NCBI GenBank assembly: GCA_902518895.1
Contig: CABYHL010000003.1
Span: 26,196-90,195 of the forward strand
From: an uncultured Alphaproteobacteria bacterium
GTDB lineage: Bacteria; Pseudomonadota; Alphaproteobacteria; HIMB59; GCA-002718135
Direction: 5' to 3'
DNA: 64,000 bases
Of the stretch, positions 1 to 64,000 are shown in pieces; the first letter of the stretch is position 1, and the number at the start of each line of letters is the position of its first letter. A model generated the notes under the pieces. It was not told the origin of the DNA and searched no databases. It saw nothing but the letters and a program-made list of their open reading frames with translations. The translations under genes and the position numbers were made by a program.

Positions 1-287
1 CTTATTGCTTCTTTGGCAATTAAAACACACTTATTATCCTGGTCATAAGCTTTTGAATTATTTCTGAAAAAATTTCTTGATAATTGATCAAGTAATATAA
101 TCAAAGCTACACATTCCTCAGCATCATTTTTCCAATTATCATAATCATTGTTAATGGCTTTAATGTAATCATCCATAAAAGTACTTTTTAAAATATTATC
201 AAATTCATCATCTTTTTTAAACCATTGTTCAAGTGGAGTTTTGATGAAACAAAATTCTAGAATAGCTTTAGCTCTTTCATTAATCAC
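1..287 (-). CDS. DUF924-family protein, partial (C-terminus off the left edge), probable GTG start
   Basis: Reverse-strand reading gives INERAKAILEFCFIKTPLEQWFKKDDEF...ECVALIILLDQLSRNFFRNNSKAYDQDNKCVLIAKEAI, resembling the DUF924 motif LLDQ(F/L)(P/S)RN(I/F)(F)R. Open to window edge, so absent from the ORF track. Confidence 0.7.
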   Translation of the reverse strand, partial: MINERAKAILEFCFIKTPLEQWFKKDDEFDNILKSTFMDDYIKAINNDYDNWKNDAEECVALIILLDQLSRNFFRNNSKAYDQDNKCVLIAKEAI

Positions 288-317
288 AGAGCTGTAATAT
301 AAATATATATTTTCCAA

Positions 318-989
318 ATGACATTAAGTAATTTAAACAAATCTATCATTCATTGCAGAAAGTGTGAACGCTTAGTTAACTTCCGTGAAAAAATTGCCAA
401 AGAAAAAAGAAAGCAATATATTGATCAGAGTTATTGGGGTAAACCAATTACTGGTTACGGAGATGAAAAAGCCAAATTATTAATGGTAGGCCTTGCACCA
501 GCAGCGCACGGAGGAAATAGAACAGGTAGAGTCTTTACAGGGGATAAATCAGCAGATTTTTTATTCTCTTGTTTATATAAAACTGGATTTGCAAACCAGC
601 CAGATTCAGTAGATAGAGGAGATGGTTTGGAACTTCAAAATATGTATTTAACTACTGCTCTTAAATGTGTACCCCCAGAAGATAAACCTACTTCACAGGA
701 ATTGAAAACATGTTTTAATTTTTTCAATAAAGAAATTACTTTGTTAAAAAAAATAAAAGTCATTGTTGCCCTTGGTAAAATTGGTCATGATGCCTGTTTA
801 AATTATTATAAGCAACAATATGAAATACGAAATAAAGATTTTATTTTTTCTCACGGATCTATGAATATTTTACCCGATAAGAAAATTTTGGTTGGTAGTT
901 ATCATCCAAGTCCAAGAAATGTTAACACAGGAAGAATAGATAAAAGTAAAATGGTAAAACTTTTAAATAGTATTAAAAAATTGCTTTAA
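318..989 (+). CDS. Uracil-DNA glycosylase family protein (type 5/UdgB-like)
   Basis: CRKCERL, GLAPAAHGGNRTGRVFTGDKSADFL, TALKCVPPEDKP, GSYHPSPRNVNTGR motifs. Confidence 0.85.
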   Translation: MTLSNLNKSIIHCRKCERLVNFREKIAKEKRKQYIDQSYWGKPITGYGDEKAKLLMVGLAPAAHGGNRTGRVFTGDKSADFLFSCLYKTGFANQPDSVDRGDGLELQNMYLTTALKCVPPEDKPTSQELKTCFNFFNKEITLLKKIKVIVALGKIGHDACLNYYKQQYEIRNKDFIFSHGSMNILPDKKILVGSYHPSPRNVNTGRIDKSKMVKLLNSIKKLL

Positions 990-995
990 ACCATA

Positions 996-2186
996 ATGAA
1001 AAAATTTTTTTTACATGATCCAAATCTCTTAGTATACGGATTTGCCATGGTCTTCTTTGCAAGTTTTGGACAGACCTTTTACATTGCATTATTTAACGAA
1101 GATATTCGAAATCTATATAAAATAACAGATGGTGAGTTTGGATTAGTTTACGCAATTGCCACACTTGTAAGTTCTTTTTTATTCATTAACTTTGCTAAGT
1201 TAATAGATAAGATTGATTTAAGATTATACTCCATAGGTGTTATTCTAGGTTTAGCTTTTGCTTGTATTGGTTTTTATTTTATTTTTAAAAATATTTTTCA
1301 TCTTTTTCTTATTTTATTTTTATTACGTTTTTTTGGACAGGGAGCTATGACACATGCCGGCTCAACATCAATGGCGAGATATTTTTTAATTGATAGAGGT
1401 AAAGCAATATCAGTTGCAACACTTGGAGGAATGTTAGGCATAATGTTTTTACCAAAGATTGTCGTTAATTTGGACTCATACTTTAATTTTAAAACTCTTT
1501 GGTTTTTAACAACTTTGACTCTTTTAATCTTAATTCCAATAATATACTTTATTCTTCATAATCAAAAAAGTAGGGATGCTGTCCTTCAAAAAAATATTGA
1601 TAATGAGAAAACACATAAAAGTTGGACCATTACAGAAATTTTAAAAGACCGAGTTTTTTTTATCTATTTTCCATTAGCTGCATCCTTTCCATTTATTGGT
1701 ACAGGGTTAATGTTTCATCAGATTTATATTTTTGATGCTAAAGGGTGGACAATGGAAATGCTGGGGAACGGTTATATATATTTTGGATTATTCTCTATTT
1801 TAGGATTATTAATAGGAGGGCCTTTAATAGATAAGATAAATACAAAGAAAGCAATACCCTTTGTGCTATTACCTTTGTTAGTCTGTATTACTATTCTTTA
1901 TTTTTCTAATAATTTTTGGTCATTCGTGCTTTACATGTCTTTATTTGGATTTAACTTAGGTTTATCAGCACCGTTTATGGGATCACTCTGGGCAGAAATT
2001 TACGGAGTGAAAAGTATTGGAACTGCTAAAGCTTTACTGCACGCAGTCGGGGTTTTTGCGAGTGCCTTATCGCCTGTTGTTTTTGGATATATTATTGATT
2101 GGGGTTATGGAATATCAGTTATATTTTTAATTAGCTTCATTATGATTGTTGTATCATCAATTTTGCCTATAATTTATAGAACATGA
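996..2186 (+). CDS. MFS transporter
   Basis: 12-TM hydrophobic pattern; MFS-like loops. Confidence 0.8.
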   Translation: MKKFFLHDPNLLVYGFAMVFFASFGQTFYIALFNEDIRNLYKITDGEFGLVYAIATLVSSFLFINFAKLIDKIDLRLYSIGVILGLAFACIGFYFIFKNIFHLFLILFLLRFFGQGAMTHAGSTSMARYFLIDRGKAISVATLGGMLGIMFLPKIVVNLDSYFNFKTLWFLTTLTLLILIPIIYFILHNQKSRDAVLQKNIDNEKTHKSWTITEILKDRVFFIYFPLAASFPFIGTGLMFHQIYIFDAKGWTMEMLGNGYIYFGLFSILGLLIGGPLIDKINTKKAIPFVLLPLLVCITILYFSNNFWSFVLYMSLFGFNLGLSAPFMGSLWAEIYGVKSIGTAKALLHAVGVFASALSPVVFGYIIDWGYGISVIFLISFIMIVVSSILPIIYRT

Positions 2187-2323
2187 ATAAACAAATAATG
2201 GAGAGTCTTAATTTTCTAATCAAGGAATATAAAAGATTAAAAAAGAAAAAAGAAAATAGAAATATCAGCAGTAATGAACTAGAAACTTTAAAACAACTTG
2301 AACAGTACTTAGGAAAAAAATAA
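2183..2323 (+). CDS. Small charged protein (46 aa), MNKQIMESLNFLIKEYKRLKKKKENRNISSNELETLKQLEQYLGKK
   Basis: Fills the only gap between the MFS gene and zapE; ATG overlaps the upstream TGA (ATGA) and its TAA overlaps the zapE ATG (TAATG). Below the ORF-track length cutoff. Confidence 0.6.
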   Translation: MNKQIMESLNFLIKEYKRLKKKKENRNISSNELETLKQLEQYLGKK

Positions 2324-3357
2324 TGTTTAATGTTATTGATCAATACAATAGTTTTGTTGAAAATAATTTTATTAAAAAAAATAAAGATCAAATTGAATTT
2401 TTAAAACAAGCAGATAATGTATGGTCATCTTTTAGTAAAACAAAGTTATTTTTTAAGGATAAAATTTTCGAAGGAATTTATCTTTATGGTCAAGTTGGGA
2501 CAGGAAAAACATTTTTATTAAATTTATTTTATCAAAATACCAAGATTGGAAAAAAAATTCATTTTAATAACTTAATGAATGAAATCCATGAACAAGTTAA
2601 AAAATCAGAAAATAAAGAACTTGCAATCGAAAACTATGTAAAAAATTTAAGTAGAGATTTCAAAATAATATTTATTGATGAACTACATATTTTTAATATT
2701 GTTGATGCACTAATAATAAAAAAAATATTTAATTATTTTTCTAAATATAAAATATTTGTATTACTGTCGTCAAATTTTCATCCAGATAATTTATATAAAG
2801 ATGGTTTGCAGAGAAATGACTTTCTGCCATTTATTGATTTAGTTAAAAAAAATTTTTTTCTTTATGATATTAGTATTAAAACTGATTTTCGTCGACAAAC
2901 TTTAAATCAATCAAAGACATATTTCACACCTATAACAACTGACACAACAAATGAATTTGAAAAATTATTTAATCGCTTTGTTGATCCCTCCCATTTAACA
3001 ACTGTAAAAATTAAATCTAAAAGTCGTGAACTAGAGTTTGATAAATGTACATCAAATCTAATGATGATAGATTTTGAAAATCTTTGTGAAGTAAATTTTG
3101 GTAATGAAGATTATAAAAATATTGCAGATAAATTTAAGTTGGTATTTTTAAAAAATGTTCCTGAATTTGATAATCATAAAAAAGATGCGTGCAGAAGATT
3201 TATTGGATTAATTGATATGTTATATGAAAATAATTGCTCAACAGTAATTTTAGCATCAAAACCTATAAATTCATTAAATAATATAAATACTCTAGCAGAA
3301 GAATTTAAAAGAACCGCTAGCAGATTATATGAAATGACCATAGTAAAACCAGATTGA
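2323..3357 (+). CDS. zapE: Cell division protein ZapE / AFG1-like ATPase
   Basis: Walker A GQVGTGKT, Walker B IIFIDELHIFNIVDA, C-terminal FKRTASRLYEM. Confidence 0.88.
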   Translation: MFNVIDQYNSFVENNFIKKNKDQIEFLKQADNVWSSFSKTKLFFKDKIFEGIYLYGQVGTGKTFLLNLFYQNTKIGKKIHFNNLMNEIHEQVKKSENKELAIENYVKNLSRDFKIIFIDELHIFNIVDALIIKKIFNYFSKYKIFVLLSSNFHPDNLYKDGLQRNDFLPFIDLVKKNFFLYDISIKTDFRRQTLNQSKTYFTPITTDTTNEFEKLFNRFVDPSHLTTVKIKSKSRELEFDKCTSNLMMIDFENLCEVNFGNEDYKNIADKFKLVFLKNVPEFDNHKKDACRRFIGLIDMLYENNCSTVILASKPINSLNNINTLAEEFKRTASRLYEMTIVKPD

Positions 3358-4343
3358 TGAAATACATAATAAGATTTTTAGTCAGTACAGTAGTTTTATT
3401 AGTAGTAGTTTATTTTACTGCAGGTTTTTATGTTGCTTATCAAATTTTAAAAATAGATCCAACTTGTGGATTACACGAAGGATCCCTTCCTAATACATGG
3501 AGTACAACAGTTGATTCACATGAATACTCAATTCTTGCACGACAAAAAGTAAGAGAAAATTTTAACTTTAAAGATTATTATTTAGATGAATGGCAAGATG
3601 TATACTTTCAATCTCGTGATTCTGACATTAAGATTAATGGATGGCTGTTTAATTATTTTCCAAATAGACCAATTATAATTGTAACACATGGTATAAGCCC
3701 AAATGGTAAATGTAAGTCTGAAGCCAATCTTATTGCAAGTTTTTTAGTTAATAAAAAATTTAATGTTCTGACGATAGATTTAAGAAACTACGGCCAAAGT
3801 GATACTGTAAGTAGTTATGATGATTTAGGCTTAAAGTCATATAATGATATTCTTGGTGCATTTGATTTTTTAAAAAAAATTGGTTTCAAGTCTAATAGCA
3901 TTGGATTACATGGAATATCTCTTGGTGCAAGCACCTCTATTTTTGCAGCACATTCAGAACCGGAAATACGTGCAGTGTGGGCAGATAGTTCACTTGCTGA
4001 ATTTAATATGATCTTAAAAGATGAAATAGCAAGATATGGTCTTACTATAGAATTTGGGCCAGTAGTAAGTTTAGCTGGAAGAATCTTAACTGGAACTGAT
4101 CCAAGAGAATTATCTCCAGCTAAAAAATTATCAAATACACAATACTATTTTTTTACTCATGGTGATTCTGATACAAGAATCTTAACACGACACTTTAATT
4201 ATTTTAAAGATTATACAAATCAAAATAAAATTAATGCTGATTTTTGGTTAGTTGAAAACTCTTATCATGTAGATGCTATGTTTAAATATCCAGAAGTATA
4301 TTCTAAAAAGATGGAAGATTTTTTTAATAAAAATTTAAAGTAG
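3357..4343 (+). CDS. Alpha/beta hydrolase with N-terminal membrane anchor
   Basis: N-terminal TM helix, GISLGAS nucleophile elbow, VTHGISPNG; ATG at 3357 overlaps the zapE stop (TGATG). Confidence 0.8.
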   Translation: MKYIIRFLVSTVVLLVVVYFTAGFYVAYQILKIDPTCGLHEGSLPNTWSTTVDSHEYSILARQKVRENFNFKDYYLDEWQDVYFQSRDSDIKINGWLFNYFPNRPIIIVTHGISPNGKCKSEANLIASFLVNKKFNVLTIDLRNYGQSDTVSSYDDLGLKSYNDILGAFDFLKKIGFKSNSIGLHGISLGASTSIFAAHSEPEIRAVWADSSLAEFNMILKDEIARYGLTIEFGPVVSLAGRILTGTDPRELSPAKKLSNTQYYFFTHGDSDTRILTRHFNYFKDYTNQNKINADFWLVENSYHVDAMFKYPEVYSKKMEDFFNKNLK

Positions 4344-4481
4344 GCCGGACTCTAAAACTAGTTTGTACCTTGGCAGACACCTCTCTAGAATAAGAAACTC
4401 AAATAATTATCAAACGGCGGGTAAGATAATTAAAAATTCTTGGCGTTCCTCCGAAGCTAAGAAACGAGTATTATCCGGCTT
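4342..4481 (+). ncRNA. Candidate structured RNA of unknown class
   Basis: Closing helix AGGCCGGA (4342-4349)/TCCGGCTT (4474-4481); hairpin TAATTATC-N13-GATAATTA (4404-4432); hairpin TTCTTGGC-N11-GCTAAGAA (4437-4463); loops can pair (CGGCGGG 4415-4421 with TCCTCCG 4447-4453, 6 of 7); locally GC-richer than the flanking intergenic sequence. Confidence 0.55.
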
Positions 4482-4530
4482 ATTAAGAGTAATATCTATC
4501 TATTTAAAATTCAAGATTTTTAGTTAAATC

Positions 4531-4539
4531 TGGTATAAA
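4531..4539 (+). promoter_or_regulatory. Possible extended -10 promoter for the sdh operon
   Basis: TGGTATAAA (TGn-TATAAA) about 135 nt upstream of sdhC; no convincing -35. Confidence 0.35.
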
Positions 4540-4673
4540 ATTTGGTCGATTTTCATAAAATTTGCTACTTTTTATCAACATTTTACAAACTTCCATGATA
4601 GTAAGAAAAGATAACTAAACCATTAATATTTTGAAATTTGAAGAAAAATACTTACTTATGAAACATAAGAAAA

Positions 4674-5054
4674 ATGAAAAAAATGACTGATAATAGACCA
4701 TTATCACCTCACCTATCTATTCACAAAAGAGTACTTACAGCAGTATTTTCAATTTTTCATAGGATATCTGGAATAGGATTAAGTGTGGGCGCAATATTAA
4801 TTTCAATTTGGTTTTTATTAATTAGTTTTGGTCCTGAATTTTATATTTATTTTGAAATTCTTTCTAAAAGTATTTTGTTTAAACTTGTTCTAATGATTTG
4901 GACTGTCGGTATTTTTTACCATTTATTTAATGGATGTAGAAAATTATATTGGTCATTCGGTATTGGAATGGAATTATCTCAAGTATATAAATCTGGTTAT
5001 GCTGTTATATGTTTAACTCTAATTTCTAGTTTAGTTGTCTGGTATTTTGCATGA
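4674..5054 (+). CDS. sdhC: Succinate dehydrogenase cytochrome b556 subunit
   Basis: RPLSPHLSIHKR...SIFHRISG...FYHLFNGCRKLYW; upstream of sdhD/A/B. Confidence 0.93.
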   Translation: MKKMTDNRPLSPHLSIHKRVLTAVFSIFHRISGIGLSVGAILISIWFLLISFGPEFYIYFEILSKSILFKLVLMIWTVGIFYHLFNGCRKLYWSFGIGMELSQVYKSGYAVICLTLISSLVVWYFA

Positions 5055-5380
5055 AAAATTATGCTCTTAAATGGTTAACCCAAAGAATTACTGCTTCAGT
5101 TTTAATACCTTTGGCGTTTTGGTTTATATACTCAGCAATATCATTATCCAAGATGACTTATTCTGAAATAGAAATTTTTTTTCAATCCTATTTTAATGCA
5201 TTCTTATTTTTTGTTATGATGCAATCTATGCTTCTGCATTCAAAATTAGGACTGCAAACAATTATTGAAGATTATGTCACATCGAAAAAGACAGCCAAAT
5301 TTATTAAAGTATTAGTTAATTATCTTATTTATTTTATCATGATTTTAATTACAGTTAATTTAGTGAGAATGGTGTTTTAG
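5051..5380 (+). CDS. sdhD: Succinate dehydrogenase membrane anchor subunit
   Basis: WLTQRITASVLIP, HSKLGLQTIIEDYV; operon position. Confidence 0.92.
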   Translation: MKNYALKWLTQRITASVLIPLAFWFIYSAISLSKMTYSEIEIFFQSYFNAFLFFVMMQSMLLHSKLGLQTIIEDYVTSKKTAKFIKVLVNYLIYFIMILITVNLVRMVF

Positions 5381-7174
5381 ATGACTAATTCATATAAAAT
5401 TATTGATCACCATTATGACGTTGTAGTTGTAGGAGCTGGAGGTTCAGGACTGAGAGCAACGCTAGGATGTGCAGAAGCCGGATTAAAAACAGCCTGTATA
5501 TCAAAAGTGTTTCCAACAAGAAGTCATACTGTTGCAGCACAAGGTGGAATTGGAGCAGCTCTTGGTAATATGGGCGAGGATAACTGGAAGTGGCACATGT
5601 ATGATACAGTTAAGGGTTCAGACTGGCTCGGAGATCAAGATGCAATTGAATACTTATGTTCTAAAGCCCCTGAAGCAGTAATTGAACTTGAAGAATATGG
5701 CATGCCATTTAGTAGAACAGATGATGGTAAGATCTATCAAAGACCTTTTGGCGGACACTTAACCAATAATGGCGAGGGAGCTCCTGCTATGAGAGCTTGT
5801 GCAGCAGCTGATAGAACGGGACATGCTTTACTCCATACACTTTATCAGCAATCACTTAAAAATAATGTAGAATTTTATATTGAATATTTTGTTTTAGATT
5901 TAATTTCTGATGATCAAGGTAATTGCATTGGTGTGGTAACATGGTGCTTAGAAGATGGATCAATCCATCGATTTTTATCTCATCAAACAATTCTAGCTAC
6001 TGGTGGATATGGAAGAGCTTACTTCTCATCCACGAGTGCTCACATTTGTACTGGTGATGGTAGTGCAATGGCTTTAAGACAAAACCTACCTCTTTCTGAT
6101 ATGGAATTTATTCAGTTCCACCCAACAGGAGTTTACGGTGCAGGAGTGTTAATCACTGAAGGAGCAAGAGGAGAAGGTGGATATTTAACTAATAGCGATG
6201 GTGAAAGATTTATGGAAAGATATGCTCCAAATGCAAAAGATCTAGCATCAAGGGATGTAGTAAGCCGAGCAATGACTATTGAAATTAGTGAAAATAGAGG
6301 TTGTGGAGAGAATGCCGATCATGTGCTACTTCATCTTGAGCACATTGATGCTGATACACTACATAAAAGATTGCCTGGTATTTCAGAAACTGCAAAAATA
6401 TTTGCTGGAGTTGATCTGACTAAAGATCCAATACCAGTTCTTCCAACGGTTCATTATAATATGGGCGGTATACCGACAAATTATAGAACAGAAGTTCTAA
6501 GGCCAACAAATGAAAATCCAGATAATGTATGTGAAGGTTTAATGGCTGTTGGTGAGGCTGCATGCGTTTCTGTGCACGGTGCAAATAGATTAGGAACAAA
6601 TTCATTAATCGATCTTGTTGTTTTTGGCAAAGCAGCTAGCCTAACATGTAAAGAAAAAGTTAAACCAAATTCTAAAAAAATTGAAATTAGTAAATCAAAA
6701 ACAGATAATATTATTGAGCGATTTGATAAGATTAGAAACAGCAAAGGAAACTCTACAACTGGAGAACTTCGTACTTCCATGCAACATATAATGCAGCAAA
6801 AATGTGCAGTATTTAGAACACATGATCTCATATCAAAAGGTATTGAAGAATATTCAAAAGTTGAGAGCTCAATGGATGATATAGATATTAAAGACAAATC
6901 ATTAATTTTTAATACTGACTTAGTCGAAGCTTTAGAGTTACACAATTTAATGGCACAATCAAAAGTTACTCTTCATTCTGCGTTAAATCGAACTGAAAGT
7001 AGAGGCGCACATGCAAGAGAAGATTATAAAGAAAGAGATGATAATAATTGGTTAGTTCACTCTTTAGCCTGGTTAAACGATAAGGGAGATGTGAGTATGG
7101 GTTCCAGAGGTGTTCATATGAATACTCTAACTAATCATGTTCAACCAATACCACCTAAAAGAAGAGTTTACTAA
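5381..7174 (+). CDS. sdhA: Succinate dehydrogenase flavoprotein subunit
   Basis: [66 protein letters not shown]. Confidence 0.98.
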
Positions 7175-7962
7175 TGGCTCAGTTTACACTTCCTGCAAAT
7201 TCAAAAATAACTAAAGGGAAAACTCACCAACTAAAAGAACCTGCAAACGATCCAAAGAAACTTGCAATCTACAGATGGGATCCCGAAGATGATAAAAATC
7301 CTAGAATAGATAATTATGAGATAGATCAAGAAAAGTGTGGTCCAATGGTATTAGACGCACTTATGAAAATAAAAAACGAAATTGATCCAACTTTAACATT
7401 TAGAAGATCTTGCAGAGAAGGAGTTTGTGGTTCCTGTGCTATGAATATTGATGGTGTTAACACATTAGCATGTTTAAAAAGTATGTCTGATGTTAAAAAT
7501 GAAATAAAAATTTACCCTCTTCCACATATGCGTGTAGTAAAAGATTTAGTTCCAGATCTTAGTAAGGCTTATGAGCAACTGGCTTCTATTAAACCTTGGT
7601 TGCAGCGTGAAAAAACAAATGAAGAAAAAAACTCAGGAGACGAAAAAAAACAATCACCAAAAGATAGAGAAAAACTAGATGGTAAATGGGAGTGTGTATT
7701 ATGTTTTTGCTGCACTACTTCTTGTCCAAGTTATTGGTGGAATGGAGATGAATATCTAGGACCTGCAGTTCTTTTACAAGCAGCAAGATGGGTAAGTGAC
7801 TCTAGAGACTCAGAAAGAAAAGAGAGATTAAAAGCAATAAATGATTCATTAAAACTTTATAGATGTCATTCAATAATGAATTGTACTAGGTCTTGTCCTA
7901 AAGGTCTAAATCCAGCTAAAGAAATTGCTGGACTTAAAAAGGCTATTGTTACAGAATTGTAA
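7174..7962 (+). CDS. sdhB: Succinate dehydrogenase iron-sulfur subunit
   Basis: [50 protein letters not shown]. Confidence 0.98.
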
Positions 7963-7980
7963 TTAAAGTATAAAACTTAA

Positions 7981-8943
<963 letters not shown>

Positions 8944-8983
8944 TTGTATTTTTCATCTAATCTAACTATTACCTTTTATCAAA

Positions 8984-10168
8984 ATGAATTTGCATGAATA
9001 CCAAGCTAAAGATCTACTAAGAAAGTACAATCTACCTATACTTGAAGGCAAAAGTTACATTGAAAATATTGATGATTTAGAAAAAGATTTACAAAATATA
9101 AAAGGACCACCTTGGGTTATCAAATCACAGATACATGCTGGAGGAAGAGGAGCAGGGAAATTTTTAAAACCATTTAATACAAAAGGTGGAGTACAAATAA
9201 CAGAATCAATTGATGATGCAAAAAAAATTGCAAAAGGAATGATGGGCAACATATTGATTACAAAACAAACAGGTAATGAAGGAAAGTTAGTAAATAGAAT
9301 TTATATAGAAGCTGGATGTAAAATTGATAGGGAATATTATTTAAGTATTCTTCTTGATAGGAATCAATCAAAATTAATGATGATGGTATCTGATGCTGGT
9401 GGTGTAGACATAGAAGATGTAGCTGAGAAAACACCAGAAAGAATTCAATATGTTTATTTTGATAACTTAGAAGATTTTACAATTAGTGATAGTCTTCAAA
9501 ATAAATTAAACTTTTCTATTAATGAGTTTAACCAATTTAAAGAAATTGTTTCAAATTTATGTAAGGCCTATGTCGAAATAGATGCTTCTTTAATTGAAAT
9601 TAATCCTCTTGTTGTGACAAATGATGAAAAACTAATTCTTTTAGATGCTAAAATTAATATTGATGATAATGCCCTGTATAGACAGGCTGACATTGAAAAA
9701 TTAAAAGATACTTCAGAAGAAAATGATTTGGAACTTGAAGCTTCTGAAAACGATATGGTTTACATTAAGCTCGACGGAAAAATAGGCTGTATGGTTAATG
9801 GAGCTGGACTTGCTATGGCAACTATGGATATCATTAAACAATTTGGAATGGAGCCAGCCAATTTTTTAGATTTAGGTGGTACAGCAAATAAAGAAAGAGC
9901 CATTAAAGCTTTCAAGATCATTCAGTCAGATAAAAACGTGAAATCAGTATTCATAAATATTTTTGGAGGAATTATACATTGCGATATGATTGCGAATGGC
10001 ATCATTGATGCAATTAAAGAATTAGAATTTAAACTTCCTGTTGTTGTACGTTTTCAAGGAACAAATTCTACAGAAGGAAGAGATATTATAAATAATTCAT
10101 CATTAGGATTAATTTCAATTGATGATTTTTCAAATGCAGCCCAGAAAGCTGTGGAGTTATCAGAATAG
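8984..10168 (+). CDS. sucC: Succinyl-CoA synthetase beta subunit
   Basis: [46 protein letters not shown]. Confidence 0.97.
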
Positions 10169-11052
10169 TGTCAATTTTAGTTAATAAAAATACAAGACTC
10201 ATTTGCCAAGGCTTTACCGGTTCACAAGGAACATATCATTCTGAACAAGCTATAGCATATGGTACAAACCTTGTTGGTGGTGTCACGCCTGGAAAAGGAG
10301 GTCAGACTCATTTAAATTTACCGGTGTTTAATACTGTTGCCGATGCAGTGAAACAAACTGAAGCAAACGCAACAGTTATTTATGTTCCTGCAAAGTTTGC
10401 TGCTAAAGCAATCCATGAGGCTTTAGATGCAAAGATTGAATTAATTGTTTGTATTACAGAAGGTATTCCAGTCTTAGATATGATTGATATAAAAAAAAGA
10501 ATTATTAACAATAAAACATATTTGATTGGACCAAACTGTCCAGGCTTAATCACACCTTCCGAATGTAAGATTGGAATCATGCCTGGTTTCATCCATAAAA
10601 AAGGTAAAATAGGTATAGTAAGCAGATCAGGAACATTAACTTATGAAGCTGTTGCACAGACAACAGAGGTAGGATTAGGTCAATCAACATGTATTGGTAT
10701 TGGTGGAGATCCAATCCATGGAATGGATTTTGTAGATTGTATAAAGTTATTTTTAGAAGACGATGAGACTGAGGGAATTTTAATGATAGGTGAAATTGGT
10801 GGTGAGGAAGAAGAAAATGCAGCAGAATTTATTTTAAATTCAAAAAGAAAAAAACCAGTTTCAGCATTTATAGCTGGTCAATCTGCACCTAAAGGAAAGC
10901 GTATGGGTCATGCAGGTGCTATCGTTTCAGGTTCAAAAGGTACAGCAAATTCCAAAATTAAATCTTTAGAAAAGGCTGGAGTTTTGGTGTCAAAATCCCC
11001 AGCATCATTGGGAAAAACAATGAAATTAGCAATGCAAAATGGGAATAATTAG
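10168..11052 (+). CDS. sucD: Succinyl-CoA synthetase alpha subunit (GTG start)
   Basis: [39 protein letters not shown]. Confidence 0.97.
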
Positions 11053-11103
11053 TTTCCATTAGTATGATTGTTATGCGAAATGGTTTTAGTTTAATAGAAA
11101 TCT

Positions 11104-14007
11104 ATGAATGATACTTTCTTAAATAGTGCTAATGCGCCATATGTAGCTGAACTGTATTCTAAATATAGAAATGATCCTGAAAGTGTGGATACAACTTGGA
11201 AAGATTTTTTTAATAATTTAAATGAAGATGACTACTCTGTTCTTAAAGATTTTGGAGGACCAGAATGGAAAGAACGTCCATCAAGTATAATAGATAAAAA
11301 TTACATAACTAAGGTTATAAAATCAAATGCGAATTACAATTCTGAGGAATTTAGAATATCAACCTTAGATTCAATTAGAGCATTAAGATTAATTAGAGCT
11401 TTTAGAATTAACGGACATTTAATTGCAGATCTTGATCCCTTAGGAATATCTGAAAGAGAGTATCCTCAAGAATTAGATTATAAAAGCTATGGTTTCCTTG
11501 AAACAGATTTAGAAAAAGAAATATTCATTGATGGAAGTTTGGGTTTAGAAAAAAGTAAATTAAAAAATATTATTAAAATATTAAAAGAAACTTATTCTGC
11601 TTCAATAGGTGTTGAATTTTTACACATACAACAAGCTGATCAAAAACAATGGGTCCAAGAAAGAATTGAAGAAGTAAGAAATAAAACAAATTTTACAAAT
11701 GAGGGAAAAAAAGCAATCTATAAAAGATTAGTTGAATCAGAACTATTTGAGCAGTTTTTAGATAAAAAATTTTTAGGTACAAAGAGATACGGTATCGAAG
11801 GTGGTGAAGCGATGATACCAGGGATAGAGCAAATTGTTAAACAGGCATGTTTGTCTGGAATTGAAGATATTATTATTGGAACTGCTCATAGAGGCAGACT
11901 AACACTTCTATCAAGTGTTTTGGAAATGCCTTACAAAAAAATATTATCAAAATTCCAAGGATCTTTAAACGATCCAAATGAGGTACTAGGTTCGGGTGAT
12001 GTAAAATATCATTTAGGAGTTTCTGCTGATCGTGAATTTGAAAAAAAGAAAATTCATTTATCGCTCACTTCTAACCCATCACATTTAGAAGCAGTTAATC
12101 CAGTTGTGGCAGGAAAAGTAAGAGCTAAACAAACTTTAGCTAAAGATAAAACGACAGATAAAGTTATAGGTTTATTAATTCATGGAGATGCAGCAATTGC
12201 TGGACAAGGAGTTGTGGCCGAAACATTTGCTATGTCACAATTAAGAGGGTTTAAAACAGGTGGTACCATTCATTTTGTAATTAACAATCAGATAGGTTTT
12301 ACAACTATGCCACAATATGGACGATCAGCACCTTATTGTACTGAAATTGCAAAAATGGTTCAGGCACCAATATTTCATGTTAATGGCGATGACCCAGAAG
12401 CAGTAGTTCATGTCTGTAGACTTGCAACGGAATTCAGAAATAAATTTAAAGTCGATGTTGTTGTAGATATGTTTTGCTACAGAAGATCAGGACATAACGA
12501 AGCTGATGAACCTTCTTTTACTCAGCCACTAATGTATAAGGCTATCAAAAAACAAATTACTACAAGAAAAAAATATGAAAAAAAATTAATTGAGAATAAT
12601 ACTCTTTCAGAAGAAGAATCTAGAGACATTGTAGATTCTTTTAAAAATTTTTTAGATAAAGAATTTGAATCAACTAAAAATTATAAACCAAATAAAGTAG
12701 ATTGGTTAGAGGGAACTTGGACAGGTTTATCTACTGCAACATTTGATGCAAGAAGAGGAAAAACATCTGTAAAAGAAAAAACATTAATTAACGTTGCTAA
12801 AAAAATTCATGAAATACCTGCTGATTTTAATGCTCATAGAAGAATAAAAAAAATTTATGGGGATCGATTAACAAGTGTCATCAACGGAAAAGGTATTGAT
12901 TGGGCAACCTCTGAAAGTTTAGCTTTAGCAACACTTCTTGATGAGGGATACGGTGTTCGAATATCTGGACAAGATGTTGGAAGAGGAACATTTAGTCATA
13001 GACATGGTGTTCTATACGATCAAGAAAACGAAAATCGTTTTGTTCCATTAAGACACTTTCAAAACAAGCAAGGTTACTTTGAAATTATAGATAGTTTTCT
13101 ATCTGAGTTTGGTGTTCTTGGTTTTGAATATGGATATTCACAAGTTGATCCTAAGACACTTGTTATATGGGAAGCGCAGTTTGGTGATTTTGCAAATGGC
13201 GCACAAATAATGATTGATCAATTCATTAGTTCTGGAGAAAGAAAATGGTTGAGAATGTCTGGTTTAACGATGCTTCTTCCCCACGGACATGAGGGCCAAG
13301 GTCCTGAGCATACAAGCGGAAGATTAGAAAGATTTTTACAGATGTGTGCAGAAGATAATATGCAAATTGTTAATTGTACAAGTCCTGCAAATTATTTTCA
13401 TGTTTTAAGAAGGCAACTACATAGAAACTTTAGGAAACCTCTAATTATATTTACACCAAAATCTACACTTAGACACAAATCTAATGTTTCTAATATTGAG
13501 GATTATATTAATGGATCAACTTTCCATAGAATTCTTACTGATAAATTATCTGTTAAAGAAAAAAGGAAAAATAAAAGATTAATCATTTGCTCTGGTAAAT
13601 TATATTTTGAACTTGCAGATCACATAGCAAAAAATAAAATTAAAAATCTCTCCATAATAAGATTGGAGCAGATTTATCCATTTCCTTATGAAAACTTTAG
13701 AGATGAATTAAAACATTATACTGATGCTGAAATTATTTGGGCACAAGAAGAGCCAAAAAATATGGGTGCCTGGGGTTTTGTGAAAGGTAGATTGGAAAGT
13801 GTTATGCAGGAAGCCAAAGTTAAACAAGAAAAAATATTCTATGTTGGTAGAAGTCCAGCTGCGTCTCCTGCCGCTGGTTCTTTAGAAAGACACTTAAGTA
13901 ACCAAGAAACTATTATAAAAATGGCAACTGAAGATTCGATTAGCAAAATTATCAAATCTTGGGCAGGTATTTCAACAAAATTAAAGACTAATCTGCCAAT
14001 TGAATAA
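11104..14007 (+). CDS. sucA: 2-oxoglutarate dehydrogenase E1 component
   Basis: GTAHRGRLTLL, HGDAAIAGQGVVAET, YRRSGHNEADEPSFTQPLMY, GQDVGRGTFSHRH. Confidence 0.97.
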   Translation: MNDTFLNSANAPYVAELYSKYRNDPESVDTTWKDFFNNLNEDDYSVLKDFGGPEWKERPSSIIDKNYITKVIKSNANYNSEEFRISTLDSIRALRLIRAFRINGHLIADLDPLGISEREYPQELDYKSYGFLETDLEKEIFIDGSLGLEKSKLKNIIKILKETYSASIGVEFLHIQQADQKQWVQERIEEVRNKTNFTNEGKKAIYKRLVESELFEQFLDKKFLGTKRYGIEGGEAMIPGIEQIVKQACLSGIEDIIIGTAHRGRLTLLSSVLEMPYKKILSKFQGSLNDPNEVLGSGDVKYHLGVSADREFEKKKIHLSLTSNPSHLEAVNPVVAGKVRAKQTLAKDKTTDKVIGLLIHGDAAIAGQGVVAETFAMSQLRGFKTGGTIHFVINNQIGFTTMPQYGRSAPYCTEIAKMVQAPIFHVNGDDPEAVVHVCRLATEFRNKFKVDVVVDMFCYRRSGHNEADEPSFTQPLMYKAIKKQITTRKKYEKKLIENNTLSEEESRDIVDSFKNFLDKEFESTKNYKPNKVDWLEGTWTGLSTATFDARRGKTSVKEKTLINVAKKIHEIPADFNAHRRIKKIYGDRLTSVINGKGIDWATSESLALATLLDEGYGVRISGQDVGRGTFSHRHGVLYDQENENRFVPLRHFQNKQGYFEIIDSFLSEFGVLGFEYGYSQVDPKTLVIWEAQFGDFANGAQIMIDQFISSGERKWLRMSGLTMLLPHGHEGQGPEHTSGRLERFLQMCAEDNMQIVNCTSPANYFHVLRRQLHRNFRKPLIIFTPKSTLRHKSNVSNIEDYINGSTFHRILTDKLSVKEKRKNKRLIICSGKLYFELADHIAKNKIKNLSIIRLEQIYPFPYENFRDELKHYTDAEIIWAQEEPKNMGAWGFVKGRLESVMQEAKVKQEKIFYVGRSPAASPAAGSLERHLSNQETIIKMATEDSISKIIKSWAGISTKLKTNLPIE

Positions 14008-14038
14008 ATTGACGTAAATGTTATTAAGCATTTAATTA

Positions 14039-15220
14039 ATGAGCACTGAATTAATAGTTCCAACACTTGGAGAGTCAATTACGGAAGCAACTGTTTCAAA
14101 ATGGCTTAAGAATATAGGCGATAATTTTGAAGCAGATGAACCTTTAGTTGAAATTGAGACAGACAAAATTACAGTTGAAGTACCAGCACCTCATGCAGGC
14201 TCTCTAAAAGAAATAAAAGTTTCTGAAGGCACTGATGTTGAAATTGGTGGTATTTTAGGAATCTTAGATGAATCAAAAGGCAAAACACCAAGTCCTAAAA
14301 AAACTGAAACTAAAGAAGATAAAATAAAAGAAGAAGTAAAAGCAGTTAAGGTTGAAACAAAATCTTCGCCTGCCAAATCTTCACCATCTGCAAGAAAAAT
14401 AGCTGAAGAAAATAATATTAAACTTGAAGATGTCACCTCATCCCGTTCTGATGGAAGAATTAATAAAGAAGATGTAGTTTCTCATCTTTCTTCTTCAAAT
14501 AAAACAACCACTAACAAAGGTGAAAGAGAAGAAGTTGTTAAAATGTCTAAGATCAGACAGACAATATCTAAACGTTTAAAGGAGGCTCAAAATACAGCAG
14601 CCATACTTACAACTTTCAATGAAATTGACATGTCCAAAGTCATGGAAATTAGAAAATCAAAAAACCAAGAATTTCAAAGTCGGTATGAGGTCAAATTAGG
14701 TTTCATGTCATTTTTTGTAAAAGCGGTAGTAAAAAGTTTGCAAGAGTATCCAGCTGTGAATGCCGAAATAAAAGATGAAAATATAATTTATAAAAATCAT
14801 TTTGATATAGGTATAGCTGTTGGAACTGAAAAAGGATTAGTTGTACCAATACTTAAAGACGCCGATCAATTGAGTTTTGGAGAAATAGAAACTAAAATTA
14901 TTGATCTTAGTACAAAAGCCAAAGATGGAACGCTGACCATGGACGATTTGACTGGTGGAACTTTTACAATTTCAAATGGTGGCGTTTACGGATCAATGCT
15001 CAGCACCCCAATAATCAATAGACCTCAATCTGGAATTTTAGGGATGCATAATATTCAAAAAAGAGCAGTAGTTGTAAATGATGAAATAGTAATTAGGCCA
15101 ATGATGTATGTTGCATTAAGTTATGATCATAGAATTATTGATGGAAAAGAAAGTGTTGGATTTTTAGTGAAAGTGAAAGAACTTCTAGAAGATCCATCCG
15201 AATTAGTATTAGGAATATAA
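14039..15220 (+). CDS. sucB: 2-oxoglutarate dehydrogenase E2 (dihydrolipoyl succinyltransferase)
   Basis: Lipoyl domain [15 protein letters not shown], catalytic [16 protein letters not shown]. Confidence 0.96.
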
Positions 15221-15221
15221 A

Positions 15222-16619
15222 ATGGAAGATTTTGATTTAATAGTAATTGGTGCGGGACCTGGCGGATATGTAGCTGCAATCAGAGCAGCTCAACTTGGAA
15301 TGAAGGTTGCTTGTATAGAAAAAGAGCCATCACTCGGTGGAACTTGTTTGAACATTGGATGCATACCTTCTAAAGCATTATTAAATTCATCTGAAAAATT
15401 TTATGAAATTTCAAATCATGCTGCAGAGCATGGCATAAAAACATCAAAGATAGATTTAGACCTAAATGTTTTGATGGATCGCAAAACTAAGATAGTAAAA
15501 AAACTCACAACAGGGATCGGTTTTTTATTTAAGAAAAATAAAATAACACATATCCCTGGCATGGCTTCATTTGTAGATAAAAATACTATTTCTATTACAA
15601 ATGGAAAAAATGAAATTACTGCCAGTGCTAAAAATTTTATTATCGCAACAGGATCATCTTCTATTGAGATACCAAATATTCCTGTTGATGAAAAACAAAT
15701 AGTATCTTCAACAGGTGCTCTTTCTCTACCTAAAATACCAACATCACTCCTAGTTATTGGTGGTGGATATATTGGACTAGAGATGGGATCAGTATGGAGT
15801 AGATTAGGCTCAAAGGTAACAGTTGTTGAAGCTCTTGACAGAATTGTTCCAACTATGGATGCTGAAATTGCAAAAGAGTTTATGAAAATGTTAACTAAAC
15901 AAGGATTAGAATTTAAATTATCTCATAAAGTTAGTTCTGCAAAATCTGGTAAGTCTGGTGTAGATGTTGAGATGGAAACATTAGATAAAAAGAAAATAAA
16001 AGAAAACTACGAAATAGTTTTAATGTCAGTAGGAAGAAAACCAAATACAGAGGGACTGGGTCTCGAAAAAATTGGTATTAAATTAACCGCAAAAAAATCC
16101 ATTGAAATTAAAGATAATTTTCAAACTTCTGTTGAAGGAATCTACGCAATTGGTGATGTAGCTCCAGGACCAATGCTAGCACACAAAGCTGAAGAAGAAG
16201 GAGTTGCTTGTGTTGAATTTATAAACGGTCAAAAACCTCATATAAACTACGACGCTATACCAGCGATTGTTTATACCAATCCAGAGATAGCATCAGTTGG
16301 AAAAACAGAGGAACAACTCAAGCAAGAAAAGAAAGACTTCAAGGTTGGAAAATTTCCTTTTATGGCAAATGGTCGTGCCTTAACTACCTCCGCATCAGAA
16401 GGATTTGTTAAAATTTTGGTTGATAAACAAACAGATGAAATTTTAGGTGCTCATATAATCGGTCATGATGCTGGACAACTGATCGCTGAAATTGTTACGA
16501 CAATAGAATTTGGTGGTAGTGCAGAAGATATTGCTAGAGTATGTCATGCTCATCCGACAACTAGTGAAGCAGTAAAAGAAGCAGCTTTAAGTGTTGATGG
16601 TAGAGCAATTCATATTTAA
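15222..16619 (+). CDS. lpdA: Dihydrolipoyl dehydrogenase
   Basis: GGTCLNIGCIPSKALL redox motif, AIGDVAPGPMLAHKAEEEG, HAHPTTSEAVKEAAL. Confidence 0.97.
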   Translation: MEDFDLIVIGAGPGGYVAAIRAAQLGMKVACIEKEPSLGGTCLNIGCIPSKALLNSSEKFYEISNHAAEHGIKTSKIDLDLNVLMDRKTKIVKKLTTGIGFLFKKNKITHIPGMASFVDKNTISITNGKNEITASAKNFIIATGSSSIEIPNIPVDEKQIVSSTGALSLPKIPTSLLVIGGGYIGLEMGSVWSRLGSKVTVVEALDRIVPTMDAEIAKEFMKMLTKQGLEFKLSHKVSSAKSGKSGVDVEMETLDKKKIKENYEIVLMSVGRKPNTEGLGLEKIGIKLTAKKSIEIKDNFQTSVEGIYAIGDVAPGPMLAHKAEEEGVACVEFINGQKPHINYDAIPAIVYTNPEIASVGKTEEQLKQEKKDFKVGKFPFMANGRALTTSASEGFVKILVDKQTDEILGAHIIGHDAGQLIAEIVTTIEFGGSAEDIARVCHAHPTTSEAVKEAALSVDGRAIHI

Positions 16620-16819
16620 ATTTTAGCTAGATCCATTCCTTTTTTGTATTTTTTTGATGATTGTTTTACAATTGCTTGACCGCATCTCATAACTTTTCTT
16701 TTATGATCAAAAGTCATTTTTGGCTCACCATGTAATTTCCATCCATTAGAGAGTGCCTCTGTTACTCTTTGGCAAAAATCAACAGTGTCATCATCTGTAA
16801 TAAATCTATAACCTTTCAT
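16616..16819 (-). CDS. DUF1737-like small protein
   Basis: MKGYRFITDDDTVDFCQRVTEALSNGWKLHGEPKMTFDHKRKVMRCGQAIVK. Confidence 0.75.
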   Translation of the reverse strand: MKGYRFITDDDTVDFCQRVTEALSNGWKLHGEPKMTFDHKRKVMRCGQAIVKQSSKKYKKGMDLAKI

Positions 16820-16831
16820 TTTACCTTCCTT

Positions 16832-17494
16832 TCATTTAATACTTAATAAATTTACTTCTATAATTTTAATTAAGTACTCAACAAGATCAGTTTGCATATC
16901 AACTGTAAATTTATTTTTATCTTTTGATCCCATAGCCAATATTAGAGTATCTTCACGAAATTTAACTTTTAATAAAATATATGATTTTATTGTTGCTGAT
17001 TTATTAGGAAAAAATAAAAGTAAACCTTTAGGATTTTGATTTAAATTTGTAACCATTTTGTTTTTAAAATAACTATTTGCAATTTTAATATCCAGTTGTG
17101 ATAAATTTTCTGCTCTAATATTTTCATTTGTAACAAAACAATTCATTTCATCACAACCTAAAATTGTTTTAAGATCATTTTTAATTAAGCTTATTAATTT
17201 TTGTAAACTTTTTACATTTAGAATTCTAATTGTAGATTTTAGAATTCTTTTTTGAGCATTTAAATGACTTTTTCCTGCAAGTAGTACTTTTGTCATTTGA
17301 TTTTGTAGATCTATATTTTGTTGCGATATTTTTTTATATCTATAAGCTTCTAAATCAACAACCTTATCAGAACTATTATCTAAGGTTGGAAAATTTAGTT
17401 CATTAACTAATTCTGAATTTTTAATAAAAAAATTTTTATTTTTTTTTAAAAAATTTATTATTTGTTTTTCACTAATTTCATCTTCATGCGCCAT
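16832..17494 (-). CDS. DUF484 family protein (start placed at internal MAHEDEISEKQ)
   Basis: IINFLKKNKNFFIKNSELVNELNFP...VVDLEAYRYKKISQQN; the longer 17536 start would overlap tal. Confidence 0.75.
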   Translation of the reverse strand: MAHEDEISEKQIINFLKKNKNFFIKNSELVNELNFPTLDNSSDKVVDLEAYRYKKISQQNIDLQNQMTKVLLAGKSHLNAQKRILKSTIRILNVKSLQKLISLIKNDLKTILGCDEMNCFVTNENIRAENLSQLDIKIANSYFKNKMVTNLNQNPKGLLLFFPNKSATIKSYILLKVKFREDTLILAMGSKDKNKFTVDMQTDLVEYLIKIIEVNLLSIK

Positions 17495-17499
17495 GATGA

Positions 17500-18159
17500 T
17501 TATTTTGGCAAGATTTGCTGTCCTGTTTTTGCCCAATCATCAAGAAATGCTTTCAGCCCTTTATCTGTGAGAGGATGTTTATATAATTCGTGAATAACTT
17601 TAGGTGGTAGAGTTGAAACATGGGCACCAATCACAGCTGCATCAATAAGATGTTGAGTATTTCTTACTGAAGCAACTAATACTTCAGTATCAAATCCATA
17701 ATTTTCATACATTATTACTATATCTGAAATTAGATCCATACCTTTTTCACCAATATCATCGAGTCTTCCCACAAATGGAGAAATAAATGTTGCACCAACC
17801 TTAGCGGCTAGTAATGCTTGAGCAGCACTAAAACACAACGTTACATTTACCATGATATCTTTTTCTCTAAGAGCTTTGCATGTCTGAAGACCAGCGGGTG
17901 TAAGAGGAACTTTTACAGCAACATTCTTAGCTAATGATGCTAAGTATTCACCTTCTTCAAGCATTTTGTCATATTCCGTTGCTGTCACTTCTGCACTTAC
18001 TGGACCAGATACTATGGAACAAATTGTTTTAATTGTTTCCCCCATATCTTTATCACTTTTTGCAATTAGAGATGGGTTTGTCGTAACACCGTCTATTAAT
18101 CCACTAGGCATTAACTCTTCGATCTGAGGTATATTGGCAGTGTCTATAAAAAATTTCAT
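17500..18159 (-). CDS. tal: Transaldolase (small TalC/fructose-6-phosphate aldolase-like class)
   Basis: [68 protein letters not shown]. Confidence 0.93.
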
Positions 18160-18222
18160 TGTTTGTTGTATACCATATACAAGTTATTTAGAAAGTTAAC
18201 ATATAAAAAATACGTAAATATA

Positions 18223-20178
18223 ATGTTGTACGATGTAGTAGTAACAAGACCTTTCGACAAAGTTTTCACTTATTATTCAACAAATGAACAACTTGAAATT
18301 GGTCAAGTAGTTTTAGTTCCATTTGGAAAAAAAATAGAAGCTGGAATTATTTGGAAGAAGAATGTTAAAAATCCTGGTTACGAAATTAAAGAGGTTACAA
18401 AAATTTGTAATGATCTTATCCTTCAGAATTCTTCAATCGATTTTATAAATTGGATCGCAAGCTATACTTTAGCTCCACTAGGAGCAGTTTTAAAATTATT
18501 TCTTATTAATAATGATATAGTTGAATTTGATAAAGAAAAATTAGATAGTTTCAATAACACCGAACCTTCTTTAGTGACCTTGAGTGAAGAGCAAGCAAAT
18601 TCATTTAAAGAAATCACCCAATCATTTAATAAATTAAACAAACCTGTTTTATTAGAAGGTGTAACAGGCTCTGGTAAAACTGAAGTATATTTTGAAATAA
18701 TAGATAAATTTTTAAAAGAAAAAAAACAAATATTAATAATGGTTCCAGAAATTAGCTTAACACCGCAATTAGAGACAAGAGTAAAGAAGCGTTTTGGAAT
18801 GGAAGTATGTTTGTGGCATTCTAAAATTACAAAAAAAAATAGGAAAAAAATTTGGCATAAATGTTTTACCGGAGATCCAGTCATTGTTATTGGTGCTCGT
18901 TCAAGTTTGTTTCTTCCTTTTACAAACTTAGGATTAATTGTTGTCGATGAAGAACATGACTCTAGTTATAAACAAGAGGACAATATACGTTACCAAGCAA
19001 GAGATCTTGCAGTTGTAAGAGCTAAAATTGAAAAAAATTTTATATTATTAGCTTCGGCAACACCATCTTTAGAAACAATAAATAATGTTAAAATTAAAAA
19101 ATATAATCAAGTCTATTTATCAAAACAATTTTCTGGAACTCCATTACCTGAAATTACTATAATTGATTTAAATAAAAATAAACTTGGAAAAGATAAATGG
19201 ATATCACAATCAATTATAGATTCTATTTCTCACTGCTTAGAAAATAAAGAACAAACTCTTATTTTTTTAAATCGTAGAGGATACTCACCATTAACTTTGT
19301 GTAATAGTTGTGGATTCAGATATGAATGTGATCAATGTTCATCATGGATGGTTATGCATCAACACAAAAAAGTTTTCTTATGCCATCAATGTGGAACTAT
19401 AAAAAAATTAAATTTAGATTGTCCACAATGTAATGAAAAAGATAGTATAAAATTTGTTGGTCCTGGTGTTGAGAGAGTTGCAGAGGAGCTAAAAGAATTA
19501 TTTCCTGGAAAAAAAATTTCCATCATGTCTAGTGACAACGTTAACACACCAAACAAAATTAAAAAATTTATAACTGATATAAATAACAAAGATATAGATA
19601 TAATTGTAGCCACACAAATTATGGCAAAAGGATATGATTTTCCAAATTTGTCTTTAGTAGGAATCGTTGATGCGGACGCAGGTTTATTTGGTGGTGATCC
19701 TAGGGCTATAGAAAAAACTTTTAATCTACTTCAGCAAGTTGGAGGAAGAGCTGGTAGAGGAAAAAAAATTGGTAAAGTTTTTCTTCAAACATATTTTCCA
19801 GATCAAGAAATAATTAAGTCGATTCAACTTAGAGAAAGAGAGGCTTTTATTGAAAAAGCTTTAGAAGAGAGAAAGAATTTTAATATTCCTCCTTTTGGTT
19901 TTATGACTTCAATAATTCTTTCTAGTCATACAAAGGCATTAGTTCTGAAACACGCTTCAAGACTGGTTCAACAAGATCAAAATAGTGAAAATATTAAAGT
20001 TCTAGGTCCGGTTGAGGCTCCAATTTCTTTGCTTAGAGGACAATATCGGTACAGAATATTATTGAAAAGCAAAAGTAGAAAAAATCTCAATAAATTTACA
20101 AAAAAAATTGTTGAAAAGACTAAACTACCTTCTTCTGTAAAGTTAATTATTGATGTTGATCCCTACTCATTTATGTAA
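18223..20178 (+). CDS. priA: Primosomal protein N' (replication restart helicase); start placed at internal MLYDVVVTRP
   Basis: GVTGSGKTEVYFE, VDEEHDSSYKQED, zinc-binding CNSCGFRYECDQC...CHQCGTIKKLNLDCPQC, QVGGRAGRG. Confidence 0.95.
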   Translation: MLYDVVVTRPFDKVFTYYSTNEQLEIGQVVLVPFGKKIEAGIIWKKNVKNPGYEIKEVTKICNDLILQNSSIDFINWIASYTLAPLGAVLKLFLINNDIVEFDKEKLDSFNNTEPSLVTLSEEQANSFKEITQSFNKLNKPVLLEGVTGSGKTEVYFEIIDKFLKEKKQILIMVPEISLTPQLETRVKKRFGMEVCLWHSKITKKNRKKIWHKCFTGDPVIVIGARSSLFLPFTNLGLIVVDEEHDSSYKQEDNIRYQARDLAVVRAKIEKNFILLASATPSLETINNVKIKKYNQVYLSKQFSGTPLPEITIIDLNKNKLGKDKWISQSIIDSISHCLENKEQTLIFLNRRGYSPLTLCNSCGFRYECDQCSSWMVMHQHKKVFLCHQCGTIKKLNLDCPQCNEKDSIKFVGPGVERVAEELKELFPGKKISIMSSDNVNTPNKIKKFITDINNKDIDIIVATQIMAKGYDFPNLSLVGIVDADAGLFGGDPRAIEKTFNLLQQVGGRAGRGKKIGKVFLQTYFPDQEIIKSIQLREREAFIEKALEERKNFNIPPFGFMTSIILSSHTKALVLKHASRLVQQDQNSENIKVLGPVEAPISLLRGQYRYRILLKSKSRKNLNKFTKKIVEKTKLPSSVKLIIDVDPYSFM

Positions 20179-20296
20179 TTTACCCACAATTTTAAAAATA
20201 TCTTCAATTTAACTCATTTGACGCACAAACTGACAGTTTACCTACTTTTTCTGATGTGTTAATAGCCTATTTTTAAACTTCTTATGAACATAACTT

Positions 20297-20854
20297 ATGG
20301 CATCTAACACGTTATCTGGAGACCTTATATCTGAAAGATACGGAGCAGCTCTGTATGATCTTGCATCTGAAAAAAAATGCATTGATGATATTCTATATGA
20401 TTTTGAATTAGTGCAAAACGCATTGAAAGAAAGTTCAGAATTGAGACAAGTTATTAAAAGTCCATTAGTAAATTCAGATGAGAAGCTTAATATTTTGCTA
20501 AAATTATTTTCTAAAGCAAATTTACATAATCTTACGACAACTTTTTTAAAAGTTCTTGATAACAATAAGAGAATTTCAAATATCGCTTCTATCATTTTAC
20601 AATTTAAAAAAATAAACTCTGAAAAAAGGGGTGATATTACTGCTGACGTAACATCAGCAAATATATTATCTGATGATGAAAAAAATAATATTACAAATCA
20701 GCTTAAAAAATCTTTAGGTGAAAAATTATCTTTAAATTTTGATGTTGATGGAGACATTATAGGCGGTTTAATTGTTAAGGTTGGTTCCAAAATGATTGAT
20801 ACATCTATAGCTAATAAAATTAATAAACTTAAAATTGCAATGAAGGGGGCATAA
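20297..20854 (+). CDS. atpH: ATP synthase delta subunit
   Basis: [14 protein letters not shown]...VIKSPLVN...[21 protein letters not shown]; upstream of atpA. Confidence 0.94.
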
Positions 20855-22389
20855 TGGAAATTAAAGCTGCAGAAATATCGTCTGTAATTAAAGACCAAAT
20901 AGCTAATTTTGAAACTAAAGCGGATGTTGCTGAGGTTGGAACAGTACTAAGTGTTGGAGATGGAATTGCACGTGTGTATGGTCTTGATCAAGTACAAGCT
21001 GGAGAGATGGTAGAATTCCCAGGCGGCATTAAAGGTATGGCCCTCAACCTTGAAATGGATAACGTTGGTGTTTCAATCTTTGGTGATGATACTGGAATTA
21101 AAGAAGGTGACACAGTTAAACGTACAGGAGAAATTGTTGACGTTCCTGTGGGAAAAGAATTGCTAGGACGTGTTGTTGATGGTCTAGGAAATCCTATTGA
21201 TGGTAAAGGACCTATTCAATCATCTGAAAAGAGAAGAATTGAATTAAAAGCTCCAGGCATTATTCCTCGCCAAAGTGTATCTGAACCAATGCAGACAGGT
21301 ATTAAAGCACTTGATGCTCTTGTTCCAGTTGGAAGAGGACAACGTGAATTAATAATTGGTGATAGACAAACAGGTAAAACTGCTGTTGCCATTGATACAA
21401 TCTTAAATCAAAAATCTGTAAATCAATCAGACAATGAAAAAGAAAAGTTATATTGTATCTATGTTGCGATTGGTCAGAAAAGATCAACAGTTGCTCAAAT
21501 TGTAAAAACGCTAGAAGATAATGGTGCTATGGAATACACAATTGTTGTATCTGCAACTGCATCAGAGCCTGCACCTTTGCAATTTTTATCTGCTTATACT
21601 GGTTGTACAATGGGAGAATATTTTAGAGATAATGGTATGCATGCATTAATTGTTTATGATGATTTATCAAAGCAAGCTGTTGCTTACAGACAGATGTCGC
21701 TTCTTTTAAGAAGACCTCCTGGACGTGAAGCATATCCTGGAGATGTATTTTACATTCATAGTCGTCTTTTAGAAAGAGCTGCCAAAATGAGTGATGAACA
21801 TGGTGGTGGAAGTTTAACTGCTCTTCCAATTATTGAGACTCAAGCTGGAGACTTATCTGCTTACATTCCAACAAATGTTATTTCCATTACGGATGGACAA
21901 ATATTTTTAGAAACAAACTTATTTTTTGCTGGTATTCGTCCTGCGATTAACGTTGGTCTTTCTGTAAGCCGTGTTGGTTCTGCAGCTCAAACAAAAGCAA
22001 TGAAAAAAATTGCTGGTCCTGTAAAACTAGAATTAGCTCAATATCGTGAGATGGCTGCTTTTGCCCAGTTTGCATCAGATTTAGATGCTTCAACGAAACA
22101 ATTACTTGATCGTGGTGCAAGACTAGTTGAAATCTTAAAACAAGGTCAATATTCACCACTAACGGTTTCAGAGCAAGTTGTATCTATTTATGCAGGTGTA
22201 CGCGGATATCTTGATAAAGTTGCTGTAGGTGATGTAGTCAAGTTTGAAGCAGAAGTTTTAAATGAGATTAGAACTAAGCATAGTGATTTATTAGATGCAA
22301 TTGCCAATGAAAAAGAATTATCTAAAGAAAATGATGATAAATTAAAATCAATCTTAGATAATTTGGTTGGAAAGTTTGCAAGTAACTAA
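20854..22389 (+). CDS. atpA: ATP synthase alpha subunit
   Basis: [41 protein letters not shown]. Confidence 0.98.
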
Positions 22390-22392
22390 TCT

Positions 22393-24717
<2,325 letters not shown>

Positions 24718-24718
<1 letters not shown>

Positions 24719-25116
24719 TGGCAACAATTTCTTTTGATTTAGTTTCTCCAGAAAACCTTGTTTTCAATGATGAAGTTGGTACTATAATTGTCCCTGGTAA
24801 AGATGGCGACTTAGGTATTTTACCAGGACATAGTAAGGTAATGTCCTCTCTTAGACCAGGAAGAGTAATGGTATATAATGAAGATAAAAGTTTAATTAAA
24901 TCCTTTTTTGTTTCTGGTGGTTTTGCAGAAATCAATCCTGAAAAATGTATTGTTCTTGCTGAAAGTGTTGTTGAAGTGAATTCTTTAGAAAAAACATCAA
25001 TTGAAAAAGAAATACAAGAATTAGAAAATAAGGAAGGCAAAGAAACAGAGGAACAACTTTCTGTGGCTAAAGCAAAATTAGAAGCAATAAATGTAAATTA
25101 TTACGATAAAATTTAA
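24718..25116 (+). CDS. atpC: ATP synthase epsilon subunit
   Basis: FDLVSPENLVFNDEVGTIIVPGKDGDLGILPGHSKVMSSLRPG. Confidence 0.95.
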
Positions 25117-25128
25117 TTTCTCTTTAAA

Positions 25129-25599
25129 TTATACATTAGCTAAATTACTTCTAAATTCTTTTTGAATTTTTATATAAACATTTTTTTTAAATGGTACTGC
25201 GTTTCGGCTAATTTCATCATAATCCATCCATTGCCATTCACTAAATTCGGGATTTTCTGTTCCTACATTTATATCGTTATCAATTCCTGTAAAACGAAAT
25301 AAAAACCACTTTTGAATTTGACCTATGTATTTATCACCCCATGGTAATGTCTTTAGTGTTTCTCTAGGTATGTCATAAGAGATCCATTCTTGAGATGAAG
25401 TAATCAAAGATGCATTATTTGTACCAATCTCTTCCATCATTTCTCTCCAAACTGCTTCTTCAGGATTTTCATTTTCATCGATACCACCTTGAGGCATCTG
25501 CCAATATCCACTTGGATGATCTAATCTTCGACCAACTAAAATTTGATTTCTTGCATTGAGAATCATCATTCCCACACATTTTCTATATTTTTTTTGCAT
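25129..25599 (-). CDS. rppH: RNA pyrophosphohydrolase (Nudix)
   Basis: RKCVGMMILNARNQILVGRR, Nudix box GGIDENENPEEAVWREMMEEIG. Confidence 0.93.
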   Translation of the reverse strand: MQKKYRKCVGMMILNARNQILVGRRLDHPSGYWQMPQGGIDENENPEEAVWREMMEEIGTNNASLITSSQEWISYDIPRETLKTLPWGDKYIGQIQKWFLFRFTGIDNDINVGTENPEFSEWQWMDYDEISRNAVPFKKNVYIKIQKEFRSNLANV

Positions 25600-25601
25600 T
25601 A

Positions 25602-26897
25602 TTATTCTTGAGTTTCATTAAAGAGACTTACACCTTGCACAAGATCAAAGGCTCTCCGAAGTTGATAATCAATCTCTAAACGTTTTTCAAATTCACTTAA
25701 TTCATTATCTTCATTTTCTTCTACATCTTCTTCATTATTTTTATCAAGAGAATCTTTTAGATCTGATTCAGAAAATCTTTTATAATCAAAAGATTCAAAT
25801 TCTCCTTGTTCAATGATTATGTCTGGTACGATCCCCTTACCTTGGATTGATTCACCTGAAGGAGTATAATATCTGGCGGTAGTTAATCTTATACCAGTTA
25901 GATTATCACTATTTGAAACTTGAAAAGGAATTATTGTTTGAACTGAACCCTTTCCAAAAGATTGTGTACCTATAATGATTGCTCTTTTATGATCTTGAAG
26001 TGCGCCTGCAACAATTTCAGAAGCTGATGCAGAACCACCATCAATAATTACAACAAGTGGTTTTCCATTAGTTTTATCAGATTTTTTTGCACGATATCTT
26101 CTTATGTCTTTTTTATCTCTGCCTCTTGTTGAAACAATTTCTCCTCTTTCCAAGAATATATCCGTTACCTTAACTGCTTGTGTAAGAAGACCACCTGGGT
26201 TTGATCGCACATCTAAAACGTAACCCTTTATTTTATTTTCTTGTTCAATCTTTTTTATAGCATTTAGAAGACCACTTTCTGTTTGTTCATTAAAAGATGT
26301 TATTCTTAAGTATCCAATATTGTTAAGCACTTCACTTTTAACTGATCTAATTTTGATATAATCTCTGATAATTTCAATCTCAAAGGGTTCAGTATTTGCT
26401 CTTGAAACAGTAATTACTATTGGCTCACCTTTTTTGCCTCTCATTAATTCAACAGCTTCATTTAGAGTTAGACCAAAAACAGGTGTTTCGTCTATTTGAA
26501 TAATATAATCACCTGCAAGAACTCCAGCATCATATGCCGGCGTATCTTCTATCGGAGCAATGACTTTTACAAAACCTTCTTCCATAGTAATTTCAATACC
26601 TAATCCACCAAATTTACCCTCTGTATCCATTTGCATTTCTTGAAATACTTCTTCATTCATAAAACCAGAATGAGGATCTAAACCTGACAACATTCCATCA
26701 ATCGCTTTTTCAATTAATTCTTGATCCGTAACCTCTTCCACATAGGAAGATCTTACCCTGTCAAACACTTGTCCAAATAGATCTAAATATTTGTATTTTT
26801 CTTCATCTGAAGAAGATCCATATGTTTTAGGTGCAAGAAGTGTAATGAGGGTGAACAGTAGTATTACTTTTAAAAAAACATTTTTTGAAATTATCAT
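25602..26897 (-). CDS. ctpA: C-terminal processing S41 peptidase
   Basis: PDZ domain, VLDVRSNPGGLL, DGGSASASEIVAGALQDH, GKGSVQT. Confidence 0.93.
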   Translation of the reverse strand: MIISKNVFLKVILLFTLITLLAPKTYGSSSDEEKYKYLDLFGQVFDRVRSSYVEEVTDQELIEKAIDGMLSGLDPHSGFMNEEVFQEMQMDTEGKFGGLGIEITMEEGFVKVIAPIEDTPAYDAGVLAGDYIIQIDETPVFGLTLNEAVELMRGKKGEPIVITVSRANTEPFEIEIIRDYIKIRSVKSEVLNNIGYLRITSFNEQTESGLLNAIKKIEQENKIKGYVLDVRSNPGGLLTQAVKVTDIFLERGEIVSTRGRDKKDIRRYRAKKSDKTNGKPLVVIIDGGSASASEIVAGALQDHKRAIIIGTQSFGKGSVQTIIPFQVSNSDNLTGIRLTTARYYTPSGESIQGKGIVPDIIIEQGEFESFDYKRFSESDLKDSLDKNNEEDVEENEDNELSEFEKRLEIDYQLRRAFDLVQGVSLFNETQE

Positions 26898-26902
26898 ATA
26901 TT

Positions 26903-27238
26903 TTAAGCTAGTTTAGTTTGTGAAGAATCAAAGCTTACTTCCCATAATTTTTCTAATGCATATAATTCTCTAATTTCTTGTCGAAACAAATGAACAATAA
27001 TCTCACCTGCATCAACAATTATCCAGTCACATTGAGGTCTTCCTTCAGGATTTGGACACTTTATCCCTGCTTTTTTTAATTTTTTTACCATTTCGTCTGC
27101 TGTAGCATCTGAATGTCTAGTTGACCTACAGGTAGCAATCACAAAGGCATCAGCAACGGATGATTTATTAGATAAATCAATAACTTTTATATCTTCAGCT
27201 TTTGCATCACTTAGTATTGATACAATATTTTCCGTCAA
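26903..27238 (-). CDS. rsfS: Ribosome silencing factor
   Basis: DAFVIATCRSTRHSDATADEM, EGRPQCDWIIVDAGEIIVHLFRQEIRELYALEKLW. Confidence 0.92.
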   Translation of the reverse strand: MTENIVSILSDAKAEDIKVIDLSNKSSVADAFVIATCRSTRHSDATADEMVKKLKKAGIKCPNPEGRPQCDWIIVDAGEIIVHLFRQEIRELYALEKLWEVSFDSSQTKLA

Positions 27239-27251
27239 TGAAGTAAATTTA

Positions 27252-27830
27252 TTAATATTTACCTCTTAATTTATTTCTTTGATTTCTAATTTCAGATGAT
27301 GAAATTTTAATTTCTTTATTTTGAATCAAAGTCCAAGCAGGAATTTTTTTTGAAACATGTTCTATGTCTTGAGCTATATATTTATTATGAATAAATTTCT
27401 TTGCTGCAACACTTTTCAAAGCATTCGTATTATATCCATGTCTTCTAAAAATAACAATAGAGATAATATGAAAAATTGATTGCCATTTTTCCCATTCGTG
27501 GAAATTAACTAAATTGTCTGCACCCATTAACCAAAAAAATTTAATATTTTTATAATATTGAATTAGAAATTTAATTGTTTGATAAGAGTATTGAGATCTA
27601 ATTTTTTTTTCTACTTCTAATATTTTTATAGGAAAATTTTTTGTAATTTGTTTACAATTTTGTAATCTCTCTTCGTATGTTGCGGGCTTTGAAATCTTCA
27701 AGGGGTTTTGAGGTGTAACTAGCCACCAAATCTCATCTAGCTGTAATACTTTTTTAGCTTCATTTGAAATAAATAGATGCCCTCGATGTGGCGGATCAAA
27801 AGACCCTCCCAGAAGTCCAATCTTTTTCAA
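27252..27830 (-). CDS. nadD: Nicotinate-nucleotide adenylyltransferase
   Basis: GLLGGSFDPPHRGHLFIS, ISSSEIRN. Confidence 0.93.
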   Translation of the reverse strand: MKKIGLLGGSFDPPHRGHLFISNEAKKVLQLDEIWWLVTPQNPLKISKPATYEERLQNCKQITKNFPIKILEVEKKIRSQYSYQTIKFLIQYYKNIKFFWLMGADNLVNFHEWEKWQSIFHIISIVIFRRHGYNTNALKSVAAKKFIHNKYIAQDIEHVSKKIPAWTLIQNKEIKISSSEIRNQRNKLRGKY

Positions 27831-29080
27831 TTAAGGTCTTTCCTGGCCATTACCATTAACTACATATTTAAATGTAGTTAAATGTTTTGTTCCCACTGGT
27901 CCTCTTACATGTATTTTGTCTGTTGAGATTCCTATCTCAGCACCAAAACCAAATTCACCGCCATCCGCAAATTGTGTAGATGCATTTTTAAGTATTATTG
28001 CGCTGTCTATTTTATTATAAAATTTTTCAAAGGTTTTTTCACTTTCTGTAATTATACTTTCTGTATGTCCAGAAGAATAATCATTTATATGCTTAACCGC
28101 TCCATCAACTCCTGAAACAATTTTTACTGATAAAATTTTATCTAAATATTCTAATGACCAATCTTCTTCACTTGCCGTTTTAAAATCACTATCTAAAGAC
28201 TGAATATATTCATCACCTCTAATTTCACAATTTACTTCTTTTAGAGGTTCTAATATTTTCATTGCTTCGTCTTTAATTTTTTCATCAATTAAAAGTGTTT
28301 CTGCAGCACCACAAATTTCAGGACGTCTCATTTTGCTATTAAAAACTACTTTTTCTGCAATGCTTAAATCAGCATCTTTATCTACATACACATGACATAT
28401 ACCGTCTAAATGTTTGATAACGGGTATTTTGCTTGCTGAATTAATTTTTTCAATCAAACCTTTGCCACCTCTAGGAATAATTACGTCAACATAATCTCTC
28501 ATGCTTAGCAAATGATCAACCGCTTCTCTTTCAGGTGTATTAATCATTTGGACACAATGTTCAGGGAGTCCAGCTTCTGTGAAAGCATTTGTAATGTTAT
28601 TTACCAATTCCTTAGAGGAATGAAAACTATCACTACCACCTCTTAAAATTATACAATTGCCAGATTTTATAGAAAGACAAGAAGCATCAACAGTGACGTT
28701 CGGTCTGGATTCATAAATCACGCCTAATACACCAAGTGGTGTTGAAATTTTACGAAACTGCAAACCATTAGGTCTTTCCCATTTTTCTAATGTAATGCCA
28801 ATTGGATCTGGTATCTCGATAATATCTTCAATGGATGTAATCAATCCATCAATAGATTTTTTAGTTAATGTAAGTCTATTTATTAAAGGCTTAGCTAAAG
28901 ATTTTTTTTCACCATTTTCTAAATCTATTTTATTAGCGTCAAGAATTTTATTTCTATTTTTATCTAAATTTTTAGTGAGTTTTTTTAAAGCAAGATTTTT
29001 TTGATCACTTCTACAGACTTTCATATTTAGAGAGGCAGATTTTGCTCTTTTACCTAATTCAATAATATTATTTTCAATAC

Positions 29081-29084
<4 letters not shown>
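27831..29084 (-). CDS. proA: Glutamate-5-semialdehyde dehydrogenase
   Basis: PLGVLGVIYESRPNVTVDA, IIPRGGKGLI, GGEFGFGAEIGISTDKIHVRGPVG. Confidence 0.95.
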
Positions 29085-31178
<2,094 letters not shown>

Positions 31179-31192
31179 TTAATTAATTGGGA

Positions 31193-31450
31193 TTATTGTT
31201 CTGTGGGAACAACTGATACAAAAGTTCTTACTCTTGTTTTTTTAAAAGTTACTTTTCCATTTATTGTAGCAAATATAGTGTGATCTTTACCTATGCCAAC
31301 ATTATCACCTGGATGAAACTTTGTGCCTCGTTGCCTAATAATGATGTTTCCTGCTATTACGTTTTCACCACCAAATTTCTTAACTCCAAGTCTTCGACCC
31401 GCAGAGTCTCTTCCATTCCTAGAACTACCACCTGCTTTTTTCGTTGCCAT
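31193..31450 (-). CDS. rpmA: 50S ribosomal protein L27
   Basis: [48 protein letters not shown]. Confidence 0.97.
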
Positions 31451-31971
31451 TATTTATCTTCTTTTTTAGTTTTAACAGTTTTTTTAACAGTTTTCTTTAC
31501 TGATTTTTTCTTAGTAGGTGAAGCTTTATTTACTGCTTTTTTTGTAACTGTCTTCTTTTTTGTAACTTTTACCTCTTTAGACTCAATTTTTTCTTTACTA
31601 AATTTAGTTTCAGTTTTTTTAACTTTTTTTGTTTCTGGTTCAGCGGTTGACTTTTTTCCACCATAAGAAATTGATTCTATTCTTAATACAGTTAGATATT
31701 GTCTATGACCTTGTGTTAGTCTGTAATTTTGTCTTTTTCTTTTTTTAAAAACTATTATTTTTTTATCTCTGATTTGATCAACAATTTTTGCTTCAATTGA
31801 AGCATCTTTTAGTAATGGCTCGCCTAAGCTATTTGTGCTTTGATCACTGATCGCTAATACATCAGTAATAGACACTTTATCACCTTTGGATCCCTCAAGT
31901 TTTTCTACTTTAAGTATCTGACCAGCTCTTGCTGAGTATTGCTTTCCACCAGTTTTGAAAATTGCTAACAT
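31450..31971 (-). CDS. rplU: 50S ribosomal protein L21 with a Lys-rich C-terminal extension
   Basis: [51 protein letters not shown]; about 70-residue K-rich tail. Confidence 0.95.
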
Positions 31972-31988
31972 ATCTTTTGATGGCGGGG

Positions 31989-32015
31989 TTTATAGTGAAC
32001 TATGCTAATAGTCAA
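31989..32015 (-). promoter_or_regulatory. Probable sigma70-type promoter upstream of rplU
   Basis: Minus strand reads TTGACT-N15-TATAAA in the 80-nt gap between gloB and rplU. Confidence 0.45.
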
Positions 32016-32051
32016 ACTAAAAATATGGCGTAAATACTGGAAATAAAGACC

Positions 32052-32804
32052 TTAAAAGCTATCCTTTGCTTTTCGCAAATAAGCAAATAATTCAAAGTCT
32101 GTAAAACCTAGCTCTTTCTTAATTATAGTACCTAATTTTGAATTTTGATTCAGGAATAAGTTATATTGTTTTTCATCTTCTAATAAAAAAGGTACGGATT
32201 TTCCTTTATTATTTAAATCATCAATAATTTTGTTTCTAACTGTCAAATAAGCACTTTCTTTTTTGAGTGTTTTCTCAAGAAAATTTAAATTGCTTAATGT
32301 ATATTCATGACCACAATAAATAATTGTATTTTTATCTAACTCATTGATTATTTTTAAACTGTTAAACATTTCATTTAATGTTCCTTCAAACACACGACCA
32401 CAACCAAGTCTGAACAGTGTATCACCACAAAATAAAACACCATTATTTTCATCATAGTAAATTATATGATCTAATGTATGCCCGGGTGTTTTTATTATTC
32501 TAAATGTATTTAAGCAGGAGCTGACTTCATCTCCATCATGTAAAACGAATCTTGTATTTTCAATCTGAGCACTTGGAGAGTGTATATTAACTTCTGGAAA
32601 AGCATTAAGTATTCCTTTTATACCTGATGTGTGATCTTTATGATGATGTGTAATAAATATATCTTCTATAGTTAAATTGTATTCAAGAGCAAAATTTAAT
32701 ATAGGATTACTATCAGCAGGATCTATAACACAGCTCCTAAGCTTGTCATTATATAAAACAAAAGAGTAGTTATCTTTTAATTGATTTATAATTTCAACTT
32801 TCAT
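32052..32804 (-). CDS. gloB: Hydroxyacylglutathione hydrolase (glyoxalase II)
   Basis: THHHKDHTSGI, PGHTLDHIIYY, FCGDTLFRLGCGRVFEGT, CGHEYTLSNL. Confidence 0.93.
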   Translation of the reverse strand: MKVEIINQLKDNYSFVLYNDKLRSCVIDPADSNPILNFALEYNLTIEDIFITHHHKDHTSGIKGILNAFPEVNIHSPSAQIENTRFVLHDGDEVSSCLNTFRIIKTPGHTLDHIIYYDENNGVLFCGDTLFRLGCGRVFEGTLNEMFNSLKIINELDKNTIIYCGHEYTLSNLNFLEKTLKKESAYLTVRNKIIDDLNNKGKSVPFLLEDEKQYNLFLNQNSKLGTIIKKELGFTDFELFAYLRKAKDSF

Positions 32805-32811
32805 CTAATAA

Positions 32812-33495
32812 CTAATTTGCAATAACAGAATTTTTTGCAAAAACTTTTTTTGATGATTTAATTTTTATTGGTTCAAAATTTTTATAACTTAATAAAAAGA
32901 TAGCTTCGTGAGTGAAAAAATTTACTCCAGTAACTGATTCACTTATATCAAATTGCTTACCTTTTGATGTTAATCCAATACTTTTTTCAATCACAATATT
33001 CATTTCATTACACAAATTCAAAAAATCCTTAATTGTAAAAAAATGAATGTTAGGTGTGTCATACCATGTATAAGGTAAACTTTCTGTTACTGGCATTTTT
33101 CCAGATATTAAAAGCTGTAATCTTATTTTCCAATGTCCAAAGTTAGGAAAAGAAACAATTGCTTTTGATCCTATTCTTAATAATTCAGATAGAATATCTT
33201 TGGGTTTCATCATTGCTTGTAAAGTTTGACTTAAAATTACATAATCAAAACTATTATTTGAATATTGAGATAAATCTAATTCGGCATTTCCATGTACAAC
33301 ATTGAAACCCCTTGCGATAGCATTTGCTGCTAGATCTCTATTTAATTCAATGCCATGAGTTATCGCATTACGATTATTTTCTAATTGCTCCATAAGACCG
33401 CCATCACCACATCCAATATCTAGGATTTTTCTATCTTGTGCGATAAGTGTTTCAATAAGAGACCAATCTTTTCTTATGCTATTAATTTTATTCAT
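32812..33495 (-). CDS. metW: Methionine biosynthesis protein MetW
   Basis: ILDIGCGDGGLMEQL, SQTLQAMMKPKDIL, VSFPNFGHWKIRLQLLISGKMPVT, downstream of metX. Confidence 0.93.
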   Translation of the reverse strand: MNKINSIRKDWSLIETLIAQDRKILDIGCGDGGLMEQLENNRNAITHGIELNRDLAANAIARGFNVVHGNAELDLSQYSNNSFDYVILSQTLQAMMKPKDILSELLRIGSKAIVSFPNFGHWKIRLQLLISGKMPVTESLPYTWYDTPNIHFFTIKDFLNLCNEMNIVIEKSIGLTSKGKQFDISESVTGVNFFTHEAIFLLSYKNFEPIKIKSSKKVFAKNSVIAN

Positions 33496-34636
33496 CTATC
33501 TTTGCAAAGTTGTTTGTTAGGAAACCTTTTATTACATCATCTAACTGTGGTTCCTCTAATAAAAAACTATCATGTCCTTTATCAGTATCAATTTCTAAAA
33601 AGCTTACTTCTCTTGATAGAGAATTTAATTGATTTACAATAATTTTACTTTCTATTGTAGGGAATAACCAATCCGAGGTAAAAGAGACAATTAAATATTT
33701 TAAATGGTTATTTGGATTATGACTAAACTCAATATTTTTTCTAAATGTTTCATCATGATCAAAATAATCCATAGCCCTTGTTAAATAAAGATATGAATTT
33801 GCATCAAATCTTTCAACAAATGATTTACCTTGATATCTCAGATAACTCTCAACTTGAAAATCAGCATCAAACCCAAAAGAAATAATATCTCTTGATTGAA
33901 GTTTTCTTCCAAATTTTCTATGCATCGCATTTTCGGATAAATATGTGATATGTGCAATCATTCTTGCTACTGATAGACCTCTTTCTGGCACTTCATTATT
34001 TTCAAAATACTTTCCATTTTTCCAAATAGGATCACTCATTATTGCCTGTCGCCCAACTTCATGAAATGCAATATTTTGAGCGGAATGTTTTAAAGCGCCC
34101 GCAATATGTATAATATTTAAAATTTTATCTGGAAAATCGATTGCCCATTGAAGTGCTTGCATTGCTCCCATCGAACCACCAATGACAGAAAATAACTTCT
34201 CTATATTTAAACTTTCAATCAATAAAGATTGAGCCTTCACCATATCTTTTATTGTTACGGAAGGAAAATTACCACCATATGCAACATCAATTCCATTTTG
34301 TAACTCTTTAGGACCAGTTGATCCAGCACAACCGCCGAGTACATTTGAGCAAATTACAAAAAATTTGTTTGTATCAATTGGTTTATTAGGTCCAACCATT
34401 CTAGACCACCAACCTTCTCTCCCAGTAATGGGATTGTTCCCAGCAACATATTGATCTCCAGTTAAAGCATGGCAAACAAGAATAGCATTTGTTTTATCAG
34501 TATTTAATTTACCATATGCTTTGAATGCTAGTTTAAAACTATCTATTATATCTCCTGATTCTAGTTTTAAATTAATATTCTCAAAATAGGCTATTTCGCT
34601 TTCAAGTTTTGTATCAGTAGTAAATTTTGTATTCAT
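33488..34636 (-). CDS. metX: Homoserine O-acetyltransferase
   Basis: CHALTGDQYVAG, GREGWWSRMVGPNKPIDT, SVIGGSMGAMQALQWA, DKGHDSFLLE. Confidence 0.95.
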   Translation of the reverse strand: MNTKFTTDTKLESEIAYFENINLKLESGDIIDSFKLAFKAYGKLNTDKTNAILVCHALTGDQYVAGNNPITGREGWWSRMVGPNKPIDTNKFFVICSNVLGGCAGSTGPKELQNGIDVAYGGNFPSVTIKDMVKAQSLLIESLNIEKLFSVIGGSMGAMQALQWAIDFPDKILNIIHIAGALKHSAQNIAFHEVGRQAIMSDPIWKNGKYFENNEVPERGLSVARMIAHITYLSENAMHRKFGRKLQSRDIISFGFDADFQVESYLRYQGKSFVERFDANSYLYLTRAMDYFDHDETFRKNIEFSHNPNNHLKYLIVSFTSDWLFPTIESKIIVNQLNSLSREVSFLEIDTDKGHDSFLLEEPQLDDVIKGFLTNNFAKIDE

Positions 34637-34683
34637 ATCTTTTTAGTCTAACACTATTTGAAAGAACGAAGGAGGAGTGTAAA

Positions 34684-34730
34684 CGCTTTAGCTGATTATT
34701 GCTCCACCCGCAAGCTGTCTCAAATCGGTG
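34684..34730 (-). promoter_or_regulatory. SAM-II riboswitch candidate upstream of metX
   Basis: Minus strand CACCGATTTGAGACAGCTTGCGGGTGGAGCAATAATCAGCTAAAGCG: P1 CACC/GGTG, GATTTGAG..CTTGC loop and GCTAAAG 3' element as remembered for alphaproteobacterial SAM-II. Confidence 0.8.
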
Positions 34731-34845
34731 ATAATAGGTCTTATATTTATATATCTTTCTAAGTCAATAAATCGTCATTTTTTAAATTAAATACTACTTT
34801 ATTTTGATTTATCGTTAGATAGTTTGTAAAGAAACGTCCAAAATT

Positions 34846-36195
34846 ATGAAAAATAAAGAATTAGACAATTTAAGAAGCAAAATTAATAACATTGATGATG
34901 AGATTTTATCTTTATTATCTAATCGCTCTAAAATTGTTTTAGAAATAGGAAAACACAAAAAAGATAATTCAGTTGTTGATCTAGATAGAGAACAAAAGAT
35001 TCTCGACAGATTAAGCTCTAAATTTACAGGATCTTATCCGAAAGATACTATTGTTAGACTTTGGAGAGAAATTTTTCAATCTTCTGAAAAACTTCAAAAG
35101 TTAACTAAAGAAAATATTCAATCAAAAAGATCTATAGAAAATATTAATGTTTATAAAGGTGGTAAGGCAAAGTTAAATAACAATAAAAGAGTTATCAAAC
35201 TTTCTTCAAATGAAAATCCTTATGGTGCTTCACCGAAAGCAATTGAATTGTTAGAGACAAAAAATATTAATCATGATTTACACAGATACCCAGAAATTGA
35301 TGGATCATCATTAAGAGAAGCAATAGCTAAAAATTTTTCTATTGATAGTAATAGAATTATTCTTGGCTCTGGCTCAGATGAAGTTTTATTATTTGCAGCT
35401 TTGGCATTTTGTCAAGATGGCGATGAAATTCTTCACGCAAACCACGGCTTTGAGATGTATTCAATTGTGAGTAAAGTAGTTGGTGCTGTTCCAAAAAAAA
35501 TTAAGGAAGATGCAAATTTCAATTTAAATATTGAAAATCTCATAGATCAAACAAATGACGCTACTAAAGTTATTTATATTGCATCACCTAATAATCCAAC
35601 TGGAACTTATTTGTCTAGAGACCAACTCGTTAAGTTAATGAGTAGTATTTCTAAAAATATTATAGTTGTTATAGATGGGGCATATGTCGAATATGTACAA
35701 AAAGACGATTATGATAAAGGATTTAGTTTAACAGATGAATACGAGAATCTTATTTTAACAAGAACATTTTCAAAAACATATGGACTCGCAGCTTTAAGAG
35801 TAGGCTGGTGTTATACCAGTCAAAAAATAGCTGATATAATTAATAAAATAAAACCTCCTTTTAATACGACAACTATTTCACAGTCTCTTGCAATTAAAGC
35901 TTTGGAAGATAAAGAACATATTGAAAACTCTGTTAAATTAAATTCTGAAATTAAAGATTGGTTTGAAAAAGAGCTCAAACTTCTAAATATTAAGATCAGA
36001 CAAACTGAAGGTAATTTTACTTTAATTGAAACTTCAGAAGAAGAAGCTGAGAAAATTAGTAATCATCTTATGAATGATGGCATTATTATAAGGCGTTTAA
36101 ATAGTTATAATCTGCCCAATTTTTTGAGAATTAGTATTGGTACAAAAGAAGAAATGAATTTGACAGTTGAAAGTTTGAAGAAATTTAATGTCTAA
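34846..36195 (+). CDS. Fused chorismate mutase (AroQ-type) - histidinol-phosphate/aromatic aminotransferase (HisC family)
   Basis: N-term LDNLRSKINNIDDEILSLLSNRSKIVLEIGKHKK (AroQ helix); C-term KLSSNENPYGASPKA, ASPNNPTGTYL, RTFSKTYGLAALRVGW (PLP Lys). Confidence 0.9.
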   Translation: MKNKELDNLRSKINNIDDEILSLLSNRSKIVLEIGKHKKDNSVVDLDREQKILDRLSSKFTGSYPKDTIVRLWREIFQSSEKLQKLTKENIQSKRSIENINVYKGGKAKLNNNKRVIKLSSNENPYGASPKAIELLETKNINHDLHRYPEIDGSSLREAIAKNFSIDSNRIILGSGSDEVLLFAALAFCQDGDEILHANHGFEMYSIVSKVVGAVPKKIKEDANFNLNIENLIDQTNDATKVIYIASPNNPTGTYLSRDQLVKLMSSISKNIIVVIDGAYVEYVQKDDYDKGFSLTDEYENLILTRTFSKTYGLAALRVGWCYTSQKIADIINKIKPPFNTTTISQSLAIKALEDKEHIENSVKLNSEIKDWFEKELKLLNIKIRQTEGNFTLIETSEEEAEKISNHLMNDGIIIRRLNSYNLPNFLRISIGTKEEMNLTVESLKKFNV

Positions 36196-37099
36196 AATAA
36201 CTTATGATTCAGCTCTGGTCATTGGTATGGGATTAATTGGATCATCCATAGCAAGGGCTCTCAAGGAAAATCAATTATCAAAAAAAATTTTTGCTATTGA
36301 TAAGGAAAGTGAGGTAATAAGTACTTCAAAAAATTTAAATCTTGTGGATGCAATAGAGTGTGATTTAAATAAATATAATCAACAATTTGATATTATTTTT
36401 ATTTGTACGCCTTTGAGTTCATATAGGGAAATATTTAAGCAATTGAATAGCTATGTTAATGAAACAACACTAGTAACAGATGTTGGTTCAACAAAAGTAA
36501 GTGTTATAGAAGATTTTAAAGAATCAACTAATAATAAAAAAATTTTATTTGTTCCTGCCCACCCTATTGCTGGATTAGAGAAAAGTGGACCAGAATTTGG
36601 TTTCGCAAAGCTGTTTGAGAATAGGTATTGTATTTTGACCCCAACAGAAACTCAGAGTGAGATAACAAGATCAGTTTCAGATATTTGGGAGTCATTCGGA
36701 ATGAATATAGAAATCATGGAACCTAAACGTCATGACAGAGTACTAGCTATGACATCTCATATTCCACAACTCATTGCATATTCTGTCGTAGGAACTGCAA
36801 CAGAGCTTGAATCTCAAATGAAAGATGAAGTAATTAAATATTCAGCTGCAGGTTTTAGAGATTTCACAAGATTGGCAGGTAGTGATCCAGTAATGTGGCG
36901 TGATGTTTATGAAAAAAATAAAGAAGCCGTTTTAGAAATGCTTGGTCGTTTCAGTGAAGATCTACTTACTTATCAAAAAGCAATAAGAAATAATGATTTA
37001 AAATATTTGGAAGAAAAATTTATAAAATCAAAAGAAATTAGAAAAATTATTGAAGAGATTGGTCAAGCAGGAACTTTTGATCCCACAGAAAAGAATTAG
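36188..37099 (+). CDS. tyrA: Prephenate/arogenate dehydrogenase
   Basis: VIGMGLIGSSIARAL, VPAHPIAGLEKSGPEFG, MTSHIPQLIAY, GFRDFTRLAGSDPVMWRD. Confidence 0.92.
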   Translation: MSKITYDSALVIGMGLIGSSIARALKENQLSKKIFAIDKESEVISTSKNLNLVDAIECDLNKYNQQFDIIFICTPLSSYREIFKQLNSYVNETTLVTDVGSTKVSVIEDFKESTNNKKILFVPAHPIAGLEKSGPEFGFAKLFENRYCILTPTETQSEITRSVSDIWESFGMNIEIMEPKRHDRVLAMTSHIPQLIAYSVVGTATELESQMKDEVIKYSAAGFRDFTRLAGSDPVMWRDVYEKNKEAVLEMLGRFSEDLLTYQKAIRNNDLKYLEEKFIKSKEIRKIIEEIGQAGTFDPTEKN

Positions 37100-37803
37100 T
37101 TATCCAATAATAAATTTGATGCAGTTTCTATTCTATTTTGAACTTCGTTTAATAAAACTTTTTTATCTAAACCTTCATCAATTGTCGGTAAAAATTTTAT
37201 AGTAATTAACCCTTTCTCTAATACCCATGATTGTTTTGGCCAACATAAACCTGAATTTAAAGCTACAGGAAGGATTTTTCTTTTTGTATGATTATAAATT
37301 CCAATAAAACCTGTCTTATAATCAGGTTTACTACCAGGTAGTTTTCTTGTTCCTTCGGGGAAAATAATAATTGAAGATCCAAAAGATAATTTTGATTGAA
37401 CTTTTTGTAACATATCTCTCATAGCTTTTGTTCCACCATCTCTATTAATCGCAACCATATTAGACTTGAATAAATACTGGCCAAAAATTGGTATAAAGAA
37501 AAGCTCTCTTTTATGGACAAAAAAACAATCTTTTAAATAATAATAGAGTGCGAGTGTCTCAAATGCGGACTGATGTTTAGACGCAATTAAGACACTTTCA
37601 TTTGGAATATTTTCTAAACCCTCAATTTTATGTTTAATATTACATATAAGATTAAGAAAAATAAAAATAACACGTATCCAAAGTTTCGTTGGATATTTAA
37701 GTAAATAACTTGGCAATAAGAGAAAAGGTAAACATAAAATACCCATCAACACAGTCCATATAACCAAGGAAATATAAAATATTATACTTTTTAAAATTAA
37801 CAT
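37096..37803 (-). CDS. plsC: 1-acyl-sn-glycerol-3-phosphate acyltransferase
   Basis: ASKHQSAFETLA (HX4D-like HQSAFE), IIIFPEGTRKLPGSKPDYKTG. Confidence 0.9.
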   Translation of the reverse strand: MLILKSIIFYISLVIWTVLMGILCLPFLLLPSYLLKYPTKLWIRVIFIFLNLICNIKHKIEGLENIPNESVLIASKHQSAFETLALYYYLKDCFFVHKRELFFIPIFGQYLFKSNMVAINRDGGTKAMRDMLQKVQSKLSFGSSIIIFPEGTRKLPGSKPDYKTGFIGIYNHTKRKILPVALNSGLCWPKQSWVLEKGLITIKFLPTIDEGLDKKVLLNEVQNRIETASNLLLDN

Positions 37804-37853
37804 ACTTAATGATTTTGTTTTATATACTAGCCTGACTGATCTATATATAATTT

Positions 37854-38297
37854 ATGTTCATTGTTTGCTCTAATTGTGAATTCAAGTATTTAGTAAATTC
37901 TGCAGATCTTAAACCAAATGGTAGAATGGTTGAATGCGCAAATTGTAATCATCAATGGTTTCAAGAATTAGATGATACTGACATTACATCATCAGTCCCA
38001 TCTACAACAAAAGAAGAATTAGATAAAAATTTAAAAAATAATAAACAAAAAGAAAAATTAGAGAAAGCTCCAGTCAGAAATTTACCAAGTACAGTTGTAA
38101 GACAAGAAAAACCAAGTGTTGTTAATTCAACTATAGTAATTATTCTAGCTATAGTTGTAATTTTAGCAATATGGATTTATCGATCCTACGGTGTAAATAC
38201 TTTTATTATTATTGATTTCTATATTAGGGAATTTTTCTTTAATTTAAATTTGATAATTTCAGACTTAGCTAAAATTATACACAATACTTTAAATTAG
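37854..38297 (+). CDS. MJ0042-type zinc-ribbon membrane protein
   Basis: MFIVCSNCEFKYLVNSADLKPNGRMVECANCNHQWFQ followed by one TM helix. Confidence 0.8.
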   Translation: MFIVCSNCEFKYLVNSADLKPNGRMVECANCNHQWFQELDDTDITSSVPSTTKEELDKNLKNNKQKEKLEKAPVRNLPSTVVRQEKPSVVNSTIVIILAIVVILAIWIYRSYGVNTFIIIDFYIREFFFNLNLIISDLAKIIHNTLN

Positions 38298-39539
38298 CTA
38301 CAACCAACTCGGAATAATATCAGCTTCAATTGTTTTCTCAATTTTCTCTGGAGAATAAATAATTGCATAATTATCATTGTGTACTAAAATTTCAGAGGGC
38401 AGTGGTCTAGAGTTATAATTTGAAGACATTACTTTTCCATAGGCTCCTGTATTTTTTATAACTAGTAGATTACCAATTTTTTGTTTAGCCAATTTAATAT
38501 TTTTTAAAAAAACATCTGAACTTTCACAAATAGGACCAGCAATAGCATAATCCATAAATTCCTCTGAGTTTACATTTATCGCAGATATTTCATGATATGC
38601 ACCATACATCGCTGGACGTATCAATGTATTCATACCAGCATCAACAATTAAATAATTTATACCTCCATTATTCTTAATTGTAAGAATAGAGGTAACTGTA
38701 ACTCCAGCCTCAGCAATTAAATATCGACCAGGCTCAAACGATAATTCATAGTTTGTTTGCGTAAAACAATTATCAAGCTCTTCTTTTACCTTTTTGATAT
38801 TAAAGTCAGGATCAGAATCTTCATATTTAACATGAAAACCTCCTCCCAAATCTACATGTTTAATATTAATGCCTGATTCAATAAATTTATCTGCAGCCAT
38901 TTTCATTTGAGAAAATGTATTTTTATAGGCCTCATTTTTACTAATTTGACTTCCAATATGACAACTAATACCAATTAAATTTAAACTTTTGCAACTTTTA
39001 ACTAATTTGATAATTTTATCTATGTTATCGAATTCTATACCAAACTTATCAGTTTTTTTTCCTGTTGAAATTTTACTTAAAGTTTCACCATCAACATCTG
39101 GATTAAGTCTAACACCAATATCAACGATTTTATTTTTTTCATTTGCTAAATTATCGAGAAGTTTTATTTCTTCTAAAGATTCAGTATTAATTAACCGTAT
39201 ATTTTTATGTATAGCATAGAGTAAGTCTTGATCAGATTTTCCAACACCTTCAAAAATTATTTTATTTGGATCGAAACCAGCTTCTAAAGCTCTTTTTAAT
39301 TCACCAACTGACACTACATCTGCTCCAATATCTAACGAGTTCATTAATTTCAAAATAGCTTGATTTGAATTAGACTTAATTGAATAAAAAATATTGTTAC
39401 CTAAAATTCCTTTAGTTTTATTAACTTGATTAATAATTTTTTGTTGTGAATACACATAAAAAGGTGTCTGACAAACTTTAACTAAGTCATATAAAGAAGT
39501 TCCCTCAATATACGGGTCATTATTTTTATAAGTGAGCAT
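38298..39539 (-). CDS. lysA: Diaminopimelate decarboxylase
   Basis: YSIKSNSNQAILKLM, VGVRLNPDVDGETLSKISTGKKTDKFG-like, CHIGSQI, PGRYLIAEAG, CESSDVF. Confidence 0.95.
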   Translation of the reverse strand: MLTYKNNDPYIEGTSLYDLVKVCQTPFYVYSQQKIINQVNKTKGILGNNIFYSIKSNSNQAILKLMNSLDIGADVVSVGELKRALEAGFDPNKIIFEGVGKSDQDLLYAIHKNIRLINTESLEEIKLLDNLANEKNKIVDIGVRLNPDVDGETLSKISTGKKTDKFGIEFDNIDKIIKLVKSCKSLNLIGISCHIGSQISKNEAYKNTFSQMKMAADKFIESGINIKHVDLGGGFHVKYEDSDPDFNIKKVKEELDNCFTQTNYELSFEPGRYLIAEAGVTVTSILTIKNNGGINYLIVDAGMNTLIRPAMYGAYHEISAINVNSEEFMDYAIAGPICESSDVFLKNIKLAKQKIGNLLVIKNTGAYGKVMSSNYNSRPLPSEILVHNDNYAIIYSPEKIEKTIEADIIPSWL

Positions 39540-39725
39540 TTATTCAGTGTTTATAATAACGGATTGTTGACGTTTTTTTTCTTCTTCTAATTTCTCTAAA
39601 CAGGCTTCATCACATGGATATGTAATTACCGATTTGTCTACTTGATCTTCTGGTAAACTTAAAGGACCAACTTTACCACAGCTGAAAGTAAACAACAAAA
39701 ATGATAATAATATTAATCTGATCAT
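39540..39725 (-). CDS. Small lipoprotein, LptM/YifL-like
   Basis: Signal peptide with lipobox LFTFSCGKVGPLSLPED, next to lysA. Confidence 0.7.
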   Translation of the reverse strand: MIRLILLSFLLFTFSCGKVGPLSLPEDQVDKSVITYPCDEACLEKLEEEKKRQQSVIINTE

Positions 39726-41107
39726 TATAAGTATTTTTTTATAACAAGTTTTATCATTTTTTTAGTAATTTCAGGAGCCGTACCCCCAAAACTTGATTTT
39801 GATTTAACACTGTTAGTAGTTGATAGCACTTTTTTTGCGTCAGCTGTTATATTTTTGTCAAATTTTTTTAATTCTCCAAGAGATAATGAATCTATGTTTC
39901 TATCTTGTTTTGAACAATAAGAAACAATCTTTCCTGTAACAACATAAGCATCTCTAAATGAATATCTAAGATTTTGAACCAACCAATTAGCCAAATCGGT
40001 AGCGGTTGCATTTGAATTATCAATCAACTCTTTCATTCTAGTTATGTTGAATGTAGATTTTGATAAAATTTCATTCATAACTTTTATACACAAAGATACA
40101 TTGTCGTATGAATTAAATGTTATTTGTTTATCGTCTTGTAAGTCTTTACTATAAGAAAGTGGTAACCCTTTAATAATATTAAGCATTGAACTTAAATTAC
40201 CGATGATAATACTTGTTTTTCCTCTAACAAGCTCTGCACCATCTGGATTTTTTTTCTGAGGCATAATTGAACTACCAGTTGAAAGATCATCTGGTAAATT
40301 GATAAAATTAAATTGTTGATTTGACCAAAGTACTATTTCCTCTGCTATTTTTGATAAATGAACAGCAATTAGTGATAGAACAAATAAAAATTCTATTACA
40401 AAGTCTCTATCTGACACAGTGTCCATAGCATTTTTTGTTGGCTCTCTAAATCCCAACTCTTTAGTTGTATATTTTCTATCAATAGGAAAAGAAGTCCCTG
40501 CAAGTGCAGCTGCACCTAATGGGTTTTCATTAAGACGATATAAACAATCTTCAAGTCTTGTTCTGTCTCTACCAATCATTTCAACGTAAGCTAAAACATG
40601 ATGAGCCAATGTTATTGGTTGAGCAATCTGTAAATGAGTGTAACCTGGCATAATTGTTTCAGTATTTTTTGTTGCAATATTAATTAAAGTTCTCTGAAAT
40701 TTTTTTAGTTCACTATCTAAAATTTTAGTTTCTTTTTTAACCCATAATTTTAAATCAGTTACTACCTGATCATTTCTAGATCTTGCAGTATGAAGCTTTC
40801 CTGCAATTTTTCCAATTTTCTTAAATAATAAACTTTCAATGTTCATATGAATATCTTCAAGTTTTTTTGAAAATACGACCTTGTTTTTTTCAATATCTCT
40901 TTCAATTGCTTTAAGTCCAGAGACTATTGCACTTTGTTCTTTTTTATTTATTATTTTTTGTTTACCGAGCATTCTAGCATGTGCTATTGACCCAGTTATA
41001 TCTTCTTTATACAGACGTTGATCGATATCTATAGACGTATTAATTGCATCTAAAATCTCACTAGGTCCTTTTGAAAAATGGACATTTCTTGAAGGATTTT
41101 TTTTCAT
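39725..41107 (-). CDS. argH: Argininosuccinate lyase
   Basis: HTARSRNDQVVTDLKLW, GYTHLQIAQPITLAHH, TGSSIMPQKKNPDGAELVRGK. Confidence 0.96.
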   Translation of the reverse strand: MKKNPSRNVHFSKGPSEILDAINTSIDIDQRLYKEDITGSIAHARMLGKQKIINKKEQSAIVSGLKAIERDIEKNKVVFSKKLEDIHMNIESLLFKKIGKIAGKLHTARSRNDQVVTDLKLWVKKETKILDSELKKFQRTLINIATKNTETIMPGYTHLQIAQPITLAHHVLAYVEMIGRDRTRLEDCLYRLNENPLGAAALAGTSFPIDRKYTTKELGFREPTKNAMDTVSDRDFVIEFLFVLSLIAVHLSKIAEEIVLWSNQQFNFINLPDDLSTGSSIMPQKKNPDGAELVRGKTSIIIGNLSSMLNIIKGLPLSYSKDLQDDKQITFNSYDNVSLCIKVMNEILSKSTFNITRMKELIDNSNATATDLANWLVQNLRYSFRDAYVVTGKIVSYCSKQDRNIDSLSLGELKKFDKNITADAKKVLSTTNSVKSKSSFGGTAPEITKKMIKLVIKKYL

Positions 41108-41211
41108 TTTGCGCGCCTATAAGAGATATTTATATTAATTTCCACCCTTATGCTTAAATTATTTTCATACGGCAAATTTTTCTTATATAAGCTCACCTTT
41201 ATAGAACTCAC

Positions 41212-43446
41212 ATGAATATTAAAAAAGTAGTAGTAATAGGATCTGGCACTATGGGCAGTGGAATCGCAGCCCAAATAGCAAATGCTAATATTGATGTTAC
41301 ACTTCTAGACTTACCTTCAAAAGAAGGATCTAGAAACCAAATTACAGAAAACGCTAAAGAAAGAATTAAAAAATCACGACCTCCACTTTTAGTAGAAAAA
41401 AACAAAGCAGAATTAATTAAGGTTGGAAATATTGAGGATGACTTTAATGAAGTTGCGGAAGCTGATTGGGTTGTGGAGGCTGTTGTTGAGAGAATAGATA
41501 TTAAACATAACATTTATGATAAAATTCAGACTACAAGAAAGAACAATTCTATAATTTCATCTAATACATCTACAATTCCATTGAAAATCTTATCTGCAAA
41601 TATGTCAGATGAAATGAAAAAAAATTTTTGCATTACCCATTTTTTTAACCCAGTTCGATATATGGCATTGCTAGAGATAGTAACTGAAAAAGCTAATGAC
41701 AATGAAAAAATAAATTTATTAAAACAATTTTGTGATGAAAAACTTGGTAAAGGTGTAATTATTTGTAACGACACTCCAGGATTTATTGGAAACAGAATTG
41801 GAGTTTATGCAATGCAAGTTGCTATGACTGAAGCTTTTAAAATGAAGATATCAATTGAAGAAGCTGATGCAGTATTTGGAAGACCAATGGGTATCCCGAA
41901 GACTGGAATTTTTGGACTATACGATTTAATTGGTATCGATTTGATGGCTGATGTTTTAAAAAGTTTTATCAAAGAACTCCCAAAAGAAGATTCTTTCCAC
42001 GAGGTTGCACAAGAAATTCCATTGGTCACAAAACTTATTGAAACTGGGTATACAGGAAGAAAAGGTAAGGGTGGTTTTTATAGAATGAATAAATCTGATG
42101 GTAAAAAAATTCTTGAAGCAATTAATTTAGAAACTGGCGAGTATCACCCAAGTCAGAAAATTAATTTAGGCATGGGAGATAAAATTGACATAAATAAACT
42201 CATTCAAAGAAAAGACAAATACGGTGAATATGCAAAATCAATTCTGACAAAAGTAATTAGGTATGCTGCATATTTAATCCCTGATGTATCATCAAAATAT
42301 ATAGATATAGATGATGCACTAAGATTAGGTTTTAATTGGACTGTCGGCCCTTTTGAAATGCTTTCAAATATTGATACAAAAAATTTTATTGATCAAAATA
42401 CTGATATTAACTTCTTTAAAGATCTAAAGGGAATTTTTGAATTTAATAAAAGACCTGGATATTTAGATTCAAGTATTGATAATTTAAGATCATTAAATTT
42501 ACAAAAAACTTTTGAGAACCCTTCTGCTAATATTAAAAATGCTTCATTATATCAGGTTGTTGAATTTACTACTAAGGCAAACGCTTTAGATACTGACTCT
42601 ATGTTAGCTTTAAAAGAAGCTGCTCAAAATAATAAAAGCACAATTGTGATTAATGATGCAATGCAATTTTCTGCTGGTGTAAATTTAAATTATGTCATGG
42701 AATTTGCTAAAAATAATGAATGGTCTAAAATTGAAAAATTTATAATTGATTTCCAACAAACGTGTAAAACAATAAAATATGCAGATAAGCCTTTTATTGC
42801 TGCGCCATCAGGACTTGCTATTGGCGGTGGTTTTGAAGTGGTATTGCATTGTGATTATAACGTTGCTCATACAAATGTTGTTCTTGGACTAGTTGAATCT
42901 TTAGTTGGACTTATTCCTGCTGGTGGGGGTTGTAAGGAAATGCTGTGGCGTTGGTTACAAACTCCAGAAGGTAAAGAAAATTCTGAACATGCGTCTATGA
43001 AAGTTTTTGATCTTATTGGTTATGCTATTACTGCTACCTCACCAAATGAAGCGTTGCCAAATCAATTCTTTTTAGAAAAGGATAAGATGGTAATAAATAG
43101 AGACAGACAATTATCAACGGCTATCGATTTATTAAATAATATTGAGGGAGGTTATGAAAAACCTTCTCAACCTAAATTCAATTTAGGCGGTAGTGCTGTC
43201 AGAGATAAAATGTTTGAAAAACTTGAAGCACTATATAATGAAAATAAAATTTTAGACCACGGATTAGAAGTAGGTAAGCAAATTGCTTTTGTACTTAGTG
43301 GTGGAAATACAAATATTGATAATGAATTAAGTGAAGATGATCTTTATAATCTTGAATTGGAAGCTTTCATGAGACTTATCCAGATGCCTAAAACTCAAGA
43401 GCGAATAAAACATACACTTGAAACTGGAAAACCATTAGTAAATTAA
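41212..43446 (+). CDS. 3-hydroxyacyl-CoA dehydrogenase / enoyl-CoA hydratase fusion, dehydrogenase domain first (FadN-like order)
   Basis: VVIGSGTMGSGIAAQIANANIDVTLLD, HFFNPVRYMALLEIV, NDTPGFIGNRI; C-term AIGGGFEVVLHCDYNVAH..LVESLVGLIPAGGGCKEML. Confidence 0.9.
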   Translation: MNIKKVVVIGSGTMGSGIAAQIANANIDVTLLDLPSKEGSRNQITENAKERIKKSRPPLLVEKNKAELIKVGNIEDDFNEVAEADWVVEAVVERIDIKHNIYDKIQTTRKNNSIISSNTSTIPLKILSANMSDEMKKNFCITHFFNPVRYMALLEIVTEKANDNEKINLLKQFCDEKLGKGVIICNDTPGFIGNRIGVYAMQVAMTEAFKMKISIEEADAVFGRPMGIPKTGIFGLYDLIGIDLMADVLKSFIKELPKEDSFHEVAQEIPLVTKLIETGYTGRKGKGGFYRMNKSDGKKILEAINLETGEYHPSQKINLGMGDKIDINKLIQRKDKYGEYAKSILTKVIRYAAYLIPDVSSKYIDIDDALRLGFNWTVGPFEMLSNIDTKNFIDQNTDINFFKDLKGIFEFNKRPGYLDSSIDNLRSLNLQKTFENPSANIKNASLYQVVEFTTKANALDTDSMLALKEAAQNNKSTIVINDAMQFSAGVNLNYVMEFAKNNEWSKIEKFIIDFQQTCKTIKYADKPFIAAPSGLAIGGGFEVVLHCDYNVAHTNVVLGLVESLVGLIPAGGGCKEMLWRWLQTPEGKENSEHASMKVFDLIGYAITATSPNEALPNQFFLEKDKMVINRDRQLSTAIDLLNNIEGGYEKPSQPKFNLGGSAVRDKMFEKLEALYNENKILDHGLEVGKQIAFVLSGGNTNIDNELSEDDLYNLELEAFMRLIQMPKTQERIKHTLETGKPLVN

Positions 43447-43484
43447 ATTAATTTCTTGTAGTATTTGATCCTTTAAGGAAACAG

Positions 43485-45116
43485 ATGAGTAATTTTGATA
43501 CAAACCTAGATAAAAATTCAGCCAATTTTGTTCCACTATCACCATTAAGTTTTATAACTCGCGTGAAAGATATTTATCCAAACTATGACTCTTTAGTTTA
43601 TGGAAAAAGAAGTTACACTTGGCTTGAAACCTATAATCGGTGTACCAAGTTTGCTAGTGCATTAGCAAAAAAAGGAATTACAAAAGGAAGTACCGTTTCA
43701 ATCATAGCGGCAAATACTCCGGAATTATTCGAAGCACATTATTCTATCCCAATGACTGGCGGCGTTATTAATACGATCAATACTAGACTTGATGCAGATA
43801 CAATTGCGTATATTCTAGATCATAGTGATGCAAAGCTTCTTATAACTGATACTCAATTTTCACCTACAATGAAAAAGGCTTTAAAAATATATGGGAAGAA
43901 TATTCCTATTATTGACATTCATGATGATCAGGCAGTTTTTAAAGATGGTGAGGGTGAACAAATTGGAGAAATGACATATGAAGAATTTTTACAAACAGGT
44001 GATGACAATTATAATTGGTCTTTACCTGAAGATGAATGGCAAGCAATCTCACTAAGCTATACATCAGGCACAACTGGTAAACCAAAAGGTGTTGTGTATC
44101 ACCACCGTGGATCATATTTAATGTCTACAGGAAGTGTTACGGCATGGAACATGCCTAATAAATTAACATTTCTTTATACTGTTCCAATGTTCCACTGTAA
44201 CGGATGGGGCTATCCTTGGACAGCCGCTTTAATACATGCAAAGATTATTTGCTGCAGGTACATTGTTGCGAAAGATATTTATAATTTAATAGATAAATAC
44301 AATGTAACTCATTTTGGAGGCGCTCCTATAGTTTTAAGTTTAATTGCTAACGCAGATGAGAGAGATAAAAAGGAAATAAATCATAAAGTGTATGTATTAA
44401 CTGCTGGAGCTCCACCAACGAGTGCAATTCTTGAAAAGATGGATAACTTAGGTTTTGAAGTTATGCATGTATATGGGCTAACTGAAACATATGGCCATAT
44501 TCTTCAATGCGCTTGGAATGAAGAATGGGAATCACAATCAAAATCTGAAAAAGCTGATATTAAAGCAAGACAGGGTGTTCGTTATCCAAATACTGAAGAA
44601 GTTTGTGTCGCAGATCCAGAGACCTATGAAAAAGTTCCAATGGATGGAGAAACTATGGGAGAGATTTTAATTCGAGGAAATGTTGTAATGAAAGGATATT
44701 ACAAAAATAAAGAGGCAACTGAAGCATCCATGAAAAAAGGATGGTTTCACTCTGGTGATTTAGCCGTTGTCTATCCTGATGGATATATTCAAATAAAAGA
44801 TAGATCTAAAGATATTATAATTTCTGGAGGAGAAAATATTTCATCTGTGGAAGTGGAGAATGTTGTTGCAAAACATCCATCTGTTTCCTTGGTTGCAGTA
44901 GTTGCCAAACCAGATGAGAAGTGGGGTGAAACACCATGTGCTTTTGTAGAATTAGCACCTGGAAAAAATGCCACAGAAGAGGATATAATTCAGTTTTGTA
45001 AAGAAAATATGGCTGGATTTAAAAGACCAAAGCATGTAATCTTTGGTGAATTACCAAAAACTTCAACAGGGAAGATACAAAAGTTTGAATTAAGAACAAA
45101 AGCAAAGGAGTTATAA
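43485..45116 (+). CDS. AMP-dependent acyl-CoA synthetase/ligase
   Basis: YTSGTTGKPKGVVYHHRG, YGLTETYG, GWFHSGDLAVVYPDGYIQIKDRSKDIIISGGENISSVEVE, KTSTGKIQK. Confidence 0.9.
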   Translation: MSNFDTNLDKNSANFVPLSPLSFITRVKDIYPNYDSLVYGKRSYTWLETYNRCTKFASALAKKGITKGSTVSIIAANTPELFEAHYSIPMTGGVINTINTRLDADTIAYILDHSDAKLLITDTQFSPTMKKALKIYGKNIPIIDIHDDQAVFKDGEGEQIGEMTYEEFLQTGDDNYNWSLPEDEWQAISLSYTSGTTGKPKGVVYHHRGSYLMSTGSVTAWNMPNKLTFLYTVPMFHCNGWGYPWTAALIHAKIICCRYIVAKDIYNLIDKYNVTHFGGAPIVLSLIANADERDKKEINHKVYVLTAGAPPTSAILEKMDNLGFEVMHVYGLTETYGHILQCAWNEEWESQSKSEKADIKARQGVRYPNTEEVCVADPETYEKVPMDGETMGEILIRGNVVMKGYYKNKEATEASMKKGWFHSGDLAVVYPDGYIQIKDRSKDIIISGGENISSVEVENVVAKHPSVSLVAVVAKPDEKWGETPCAFVELAPGKNATEEDIIQFCKENMAGFKRPKHVIFGELPKTSTGKIQKFELRTKAKEL

Positions 45117-46426
45117 TGGATCCAAAAACTTATAAATTTGACACACTCAGTCTACATGCTGGTTATCAACCAAGTAAAAACGCTGGCTCAAGACAAGTTC
45201 CAATTTATCAAACAACTTCATATATGTTCGATGATGTTGATCATGCGGCAGCACTTTTTAATTTAGAAAGAGGTGGTCATATTTATAGTCGTATGTCCAA
45301 CCCAACAGTACAAGTCCTAGAAGAAAGAGTTTGTGCTCTTGAAGGAGGAACAGCTGCTCTTGCAACTGCATCTGGAATGAGTGCAATTTTTTTAACTATT
45401 ATGACTCTTTGTAACGCTGGCGATCACATGGTTGTTTCTTCTCAGCTTTACGGTGGAACAGTAAATTTATTTAGATTAACACTTCCTAAGTTTGGTATTA
45501 AAACAACTTTTGTAAAACCAAGAGATACAGAAGGTTTTAAAAAAGCTATTCAACCAAATACTAAAGGTATTTTTGGTGAGCTTGTTGGTAATCCTGGTAA
45601 TGAATTAATGAACATGCCTGAAGTTTCAAACATAGCAAAAGAAGCAGGTATCCCACTAATAATTGACAGTACTTATCAAACTCCTTATTTGTGCAGACCT
45701 TTTGAACACGGAGCTGACCTTGTTGTACACTCACTAACTAAATGGATGAGTGGCAATGGTTCTTCAATGGCAGGAATATTAGTTGAAGGTGGAACTTTTG
45801 ATTGGATGCAAAATGATAAATTTCCTTCTATGACAGAACCTTACGAGGGCTATCATGGACTATCATTTGCAGAAGAATTTGGTCCAACAGCTTTTACAAT
45901 GATGGCAAGAGCTGAGGGTATGAGAGATATGGGGCCTTGTTTAGCTCCTCAAAATGCTTGGAATATTTTACATGGTTTAGAAACTCTTTCTCTTCGAATG
46001 GAAAAACATTGTTCTAATGCTTTGAAAATGGTTGAGTATTTATCAAATCATGAGAGTGTTGCTTGGGTTTCACATGCTAGCGCACCAGGACATCCAGATA
46101 AAGAACTTGCAGAAAAAATTCTTCCTAAAGGAACTGGGTCAATGATTGCCTTTGGAATTAAAGGTGGAAAAGAAGCAGGTGCTGCTTTTATTAATAATGT
46201 TAAACTTGCGTCACATTTAGCAAATGTTGGTGATGCAAGAACACTAGTTATACACCCAGCATCTGCAACACACTCACAAATGGATGAGGCAACTTTAAAA
46301 TTTGCTGGATTATCTCATGATATGATTAGATTATCTGTTGGCTTAGAAGACTTTGAAGATATTGTAAACGATTTCGAAGATGGATTCAGAGCTGCAAAAA
46401 AACCTCGTTTAGTTGCAAACAAATAA
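45116..46426 (+). CDS. metY: O-acetylhomoserine sulfhydrylase / Cys-Met metabolism PLP enzyme
   Basis: DTLSLHAGYQP, QVPIYQTTSYMFDD, GHIYSRMSNPTVQVLEERVCALEGG, VVHSLTKWMSGNG, HPASATHSQM. Confidence 0.9.
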   Translation: MDPKTYKFDTLSLHAGYQPSKNAGSRQVPIYQTTSYMFDDVDHAAALFNLERGGHIYSRMSNPTVQVLEERVCALEGGTAALATASGMSAIFLTIMTLCNAGDHMVVSSQLYGGTVNLFRLTLPKFGIKTTFVKPRDTEGFKKAIQPNTKGIFGELVGNPGNELMNMPEVSNIAKEAGIPLIIDSTYQTPYLCRPFEHGADLVVHSLTKWMSGNGSSMAGILVEGGTFDWMQNDKFPSMTEPYEGYHGLSFAEEFGPTAFTMMARAEGMRDMGPCLAPQNAWNILHGLETLSLRMEKHCSNALKMVEYLSNHESVAWVSHASAPGHPDKELAEKILPKGTGSMIAFGIKGGKEAGAAFINNVKLASHLANVGDARTLVIHPASATHSQMDEATLKFAGLSHDMIRLSVGLEDFEDIVNDFEDGFRAAKKPRLVANK

Positions 46427-47242
46427 ATGAAGTTTAAAGTTCGCGGAATTGATACGTTTGCCTCCACTGGAGGCAGACCTTTTGATAAAAATAAACCCCT
46501 TATAATCTTCGTTCACGGCAGTGGACTAAGTCACATGGTTTGGGTTTTACAAACACGCTACTTTGCATTCCGTGGATATAGCGTTTTAGCCGTTGATTTA
46601 CCAGGTCACGGACTTTCTTCTGGTGAAAGTTTAAAAACTATTGAAGAAATGGGAAACTGGGTTGGTGATGTAATTGGAGCAGTTGGATGTAAAGAAGCTT
46701 CACTTGTTGGACATTCTCAAGGATGTCTTGTAACAATGGAATGTGTTGCTCAACACCCAGAAAAAATTAAAACGTTAACTCTTATGGGTGGCGCATCTGC
46801 AATTCCAATGAATCCTGAACTATTAAGGCTTGCTGAAGAGAGTAATCCTAAGGCTGTTGATCTTATGATGGATTTTGCGCACGGGCCTGCAGGACATTTT
46901 GGAGGTCACCCTGTTCCTGGCTTATATCACCTAAATGTTGGTTCTATGATAGTTCAAAATAAAGAAATTAAAGATACCTTAGGTGTGGATTTTAGAGCAT
47001 GCGATAATTATAAAAACGGACCTGAGATTGCTAAAAAATTAGATTTACCAACTCTCTCTATATTAGGTGCACAAGATAGAATGTGCCGTTTAAAAGATGG
47101 AAAAATTCTTGCTGATTATATTAAAGGCTCGGAAGTAAAGATTATTGAAGATTGTGGTCATATGATGCTCCTAGAAGAAGCAGATCAAACATTAGAAATT
47201 CTAAAGAAGTTCATAGCTGAACATTATCCGTTACCCAGTTAA
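46427..47242 (+). CDS. Alpha/beta hydrolase
   Basis: FVHGSGLSHMVW, LVGHSQGCLV, DCGHMMLLEE catalytic His region. Confidence 0.85.
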   Translation: MKFKVRGIDTFASTGGRPFDKNKPLIIFVHGSGLSHMVWVLQTRYFAFRGYSVLAVDLPGHGLSSGESLKTIEEMGNWVGDVIGAVGCKEASLVGHSQGCLVTMECVAQHPEKIKTLTLMGGASAIPMNPELLRLAEESNPKAVDLMMDFAHGPAGHFGGHPVPGLYHLNVGSMIVQNKEIKDTLGVDFRACDNYKNGPEIAKKLDLPTLSILGAQDRMCRLKDGKILADYIKGSEVKIIEDCGHMMLLEEADQTLEILKKFIAEHYPLPS

Positions 47243-47277
47243 TAAATTTTAAAAATTTTTAATAATTAATATATCTT

Positions 47278-47463
47278 CTATTGCTGATTTTCTTCTTTAT
47301 CAGGTCTTGTAAGTTCTTCGAGTTTACGCATTTCCTCTTCCATTTTAAGCTTTTCTTGCTCTTCGCGTTTCTTCTTACGTTCCTCAGCTTTCATTTTAAG
47401 CTTTAACTCTTTTTGCATTTTGCGGTCTCCCGCTCTTGATTTGTGATTAAAATGGATTCCCAT
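47278..47463 (-). CDS. Small charged protein, hypothetical
   Basis: 61 aa Lys/Glu-rich; MGIHFNHKSRAGDRKMQKELKLKMKAEERKKKREEQEK; intergenic on both sides, no competing ORF. Confidence 0.55.
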   Translation of the reverse strand: MGIHFNHKSRAGDRKMQKELKLKMKAEERKKKREEQEKLKMEEEMRKLEELTRPDKEENQQ

Positions 47464-47513
47464 AATGAGCGTGTATATACTAAAAATTTAATGATTTATC
47501 TAGACTCTAAATT

Positions 47514-47708
47514 TTAATTTCTGGCAAGCCAGACAATAACGACAAAAACAAATATAGCTATAGCTTGAAAAAGTACTCTTAAACGCATTAGCTTATTACT
47601 ATGATTTTTATTAAGTTTGCCATTTACAGCCATTGCTATGACCCCAATGACTACGACTGCTAGAGTTGCAGCCATAAATAAAACTAGCACTATTTGCATT
47701 GTACCCAT
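47514..47708 (-). CDS. Two-TM small membrane protein (HIG1-domain/twin transmembrane-like)
   Basis: Two TM helices flanking NKNHSNKLMRLRVLFQAIAI. Confidence 0.75.
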   Translation of the reverse strand: MGTMQIVLVLFMAATLAVVVIGVIAMAVNGKLNKNHSNKLMRLRVLFQAIAIFVFVVIVWLARN

Positions 47709-47736
47709 ATATCTATCTATATAAAACTTTTATTGA

Positions 47737-48441
47737 ATGAAGCAAGAATTCATACATAAGGTCAGTATGGACAATATATTATTAGGCCCATCAATATCAA
47801 AACACGATAAACCTAAGAAATTAATGGTAATGCTTCATGGTTATGGTGACAATGCTGCTAATTTTATTCATTTAGCAGAACCTTTAGACCAAGATGAATG
47901 GGGAATGCATTATGTAGCTTTAAATGCACCAAGTATTATGCCTGGCAATCCAATGGGTTATCAATGGTTTGATTTATATTTGAACGGTGTTTATATTTCT
48001 GATGTTGGTCCAAAAGAATTTGAAAATGTTAGAAATTTAATAAATGAAAATGTTAAAAAAATTTCTAATACGATATCTCTTCTTACAAATGATTTAAACA
48101 TAGAGATGAGTGATTGTTTTGTTATGGGTTTTTCTCAAGGAGGCATAATGGCTTTTGAATTGGGTCAATCTCTTAATCAAAAATTAGCTGGCATAGCAAT
48201 TATTTCTTCAAGAATAATTTCAAGAGAATTTGTTCCAAAAAATTCATTTTTAGAAACACCAATATTTATTTCACATGGTGGACTAGATAATGTGCTACCT
48301 GTTTCAAATTTCAATCAATCAGTTGAAATTCTAAAAAAATATAATTTTAAATTTGTATCTCACCTTTTACCAAATGATGAGCATACTATGTCGCAAGAAA
48401 CAATAACTTTATTCCAAAACTTTATTAAAAAAAATATTTAA
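47737..48441 (+). CDS. Phospholipase/carboxylesterase family alpha/beta hydrolase
   Basis: LMVMLHGYGDNAANF, VMGFSQGGIMAFELG, HGGLDNVLPV. Confidence 0.88.
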   Translation: MKQEFIHKVSMDNILLGPSISKHDKPKKLMVMLHGYGDNAANFIHLAEPLDQDEWGMHYVALNAPSIMPGNPMGYQWFDLYLNGVYISDVGPKEFENVRNLINENVKKISNTISLLTNDLNIEMSDCFVMGFSQGGIMAFELGQSLNQKLAGIAIISSRIISREFVPKNSFLETPIFISHGGLDNVLPVSNFNQSVEILKKYNFKFVSHLLPNDEHTMSQETITLFQNFIKKNI

Positions 48442-48505
48442 AGTAATCGAATCTTAATATTATATTACTATTTTAATAATATGACTTGGGTGAGTAGAAA
48501 ATAAA

Positions 48506-49060
48506 ATGAGTACCGCAGAAAATCCAGCTTTGGTTCTTAATGCTGATTTTCGGCCACTATCCTATTACCCACTTTCCTTATGCTCATGGCAAGATGCTAT
48601 TAAAGCCGTTTTTCTTGAAAGAGTTTCAGTGATTGAAAATTACGAGCATGAAGTTCATTCCCCAAATCTTACATTTAAGTTACCAAGTGTAATTGCACTT
48701 AAAGATTATGTAACGCCTCAAAGAAGACCTGCGTTCACTCGTTTTAATGTATTTTTAAGAGATAATTTTACTTGCCAGTATTGCACTAATCGTTTTCCTG
48801 CCAACGAGCTGACATTTGATCACTTAGTGCCTAAATGTTTAAATGGAAAAACTACATGGGAGAATGTAGTTTCTGCTTGTACGTCCTGTAATTTAAAAAA
48901 GGGAAGAAAATTAATTCACAATACAGATATGAAACTTTTTAAAAAACCACTTCGACCATCTTCTATTCAACTACAAAACAATGGTAGGAATTTTCCACCA
49001 AATTTTTTGCATGAAACTTGGAGAGATTATTTGTACTGGGATACAGAATTAGAAAATTAA
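48506..49060 (+). CDS. HNH endonuclease family protein
   Basis: ALVLNADFRPLSYYPLSL...FTCQYCTNRFPANELTFDHLVPKCLNGKTTWENVVSACTSCNLKKG. Confidence 0.9.
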   Translation: MSTAENPALVLNADFRPLSYYPLSLCSWQDAIKAVFLERVSVIENYEHEVHSPNLTFKLPSVIALKDYVTPQRRPAFTRFNVFLRDNFTCQYCTNRFPANELTFDHLVPKCLNGKTTWENVVSACTSCNLKKGRKLIHNTDMKLFKKPLRPSSIQLQNNGRNFPPNFLHETWRDYLYWDTELEN

Positions 49061-49626
49061 ATTTTTTTTGAGATTGCAATAGCAGTTTTACATCCAAGCT
49101 CAATTACTTTAGTCATAATTTTATAACCTGGGGCTTTTTCCGCATCGTGTTCTATTCCAATATCATGGTGCTCTAGTTCATCATCTCGGAATTTAGAAAT
49201 TGTTTTTTTTAAATCTTTATGATCATCTCCTAAGAGCTCCAATTGTTCTTGGTAATGTTCACCGATTACTTTTTCAACAGCAACAGTACACGCCATGGCA
49301 GCTTTTTCACCCATTAAGGCAGTGGATGCGCCAAGCGCATAACCTGCAACATTCCATAAAGGAAGGAGAGCAGTTGGCCTAACTCTATGTTCTAATATTA
49401 GTTCATTGAATTTATCAATATGCTCTTTTTCTTGGTCAGCCATATGTTGAATCGTTTTTCCAAGTTTTGAGTTCTTCCCAAAAACTGCTATTTGCCCGTC
49501 ATATATTTTAGTTGCACCATATTCACCTGCATGATCGACTCTTATGATTTCTTCCAAAATCTCCCTATGAGTAATTCTATTTGAAGAGTGTTTTTTTTTA
49601 GACGCTTTTTTCTTTTTTAATGCCAT
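49057..49626 (-). CDS. coq7: Demethoxyubiquinone hydroxylase Coq7 (start placed at MALKKKK; alternative 49650)
   Basis: RVDHAGEYGATKIYDGQ, EKEHIDKFNELI, RDDELEHHDIGIEHDA diiron carboxylate motifs. Confidence 0.92.
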   Translation of the reverse strand: MALKKKKASKKKHSSNRITHREILEEIIRVDHAGEYGATKIYDGQIAVFGKNSKLGKTIQHMADQEKEHIDKFNELILEHRVRPTALLPLWNVAGYALGASTALMGEKAAMACTVAVEKVIGEHYQEQLELLGDDHKDLKKTISKFRDDELEHHDIGIEHDAEKAPGYKIMTKVIELGCKTAIAISKKI

Positions 49627-50092
49627 AGTATCTAAATAAATAAATAGCATTTAAAATAAAAATAACTAGTAAAACTAGTGTATTAATTGAAGCAGCAGAA
49701 ATTCCAAAAAAACTCCAAATAACTTCATCACAACTAATTACCTGCTTTGATAATATCTGTGCTTTAAGGTCTGAAGCATTCTCACTGTTAGTTAACATTG
49801 CTGAACAACCTGCTGGTCCTTTAAGAATTTTATTTTCAACTCCAACATGCCATATAGAATAAAAAAGCCCGTAAACTGATGCAAACTGTATTACTAAATA
49901 AAGCCAAATTTTATTTAAATTTTTGAATAAAAATATCAAAATTAAACATATTAAAATTAAATAATACGGATGTCTTTGCTTTAAACACAACTCACATGGC
50001 TGAAGATTAAAAAAGTATTCAGCAATTAATGCTGATGATATCGAGATAAGTGAAATAATAAATAAAAGTTTTATCCAATTACGAATTATCAT
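49598..50092 (-). CDS. dsbB: Disulfide bond formation protein DsbB-like
   Basis: 4 TM; AEYFFNLQPCELCLKQRHPYY, second Cys pair CSAML..SKQVISCDE. Confidence 0.88.
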   Translation of the reverse strand: MIIRNWIKLLFIISLISISSALIAEYFFNLQPCELCLKQRHPYYLILICLILIFLFKNLNKIWLYLVIQFASVYGLFYSIWHVGVENKILKGPAGCSAMLTNSENASDLKAQILSKQVISCDEVIWSFFGISAASINTLVLLVIFILNAIYLFRYYGIKKEKSV

Positions 50093-50673
50093 AAAAATCT
50101 AATTATAAAAACACTTCCAACAAGTAAAATAAAAAATACAATAGTTAAAATATTAAAATATTTATCAATAATTAATTTAATTTTTTCACCAAAAAAATAA
50201 AGAAGTATTGCTATTAAATAAAATCTTAATCCCCGACCAATTATAGAAACAATAATAAACAAAAAAATATTTAATCCAAATACACCACTTGCAATAGTAA
50301 TAAACTTATAAGGAAAGGGTGTTATTCCAGCACCTAGAACAATTAATATGCCAAATTCTTTGTAGTAATTTTCAAAGACACTAAAAGAATTTTCTAAATG
50401 ATAAAAGTCTACAATGTAAATACCTACTGAATTATAAAAAAAATATCCTATTGCATATCCTAGTATTCCACCCAGAACTGAAAACAGTGTACACATAAAA
50501 GCATAAAATAAAGCTCTTGCTTTAGAAGCTAATGCCATTGGTATCAAAAGTATGTCTGGTGGAATTGGGAAAAATGAGCTTTCTGCAAATGATATTAAAC
50601 TCAAATACCACTTTGCGTTTTTATGTTGTGCCTTCTCTAAAGTCCAATCGTAAGTTTTTTTAAAAAAATTCAT
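50089..50673 (-). CDS. YqaA/DedA-family membrane protein
   Basis: SLISFAESSFFPIPPDILLIPMALA, GAGITPFPYKFITIASGVF. Confidence 0.85.
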   Translation of the reverse strand: MNFFKKTYDWTLEKAQHKNAKWYLSLISFAESSFFPIPPDILLIPMALASKARALFYAFMCTLFSVLGGILGYAIGYFFYNSVGIYIVDFYHLENSFSVFENYYKEFGILIVLGAGITPFPYKFITIASGVFGLNIFLFIIVSIIGRGLRFYLIAILLYFFGEKIKLIIDKYFNILTIVFFILLVGSVFIIRFL

Positions 50674-50749
50674 TTAATTTTATTTTTTTTATAATTTTGA
50701 TTTATACTATTAACTATCTTAAATCTAAATTATCATAGATATTACTTAA

Positions 50750-51946
50750 ATGGAAAATATAGAGACTAAAGAATTAAAAACGGCATTTTATGCAACTTTT
50801 TCACAGGGGTTCTTTGCAACATTAACCTTCAGTATGTTTATGGTAAATTCACCAATTCTTTTTGATTTGATTGGTATGACAAAAATAGAATTTTCTATAG
50901 GATTTATTATTTTTGGTATTTGTAATGTAATTACAAACCAACTTACAACCCGTTTTTTACTCCCAAAAATAGGAAGCACAAATTGTTTAATTATAGCAAG
51001 ATTATTATATGCTTTTATTCCTTTTTCTGTGTTTTACTTTTCTTCATATAATTTTTTTATTTTCGTATCTATGTTGTGGGGTATTTCTATTGGAATACAA
51101 GCTCCTAATATTTTTACACAAGTTGCGATAATAGAAGAAAAAACAAAAAAAATTCTTAATCCAATATTTAAATCATCCTTTAATTTTGGTTTTCTATCTG
51201 GAGCAGGAATATCTAGTTTATGTCTTGGTTTGGAAATTGACCCTGTATACACTACTTTTATTGTAGGTTTGTTTGTTTTTGTATCAACTTTGACTATGTA
51301 TTTTTTTGGAATGAATATGAAATATGATGTTGTTAATAAGGATCCAAGATTTTCAATTCCAAATTATAAAATTATCATGTTTGCATCAATTAATATGTGT
51401 ATTATCGCATTTATGGGAATAATAATTCAATGGTCACCTTTATGGCTCGTTACTGATCTTGCTGCACCAATTTTTTTAGTTGGTTCAATAGTTATTTTTT
51501 TTAATGTAGGTGAGATTATAAGTAATTTGTTTGCGTCAAAATTAATTACAAAACTTGGTGAAGTAATTGTAGGTCCATGTTTTGCAATGGTTGGATCAAC
51601 AATATTAGTGATAAGTATTTTTTCTCAAAATATAATTATTATTTTTATAGCAATAACACTTTTTGGAATGTTAATTTCCAATGTTATGCCCATAGTATTT
51701 AGACAAGCAGTAAAAAATTCTCAAAATCCAATCCCAGTTACTATTTCTCATGTATCAAGTATTGCTTTTGTCGGAGCTATATTTGGACCTGCTGTTGTTG
51801 GAATTTCAGCTGAAACCTTTGGTTTAACGTTTAATATGTATGCATTAGGCGTTGTAATGTTTTTGATTGCTTTACTAATGTTTTTTATAATGCGTGAAGA
51901 TAAATTGGTAGGAGTAGAGGGAATCGAACCCACACCACCGAAGTGA
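50750..51946 (+). CDS. MFS transporter whose 3' end runs into an antisense tRNA gene
   Basis: 12-TM protein; C-terminal VGVEGIEPTPPK is encoded by antisense tRNA-Leu sequence. Confidence 0.8.
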   Translation: MENIETKELKTAFYATFSQGFFATLTFSMFMVNSPILFDLIGMTKIEFSIGFIIFGICNVITNQLTTRFLLPKIGSTNCLIIARLLYAFIPFSVFYFSSYNFFIFVSMLWGISIGIQAPNIFTQVAIIEEKTKKILNPIFKSSFNFGFLSGAGISSLCLGLEIDPVYTTFIVGLFVFVSTLTMYFFGMNMKYDVVNKDPRFSIPNYKIIMFASINMCIIAFMGIIIQWSPLWLVTDLAAPIFLVGSIVIFFNVGEIISNLFASKLITKLGEVIVGPCFAMVGSTILVISIFSQNIIIIFIAITLFGMLISNVMPIVFRQAVKNSQNPIPVTISHVSSIAFVGAIFGPAVVGISAETFGLTFNMYALGVVMFLIALLMFFIMREDKLVGVEGIEPTPPK

Positions 51947-51990
51947 CCGGATTTTGAATCCGGCGCGTCTACCAGTTCCGCCATACTCCC
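51906..51990 (-). tRNA. tRNA-Leu (anticodon CAA), CCA encoded
   Basis: Minus strand GGGAGTATGGCGGAACTGGTAGACGCGCCGGATTCAAAATCCGGTCACTTCGGTGGTGTGGGTTCGATTCCCTCTACTCCTACCA; acceptor, anticodon and T stems pair, long variable arm. Confidence 0.97.
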
Positions 51991-52060
51991 TTAGTTAAGG
52001 TTTACTCTGGATTTAATTATTAGTCTATTAGTTTTAATGATTTATTTATTTTTATTACGA

Positions 52061-52663
52061 TTATCTTTTTAGATTAAATTTTGAAGAAATAGTCGTGTAC
52101 TCACTATATCCCATTCTTGCTATATATCTCATTGCAACACTATCAACTCTATTATTCTTAATAAATTTGTTATTTATAAAAATTCCAATTACTTCACCAA
52201 TAATCATTGTAGAGATTTTTTTTGAATTTGATTTTAATTTAATTGTTTTAACTAATTTACATTCTAAATTAACAGGACTATCTTTAACTGACGGAGGTTT
52301 AACAAGTCTAGATTTTTTCTTTCTTAAATTTGATAAAATAAATTCATCTTCATCAGGTTTGAAATCCCTGGAAGATATATTCATTTGATTTCTTGAAGTG
52401 GTGGTTGCAAAATTTACAACAAATTCTTTTGTAGTCAAAATATTTGATAACGTATCCTTATATTTCCCATGTGTTGAACTACCATTTGAACAAAACATAA
52501 CTTGAGGAGGCTCATCAGCCACAGCGTTAAAATATGAATATGGTGCTAAGTTCGCTTTTCCATTTATACTAATTGAAGAAATCCACCCAATAGGTCTAGG
52601 AAAAACTAGTGACTTAAATGGATCTATTTTAAAAGGACTTCCTTTTTTTGGTTCATAAAACAT
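52061..52663 (-). CDS. Flavin reductase-like, FMN-binding protein
   Basis: FPRPIGWISSISINGKANLAPYSYFNAVADEPPQVMFCS. Confidence 0.85.
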   Translation of the reverse strand: MFYEPKKGSPFKIDPFKSLVFPRPIGWISSISINGKANLAPYSYFNAVADEPPQVMFCSNGSSTHGKYKDTLSNILTTKEFVVNFATTTSRNQMNISSRDFKPDEDEFILSNLRKKKSRLVKPPSVKDSPVNLECKLVKTIKLKSNSKKISTMIIGEVIGIFINNKFIKNNRVDSVAMRYIARMGYSEYTTISSKFNLKR

Positions 52664-52671
52664 TATCTATT

Positions 52672-53085
52672 TTATAAATAAGAATTTGCGTATTCTTTTA
52701 TTTTTTCAAGCATAGAATAGACTCCATTCCTTCTCCCTGGAGTTAAAAGAGTATCAAGCTCTAAAGTATTTAACATACTAAAATCAGAATTTTTAATTTC
52801 AGATGGATTTCTGTCACCATAAATATCGCATAGAATTGTTACCATACCCTTTGATATAAATGCATCTGAGTCGTAATAAAATGAAAGTTTATTTTCTTTT
52901 AGTTTAGGAACCAACCAAACTTGTGCCTGACATCCAGAAACTTTAAACGAGTCATTTCTATATTCTTCTGGAAAATCTTTAGCATTTTTTGCTTGATCAA
53001 TTAAAAACTTATACTTGTCCATTCCGTCATCGAATAGATCTAGACTCTCCTTGTAGTAATTTATTTTTTCTTCTATTGTTTTCAT
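52672..53085 (-). CDS. sufE: SufE-like cysteine desulfuration protein
   Basis: FKVSGCQAQVWLVPK, SKGMVTILCDIYGDRNPSEI, LTPGRRNGVYSMLEKI. Confidence 0.9.
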   Translation of the reverse strand: MKTIEEKINYYKESLDLFDDGMDKYKFLIDQAKNAKDFPEEYRNDSFKVSGCQAQVWLVPKLKENKLSFYYDSDAFISKGMVTILCDIYGDRNPSEIKNSDFSMLNTLELDTLLTPGRRNGVYSMLEKIKEYANSYL

Positions 53086-54131
53086 GACATAAATTTTCTT
53101 AACACTTTAGCAGAATCTTCTGGCAATACATCCATAATGAAAACACCAGCCATTGATTCTGATCCTGCTAAAATTTTTGGTTTATCGCCGTGTCGTAAAG
53201 GTGGATAAAATTCTACATGAAAATGAAAGTCATTATCATTTAATTCAGGAGATGCGTGTAAACCCATTATATATGGGCATCTTTTATTAAGAAAATTATC
53301 ATATCCTTTAACAACTTGCTGAATACATTTAGAAAAATCTTCAATTTGCTCATCATTAAATTTCCACGGTCCTTCAATTTGAATTTTAGGTATTATCCAT
53401 ATCTCATAAGCATATCTTGCAAAGGGCGGTACAGCAGCAATAAAATTATCATTTTGATACACATAATATTTCTCCTCCAGTTCCTTCATAATTTTAATTA
53501 AAAAACTCTCTTTTTTAAATGCCCTTATTTCTTTTTCAATTGCAGGAGGAATAAAAGGATATGCATATATTTGACCATGAGGATGATGTAAGGTAACGCC
53601 ACATTCTTCCCCTCTGTTTTCAAAAGGTAGAACATATTTCACATCTGGTTTTTTTTGTAACTCCAAATATCTATCAATCCAAACTTTAGTTAACAATTGT
53701 ATTCTGTCTAAAGGCATTTCAGAAATTGTATCTAGATGTGCTGGGGAATAGACAACTACTTCACACTCTCCTTTTGAAGGTTTACTTAAAATTTTTTCTA
53801 AAAATATATTTTCTCCATTTGAATTAAAGCTAGCCCAACGATTTGGAAAGACTGCAACTTCAAAGTTTGAAAATGGTATTTCTGTAGGATAATTTAAATT
53901 TGCCCCTGGACAAAGTGGGCAATATTCTTTTGGCGGAAATGAAGTTCTATTTTTTCTTCCTGCTGAGTAGGTAACCCATTCTTCTCTTGAAGGGTTCCAT
54001 CTCATATGAGGTTTAGGAATTTCTGTTACCTCAAGTTCTTGGCTTGGGGATTCTTTATGTTCCTTATAGCCATAAAGATAGAGTTCTTTTTTATCATTTC
54101 TTATAAAAATTCTTTTATGTATTTGATTCAT
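53082..54131 (-). CDS. galT: Galactose-1-phosphate uridylyltransferase
   Basis: MRWNPSREEWVTYSAGRKNRTSFPPKEYCPLCPG, active-site HHPHGQIYAYPFIPP, HFHVEFYPPLR. Confidence 0.93.
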   Translation of the reverse strand: MNQIHKRIFIRNDKKELYLYGYKEHKESPSQELEVTEIPKPHMRWNPSREEWVTYSAGRKNRTSFPPKEYCPLCPGANLNYPTEIPFSNFEVAVFPNRWASFNSNGENIFLEKILSKPSKGECEVVVYSPAHLDTISEMPLDRIQLLTKVWIDRYLELQKKPDVKYVLPFENRGEECGVTLHHPHGQIYAYPFIPPAIEKEIRAFKKESFLIKIMKELEEKYYVYQNDNFIAAVPPFARYAYEIWIIPKIQIEGPWKFNDEQIEDFSKCIQQVVKGYDNFLNKRCPYIMGLHASPELNDNDFHFHVEFYPPLRHGDKPKILAGSESMAGVFIMDVLPEDSAKVLRKFMS

Positions 54132-55098
54132 TAATTTTTTCTTCCCATTTAATCGAAGAATTTATAATTTCACTTAGATCATTATATTTTGGCCTCCAAT
54201 CAATATGTTTTAATATTTTTGATGTATCTGCAATTAATTGTTCAACATCCCCATCTCTTCTATTTGAAAATTTGTAATTAATTTTATCTTCTGAAATTTT
54301 ATTTGCAGTATTTATAACATCTAAAACACTAAAACCATTTCCATAACCACAATTAAATAAGTTAGATTCTGAATTTTCTAATAAATATTTTGCAACTTCT
54401 AAGTGAATATCAGCAAGGTCAGAGACATGAATATAGTCTCTGATAGCTGTTCCATCAGCTGTATTATAATCATTGCCAAATATTTCAATATGATCTCTTT
54501 TACCTACAACTACTTCAGATAAAATTTTTATTAAATGTGTTGATCTTTTAGATATTTGACCTGATCTTAATTTTTTATCAGCTCCAGCAACATTAAAGTA
54601 TCGCAATATTATAAATTTGTAGTCATGCTTATTTTCAAATAAAAAATTTTCTGTTTTTATTTTAGATTCAGCATATGGATTTCGAGGATTTAAATTTGTA
54701 TTTTCATCAATTAATTTATTTTCACTTACCGATCCGTATGCAGCAGCTGTTGAAGAAAATACTATTTTATTTAATCCATTATTTTTACAAGTTTCAAATA
54801 GTTTAGTTGCATTTTCAGTATTATTATCAAAATATTTTTGCGGATATTTAACAGATTCTTCAACTTGAATAAAACCAGCAAAGTGCATCAATAAATCAAA
54901 GCTATTAGATTTTATAAGCTCAGAGATTACTTCTTCATCATTAATATTACATTTTGTAAAAAATGCATTTTTAGGAATAAGACTTTCGTTTCCAGTAGAT
55001 AAATCATCAATAATATGAACATTATGACCAGCATCTAGAAGAGAAAGAGCGGCATGACTTCCGATATATCCTGCGCCACCCGTTAAAAGAAAATTCAT
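54115..55098 (-). CDS. galE: UDP-glucose 4-epimerase
   Basis: LLTGGAGYIGSHAALSLLDAGH, SSTAAAYGS, NPYAESKIKTE, RYFNVAGAD, NCGYGNGFSVLDVI. Confidence 0.93.
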   Translation of the reverse strand: MNFLLTGGAGYIGSHAALSLLDAGHNVHIIDDLSTGNESLIPKNAFFTKCNINDEEVISELIKSNSFDLLMHFAGFIQVEESVKYPQKYFDNNTENATKLFETCKNNGLNKIVFSSTAAAYGSVSENKLIDENTNLNPRNPYAESKIKTENFLFENKHDYKFIILRYFNVAGADKKLRSGQISKRSTHLIKILSEVVVGKRDHIEIFGNDYNTADGTAIRDYIHVSDLADIHLEVAKYLLENSESNLFNCGYGNGFSVLDVINTANKISEDKINYKFSNRRDGDVEQLIADTSKILKHIDWRPKYNDLSEIINSSIKWEEKINESNT

Positions 55099-55234
55099 AT
55101 TAGTATCTAATAAATTATAATTAATTAATTTAAAATTGATATATTTTATAAATGACTAATATTATGAGTCTCTTTATTTATTGAATTCAAAATAAAGTCT
55201 GTTAATGCTAAAGATAGACATATTGTGCTAACAT

Positions 55235-55972
55235 ATGAGATTAAATAAAAAAAATATTATAGTTACTGCAGCTGCACAAGGTATTGGAAGAGCAACCGCT
55301 CTTAAGTTTGCAAATGAAGGGGCTAAAGTATTAGCAACTGATATTAATGAAGATAAATTAAATGATTTAAAAAACGATAATGAGAGTATCCAAACTATGA
55401 AATTGGATTCAACTAACAAAAAAGATGTAGAGGCTTTTTGTTCTTCTATAGACAAGATTGATGTTTTATTTCACGCAGTAGGTTTTGTACATCACGGAAC
55501 AATTCTTGATTGTGATGAAGATGAATTTTCACGATCAATCAATGTTAATATATTTTCTGCATATTTAATGACCTACAATCTTTTGCCAAAAATGCTGAAA
55601 GAAAAGAAAGGTAATATCGTTATTGTTTCTTCTGCTGCATCTAATGTTAAAGGTGTGCCTAATAGGTTTATTTATGGAACTACAAAAGCAGCACTAAATG
55701 GATTTGTAAAAGCTATAGCTATAGATCACATTAAAGATGGAATTCGCTGTAATGCTATTTTGCCTGGAACTGTTGAAACACCTTCATGGGAGGGAAGAGT
55801 TAACATGGCTGATGATCCTGTTAAAGCAAGATCAGATTTTATAGCAAGACAGGCAATGGGAAGATTAGCACAACCAGAAGAAATAGCATCTCTTGCAACT
55901 TATTTAGCAAGTGATGAATCAGACTTTGTTACTGGAACATTAAACTTAATTGATGGAGGATGGACTTTATAA
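55235..55972 (+). CDS. SDR oxidoreductase, 2-keto-3-deoxy-L-fuconate dehydrogenase-like
   Basis: TAAAQGIGRATALKFANEGAKV, SSAASNVKGVPNRFIYGTTKAA, RQAMGRLAQPEEIASLATYLASDESDFVTG. Confidence 0.85.
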   Translation: MRLNKKNIIVTAAAQGIGRATALKFANEGAKVLATDINEDKLNDLKNDNESIQTMKLDSTNKKDVEAFCSSIDKIDVLFHAVGFVHHGTILDCDEDEFSRSINVNIFSAYLMTYNLLPKMLKEKKGNIVIVSSAASNVKGVPNRFIYGTTKAALNGFVKAIAIDHIKDGIRCNAILPGTVETPSWEGRVNMADDPVKARSDFIARQAMGRLAQPEEIASLATYLASDESDFVTGTLNLIDGGWTL

Positions 55973-56820
55973 TGAAAACTTTAAGATACAGAATTGGAAA
56001 TGAAGTTAAACCAGGAATACTTGATCAAAAAGGAAATATTCGAGATGTGTCATCTCTAGTTAAGGATTGGGATAATAAAAATGTAACTATTAGCAAATTG
56101 AATGAAGTGAAAAAAATTGATCCTACATCTTTACCTCTAGTCGAAAACAGTGATGGATATGCACCTTGTGTTTGTAAAGAAAGTATTGGAAAATTTATTT
56201 GTATCGGCCTCAATTATTCTGATCATGCTGAAGAAACAGGTCAGAAAGTTCCACCTGAACCAATTATTTTTGCAAAAGCAACAAGTGCCGTTATTGGACC
56301 AAACGATAATGTAGAGATTCCAAAAAAATCAGTAAAGTCTGACTGGGAAGTTGAACTTGGTGTTATTATTGGAAAAGAAGCAAAATATATTTCTGAAAGC
56401 GAATCACAATCTCATATTGCTGGATACTGTGTCATCAATGATCTCAGCGAAAGAGAATTTCAAATAGAACATTCCGGCCAATGGGTTAAAGGAAAGTCTT
56501 GTGACACTTTTGGTCCAATCGGACCATATTTGGTTACTACTGATGAGGTACCAGATCCTCAAAACTTAAAAATGTGGCTTGATGTTAATGGTAAAAGAAT
56601 GCAAGATGGATCAACAAGCACCATGGTTTACGGCGTAAACTTTTTAATAAGTTACTTAAGTCAATTTATGTCATTACAACCTGGAGATATCATTTCAACA
56701 GGCACACCCCCAGGAGTTGGAATGGGAATGAAACCACAAGTGTTTTTAAAAGCAGGTGATGAAATGAAACTTGGTATTGAGGGTCTGGGAGAACAAACTC
56801 AAAAAACCATTCAGGCGTAA
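55972..56820 (+). CDS. FAH-family hydrolase, 2,4-diketo-3-deoxy-L-fuconate hydrolase/ureidoglycolate lyase-like
   Basis: CIGLNYSDHAEETG, DWEVELGVIIGKEAKYI, KSCDTFGPIGPYLVT, PGDIISTGTPPGVGMGMKP. Confidence 0.88.
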   Translation: MKTLRYRIGNEVKPGILDQKGNIRDVSSLVKDWDNKNVTISKLNEVKKIDPTSLPLVENSDGYAPCVCKESIGKFICIGLNYSDHAEETGQKVPPEPIIFAKATSAVIGPNDNVEIPKKSVKSDWEVELGVIIGKEAKYISESESQSHIAGYCVINDLSEREFQIEHSGQWVKGKSCDTFGPIGPYLVTTDEVPDPQNLKMWLDVNGKRMQDGSTSTMVYGVNFLISYLSQFMSLQPGDIISTGTPPGVGMGMKPQVFLKAGDEMKLGIEGLGEQTQKTIQA

Positions 56821-57974
56821 TGTTTGGCAATATCAATAATTGTCATAACGTTAAAGATTTTAGAAACTTGGCAAAAAAAAGACTACCTAGTCCAATATTC
56901 CATTACATTGATGGTGCTGCTGATGATGAGATAACTTATAAAAGAAATACTGATGCCTATGAGCAATGTGATTTAATTCCAAATGTTTTAAGCGGTGTTG
57001 ATAAAGTTGATATGTCAACTACGGTAATGGGACAAAAGTTAGATATGCCTTTGTATTGTGCACCAACCGCTCTTCAAAGATTATTTCATCATGAAGGTGA
57101 GATTGGAGTTGCAAAAGCTGCAGAAAAATTTGGAACTATGTTTGGAATTTCTTCTTTAGGGACAGCCAGTATTGAAGAAATATCAAATTTAGTAAAAACA
57201 CCTAAATTATTTCAACTCTATGTTCACAAAGACAAAGGACTAAATAAAGCTCTTATAGAAAGATGTAAGGAATCAAATTTTGAAGCAATGGCTGTTACTG
57301 TAGATACTGCTGTTGGAGGTAACCGTGAAAGAGATTTGTATACAGGTTTTACTATTCCAATGAAATTAAAACTCAATAGTATTCTAAGTTTTATACTCCA
57401 TCCAAAGTGGGCAGTAGATTATTTTACAAAACCAAAATGGGAATTAAGTAATCTAAAGGATCATATTAATGAAGGCACAACAGTAATGACAACCATAGGA
57501 GATTACTTCACAAAAATGCTTGATAACTCCATGAGTTGGAAAGATGTAGAAAATATTAATAAAGAGTGGGGACGTCAATTTGCAATTAAAGGGGTAATGT
57601 CTGTAGATGATGCAAAAAAAGCAGTCGACGTGGGTGCCTCCGCTATAATGGTTTCAAATCATGGAGGACGACAGTTAGATGGATCAAGATCACCATTCGA
57701 TCAATTAGCTGAAATTGTAGATGCTGTGGGTGATAAAATAGATGTAATATGTGAAGGAGGTATCAGAAGAGGTACTCATGTTTTAAAAGCATTGTCTCTT
57801 GGTGCAAAAGCTTGTTCCGGTGGAAGAATGTATTTATATGCTTTAGCAGCGGGTGGTCAAAAAGGTGTTGAAAAAAGCTTGTCTAATCTTCACAATGAAA
57901 TTGAGAGAGACATGAAATTAATGGGAGTTTCCAACATAAAAGAATTAACAAGAAAAAATCTAAAATTCAGATAA
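56820..57974 (+). CDS. FMN-dependent alpha-hydroxy acid dehydrogenase (LldD-like)
   Basis: FHYIDGAADDEITYKRN, LYCAPTALQRLFHHEGE, VSNHGGRQLDGSRSPFDQL, EGGIRRGTHVLKALSLGAKACSGG. Confidence 0.9.
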   Translation: MFGNINNCHNVKDFRNLAKKRLPSPIFHYIDGAADDEITYKRNTDAYEQCDLIPNVLSGVDKVDMSTTVMGQKLDMPLYCAPTALQRLFHHEGEIGVAKAAEKFGTMFGISSLGTASIEEISNLVKTPKLFQLYVHKDKGLNKALIERCKESNFEAMAVTVDTAVGGNRERDLYTGFTIPMKLKLNSILSFILHPKWAVDYFTKPKWELSNLKDHINEGTTVMTTIGDYFTKMLDNSMSWKDVENINKEWGRQFAIKGVMSVDDAKKAVDVGASAIMVSNHGGRQLDGSRSPFDQLAEIVDAVGDKIDVICEGGIRRGTHVLKALSLGAKACSGGRMYLYALAAGGQKGVEKSLSNLHNEIERDMKLMGVSNIKELTRKNLKFR

Positions 57975-58034
57975 ATCAACAATTTTCTTAAAAAAAATAT
58001 TTATTCTAATTCAATTTTATTTTACAAATTTTTT

Positions 58035-58355
58035 ATGAATGATGAAATTGATCCAATACTAGTTGGTGAAACTGACGATATTGAGGTTGGAACTGTGGAG
58101 AGTTTTGAACATGACGATGTTAATTATGCAGTTTATCATTTAGAGTCAGGTTTTTTTTGTACACAGGGAAACTGTAATTGCGAGGAAAAAGCACCTTTAA
58201 GTGAATCTGAAATTGAGGGAGAAGAGTTAGAATGTGTTGGTTGTGGCAATACATATAGTATCGTTTCAGGTGATTGTATTAGTGATCCTGAATTGGACGG
58301 TCTTAAGATCTTTGATATATCCGAAGAGGATGGAAATATTTACTTAAATATCTAA
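58035..58355 (+). CDS. Rieske-fold-like protein with Cys4 instead of Cys2His2 ligands
   Basis: VNYAVYHLESGFFCTQGNCNCEEKAPLSESEIEGEELECVGCGNTYSIVSGD aligns by eye to Rieske ferredoxins with CxH to CNC and CxxH to CVGC. Confidence 0.7.
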   Translation: MNDEIDPILVGETDDIEVGTVESFEHDDVNYAVYHLESGFFCTQGNCNCEEKAPLSESEIEGEELECVGCGNTYSIVSGDCISDPELDGLKIFDISEEDGNIYLNI

Positions 58356-59317
58356 CTGATAATATTAAGATTTATAATATTATTTTTGTTTAAATTTTTA
58401 CTTTTAGTCAAAAAATTAAAAACATTTTCACAAGACTCAATCGCCATTCTTTTCCTACATTCTAATGTTAATGCTGAATTATGAGGAGTTAACAAAGTAT
58501 TTTGTAATGAAAATAATTTGTGGTTATTTATTGGAGGTTCAATTTCAAAAACATCTAATCCCGCAGCAAAAATTTTTTTGTTTTTTAAAGCATCATATAA
58601 TGCATCTTCATTAACAATCCCACCACGAGCAGAATTAATAAGAATTAAATTTGATTTACAAATTTTAAATGAATTATAGGAAATCAAATCTTTAGTATTT
58701 TTATTTAAAGGCAAATGAATACTAATATAATCGGCAATTTTAAAACCCCTTTCCTTTTCTATTGGAATATAATTTAATTTTATTATTTCATCATTAGAGA
58801 CAAAAGGATCATGAATGTAAACTTCCATATCAAAAGCTAAACATCTTTTAGCTAAAGCTTTTCCAATTCTACCAAAACCTAAAATCAAAATTTTTTTTTG
58901 ATATAATTCAAAAAAATTAGGAAGTTTAGCTTTTTCTTTAAATTTATTATTTTTGACTAATTTATCTGATTCAAAAATATTTTTAGTCAAACAGAGCATC
59001 ATTGTCATTACATGCTCAGAAACACTAACTGAATTAGCTGTACCAGTTATTGCTAAAGCAATTTTATTTTCATTCAAAAAATTAGTATCAACATTGTCGT
59101 AACCAACACCATGCCTAGCTACAACTTTTAAGTTTTTTGCATTAGATAGAATGTTTTTGTTTAATTTCACTGTCCTAACAACAATGCCATCCACATCTTT
59201 TAATTCTTCTTTAAGCTGCTTCTCTTCCTTGTTTTCTGTAACAAAATACTCGATATTATTTTTCTCAAAAATTTCGAACCCACTTTTATGAATCTCTCCA
59301 ACAACTCCAACTTTCAT
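58352..59317 (-). CDS. D-2-hydroxyacid dehydrogenase (SerA-like family)
   Basis: VVARHGVGYDNVD, ILGFGRIGKALAKR, NSARGGIVNEDALYDAL, GLDVFEIEPP. Confidence 0.9.
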   Translation of the reverse strand: MKVGVVGEIHKSGFEIFEKNNIEYFVTENKEEKQLKEELKDVDGIVVRTVKLNKNILSNAKNLKVVARHGVGYDNVDTNFLNENKIALAITGTANSVSVSEHVMTMMLCLTKNIFESDKLVKNNKFKEKAKLPNFFELYQKKILILGFGRIGKALAKRCLAFDMEVYIHDPFVSNDEIIKLNYIPIEKERGFKIADYISIHLPLNKNTKDLISYNSFKICKSNLILINSARGGIVNEDALYDALKNKKIFAAGLDVFEIEPPINNHKLFSLQNTLLTPHNSALTLECRKRMAIESCENVFNFLTKSKNLNKNNIINLNIIS

Positions 59318-59401
59318 AAATTATTTATATTCTAAAATATTAAAAAAATAAATTGATTAACTCTTTAAATTATTTTTTTATTATAATAATATCAATTTTT
59401 T

Positions 59402-61261
59402 TTGGGAAAGGTACCTATGAAAACAGTTAGAATGTCATGTTCACATGCATTAATTAAATATTTAACAATGCAAAAAATTTTAATTAATAAAAAAAAAGAA
59501 CCTCTTTTTCCAGGCGCATTCGGTATTTATGGCCATGGTAATGTTGCTTGTATTGGACAAGCTATGGAAGAATATCAGAATGAACTTCCAGGATATAGGG
59601 GGCATCACGAACAAAATATGGCATTGACTGGTATTGCATACGCACGTGCAAAAAGAAGACAACAAATATTTGTTGCAACTTCATCTGTTGGACCGGGTTC
59701 TACTAATATGGTTACAGCTGCTGCAGTTGCATTAAGCAATAGACTTCCAATTTTACTTCTACCAGGAGATACATTTTCTAGTCGTTTTCCAGACCCTGTT
59801 TTACAACAAGTAGAACATTTTAACTCTCCTTCAGAAACTCAAAATGATTCATTTAAATCTGTATCAAGGTATTTTGATCGAATTACTAGACCTGAACAAA
59901 TTTTAACATCTTTACCACAAGCAATTAATGTAATGCTTGATCCTGCAGACTGTGGCCCAGCAGTAATTTCTATGTCGCAAGATGTTCAAGGAGAAGCGTA
60001 TGATTATCCTGAAATCTTTTTTGAAGAAAAAATTCATGAAATTAGAAGAATTCACCCTGATCCAAATCAAATACAAAAGGCAGCTGATAAATTAAAACAA
60101 TCTAAACAACCAATTATTATTTCAGGTGGAGGTGTTTTATATTCAGAAGCAGAAGAGGAGATTTCTGCTTTTGCAAAAAAACATAATATTCCTGTAACAG
60201 CAACTGTGATGGGTATTGGTTGTATGAATAAAGATGATCCTTATTATATTAGTGCAATTGGATGCTTAGGAGAAGGCTCATCTAATAACCTTGCTACTGA
60301 TACAGATTTAGCACTAGCTGTAGGAACAAAGTTAGGAGACTTTACAACTGGCTCTTGGACTAATTTTGAAAATGAAAATTTTCAACTTGTATCAATAAAC
60401 ACTTCACGATTTGATACTACAAAACATCGCGCAACTCCTGTAGTCAGTGATGCAAAAATTGGACTTCAAGAATTATCAAAAGCATTAGGAGATTGGAAAG
60501 CACCAGATAATTGGTACCAGCGTTCAATTGAGGAAAGAAATAAATGGGATGAATATGTTGCCAAAGAAAGTGGACCAACAAACCAAGAATTGCCTTCCTA
60601 TGCTCATGCTGTAGGTGCAGTCTATAGAAATTCAGACCCATCAGATATTGTAGTAACTGCAGCTGGAGGTTTAGTTGGTGAAGTGGTTCAAATATGGAAA
60701 CCTAAAGAACTAAATACTTTTGAAACTGAATGGGGATTTAGTTGTATGAGCTATGAAATATCAGGAGCACTTGGAATCAAAATGGCAAAACCTAAACAAG
60801 ATGTAATTGTATTTGTTGGTGATGGTTCATACCTCTTACAAAATAGCGACATCTACAGTTCAGTTTTATATGATAAAAAATTAATTATAGTTGTTTGTGA
60901 TAATGGTGGTCACATGGTTATTAATAGATTGCAACTAGCAAAAGGTGGGAATGAATATCTTTGCAATCTTAATGCTGCAAGAGCAACGAATATACAGTTT
61001 GTTGATTTTGAAGCTCACGCAAAAAGTATGGGGGCAAATGGTGAGACTGTTAAATCTATTTCAGAGTTAGAGGCCGCTTTCAAAAGAGCAAAAGAATCAG
61101 ACAAAACATATGTTATTTCTATGAAAACAGATGGGTATGAATGGTTAGAGGGGACAGCTTTCTGGGAAAGCCCAACACTCGAAGTAGATAATACCGAAGG
61201 TAAGAAATCAGCTCTTAATGAATTTTTAGAAGGAAAAAATAAACAACGTAAGGGCGTATAA
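59402..61261 (+). CDS. iolD: ThDP-dependent enzyme, trihydroxycyclohexane-1,2-dione hydrolase-like
   Basis: GAFGIYGHGNVACIGQAM, GHHEQNMALTGIAYARA, TSSVGPGSTNMVTAAAVA, FVGDGSYLLQNSD ThDP motif. Confidence 0.85.
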   Translation: MGKVPMKTVRMSCSHALIKYLTMQKILINKKKEPLFPGAFGIYGHGNVACIGQAMEEYQNELPGYRGHHEQNMALTGIAYARAKRRQQIFVATSSVGPGSTNMVTAAAVALSNRLPILLLPGDTFSSRFPDPVLQQVEHFNSPSETQNDSFKSVSRYFDRITRPEQILTSLPQAINVMLDPADCGPAVISMSQDVQGEAYDYPEIFFEEKIHEIRRIHPDPNQIQKAADKLKQSKQPIIISGGGVLYSEAEEEISAFAKKHNIPVTATVMGIGCMNKDDPYYISAIGCLGEGSSNNLATDTDLALAVGTKLGDFTTGSWTNFENENFQLVSINTSRFDTTKHRATPVVSDAKIGLQELSKALGDWKAPDNWYQRSIEERNKWDEYVAKESGPTNQELPSYAHAVGAVYRNSDPSDIVVTAAGGLVGEVVQIWKPKELNTFETEWGFSCMSYEISGALGIKMAKPKQDVIVFVGDGSYLLQNSDIYSSVLYDKKLIIVVCDNGGHMVINRLQLAKGGNEYLCNLNAARATNIQFVDFEAHAKSMGANGETVKSISELEAAFKRAKESDKTYVISMKTDGYEWLEGTAFWESPTLEVDNTEGKKSALNEFLEGKNKQRKGV

Positions 61262-61294
61262 AAATAACTTTTTTTTCTAAAATTTAAATATTGT

Positions 61295-62323
61295 ATGAGT
61301 CAAAACAAGCCTATAATTTTATTAGATCCATATCCCAGAACAATGGATCTACTTTTTTCTAAAGAAAATTTAAAATACTTAAAAAAAAATTTTAAACTTA
61401 TTACTGCTCCAAATAAAAATAAAAATAATTTTTATGAAAAGAATTTATCTAAGGCAGATTATATTTTTGGGCAACCGAATTTACCTTCATCTTTAATTGT
61501 TAAATCCACAAAACTTAAAGCCATATTTAATGTAGAGAGCAATTTTATGGACAATATGGATTATGATTATTGTTTTAAAAAAGGAATACATGTTTTAGCA
61601 ACATCTCCTGTGTTTGCTCAACCTGTTGCTGAAATGGCAATGGGTCTTACTTTATCTATAGCTAGAAGTATTCATATTGCTCACTCAGACTTTATTTCAA
61701 AAAAAGAAAAATATGGTGGTGCAATTAGTCAGAATAATTTTTTAATAAAAAATAAAACATTTGGTTTAATTGGTTTTGGTGATTTAGCAAGATCGCTTAC
61801 TCCTATACTAAAAGCATTCTCTAACAATATCATTGCCTATGATCCTTGGATTCCCAATAAAGAAATTGAAAAATTGGATGTTAAACCAACCAGTTTAAAT
61901 TTGTTACTCAAAAATTCTGACATCATTTATGTACTTGCATCCATTACTTCTTCTAATGAATCCATGATTAATTCTTCTAAGCTTAAAATAATAAAAGATG
62001 GATCAGTGTTTGTCTTAATGAGTAGAGCAGCCATAATTAATTTTGATGATTTTTATAATTTTTTAAAAAATAGAAATGTGTTTGCTGCCATTGATGTTTT
62101 TCCACAAGAACCATTTCCTAAAAATCATAAATTAAGAAAACTCAAAAATGTAATTTTTTCTCCGCATAGAGCTGGAGCATTAGACAGTGCATTCAAAGAG
62201 ATGGGTGAATTAGTAATTCAAGATTTAAAACTTATTTCAAAAGGCCTTCCACCTAAATTATGCAAAAAAGCTGAAAGAGAAACTGTTAAATATTTACGTT
62301 CAAAACCAGTTGATATTAATTAA
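61295..62323 (+). CDS. D-2-hydroxyacid dehydrogenase (second copy, divergent)
   Basis: FGLIGFGDLARSLTPILKAF, VLMSRAAIINFDDFYNFL, AIDVFPQEPF. Confidence 0.85.
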   Translation: MSQNKPIILLDPYPRTMDLLFSKENLKYLKKNFKLITAPNKNKNNFYEKNLSKADYIFGQPNLPSSLIVKSTKLKAIFNVESNFMDNMDYDYCFKKGIHVLATSPVFAQPVAEMAMGLTLSIARSIHIAHSDFISKKEKYGGAISQNNFLIKNKTFGLIGFGDLARSLTPILKAFSNNIIAYDPWIPNKEIEKLDVKPTSLNLLLKNSDIIYVLASITSSNESMINSSKLKIIKDGSVFVLMSRAAIINFDDFYNFLKNRNVFAAIDVFPQEPFPKNHKLRKLKNVIFSPHRAGALDSAFKEMGELVIQDLKLISKGLPPKLCKKAERETVKYLRSKPVDIN

Positions 62324-62343
62324 AAATTATTTAAAAATACACT

Positions 62344-63090
62344 ATGTCAGATAACTTAGTACTGGAAGCTAAATCAGTTTCGAAATTTTTTGGTACTATT
62401 ACAGCTCTTCAAAATGTAGATCTTCATTTAAATAAAGGCGAGGTTCTTGGTGTCGTAGGTGATAACGGTGCTGGAAAATCTACATTAATGAAAGTTTTAT
62501 CAGGATTATATAAGCCAAGCGAAGGTTCACTTTTTTTTGATAAAGAAAAGGTAACCTTAAATAGTCCCAGAGACTCACAAAATTTGGGCTTAGAAATGGT
62601 TTATCAAGATTTAGCACTAGCTGGGAATCTCCCTATAGGTGACAATATTTTTTTAGGAAGAGAGCCAACAAGAAAGGTCGGCCCTTTTAATTTTTTAGAT
62701 CATAAAAAAAGAAAACAATTAACTGAAGAGCATCTTGCAAAACTTAAAATAAACGTAAAGAGTGCTGATCAAAAGGTTGAAGAATTATCAGGCGGACAAA
62801 GACAAGCAGTTGCAATTGCTAGAGCTACAGCTTTTAACGCGAAAATTGTATTGATGGATGAACCAACGGCAGCACTTGCTGTTAAAGAAGTCGGAAAGGT
62901 TCTAGATTTAATTTTGAATCTAAAAAAATTAGGCGTTAGTGTAATAGTAATTAGTCATCGAATGGATGATATTTTTACTGTTTGTGATCGCGTAATGGCA
63001 TTATTTCAAGGTACAAACTTTGCTGAGTCTGAATTAAAAAATACTTCAAGAGATGAAGTGATTGGATGGATCATGGGGAAAAAAGATTAA
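62344..63090 (+). CDS. Sugar ABC transporter ATP-binding protein (single-domain, FrcA-like)
   Basis: VVGDNGAGKSTLMKVLSG, VEELSGGQRQAVAIARA, LMDEPTAAL. Confidence 0.92.
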   Translation: MSDNLVLEAKSVSKFFGTITALQNVDLHLNKGEVLGVVGDNGAGKSTLMKVLSGLYKPSEGSLFFDKEKVTLNSPRDSQNLGLEMVYQDLALAGNLPIGDNIFLGREPTRKVGPFNFLDHKKRKQLTEEHLAKLKINVKSADQKVEELSGGQRQAVAIARATAFNAKIVLMDEPTAALAVKEVGKVLDLILNLKKLGVSVIVISHRMDDIFTVCDRVMALFQGTNFAESELKNTSRDEVIGWIMGKKD

Positions 63091-64000
63091 TGGATAAGAA
63101 TCAAGAAACTTTATTTGTCAGACTTATTCCTTTCTTTGAAAGATATGGAATCTTATTACTTATCCTAATCATGATTGCCGTTTTGCATTTGTTGCAACCT
63201 GATGTGTTTTTATCATGGAGAAATGTTACAAATATTTTTAAACAAGTTTCTTGGCAGTCTATGTTAGCACTTGGTGTCTTTATGGTCATTGTAACTGCAG
63301 GTATAGATTTATCAGTCGGTTCAATTATTATGTTGTCATTAATGGGGCTTGCTATTGCTTCAAAAGCAGGAATGCCTTGGTACGTTGTCATGTTAGTTGC
63401 ACCGGCAATAGGATTTTTGTGTGGTATGTTTAATGGTATTGGAATTACCTTACTTAGAATGCCTCATCCATTTATTATGACATTGGGAACGCTGTATATT
63501 TTTAGAGGAATTGGAAACCTTATTTCTGGAGGTGTGCCAATAACAGGTTTTGCTGAACAGATAAGAGTTATTGGAAATGGTAAAATTAAACTAGATGTTT
63601 TTTTTGGAGAAGGGGCGCGAGAGTACATTCCCACAAGTTTAATTTTAATGATTGTTATATTCTTTATCTTTTGGGTTTTTTTAAATCATACACGAATAGG
63701 TAAATGGATTTATGCGATTGGTGGTAACCCTGGAGCAGCAAGAGCAGCAGGTATAAATGTAGATCGTATTTTAATCGTAGTTTACACCCTCTGTGGTTTC
63801 TTGGCTGGTATTGGAGGTTTAATTTTAGCTGGAAGAACGAATTCTGCTTATCCAAATGCTGGTTTACAATCTGAGCTAGATGCGATTGCAGCAGTTATTA
63901 TAGGTGGAGCAAGCTTCTTTGGGGGCAGAGGAACCGTTTTAGGTGTGTTTGCTGGAGTCATGATTATGGGTATACTCCGAAATGGTCTAAATCTAATGAA
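63090..64000 (+). CDS. Sugar ABC transporter permease (RbsC/FrcC family), partial at right edge
   Basis: Frame open to window end from ATG overlapping the ATPase stop (TAATG): MDKNQETLFVRLIPFFERYG...GVFMVIVTAGIDLSVGSIIMLSLMG...AIGGNPGAARAAGINVDRI...AAVIIGGASFFGGRGTVLG. Missing from the ORF track because no stop is present. Confidence 0.93.
   Translation, partial: MDKNQETLFVRLIPFFERYGILLLILIMIAVLHLLQPDVFLSWRNVTNIFKQVSWQSMLALGVFMVIVTAGIDLSVGSIIMLSLMGLAIASKAGMPWYVVMLVAPAIGFLCGMFNGIGITLLRMPHPFIMTLGTLYIFRGIGNLISGGVPITGFAEQIRVIGNGKIKLDVFFGEGAREYIPTSLILMIVIFFIFWVFLNHTRIGKWIYAIGGNPGAARAAGINVDRILIVVYTLCGFLAGIGGLILAGRTNSAYPNAGLQSELDAIAAVIIGGASFFGGRGTVLGVFAGVMIMGILRNGLNLM

Follow-up and report, generated by a model that had tools for sequence, protein, structure and literature searches.

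A natural Rieske-fold protein with four conserved cysteines at the ligand positions, encoded in a candidate L-fuconate operon of marine alphaproteobacteria

A 64,000-nucleotide stretch of alphaproteobacterial DNA (the window) encodes RSK, a tetra-cysteine protein that is a Rieske protein by fold and profile but lacks the ligand set that defines the family. As far as could be found, an all-Cys Rieske ligand set had previously been described only in engineered proteins, and a literature search over open-licence papers, in which several queries were narrow, returned no published natural example. In the explanation that best joins the evidence, to which a probability of roughly 45% is assigned, a MocE-type Rieske ferredoxin would have acquired a four-cysteine metal site (CxC + CxxC) in the ancestor of one marine alphaproteobacterial family, and the Cys4 protein would then have been fixed as the last gene of an operon leading from L-fuconate to pyruvate and L-lactate. 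Metal would be bound through C47, C49, C67 and C70, and RSK would carry electrons for this catabolic operon as a small soluble protein of strongly acidic character, most likely receiving them from LldD. The gene and its two ligand loops are located as follows.

58035..58355, plus strand: RSK, tetra-cysteine Rieske-fold protein of 106 aa (Pfam, phmmer, AlphaFold/Foldseek, orthologues)
58173..58181, plus strand: first ligand loop, C47-N48-C49 (TGT AAT TGC), canonically CxH; both cysteines invariant in orthologues
58233..58247, plus strand: second ligand loop, C67-V-G-C70-G71, canonically CPxHG

Coordinates, strand and amino acid sequence of RSK were correct in the original prediction, and its reading of CNC and CVGC in place of CxH and CxxH was confirmed directly at the codon level (C47, TGT, 58173-58175; C49, TGC, 58179-58181; C67, TGT, 58233-58235; C70, TGT, 58242-58244). 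Comparison with Pfam placed RSK above the gathering cut-off of the Rieske family (PF00355; 26.8 bits, E 4.8e-6, cut-off 20.3). Nothing else was obtained from Pfam besides a sub-threshold match to Trm112p (zinc); the rubredoxin profile was absent, and no Bfd or Hsp33 profile was matched even with an E threshold of 10, as far as HMMER's filters allow. The nearest NCBIfam model was the MocE family ferredoxin (TIGR02377), for which RSK scored 35.7, below the cut-off of 136.15. A phmmer search of the PDB returned the dioxygenase ferredoxin CarAc (E 1.7e-6), whose first cysteine aligns with C47 and whose CPFHG aligns with CVGCG, and this match improved to 9e-9 when a profile of RSK orthologues was used. 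An AlphaFold model of RSK was built with 41 orthologues as input (mean pLDDT 85.8, pTM 0.72), and its top Foldseek matches in the PDB were Rieske ferredoxins (TM 0.80-0.85, rmsd about 2 Å). According to this model RSK has a Rieske fold. The earlier proposal of such a fold with both histidine ligands lost is in agreement with the Pfam profile, the structure model and the orthologues, and neither outcome that it had named as contrary to it was seen.

RSK shares its length, fold, sequence pattern and loop positions with the Rieske ferredoxins of the MocE family and of dioxygenases (TIGR02377, PF00355; CarAc, BphA3), but it differs from them in having cysteine for histidine, a spacer longer by one residue and no adjoining reductase or oxygenase. 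Counting from the first inner cysteine to the second gives 19 steps in the canonical paralogue (CTHEAVHLEDGLVMDDEIEC) versus 20 in RSK. Because of this longer spacer, aligners place a gap beside the first motif, and C49 was assigned as a ligand position by the CxC/CxH register, not via ungapped alignment. The additional residue falls between C47 and A53, which argues that the loop was rebuilt beyond a swap of two side chains.

To define conservation, 113 RSK loci from relatives and species genomes were used, some of which represent the same contig reached twice, and these yielded 64 distinct proteins with 61-99% identity. C47, C49, C67 and C70 are kept in 64/64 with constant spacing (CxC-17 residues-CxxC), and neither the CxH...CxxH set of the asymmetric [2Fe-2S] cluster nor any canonical histidine occurs, so that the invariance of all four cysteines could be upheld. 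The residue inside CxC varies (N, P, H, Y, T, S, V, A, L, F), as do those inside CxxC (VG, AS, PS, PT and others), and the second loop of many orthologues reads CP[ST]CG, which resembles a rubredoxin or zinc knuckle. The four ligand-position cysteines are the only ones in 39/62 sequences, and likewise in orthologues of the L010 type (CPC/CPTC), and of the six cysteines of RSK itself, C42 and C81 are not conserved. Retention of the pattern in 64 distinct sequences excludes chance. Values of dN/dS were about 0.03 for closely related sequences and reached 0.26 in more distant pairs, where synonymous sites are often saturated; RSK is under strong purifying selection, with the four cysteines at its centre. 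A pseudogene is ruled out by these values and by the intact open reading frames; a sequencing error or one-genome oddity is likewise ruled out, as orthologues are present in dozens of independent single-cell genomes. The two extra cysteines (C42, 58158-58160; C81, 58275-58277) are confined to one subclade, in which C42 never appears without C81, whereas L068, L071 and L072 have C81 without C42, and the pair is possibly a disulfide acquired later.

A second feature of RSK is its acidity. With a net charge of about -26 and a pI of about 4, it is the most acidic per residue among the 61 ORFs of the window, by a factor of 3.6, and its orthologues carry net charges of -19 to -28. As a rule, small acidic proteins that descend from ferredoxins carry electrons. 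Acidity and ferredoxin descent together favour this role, and RSK is probably a tetra-cysteine metal protein that acts as a small electron carrier.

Within the order, all strong RSK matches (E 1.7e-50 or better) fall in the family of the window, where they span five genera. The next matches (E 2.5e-20 and weaker) represent a paralogue, also present in the window's genus, whose copies (those read were L030-L040, L044 and L142) carry canonical CTH...CPMH and which scores 134.8 against TIGR02377 (cut-off 136.15). No Cys4 Rieske protein was detected elsewhere when 387 genomes of the class and 399 of the phylum were searched with profiles, and all homologues that could be read were canonical Cys2His2. 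The DNA pattern CxC...ECPxCG, which samples only some of the possible motifs and does not reach RSK's own CVGC, gave zero Rieske-like ORFs in the 399 genomes. A plasmid collection contained four MocE-type matches by overall identity (about 31-34%), and no RSK-like Cys4 Rieske protein was found in viral contigs. Among the homologues whose motifs were read, the Cys4 form occurs in a single family of marine alphaproteobacteria and nowhere else. A 64-row tree groups the Cys4 proteins as one clade (support 100/100) within canonical MocE-like proteins of the Cys2His2 type, and the stem leading to this clade is long (2.0 changes per site). The simplest account of this single clade on a long stem would be that the His-to-Cys change arose once, with large divergence. 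The canonical MocE paralogue adjoins its own HcaD-like ferredoxin reductase (L031:2440-4068, 5823-7844), and two nearby fatty-acid enzymes, a hydroxylase and a desaturase, are possible partners.

The genomic context of RSK in the window comprises three genes upstream and two downstream.

55235..55972, plus strand: SDR, FucF-like (L-2-keto-3-deoxyfuconate 4-dehydrogenase) candidate (structure matches; L148 context)
55960..56820, plus strand: FAH-family hydrolase, FucG/LRA6-like (L-2,4-diketo-3-deoxy-fuconate/rhamnonate hydrolase; PDB 8gsr, E 2e-86)
56820..57974, plus strand: LldD-like protein of the FMN-dependent L-lactate/alpha-hydroxy-acid dehydrogenase family, 384 aa (profile/structure family match)
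58352..59317, minus strand: 2-hydroxyacid dehydrogenase (PGDH-like), convergent with RSK with a 4 bp overlap; context only
59417..61261, plus strand: IolD (inositol catabolism; TIGR04377, 769 bits against a cut-off of 715); context only

The original prediction had set RSK beside an alpha-hydroxy-acid dehydrogenase and an IolD-like gene. The former does adjoin it, as LldD lies upstream across a gap of 60 bp, but IolD is not immediately adjacent: the 2-hydroxyacid dehydrogenase on the other strand lies between. The nearest solved structure to FAH is L-2,4-diketo-3-deoxyrhamnonate hydrolase (8gsr), and SDR matches several SDR structures, of which 2ag5 is the best (E 5e-85). The order SDR-FAH-LldD-RSK was found at almost every locus of sufficient length, and in other genera. 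At locus L148, which belongs to a different genus, the gene directly upstream of SDR encodes an enolase resembling L-fuconate dehydratase (2hne, E 9e-138). The lower pathway of non-phosphorylating L-fucose/L-rhamnose breakdown (dehydratase, SDR as 4-dehydrogenase, FAH as diketo hydrolase) is represented by the SDR and FAH candidates in the window and by the dehydratase in L148, with a likely counterpart in G041/L184. A published non-phosphorylating route ends in pyruvate and L-lactate (PMC11199699). From the resemblance of FAH and SDR, the dehydratase in L148 and the family of LldD, the operon reads as a route from L-fuconate (or L-rhamnonate) to pyruvate and L-lactate, followed by conversion of L-lactate to pyruvate, and LldD should oxidise the L-lactate made by the pathway. 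A promoter and terminator scan gave sites no commoner than in shuffles. Elsewhere in the window genome, a galactarate-dehydratase-like protein (L178:9268-10770, G000 contig C1; TIGR03248, 379.7 bits, under the cut-off) is surrounded by sugar dehydrogenases, and at L120 a relative of it is found close to an SDR-FAH-RSK operon, beside an aldo/keto reductase. The genus may use this protein as its fuconate dehydratase.

That RSK accepts electrons from the adjacent hydroxy-acid oxidation, as had been proposed, is plausible, and the order FAH-LldD-RSK, near-universal in the family, speaks for it. Against it, RSK directly follows FAH in G510 (L120), and no LldD was found in this 91%-complete genome, while LldD is present without RSK in G037, G038, G039, G042, G509 and G516. 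An obligate partnership with LldD is therefore not supported. In G041, from a sister family, a dehydratase-like gene, SDR, FAH and LldD are followed by unrelated genes and RSK is absent. The corresponding locus (L184, contig C4) consists of CoA-transferase-like, enolase-superfamily-like, L-fuconate-dehydratase-like, SDR, FAH and LldD genes, named by resemblance to L148, and this operon without a Cys4 protein provides a natural control for the necessity of RSK. Taken together, RSK tracks FAH better than LldD within its family and is not needed everywhere for the pathway. Eight members of the genus without RSK are also without LldD and FAH, as expected if the locus is missing from incomplete assemblies. 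LldD of the window is basic (pI 8.5). In LldD and mandelate dehydrogenases, one region serves membrane/quinone contact; the window LldD has this region and may therefore need no soluble acceptor.

The loops of Rieske, rubredoxin and zinc-ribbon sites are related in geometry, and mutagenesis has been used to explore how one site can be turned into another. The engineered variants of S. solfataricus ARF (Iwasaki and colleagues, reviewed in PMC2946596) follow the idea seen in RSK, cysteine for both histidines on a Rieske scaffold. The single H64C variant holds a low-potential [2Fe-2S] cluster with three Cys and one His ligand, H44C fails, cluster assembly in H44C/H64C is largely impaired, and the triple mutant (H44I/K45C/H64C) was described as an Rd-like mononuclear (Fe/Zn) centre (PMC2946596). 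The CxC + CxxC spacing within the loops of H44C/H64C equals that of RSK, whose spacer between the loops is longer by one residue, whereas the mononuclear site could be engineered only with CxxC in loop 1, where RSK has CxC. RSK is natural and conserved, in contrast to the poorly assembling double mutant. Since the double replacement largely abolished cluster assembly in ARF, the natural protein directly tests the interconversion of Rieske and rubredoxin sites, and its conservation suggests that evolution reached a working solution with a longer spacer and a very acidic surface. Four cysteines and a CPxCG-like second loop are common to rubredoxins, zinc ribbons and many RSK orthologues, but rubredoxin has two CxxCG knuckles, and RSK with its CxC first loop and Rieske fold does not qualify as one. 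Bfd binds a [2Fe-2S] cluster with CxC...CxxC. Hsp33 binds zinc by a CxC + CxxC pair (PMC7423844). Both pairs are like that of RSK, with different folds and spacing. For the metal of RSK, mononuclear Fe or Zn is predicted with about even odds and is placed slightly ahead of an all-Cys [2Fe-2S] cluster, as cysteine is shorter than histidine and the second loop is CPxCG-knuckle-like; the cluster is a tentative candidate, and no metal or another cofactor would be improbable. With RSK, it becomes possible to test directly what metal is taken up by a Rieske scaffold carrying four cysteines, and to what extent the cofactor depends on the identity of the ligands alone.

The main rival to the electron-carrier reading, which we judge somewhat unlikely, is that the four cysteines hold Zn(II) in the manner of a zinc ribbon or Hsp33, and that RSK partners the operon enzymes in a structural or regulatory capacity or acts on them as a thiol redox switch. 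The zinc site of Hsp33 (PMC7423844), the frequent CP[ST]CG second loop, the weak sub-threshold Trm112p match and the mononuclear (Fe/Zn) centre of the ARF triple mutant (PMC2946596) are all consistent with zinc, but the extreme acidity and electron-carrier descent of RSK favour a redox role, and no partner or target is indicated. It is doubtful that RSK represents a natural conversion from Rieske to rubredoxin, with all-Cys mononuclear Fe (or [2Fe-2S]) acting as a dedicated low-potential acceptor for L-lactate oxidation in fucose catabolism.

An all-Cys [2Fe-2S] ferredoxin serving an oxygenase, hydroxylase or desaturase, and reduced by the HcaD-like reductase next to the MocE paralogue, would fit the dioxygenase ferredoxin fold of the model, the Bfd precedent and the presence in the genus of that reductase in the vicinity of a fatty-acid hydroxylase and desaturase. 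The ARF single variant H64C retained [2Fe-2S], but H44C/H64C largely failed in cluster assembly (PMC2946596). No reductase or oxygenase is present in the RSK operon, and the role is already filled by the canonical paralogue, which makes this alternative improbable. A degenerate, metal-free Rieske protein comparable to a NirD-like structural subunit is very improbable. Foldseek matches of RSK do include 3c0d and 4aiv, which we take to be NirD-type Rieske-fold proteins without a cluster, but loss of ligand function would let the cysteines drift, and the four are invariant at fixed spacing in divergent orthologues while other cysteines come and go. The preferred reading of an electron carrier with a Cys4 metal site, like its zinc rival, would mean that the sugar catabolism of an abundant marine clade involves a redox or zinc protein not recognised before.

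The convergent 2-hydroxyacid dehydrogenase (HADH1) is missing from this position in L106 and L115, and in close strains (loci L045-L124) RSK and HADH1 diverge independently: RSK identity of 99% is found with HADH1 at 76%, and RSK at 72% with HADH1 at 87-94%. LldD, FAH and IolD are near 95-99% in many of those strains. These identities suggest recombination or allele exchange at the RSK/HADH1 junction.
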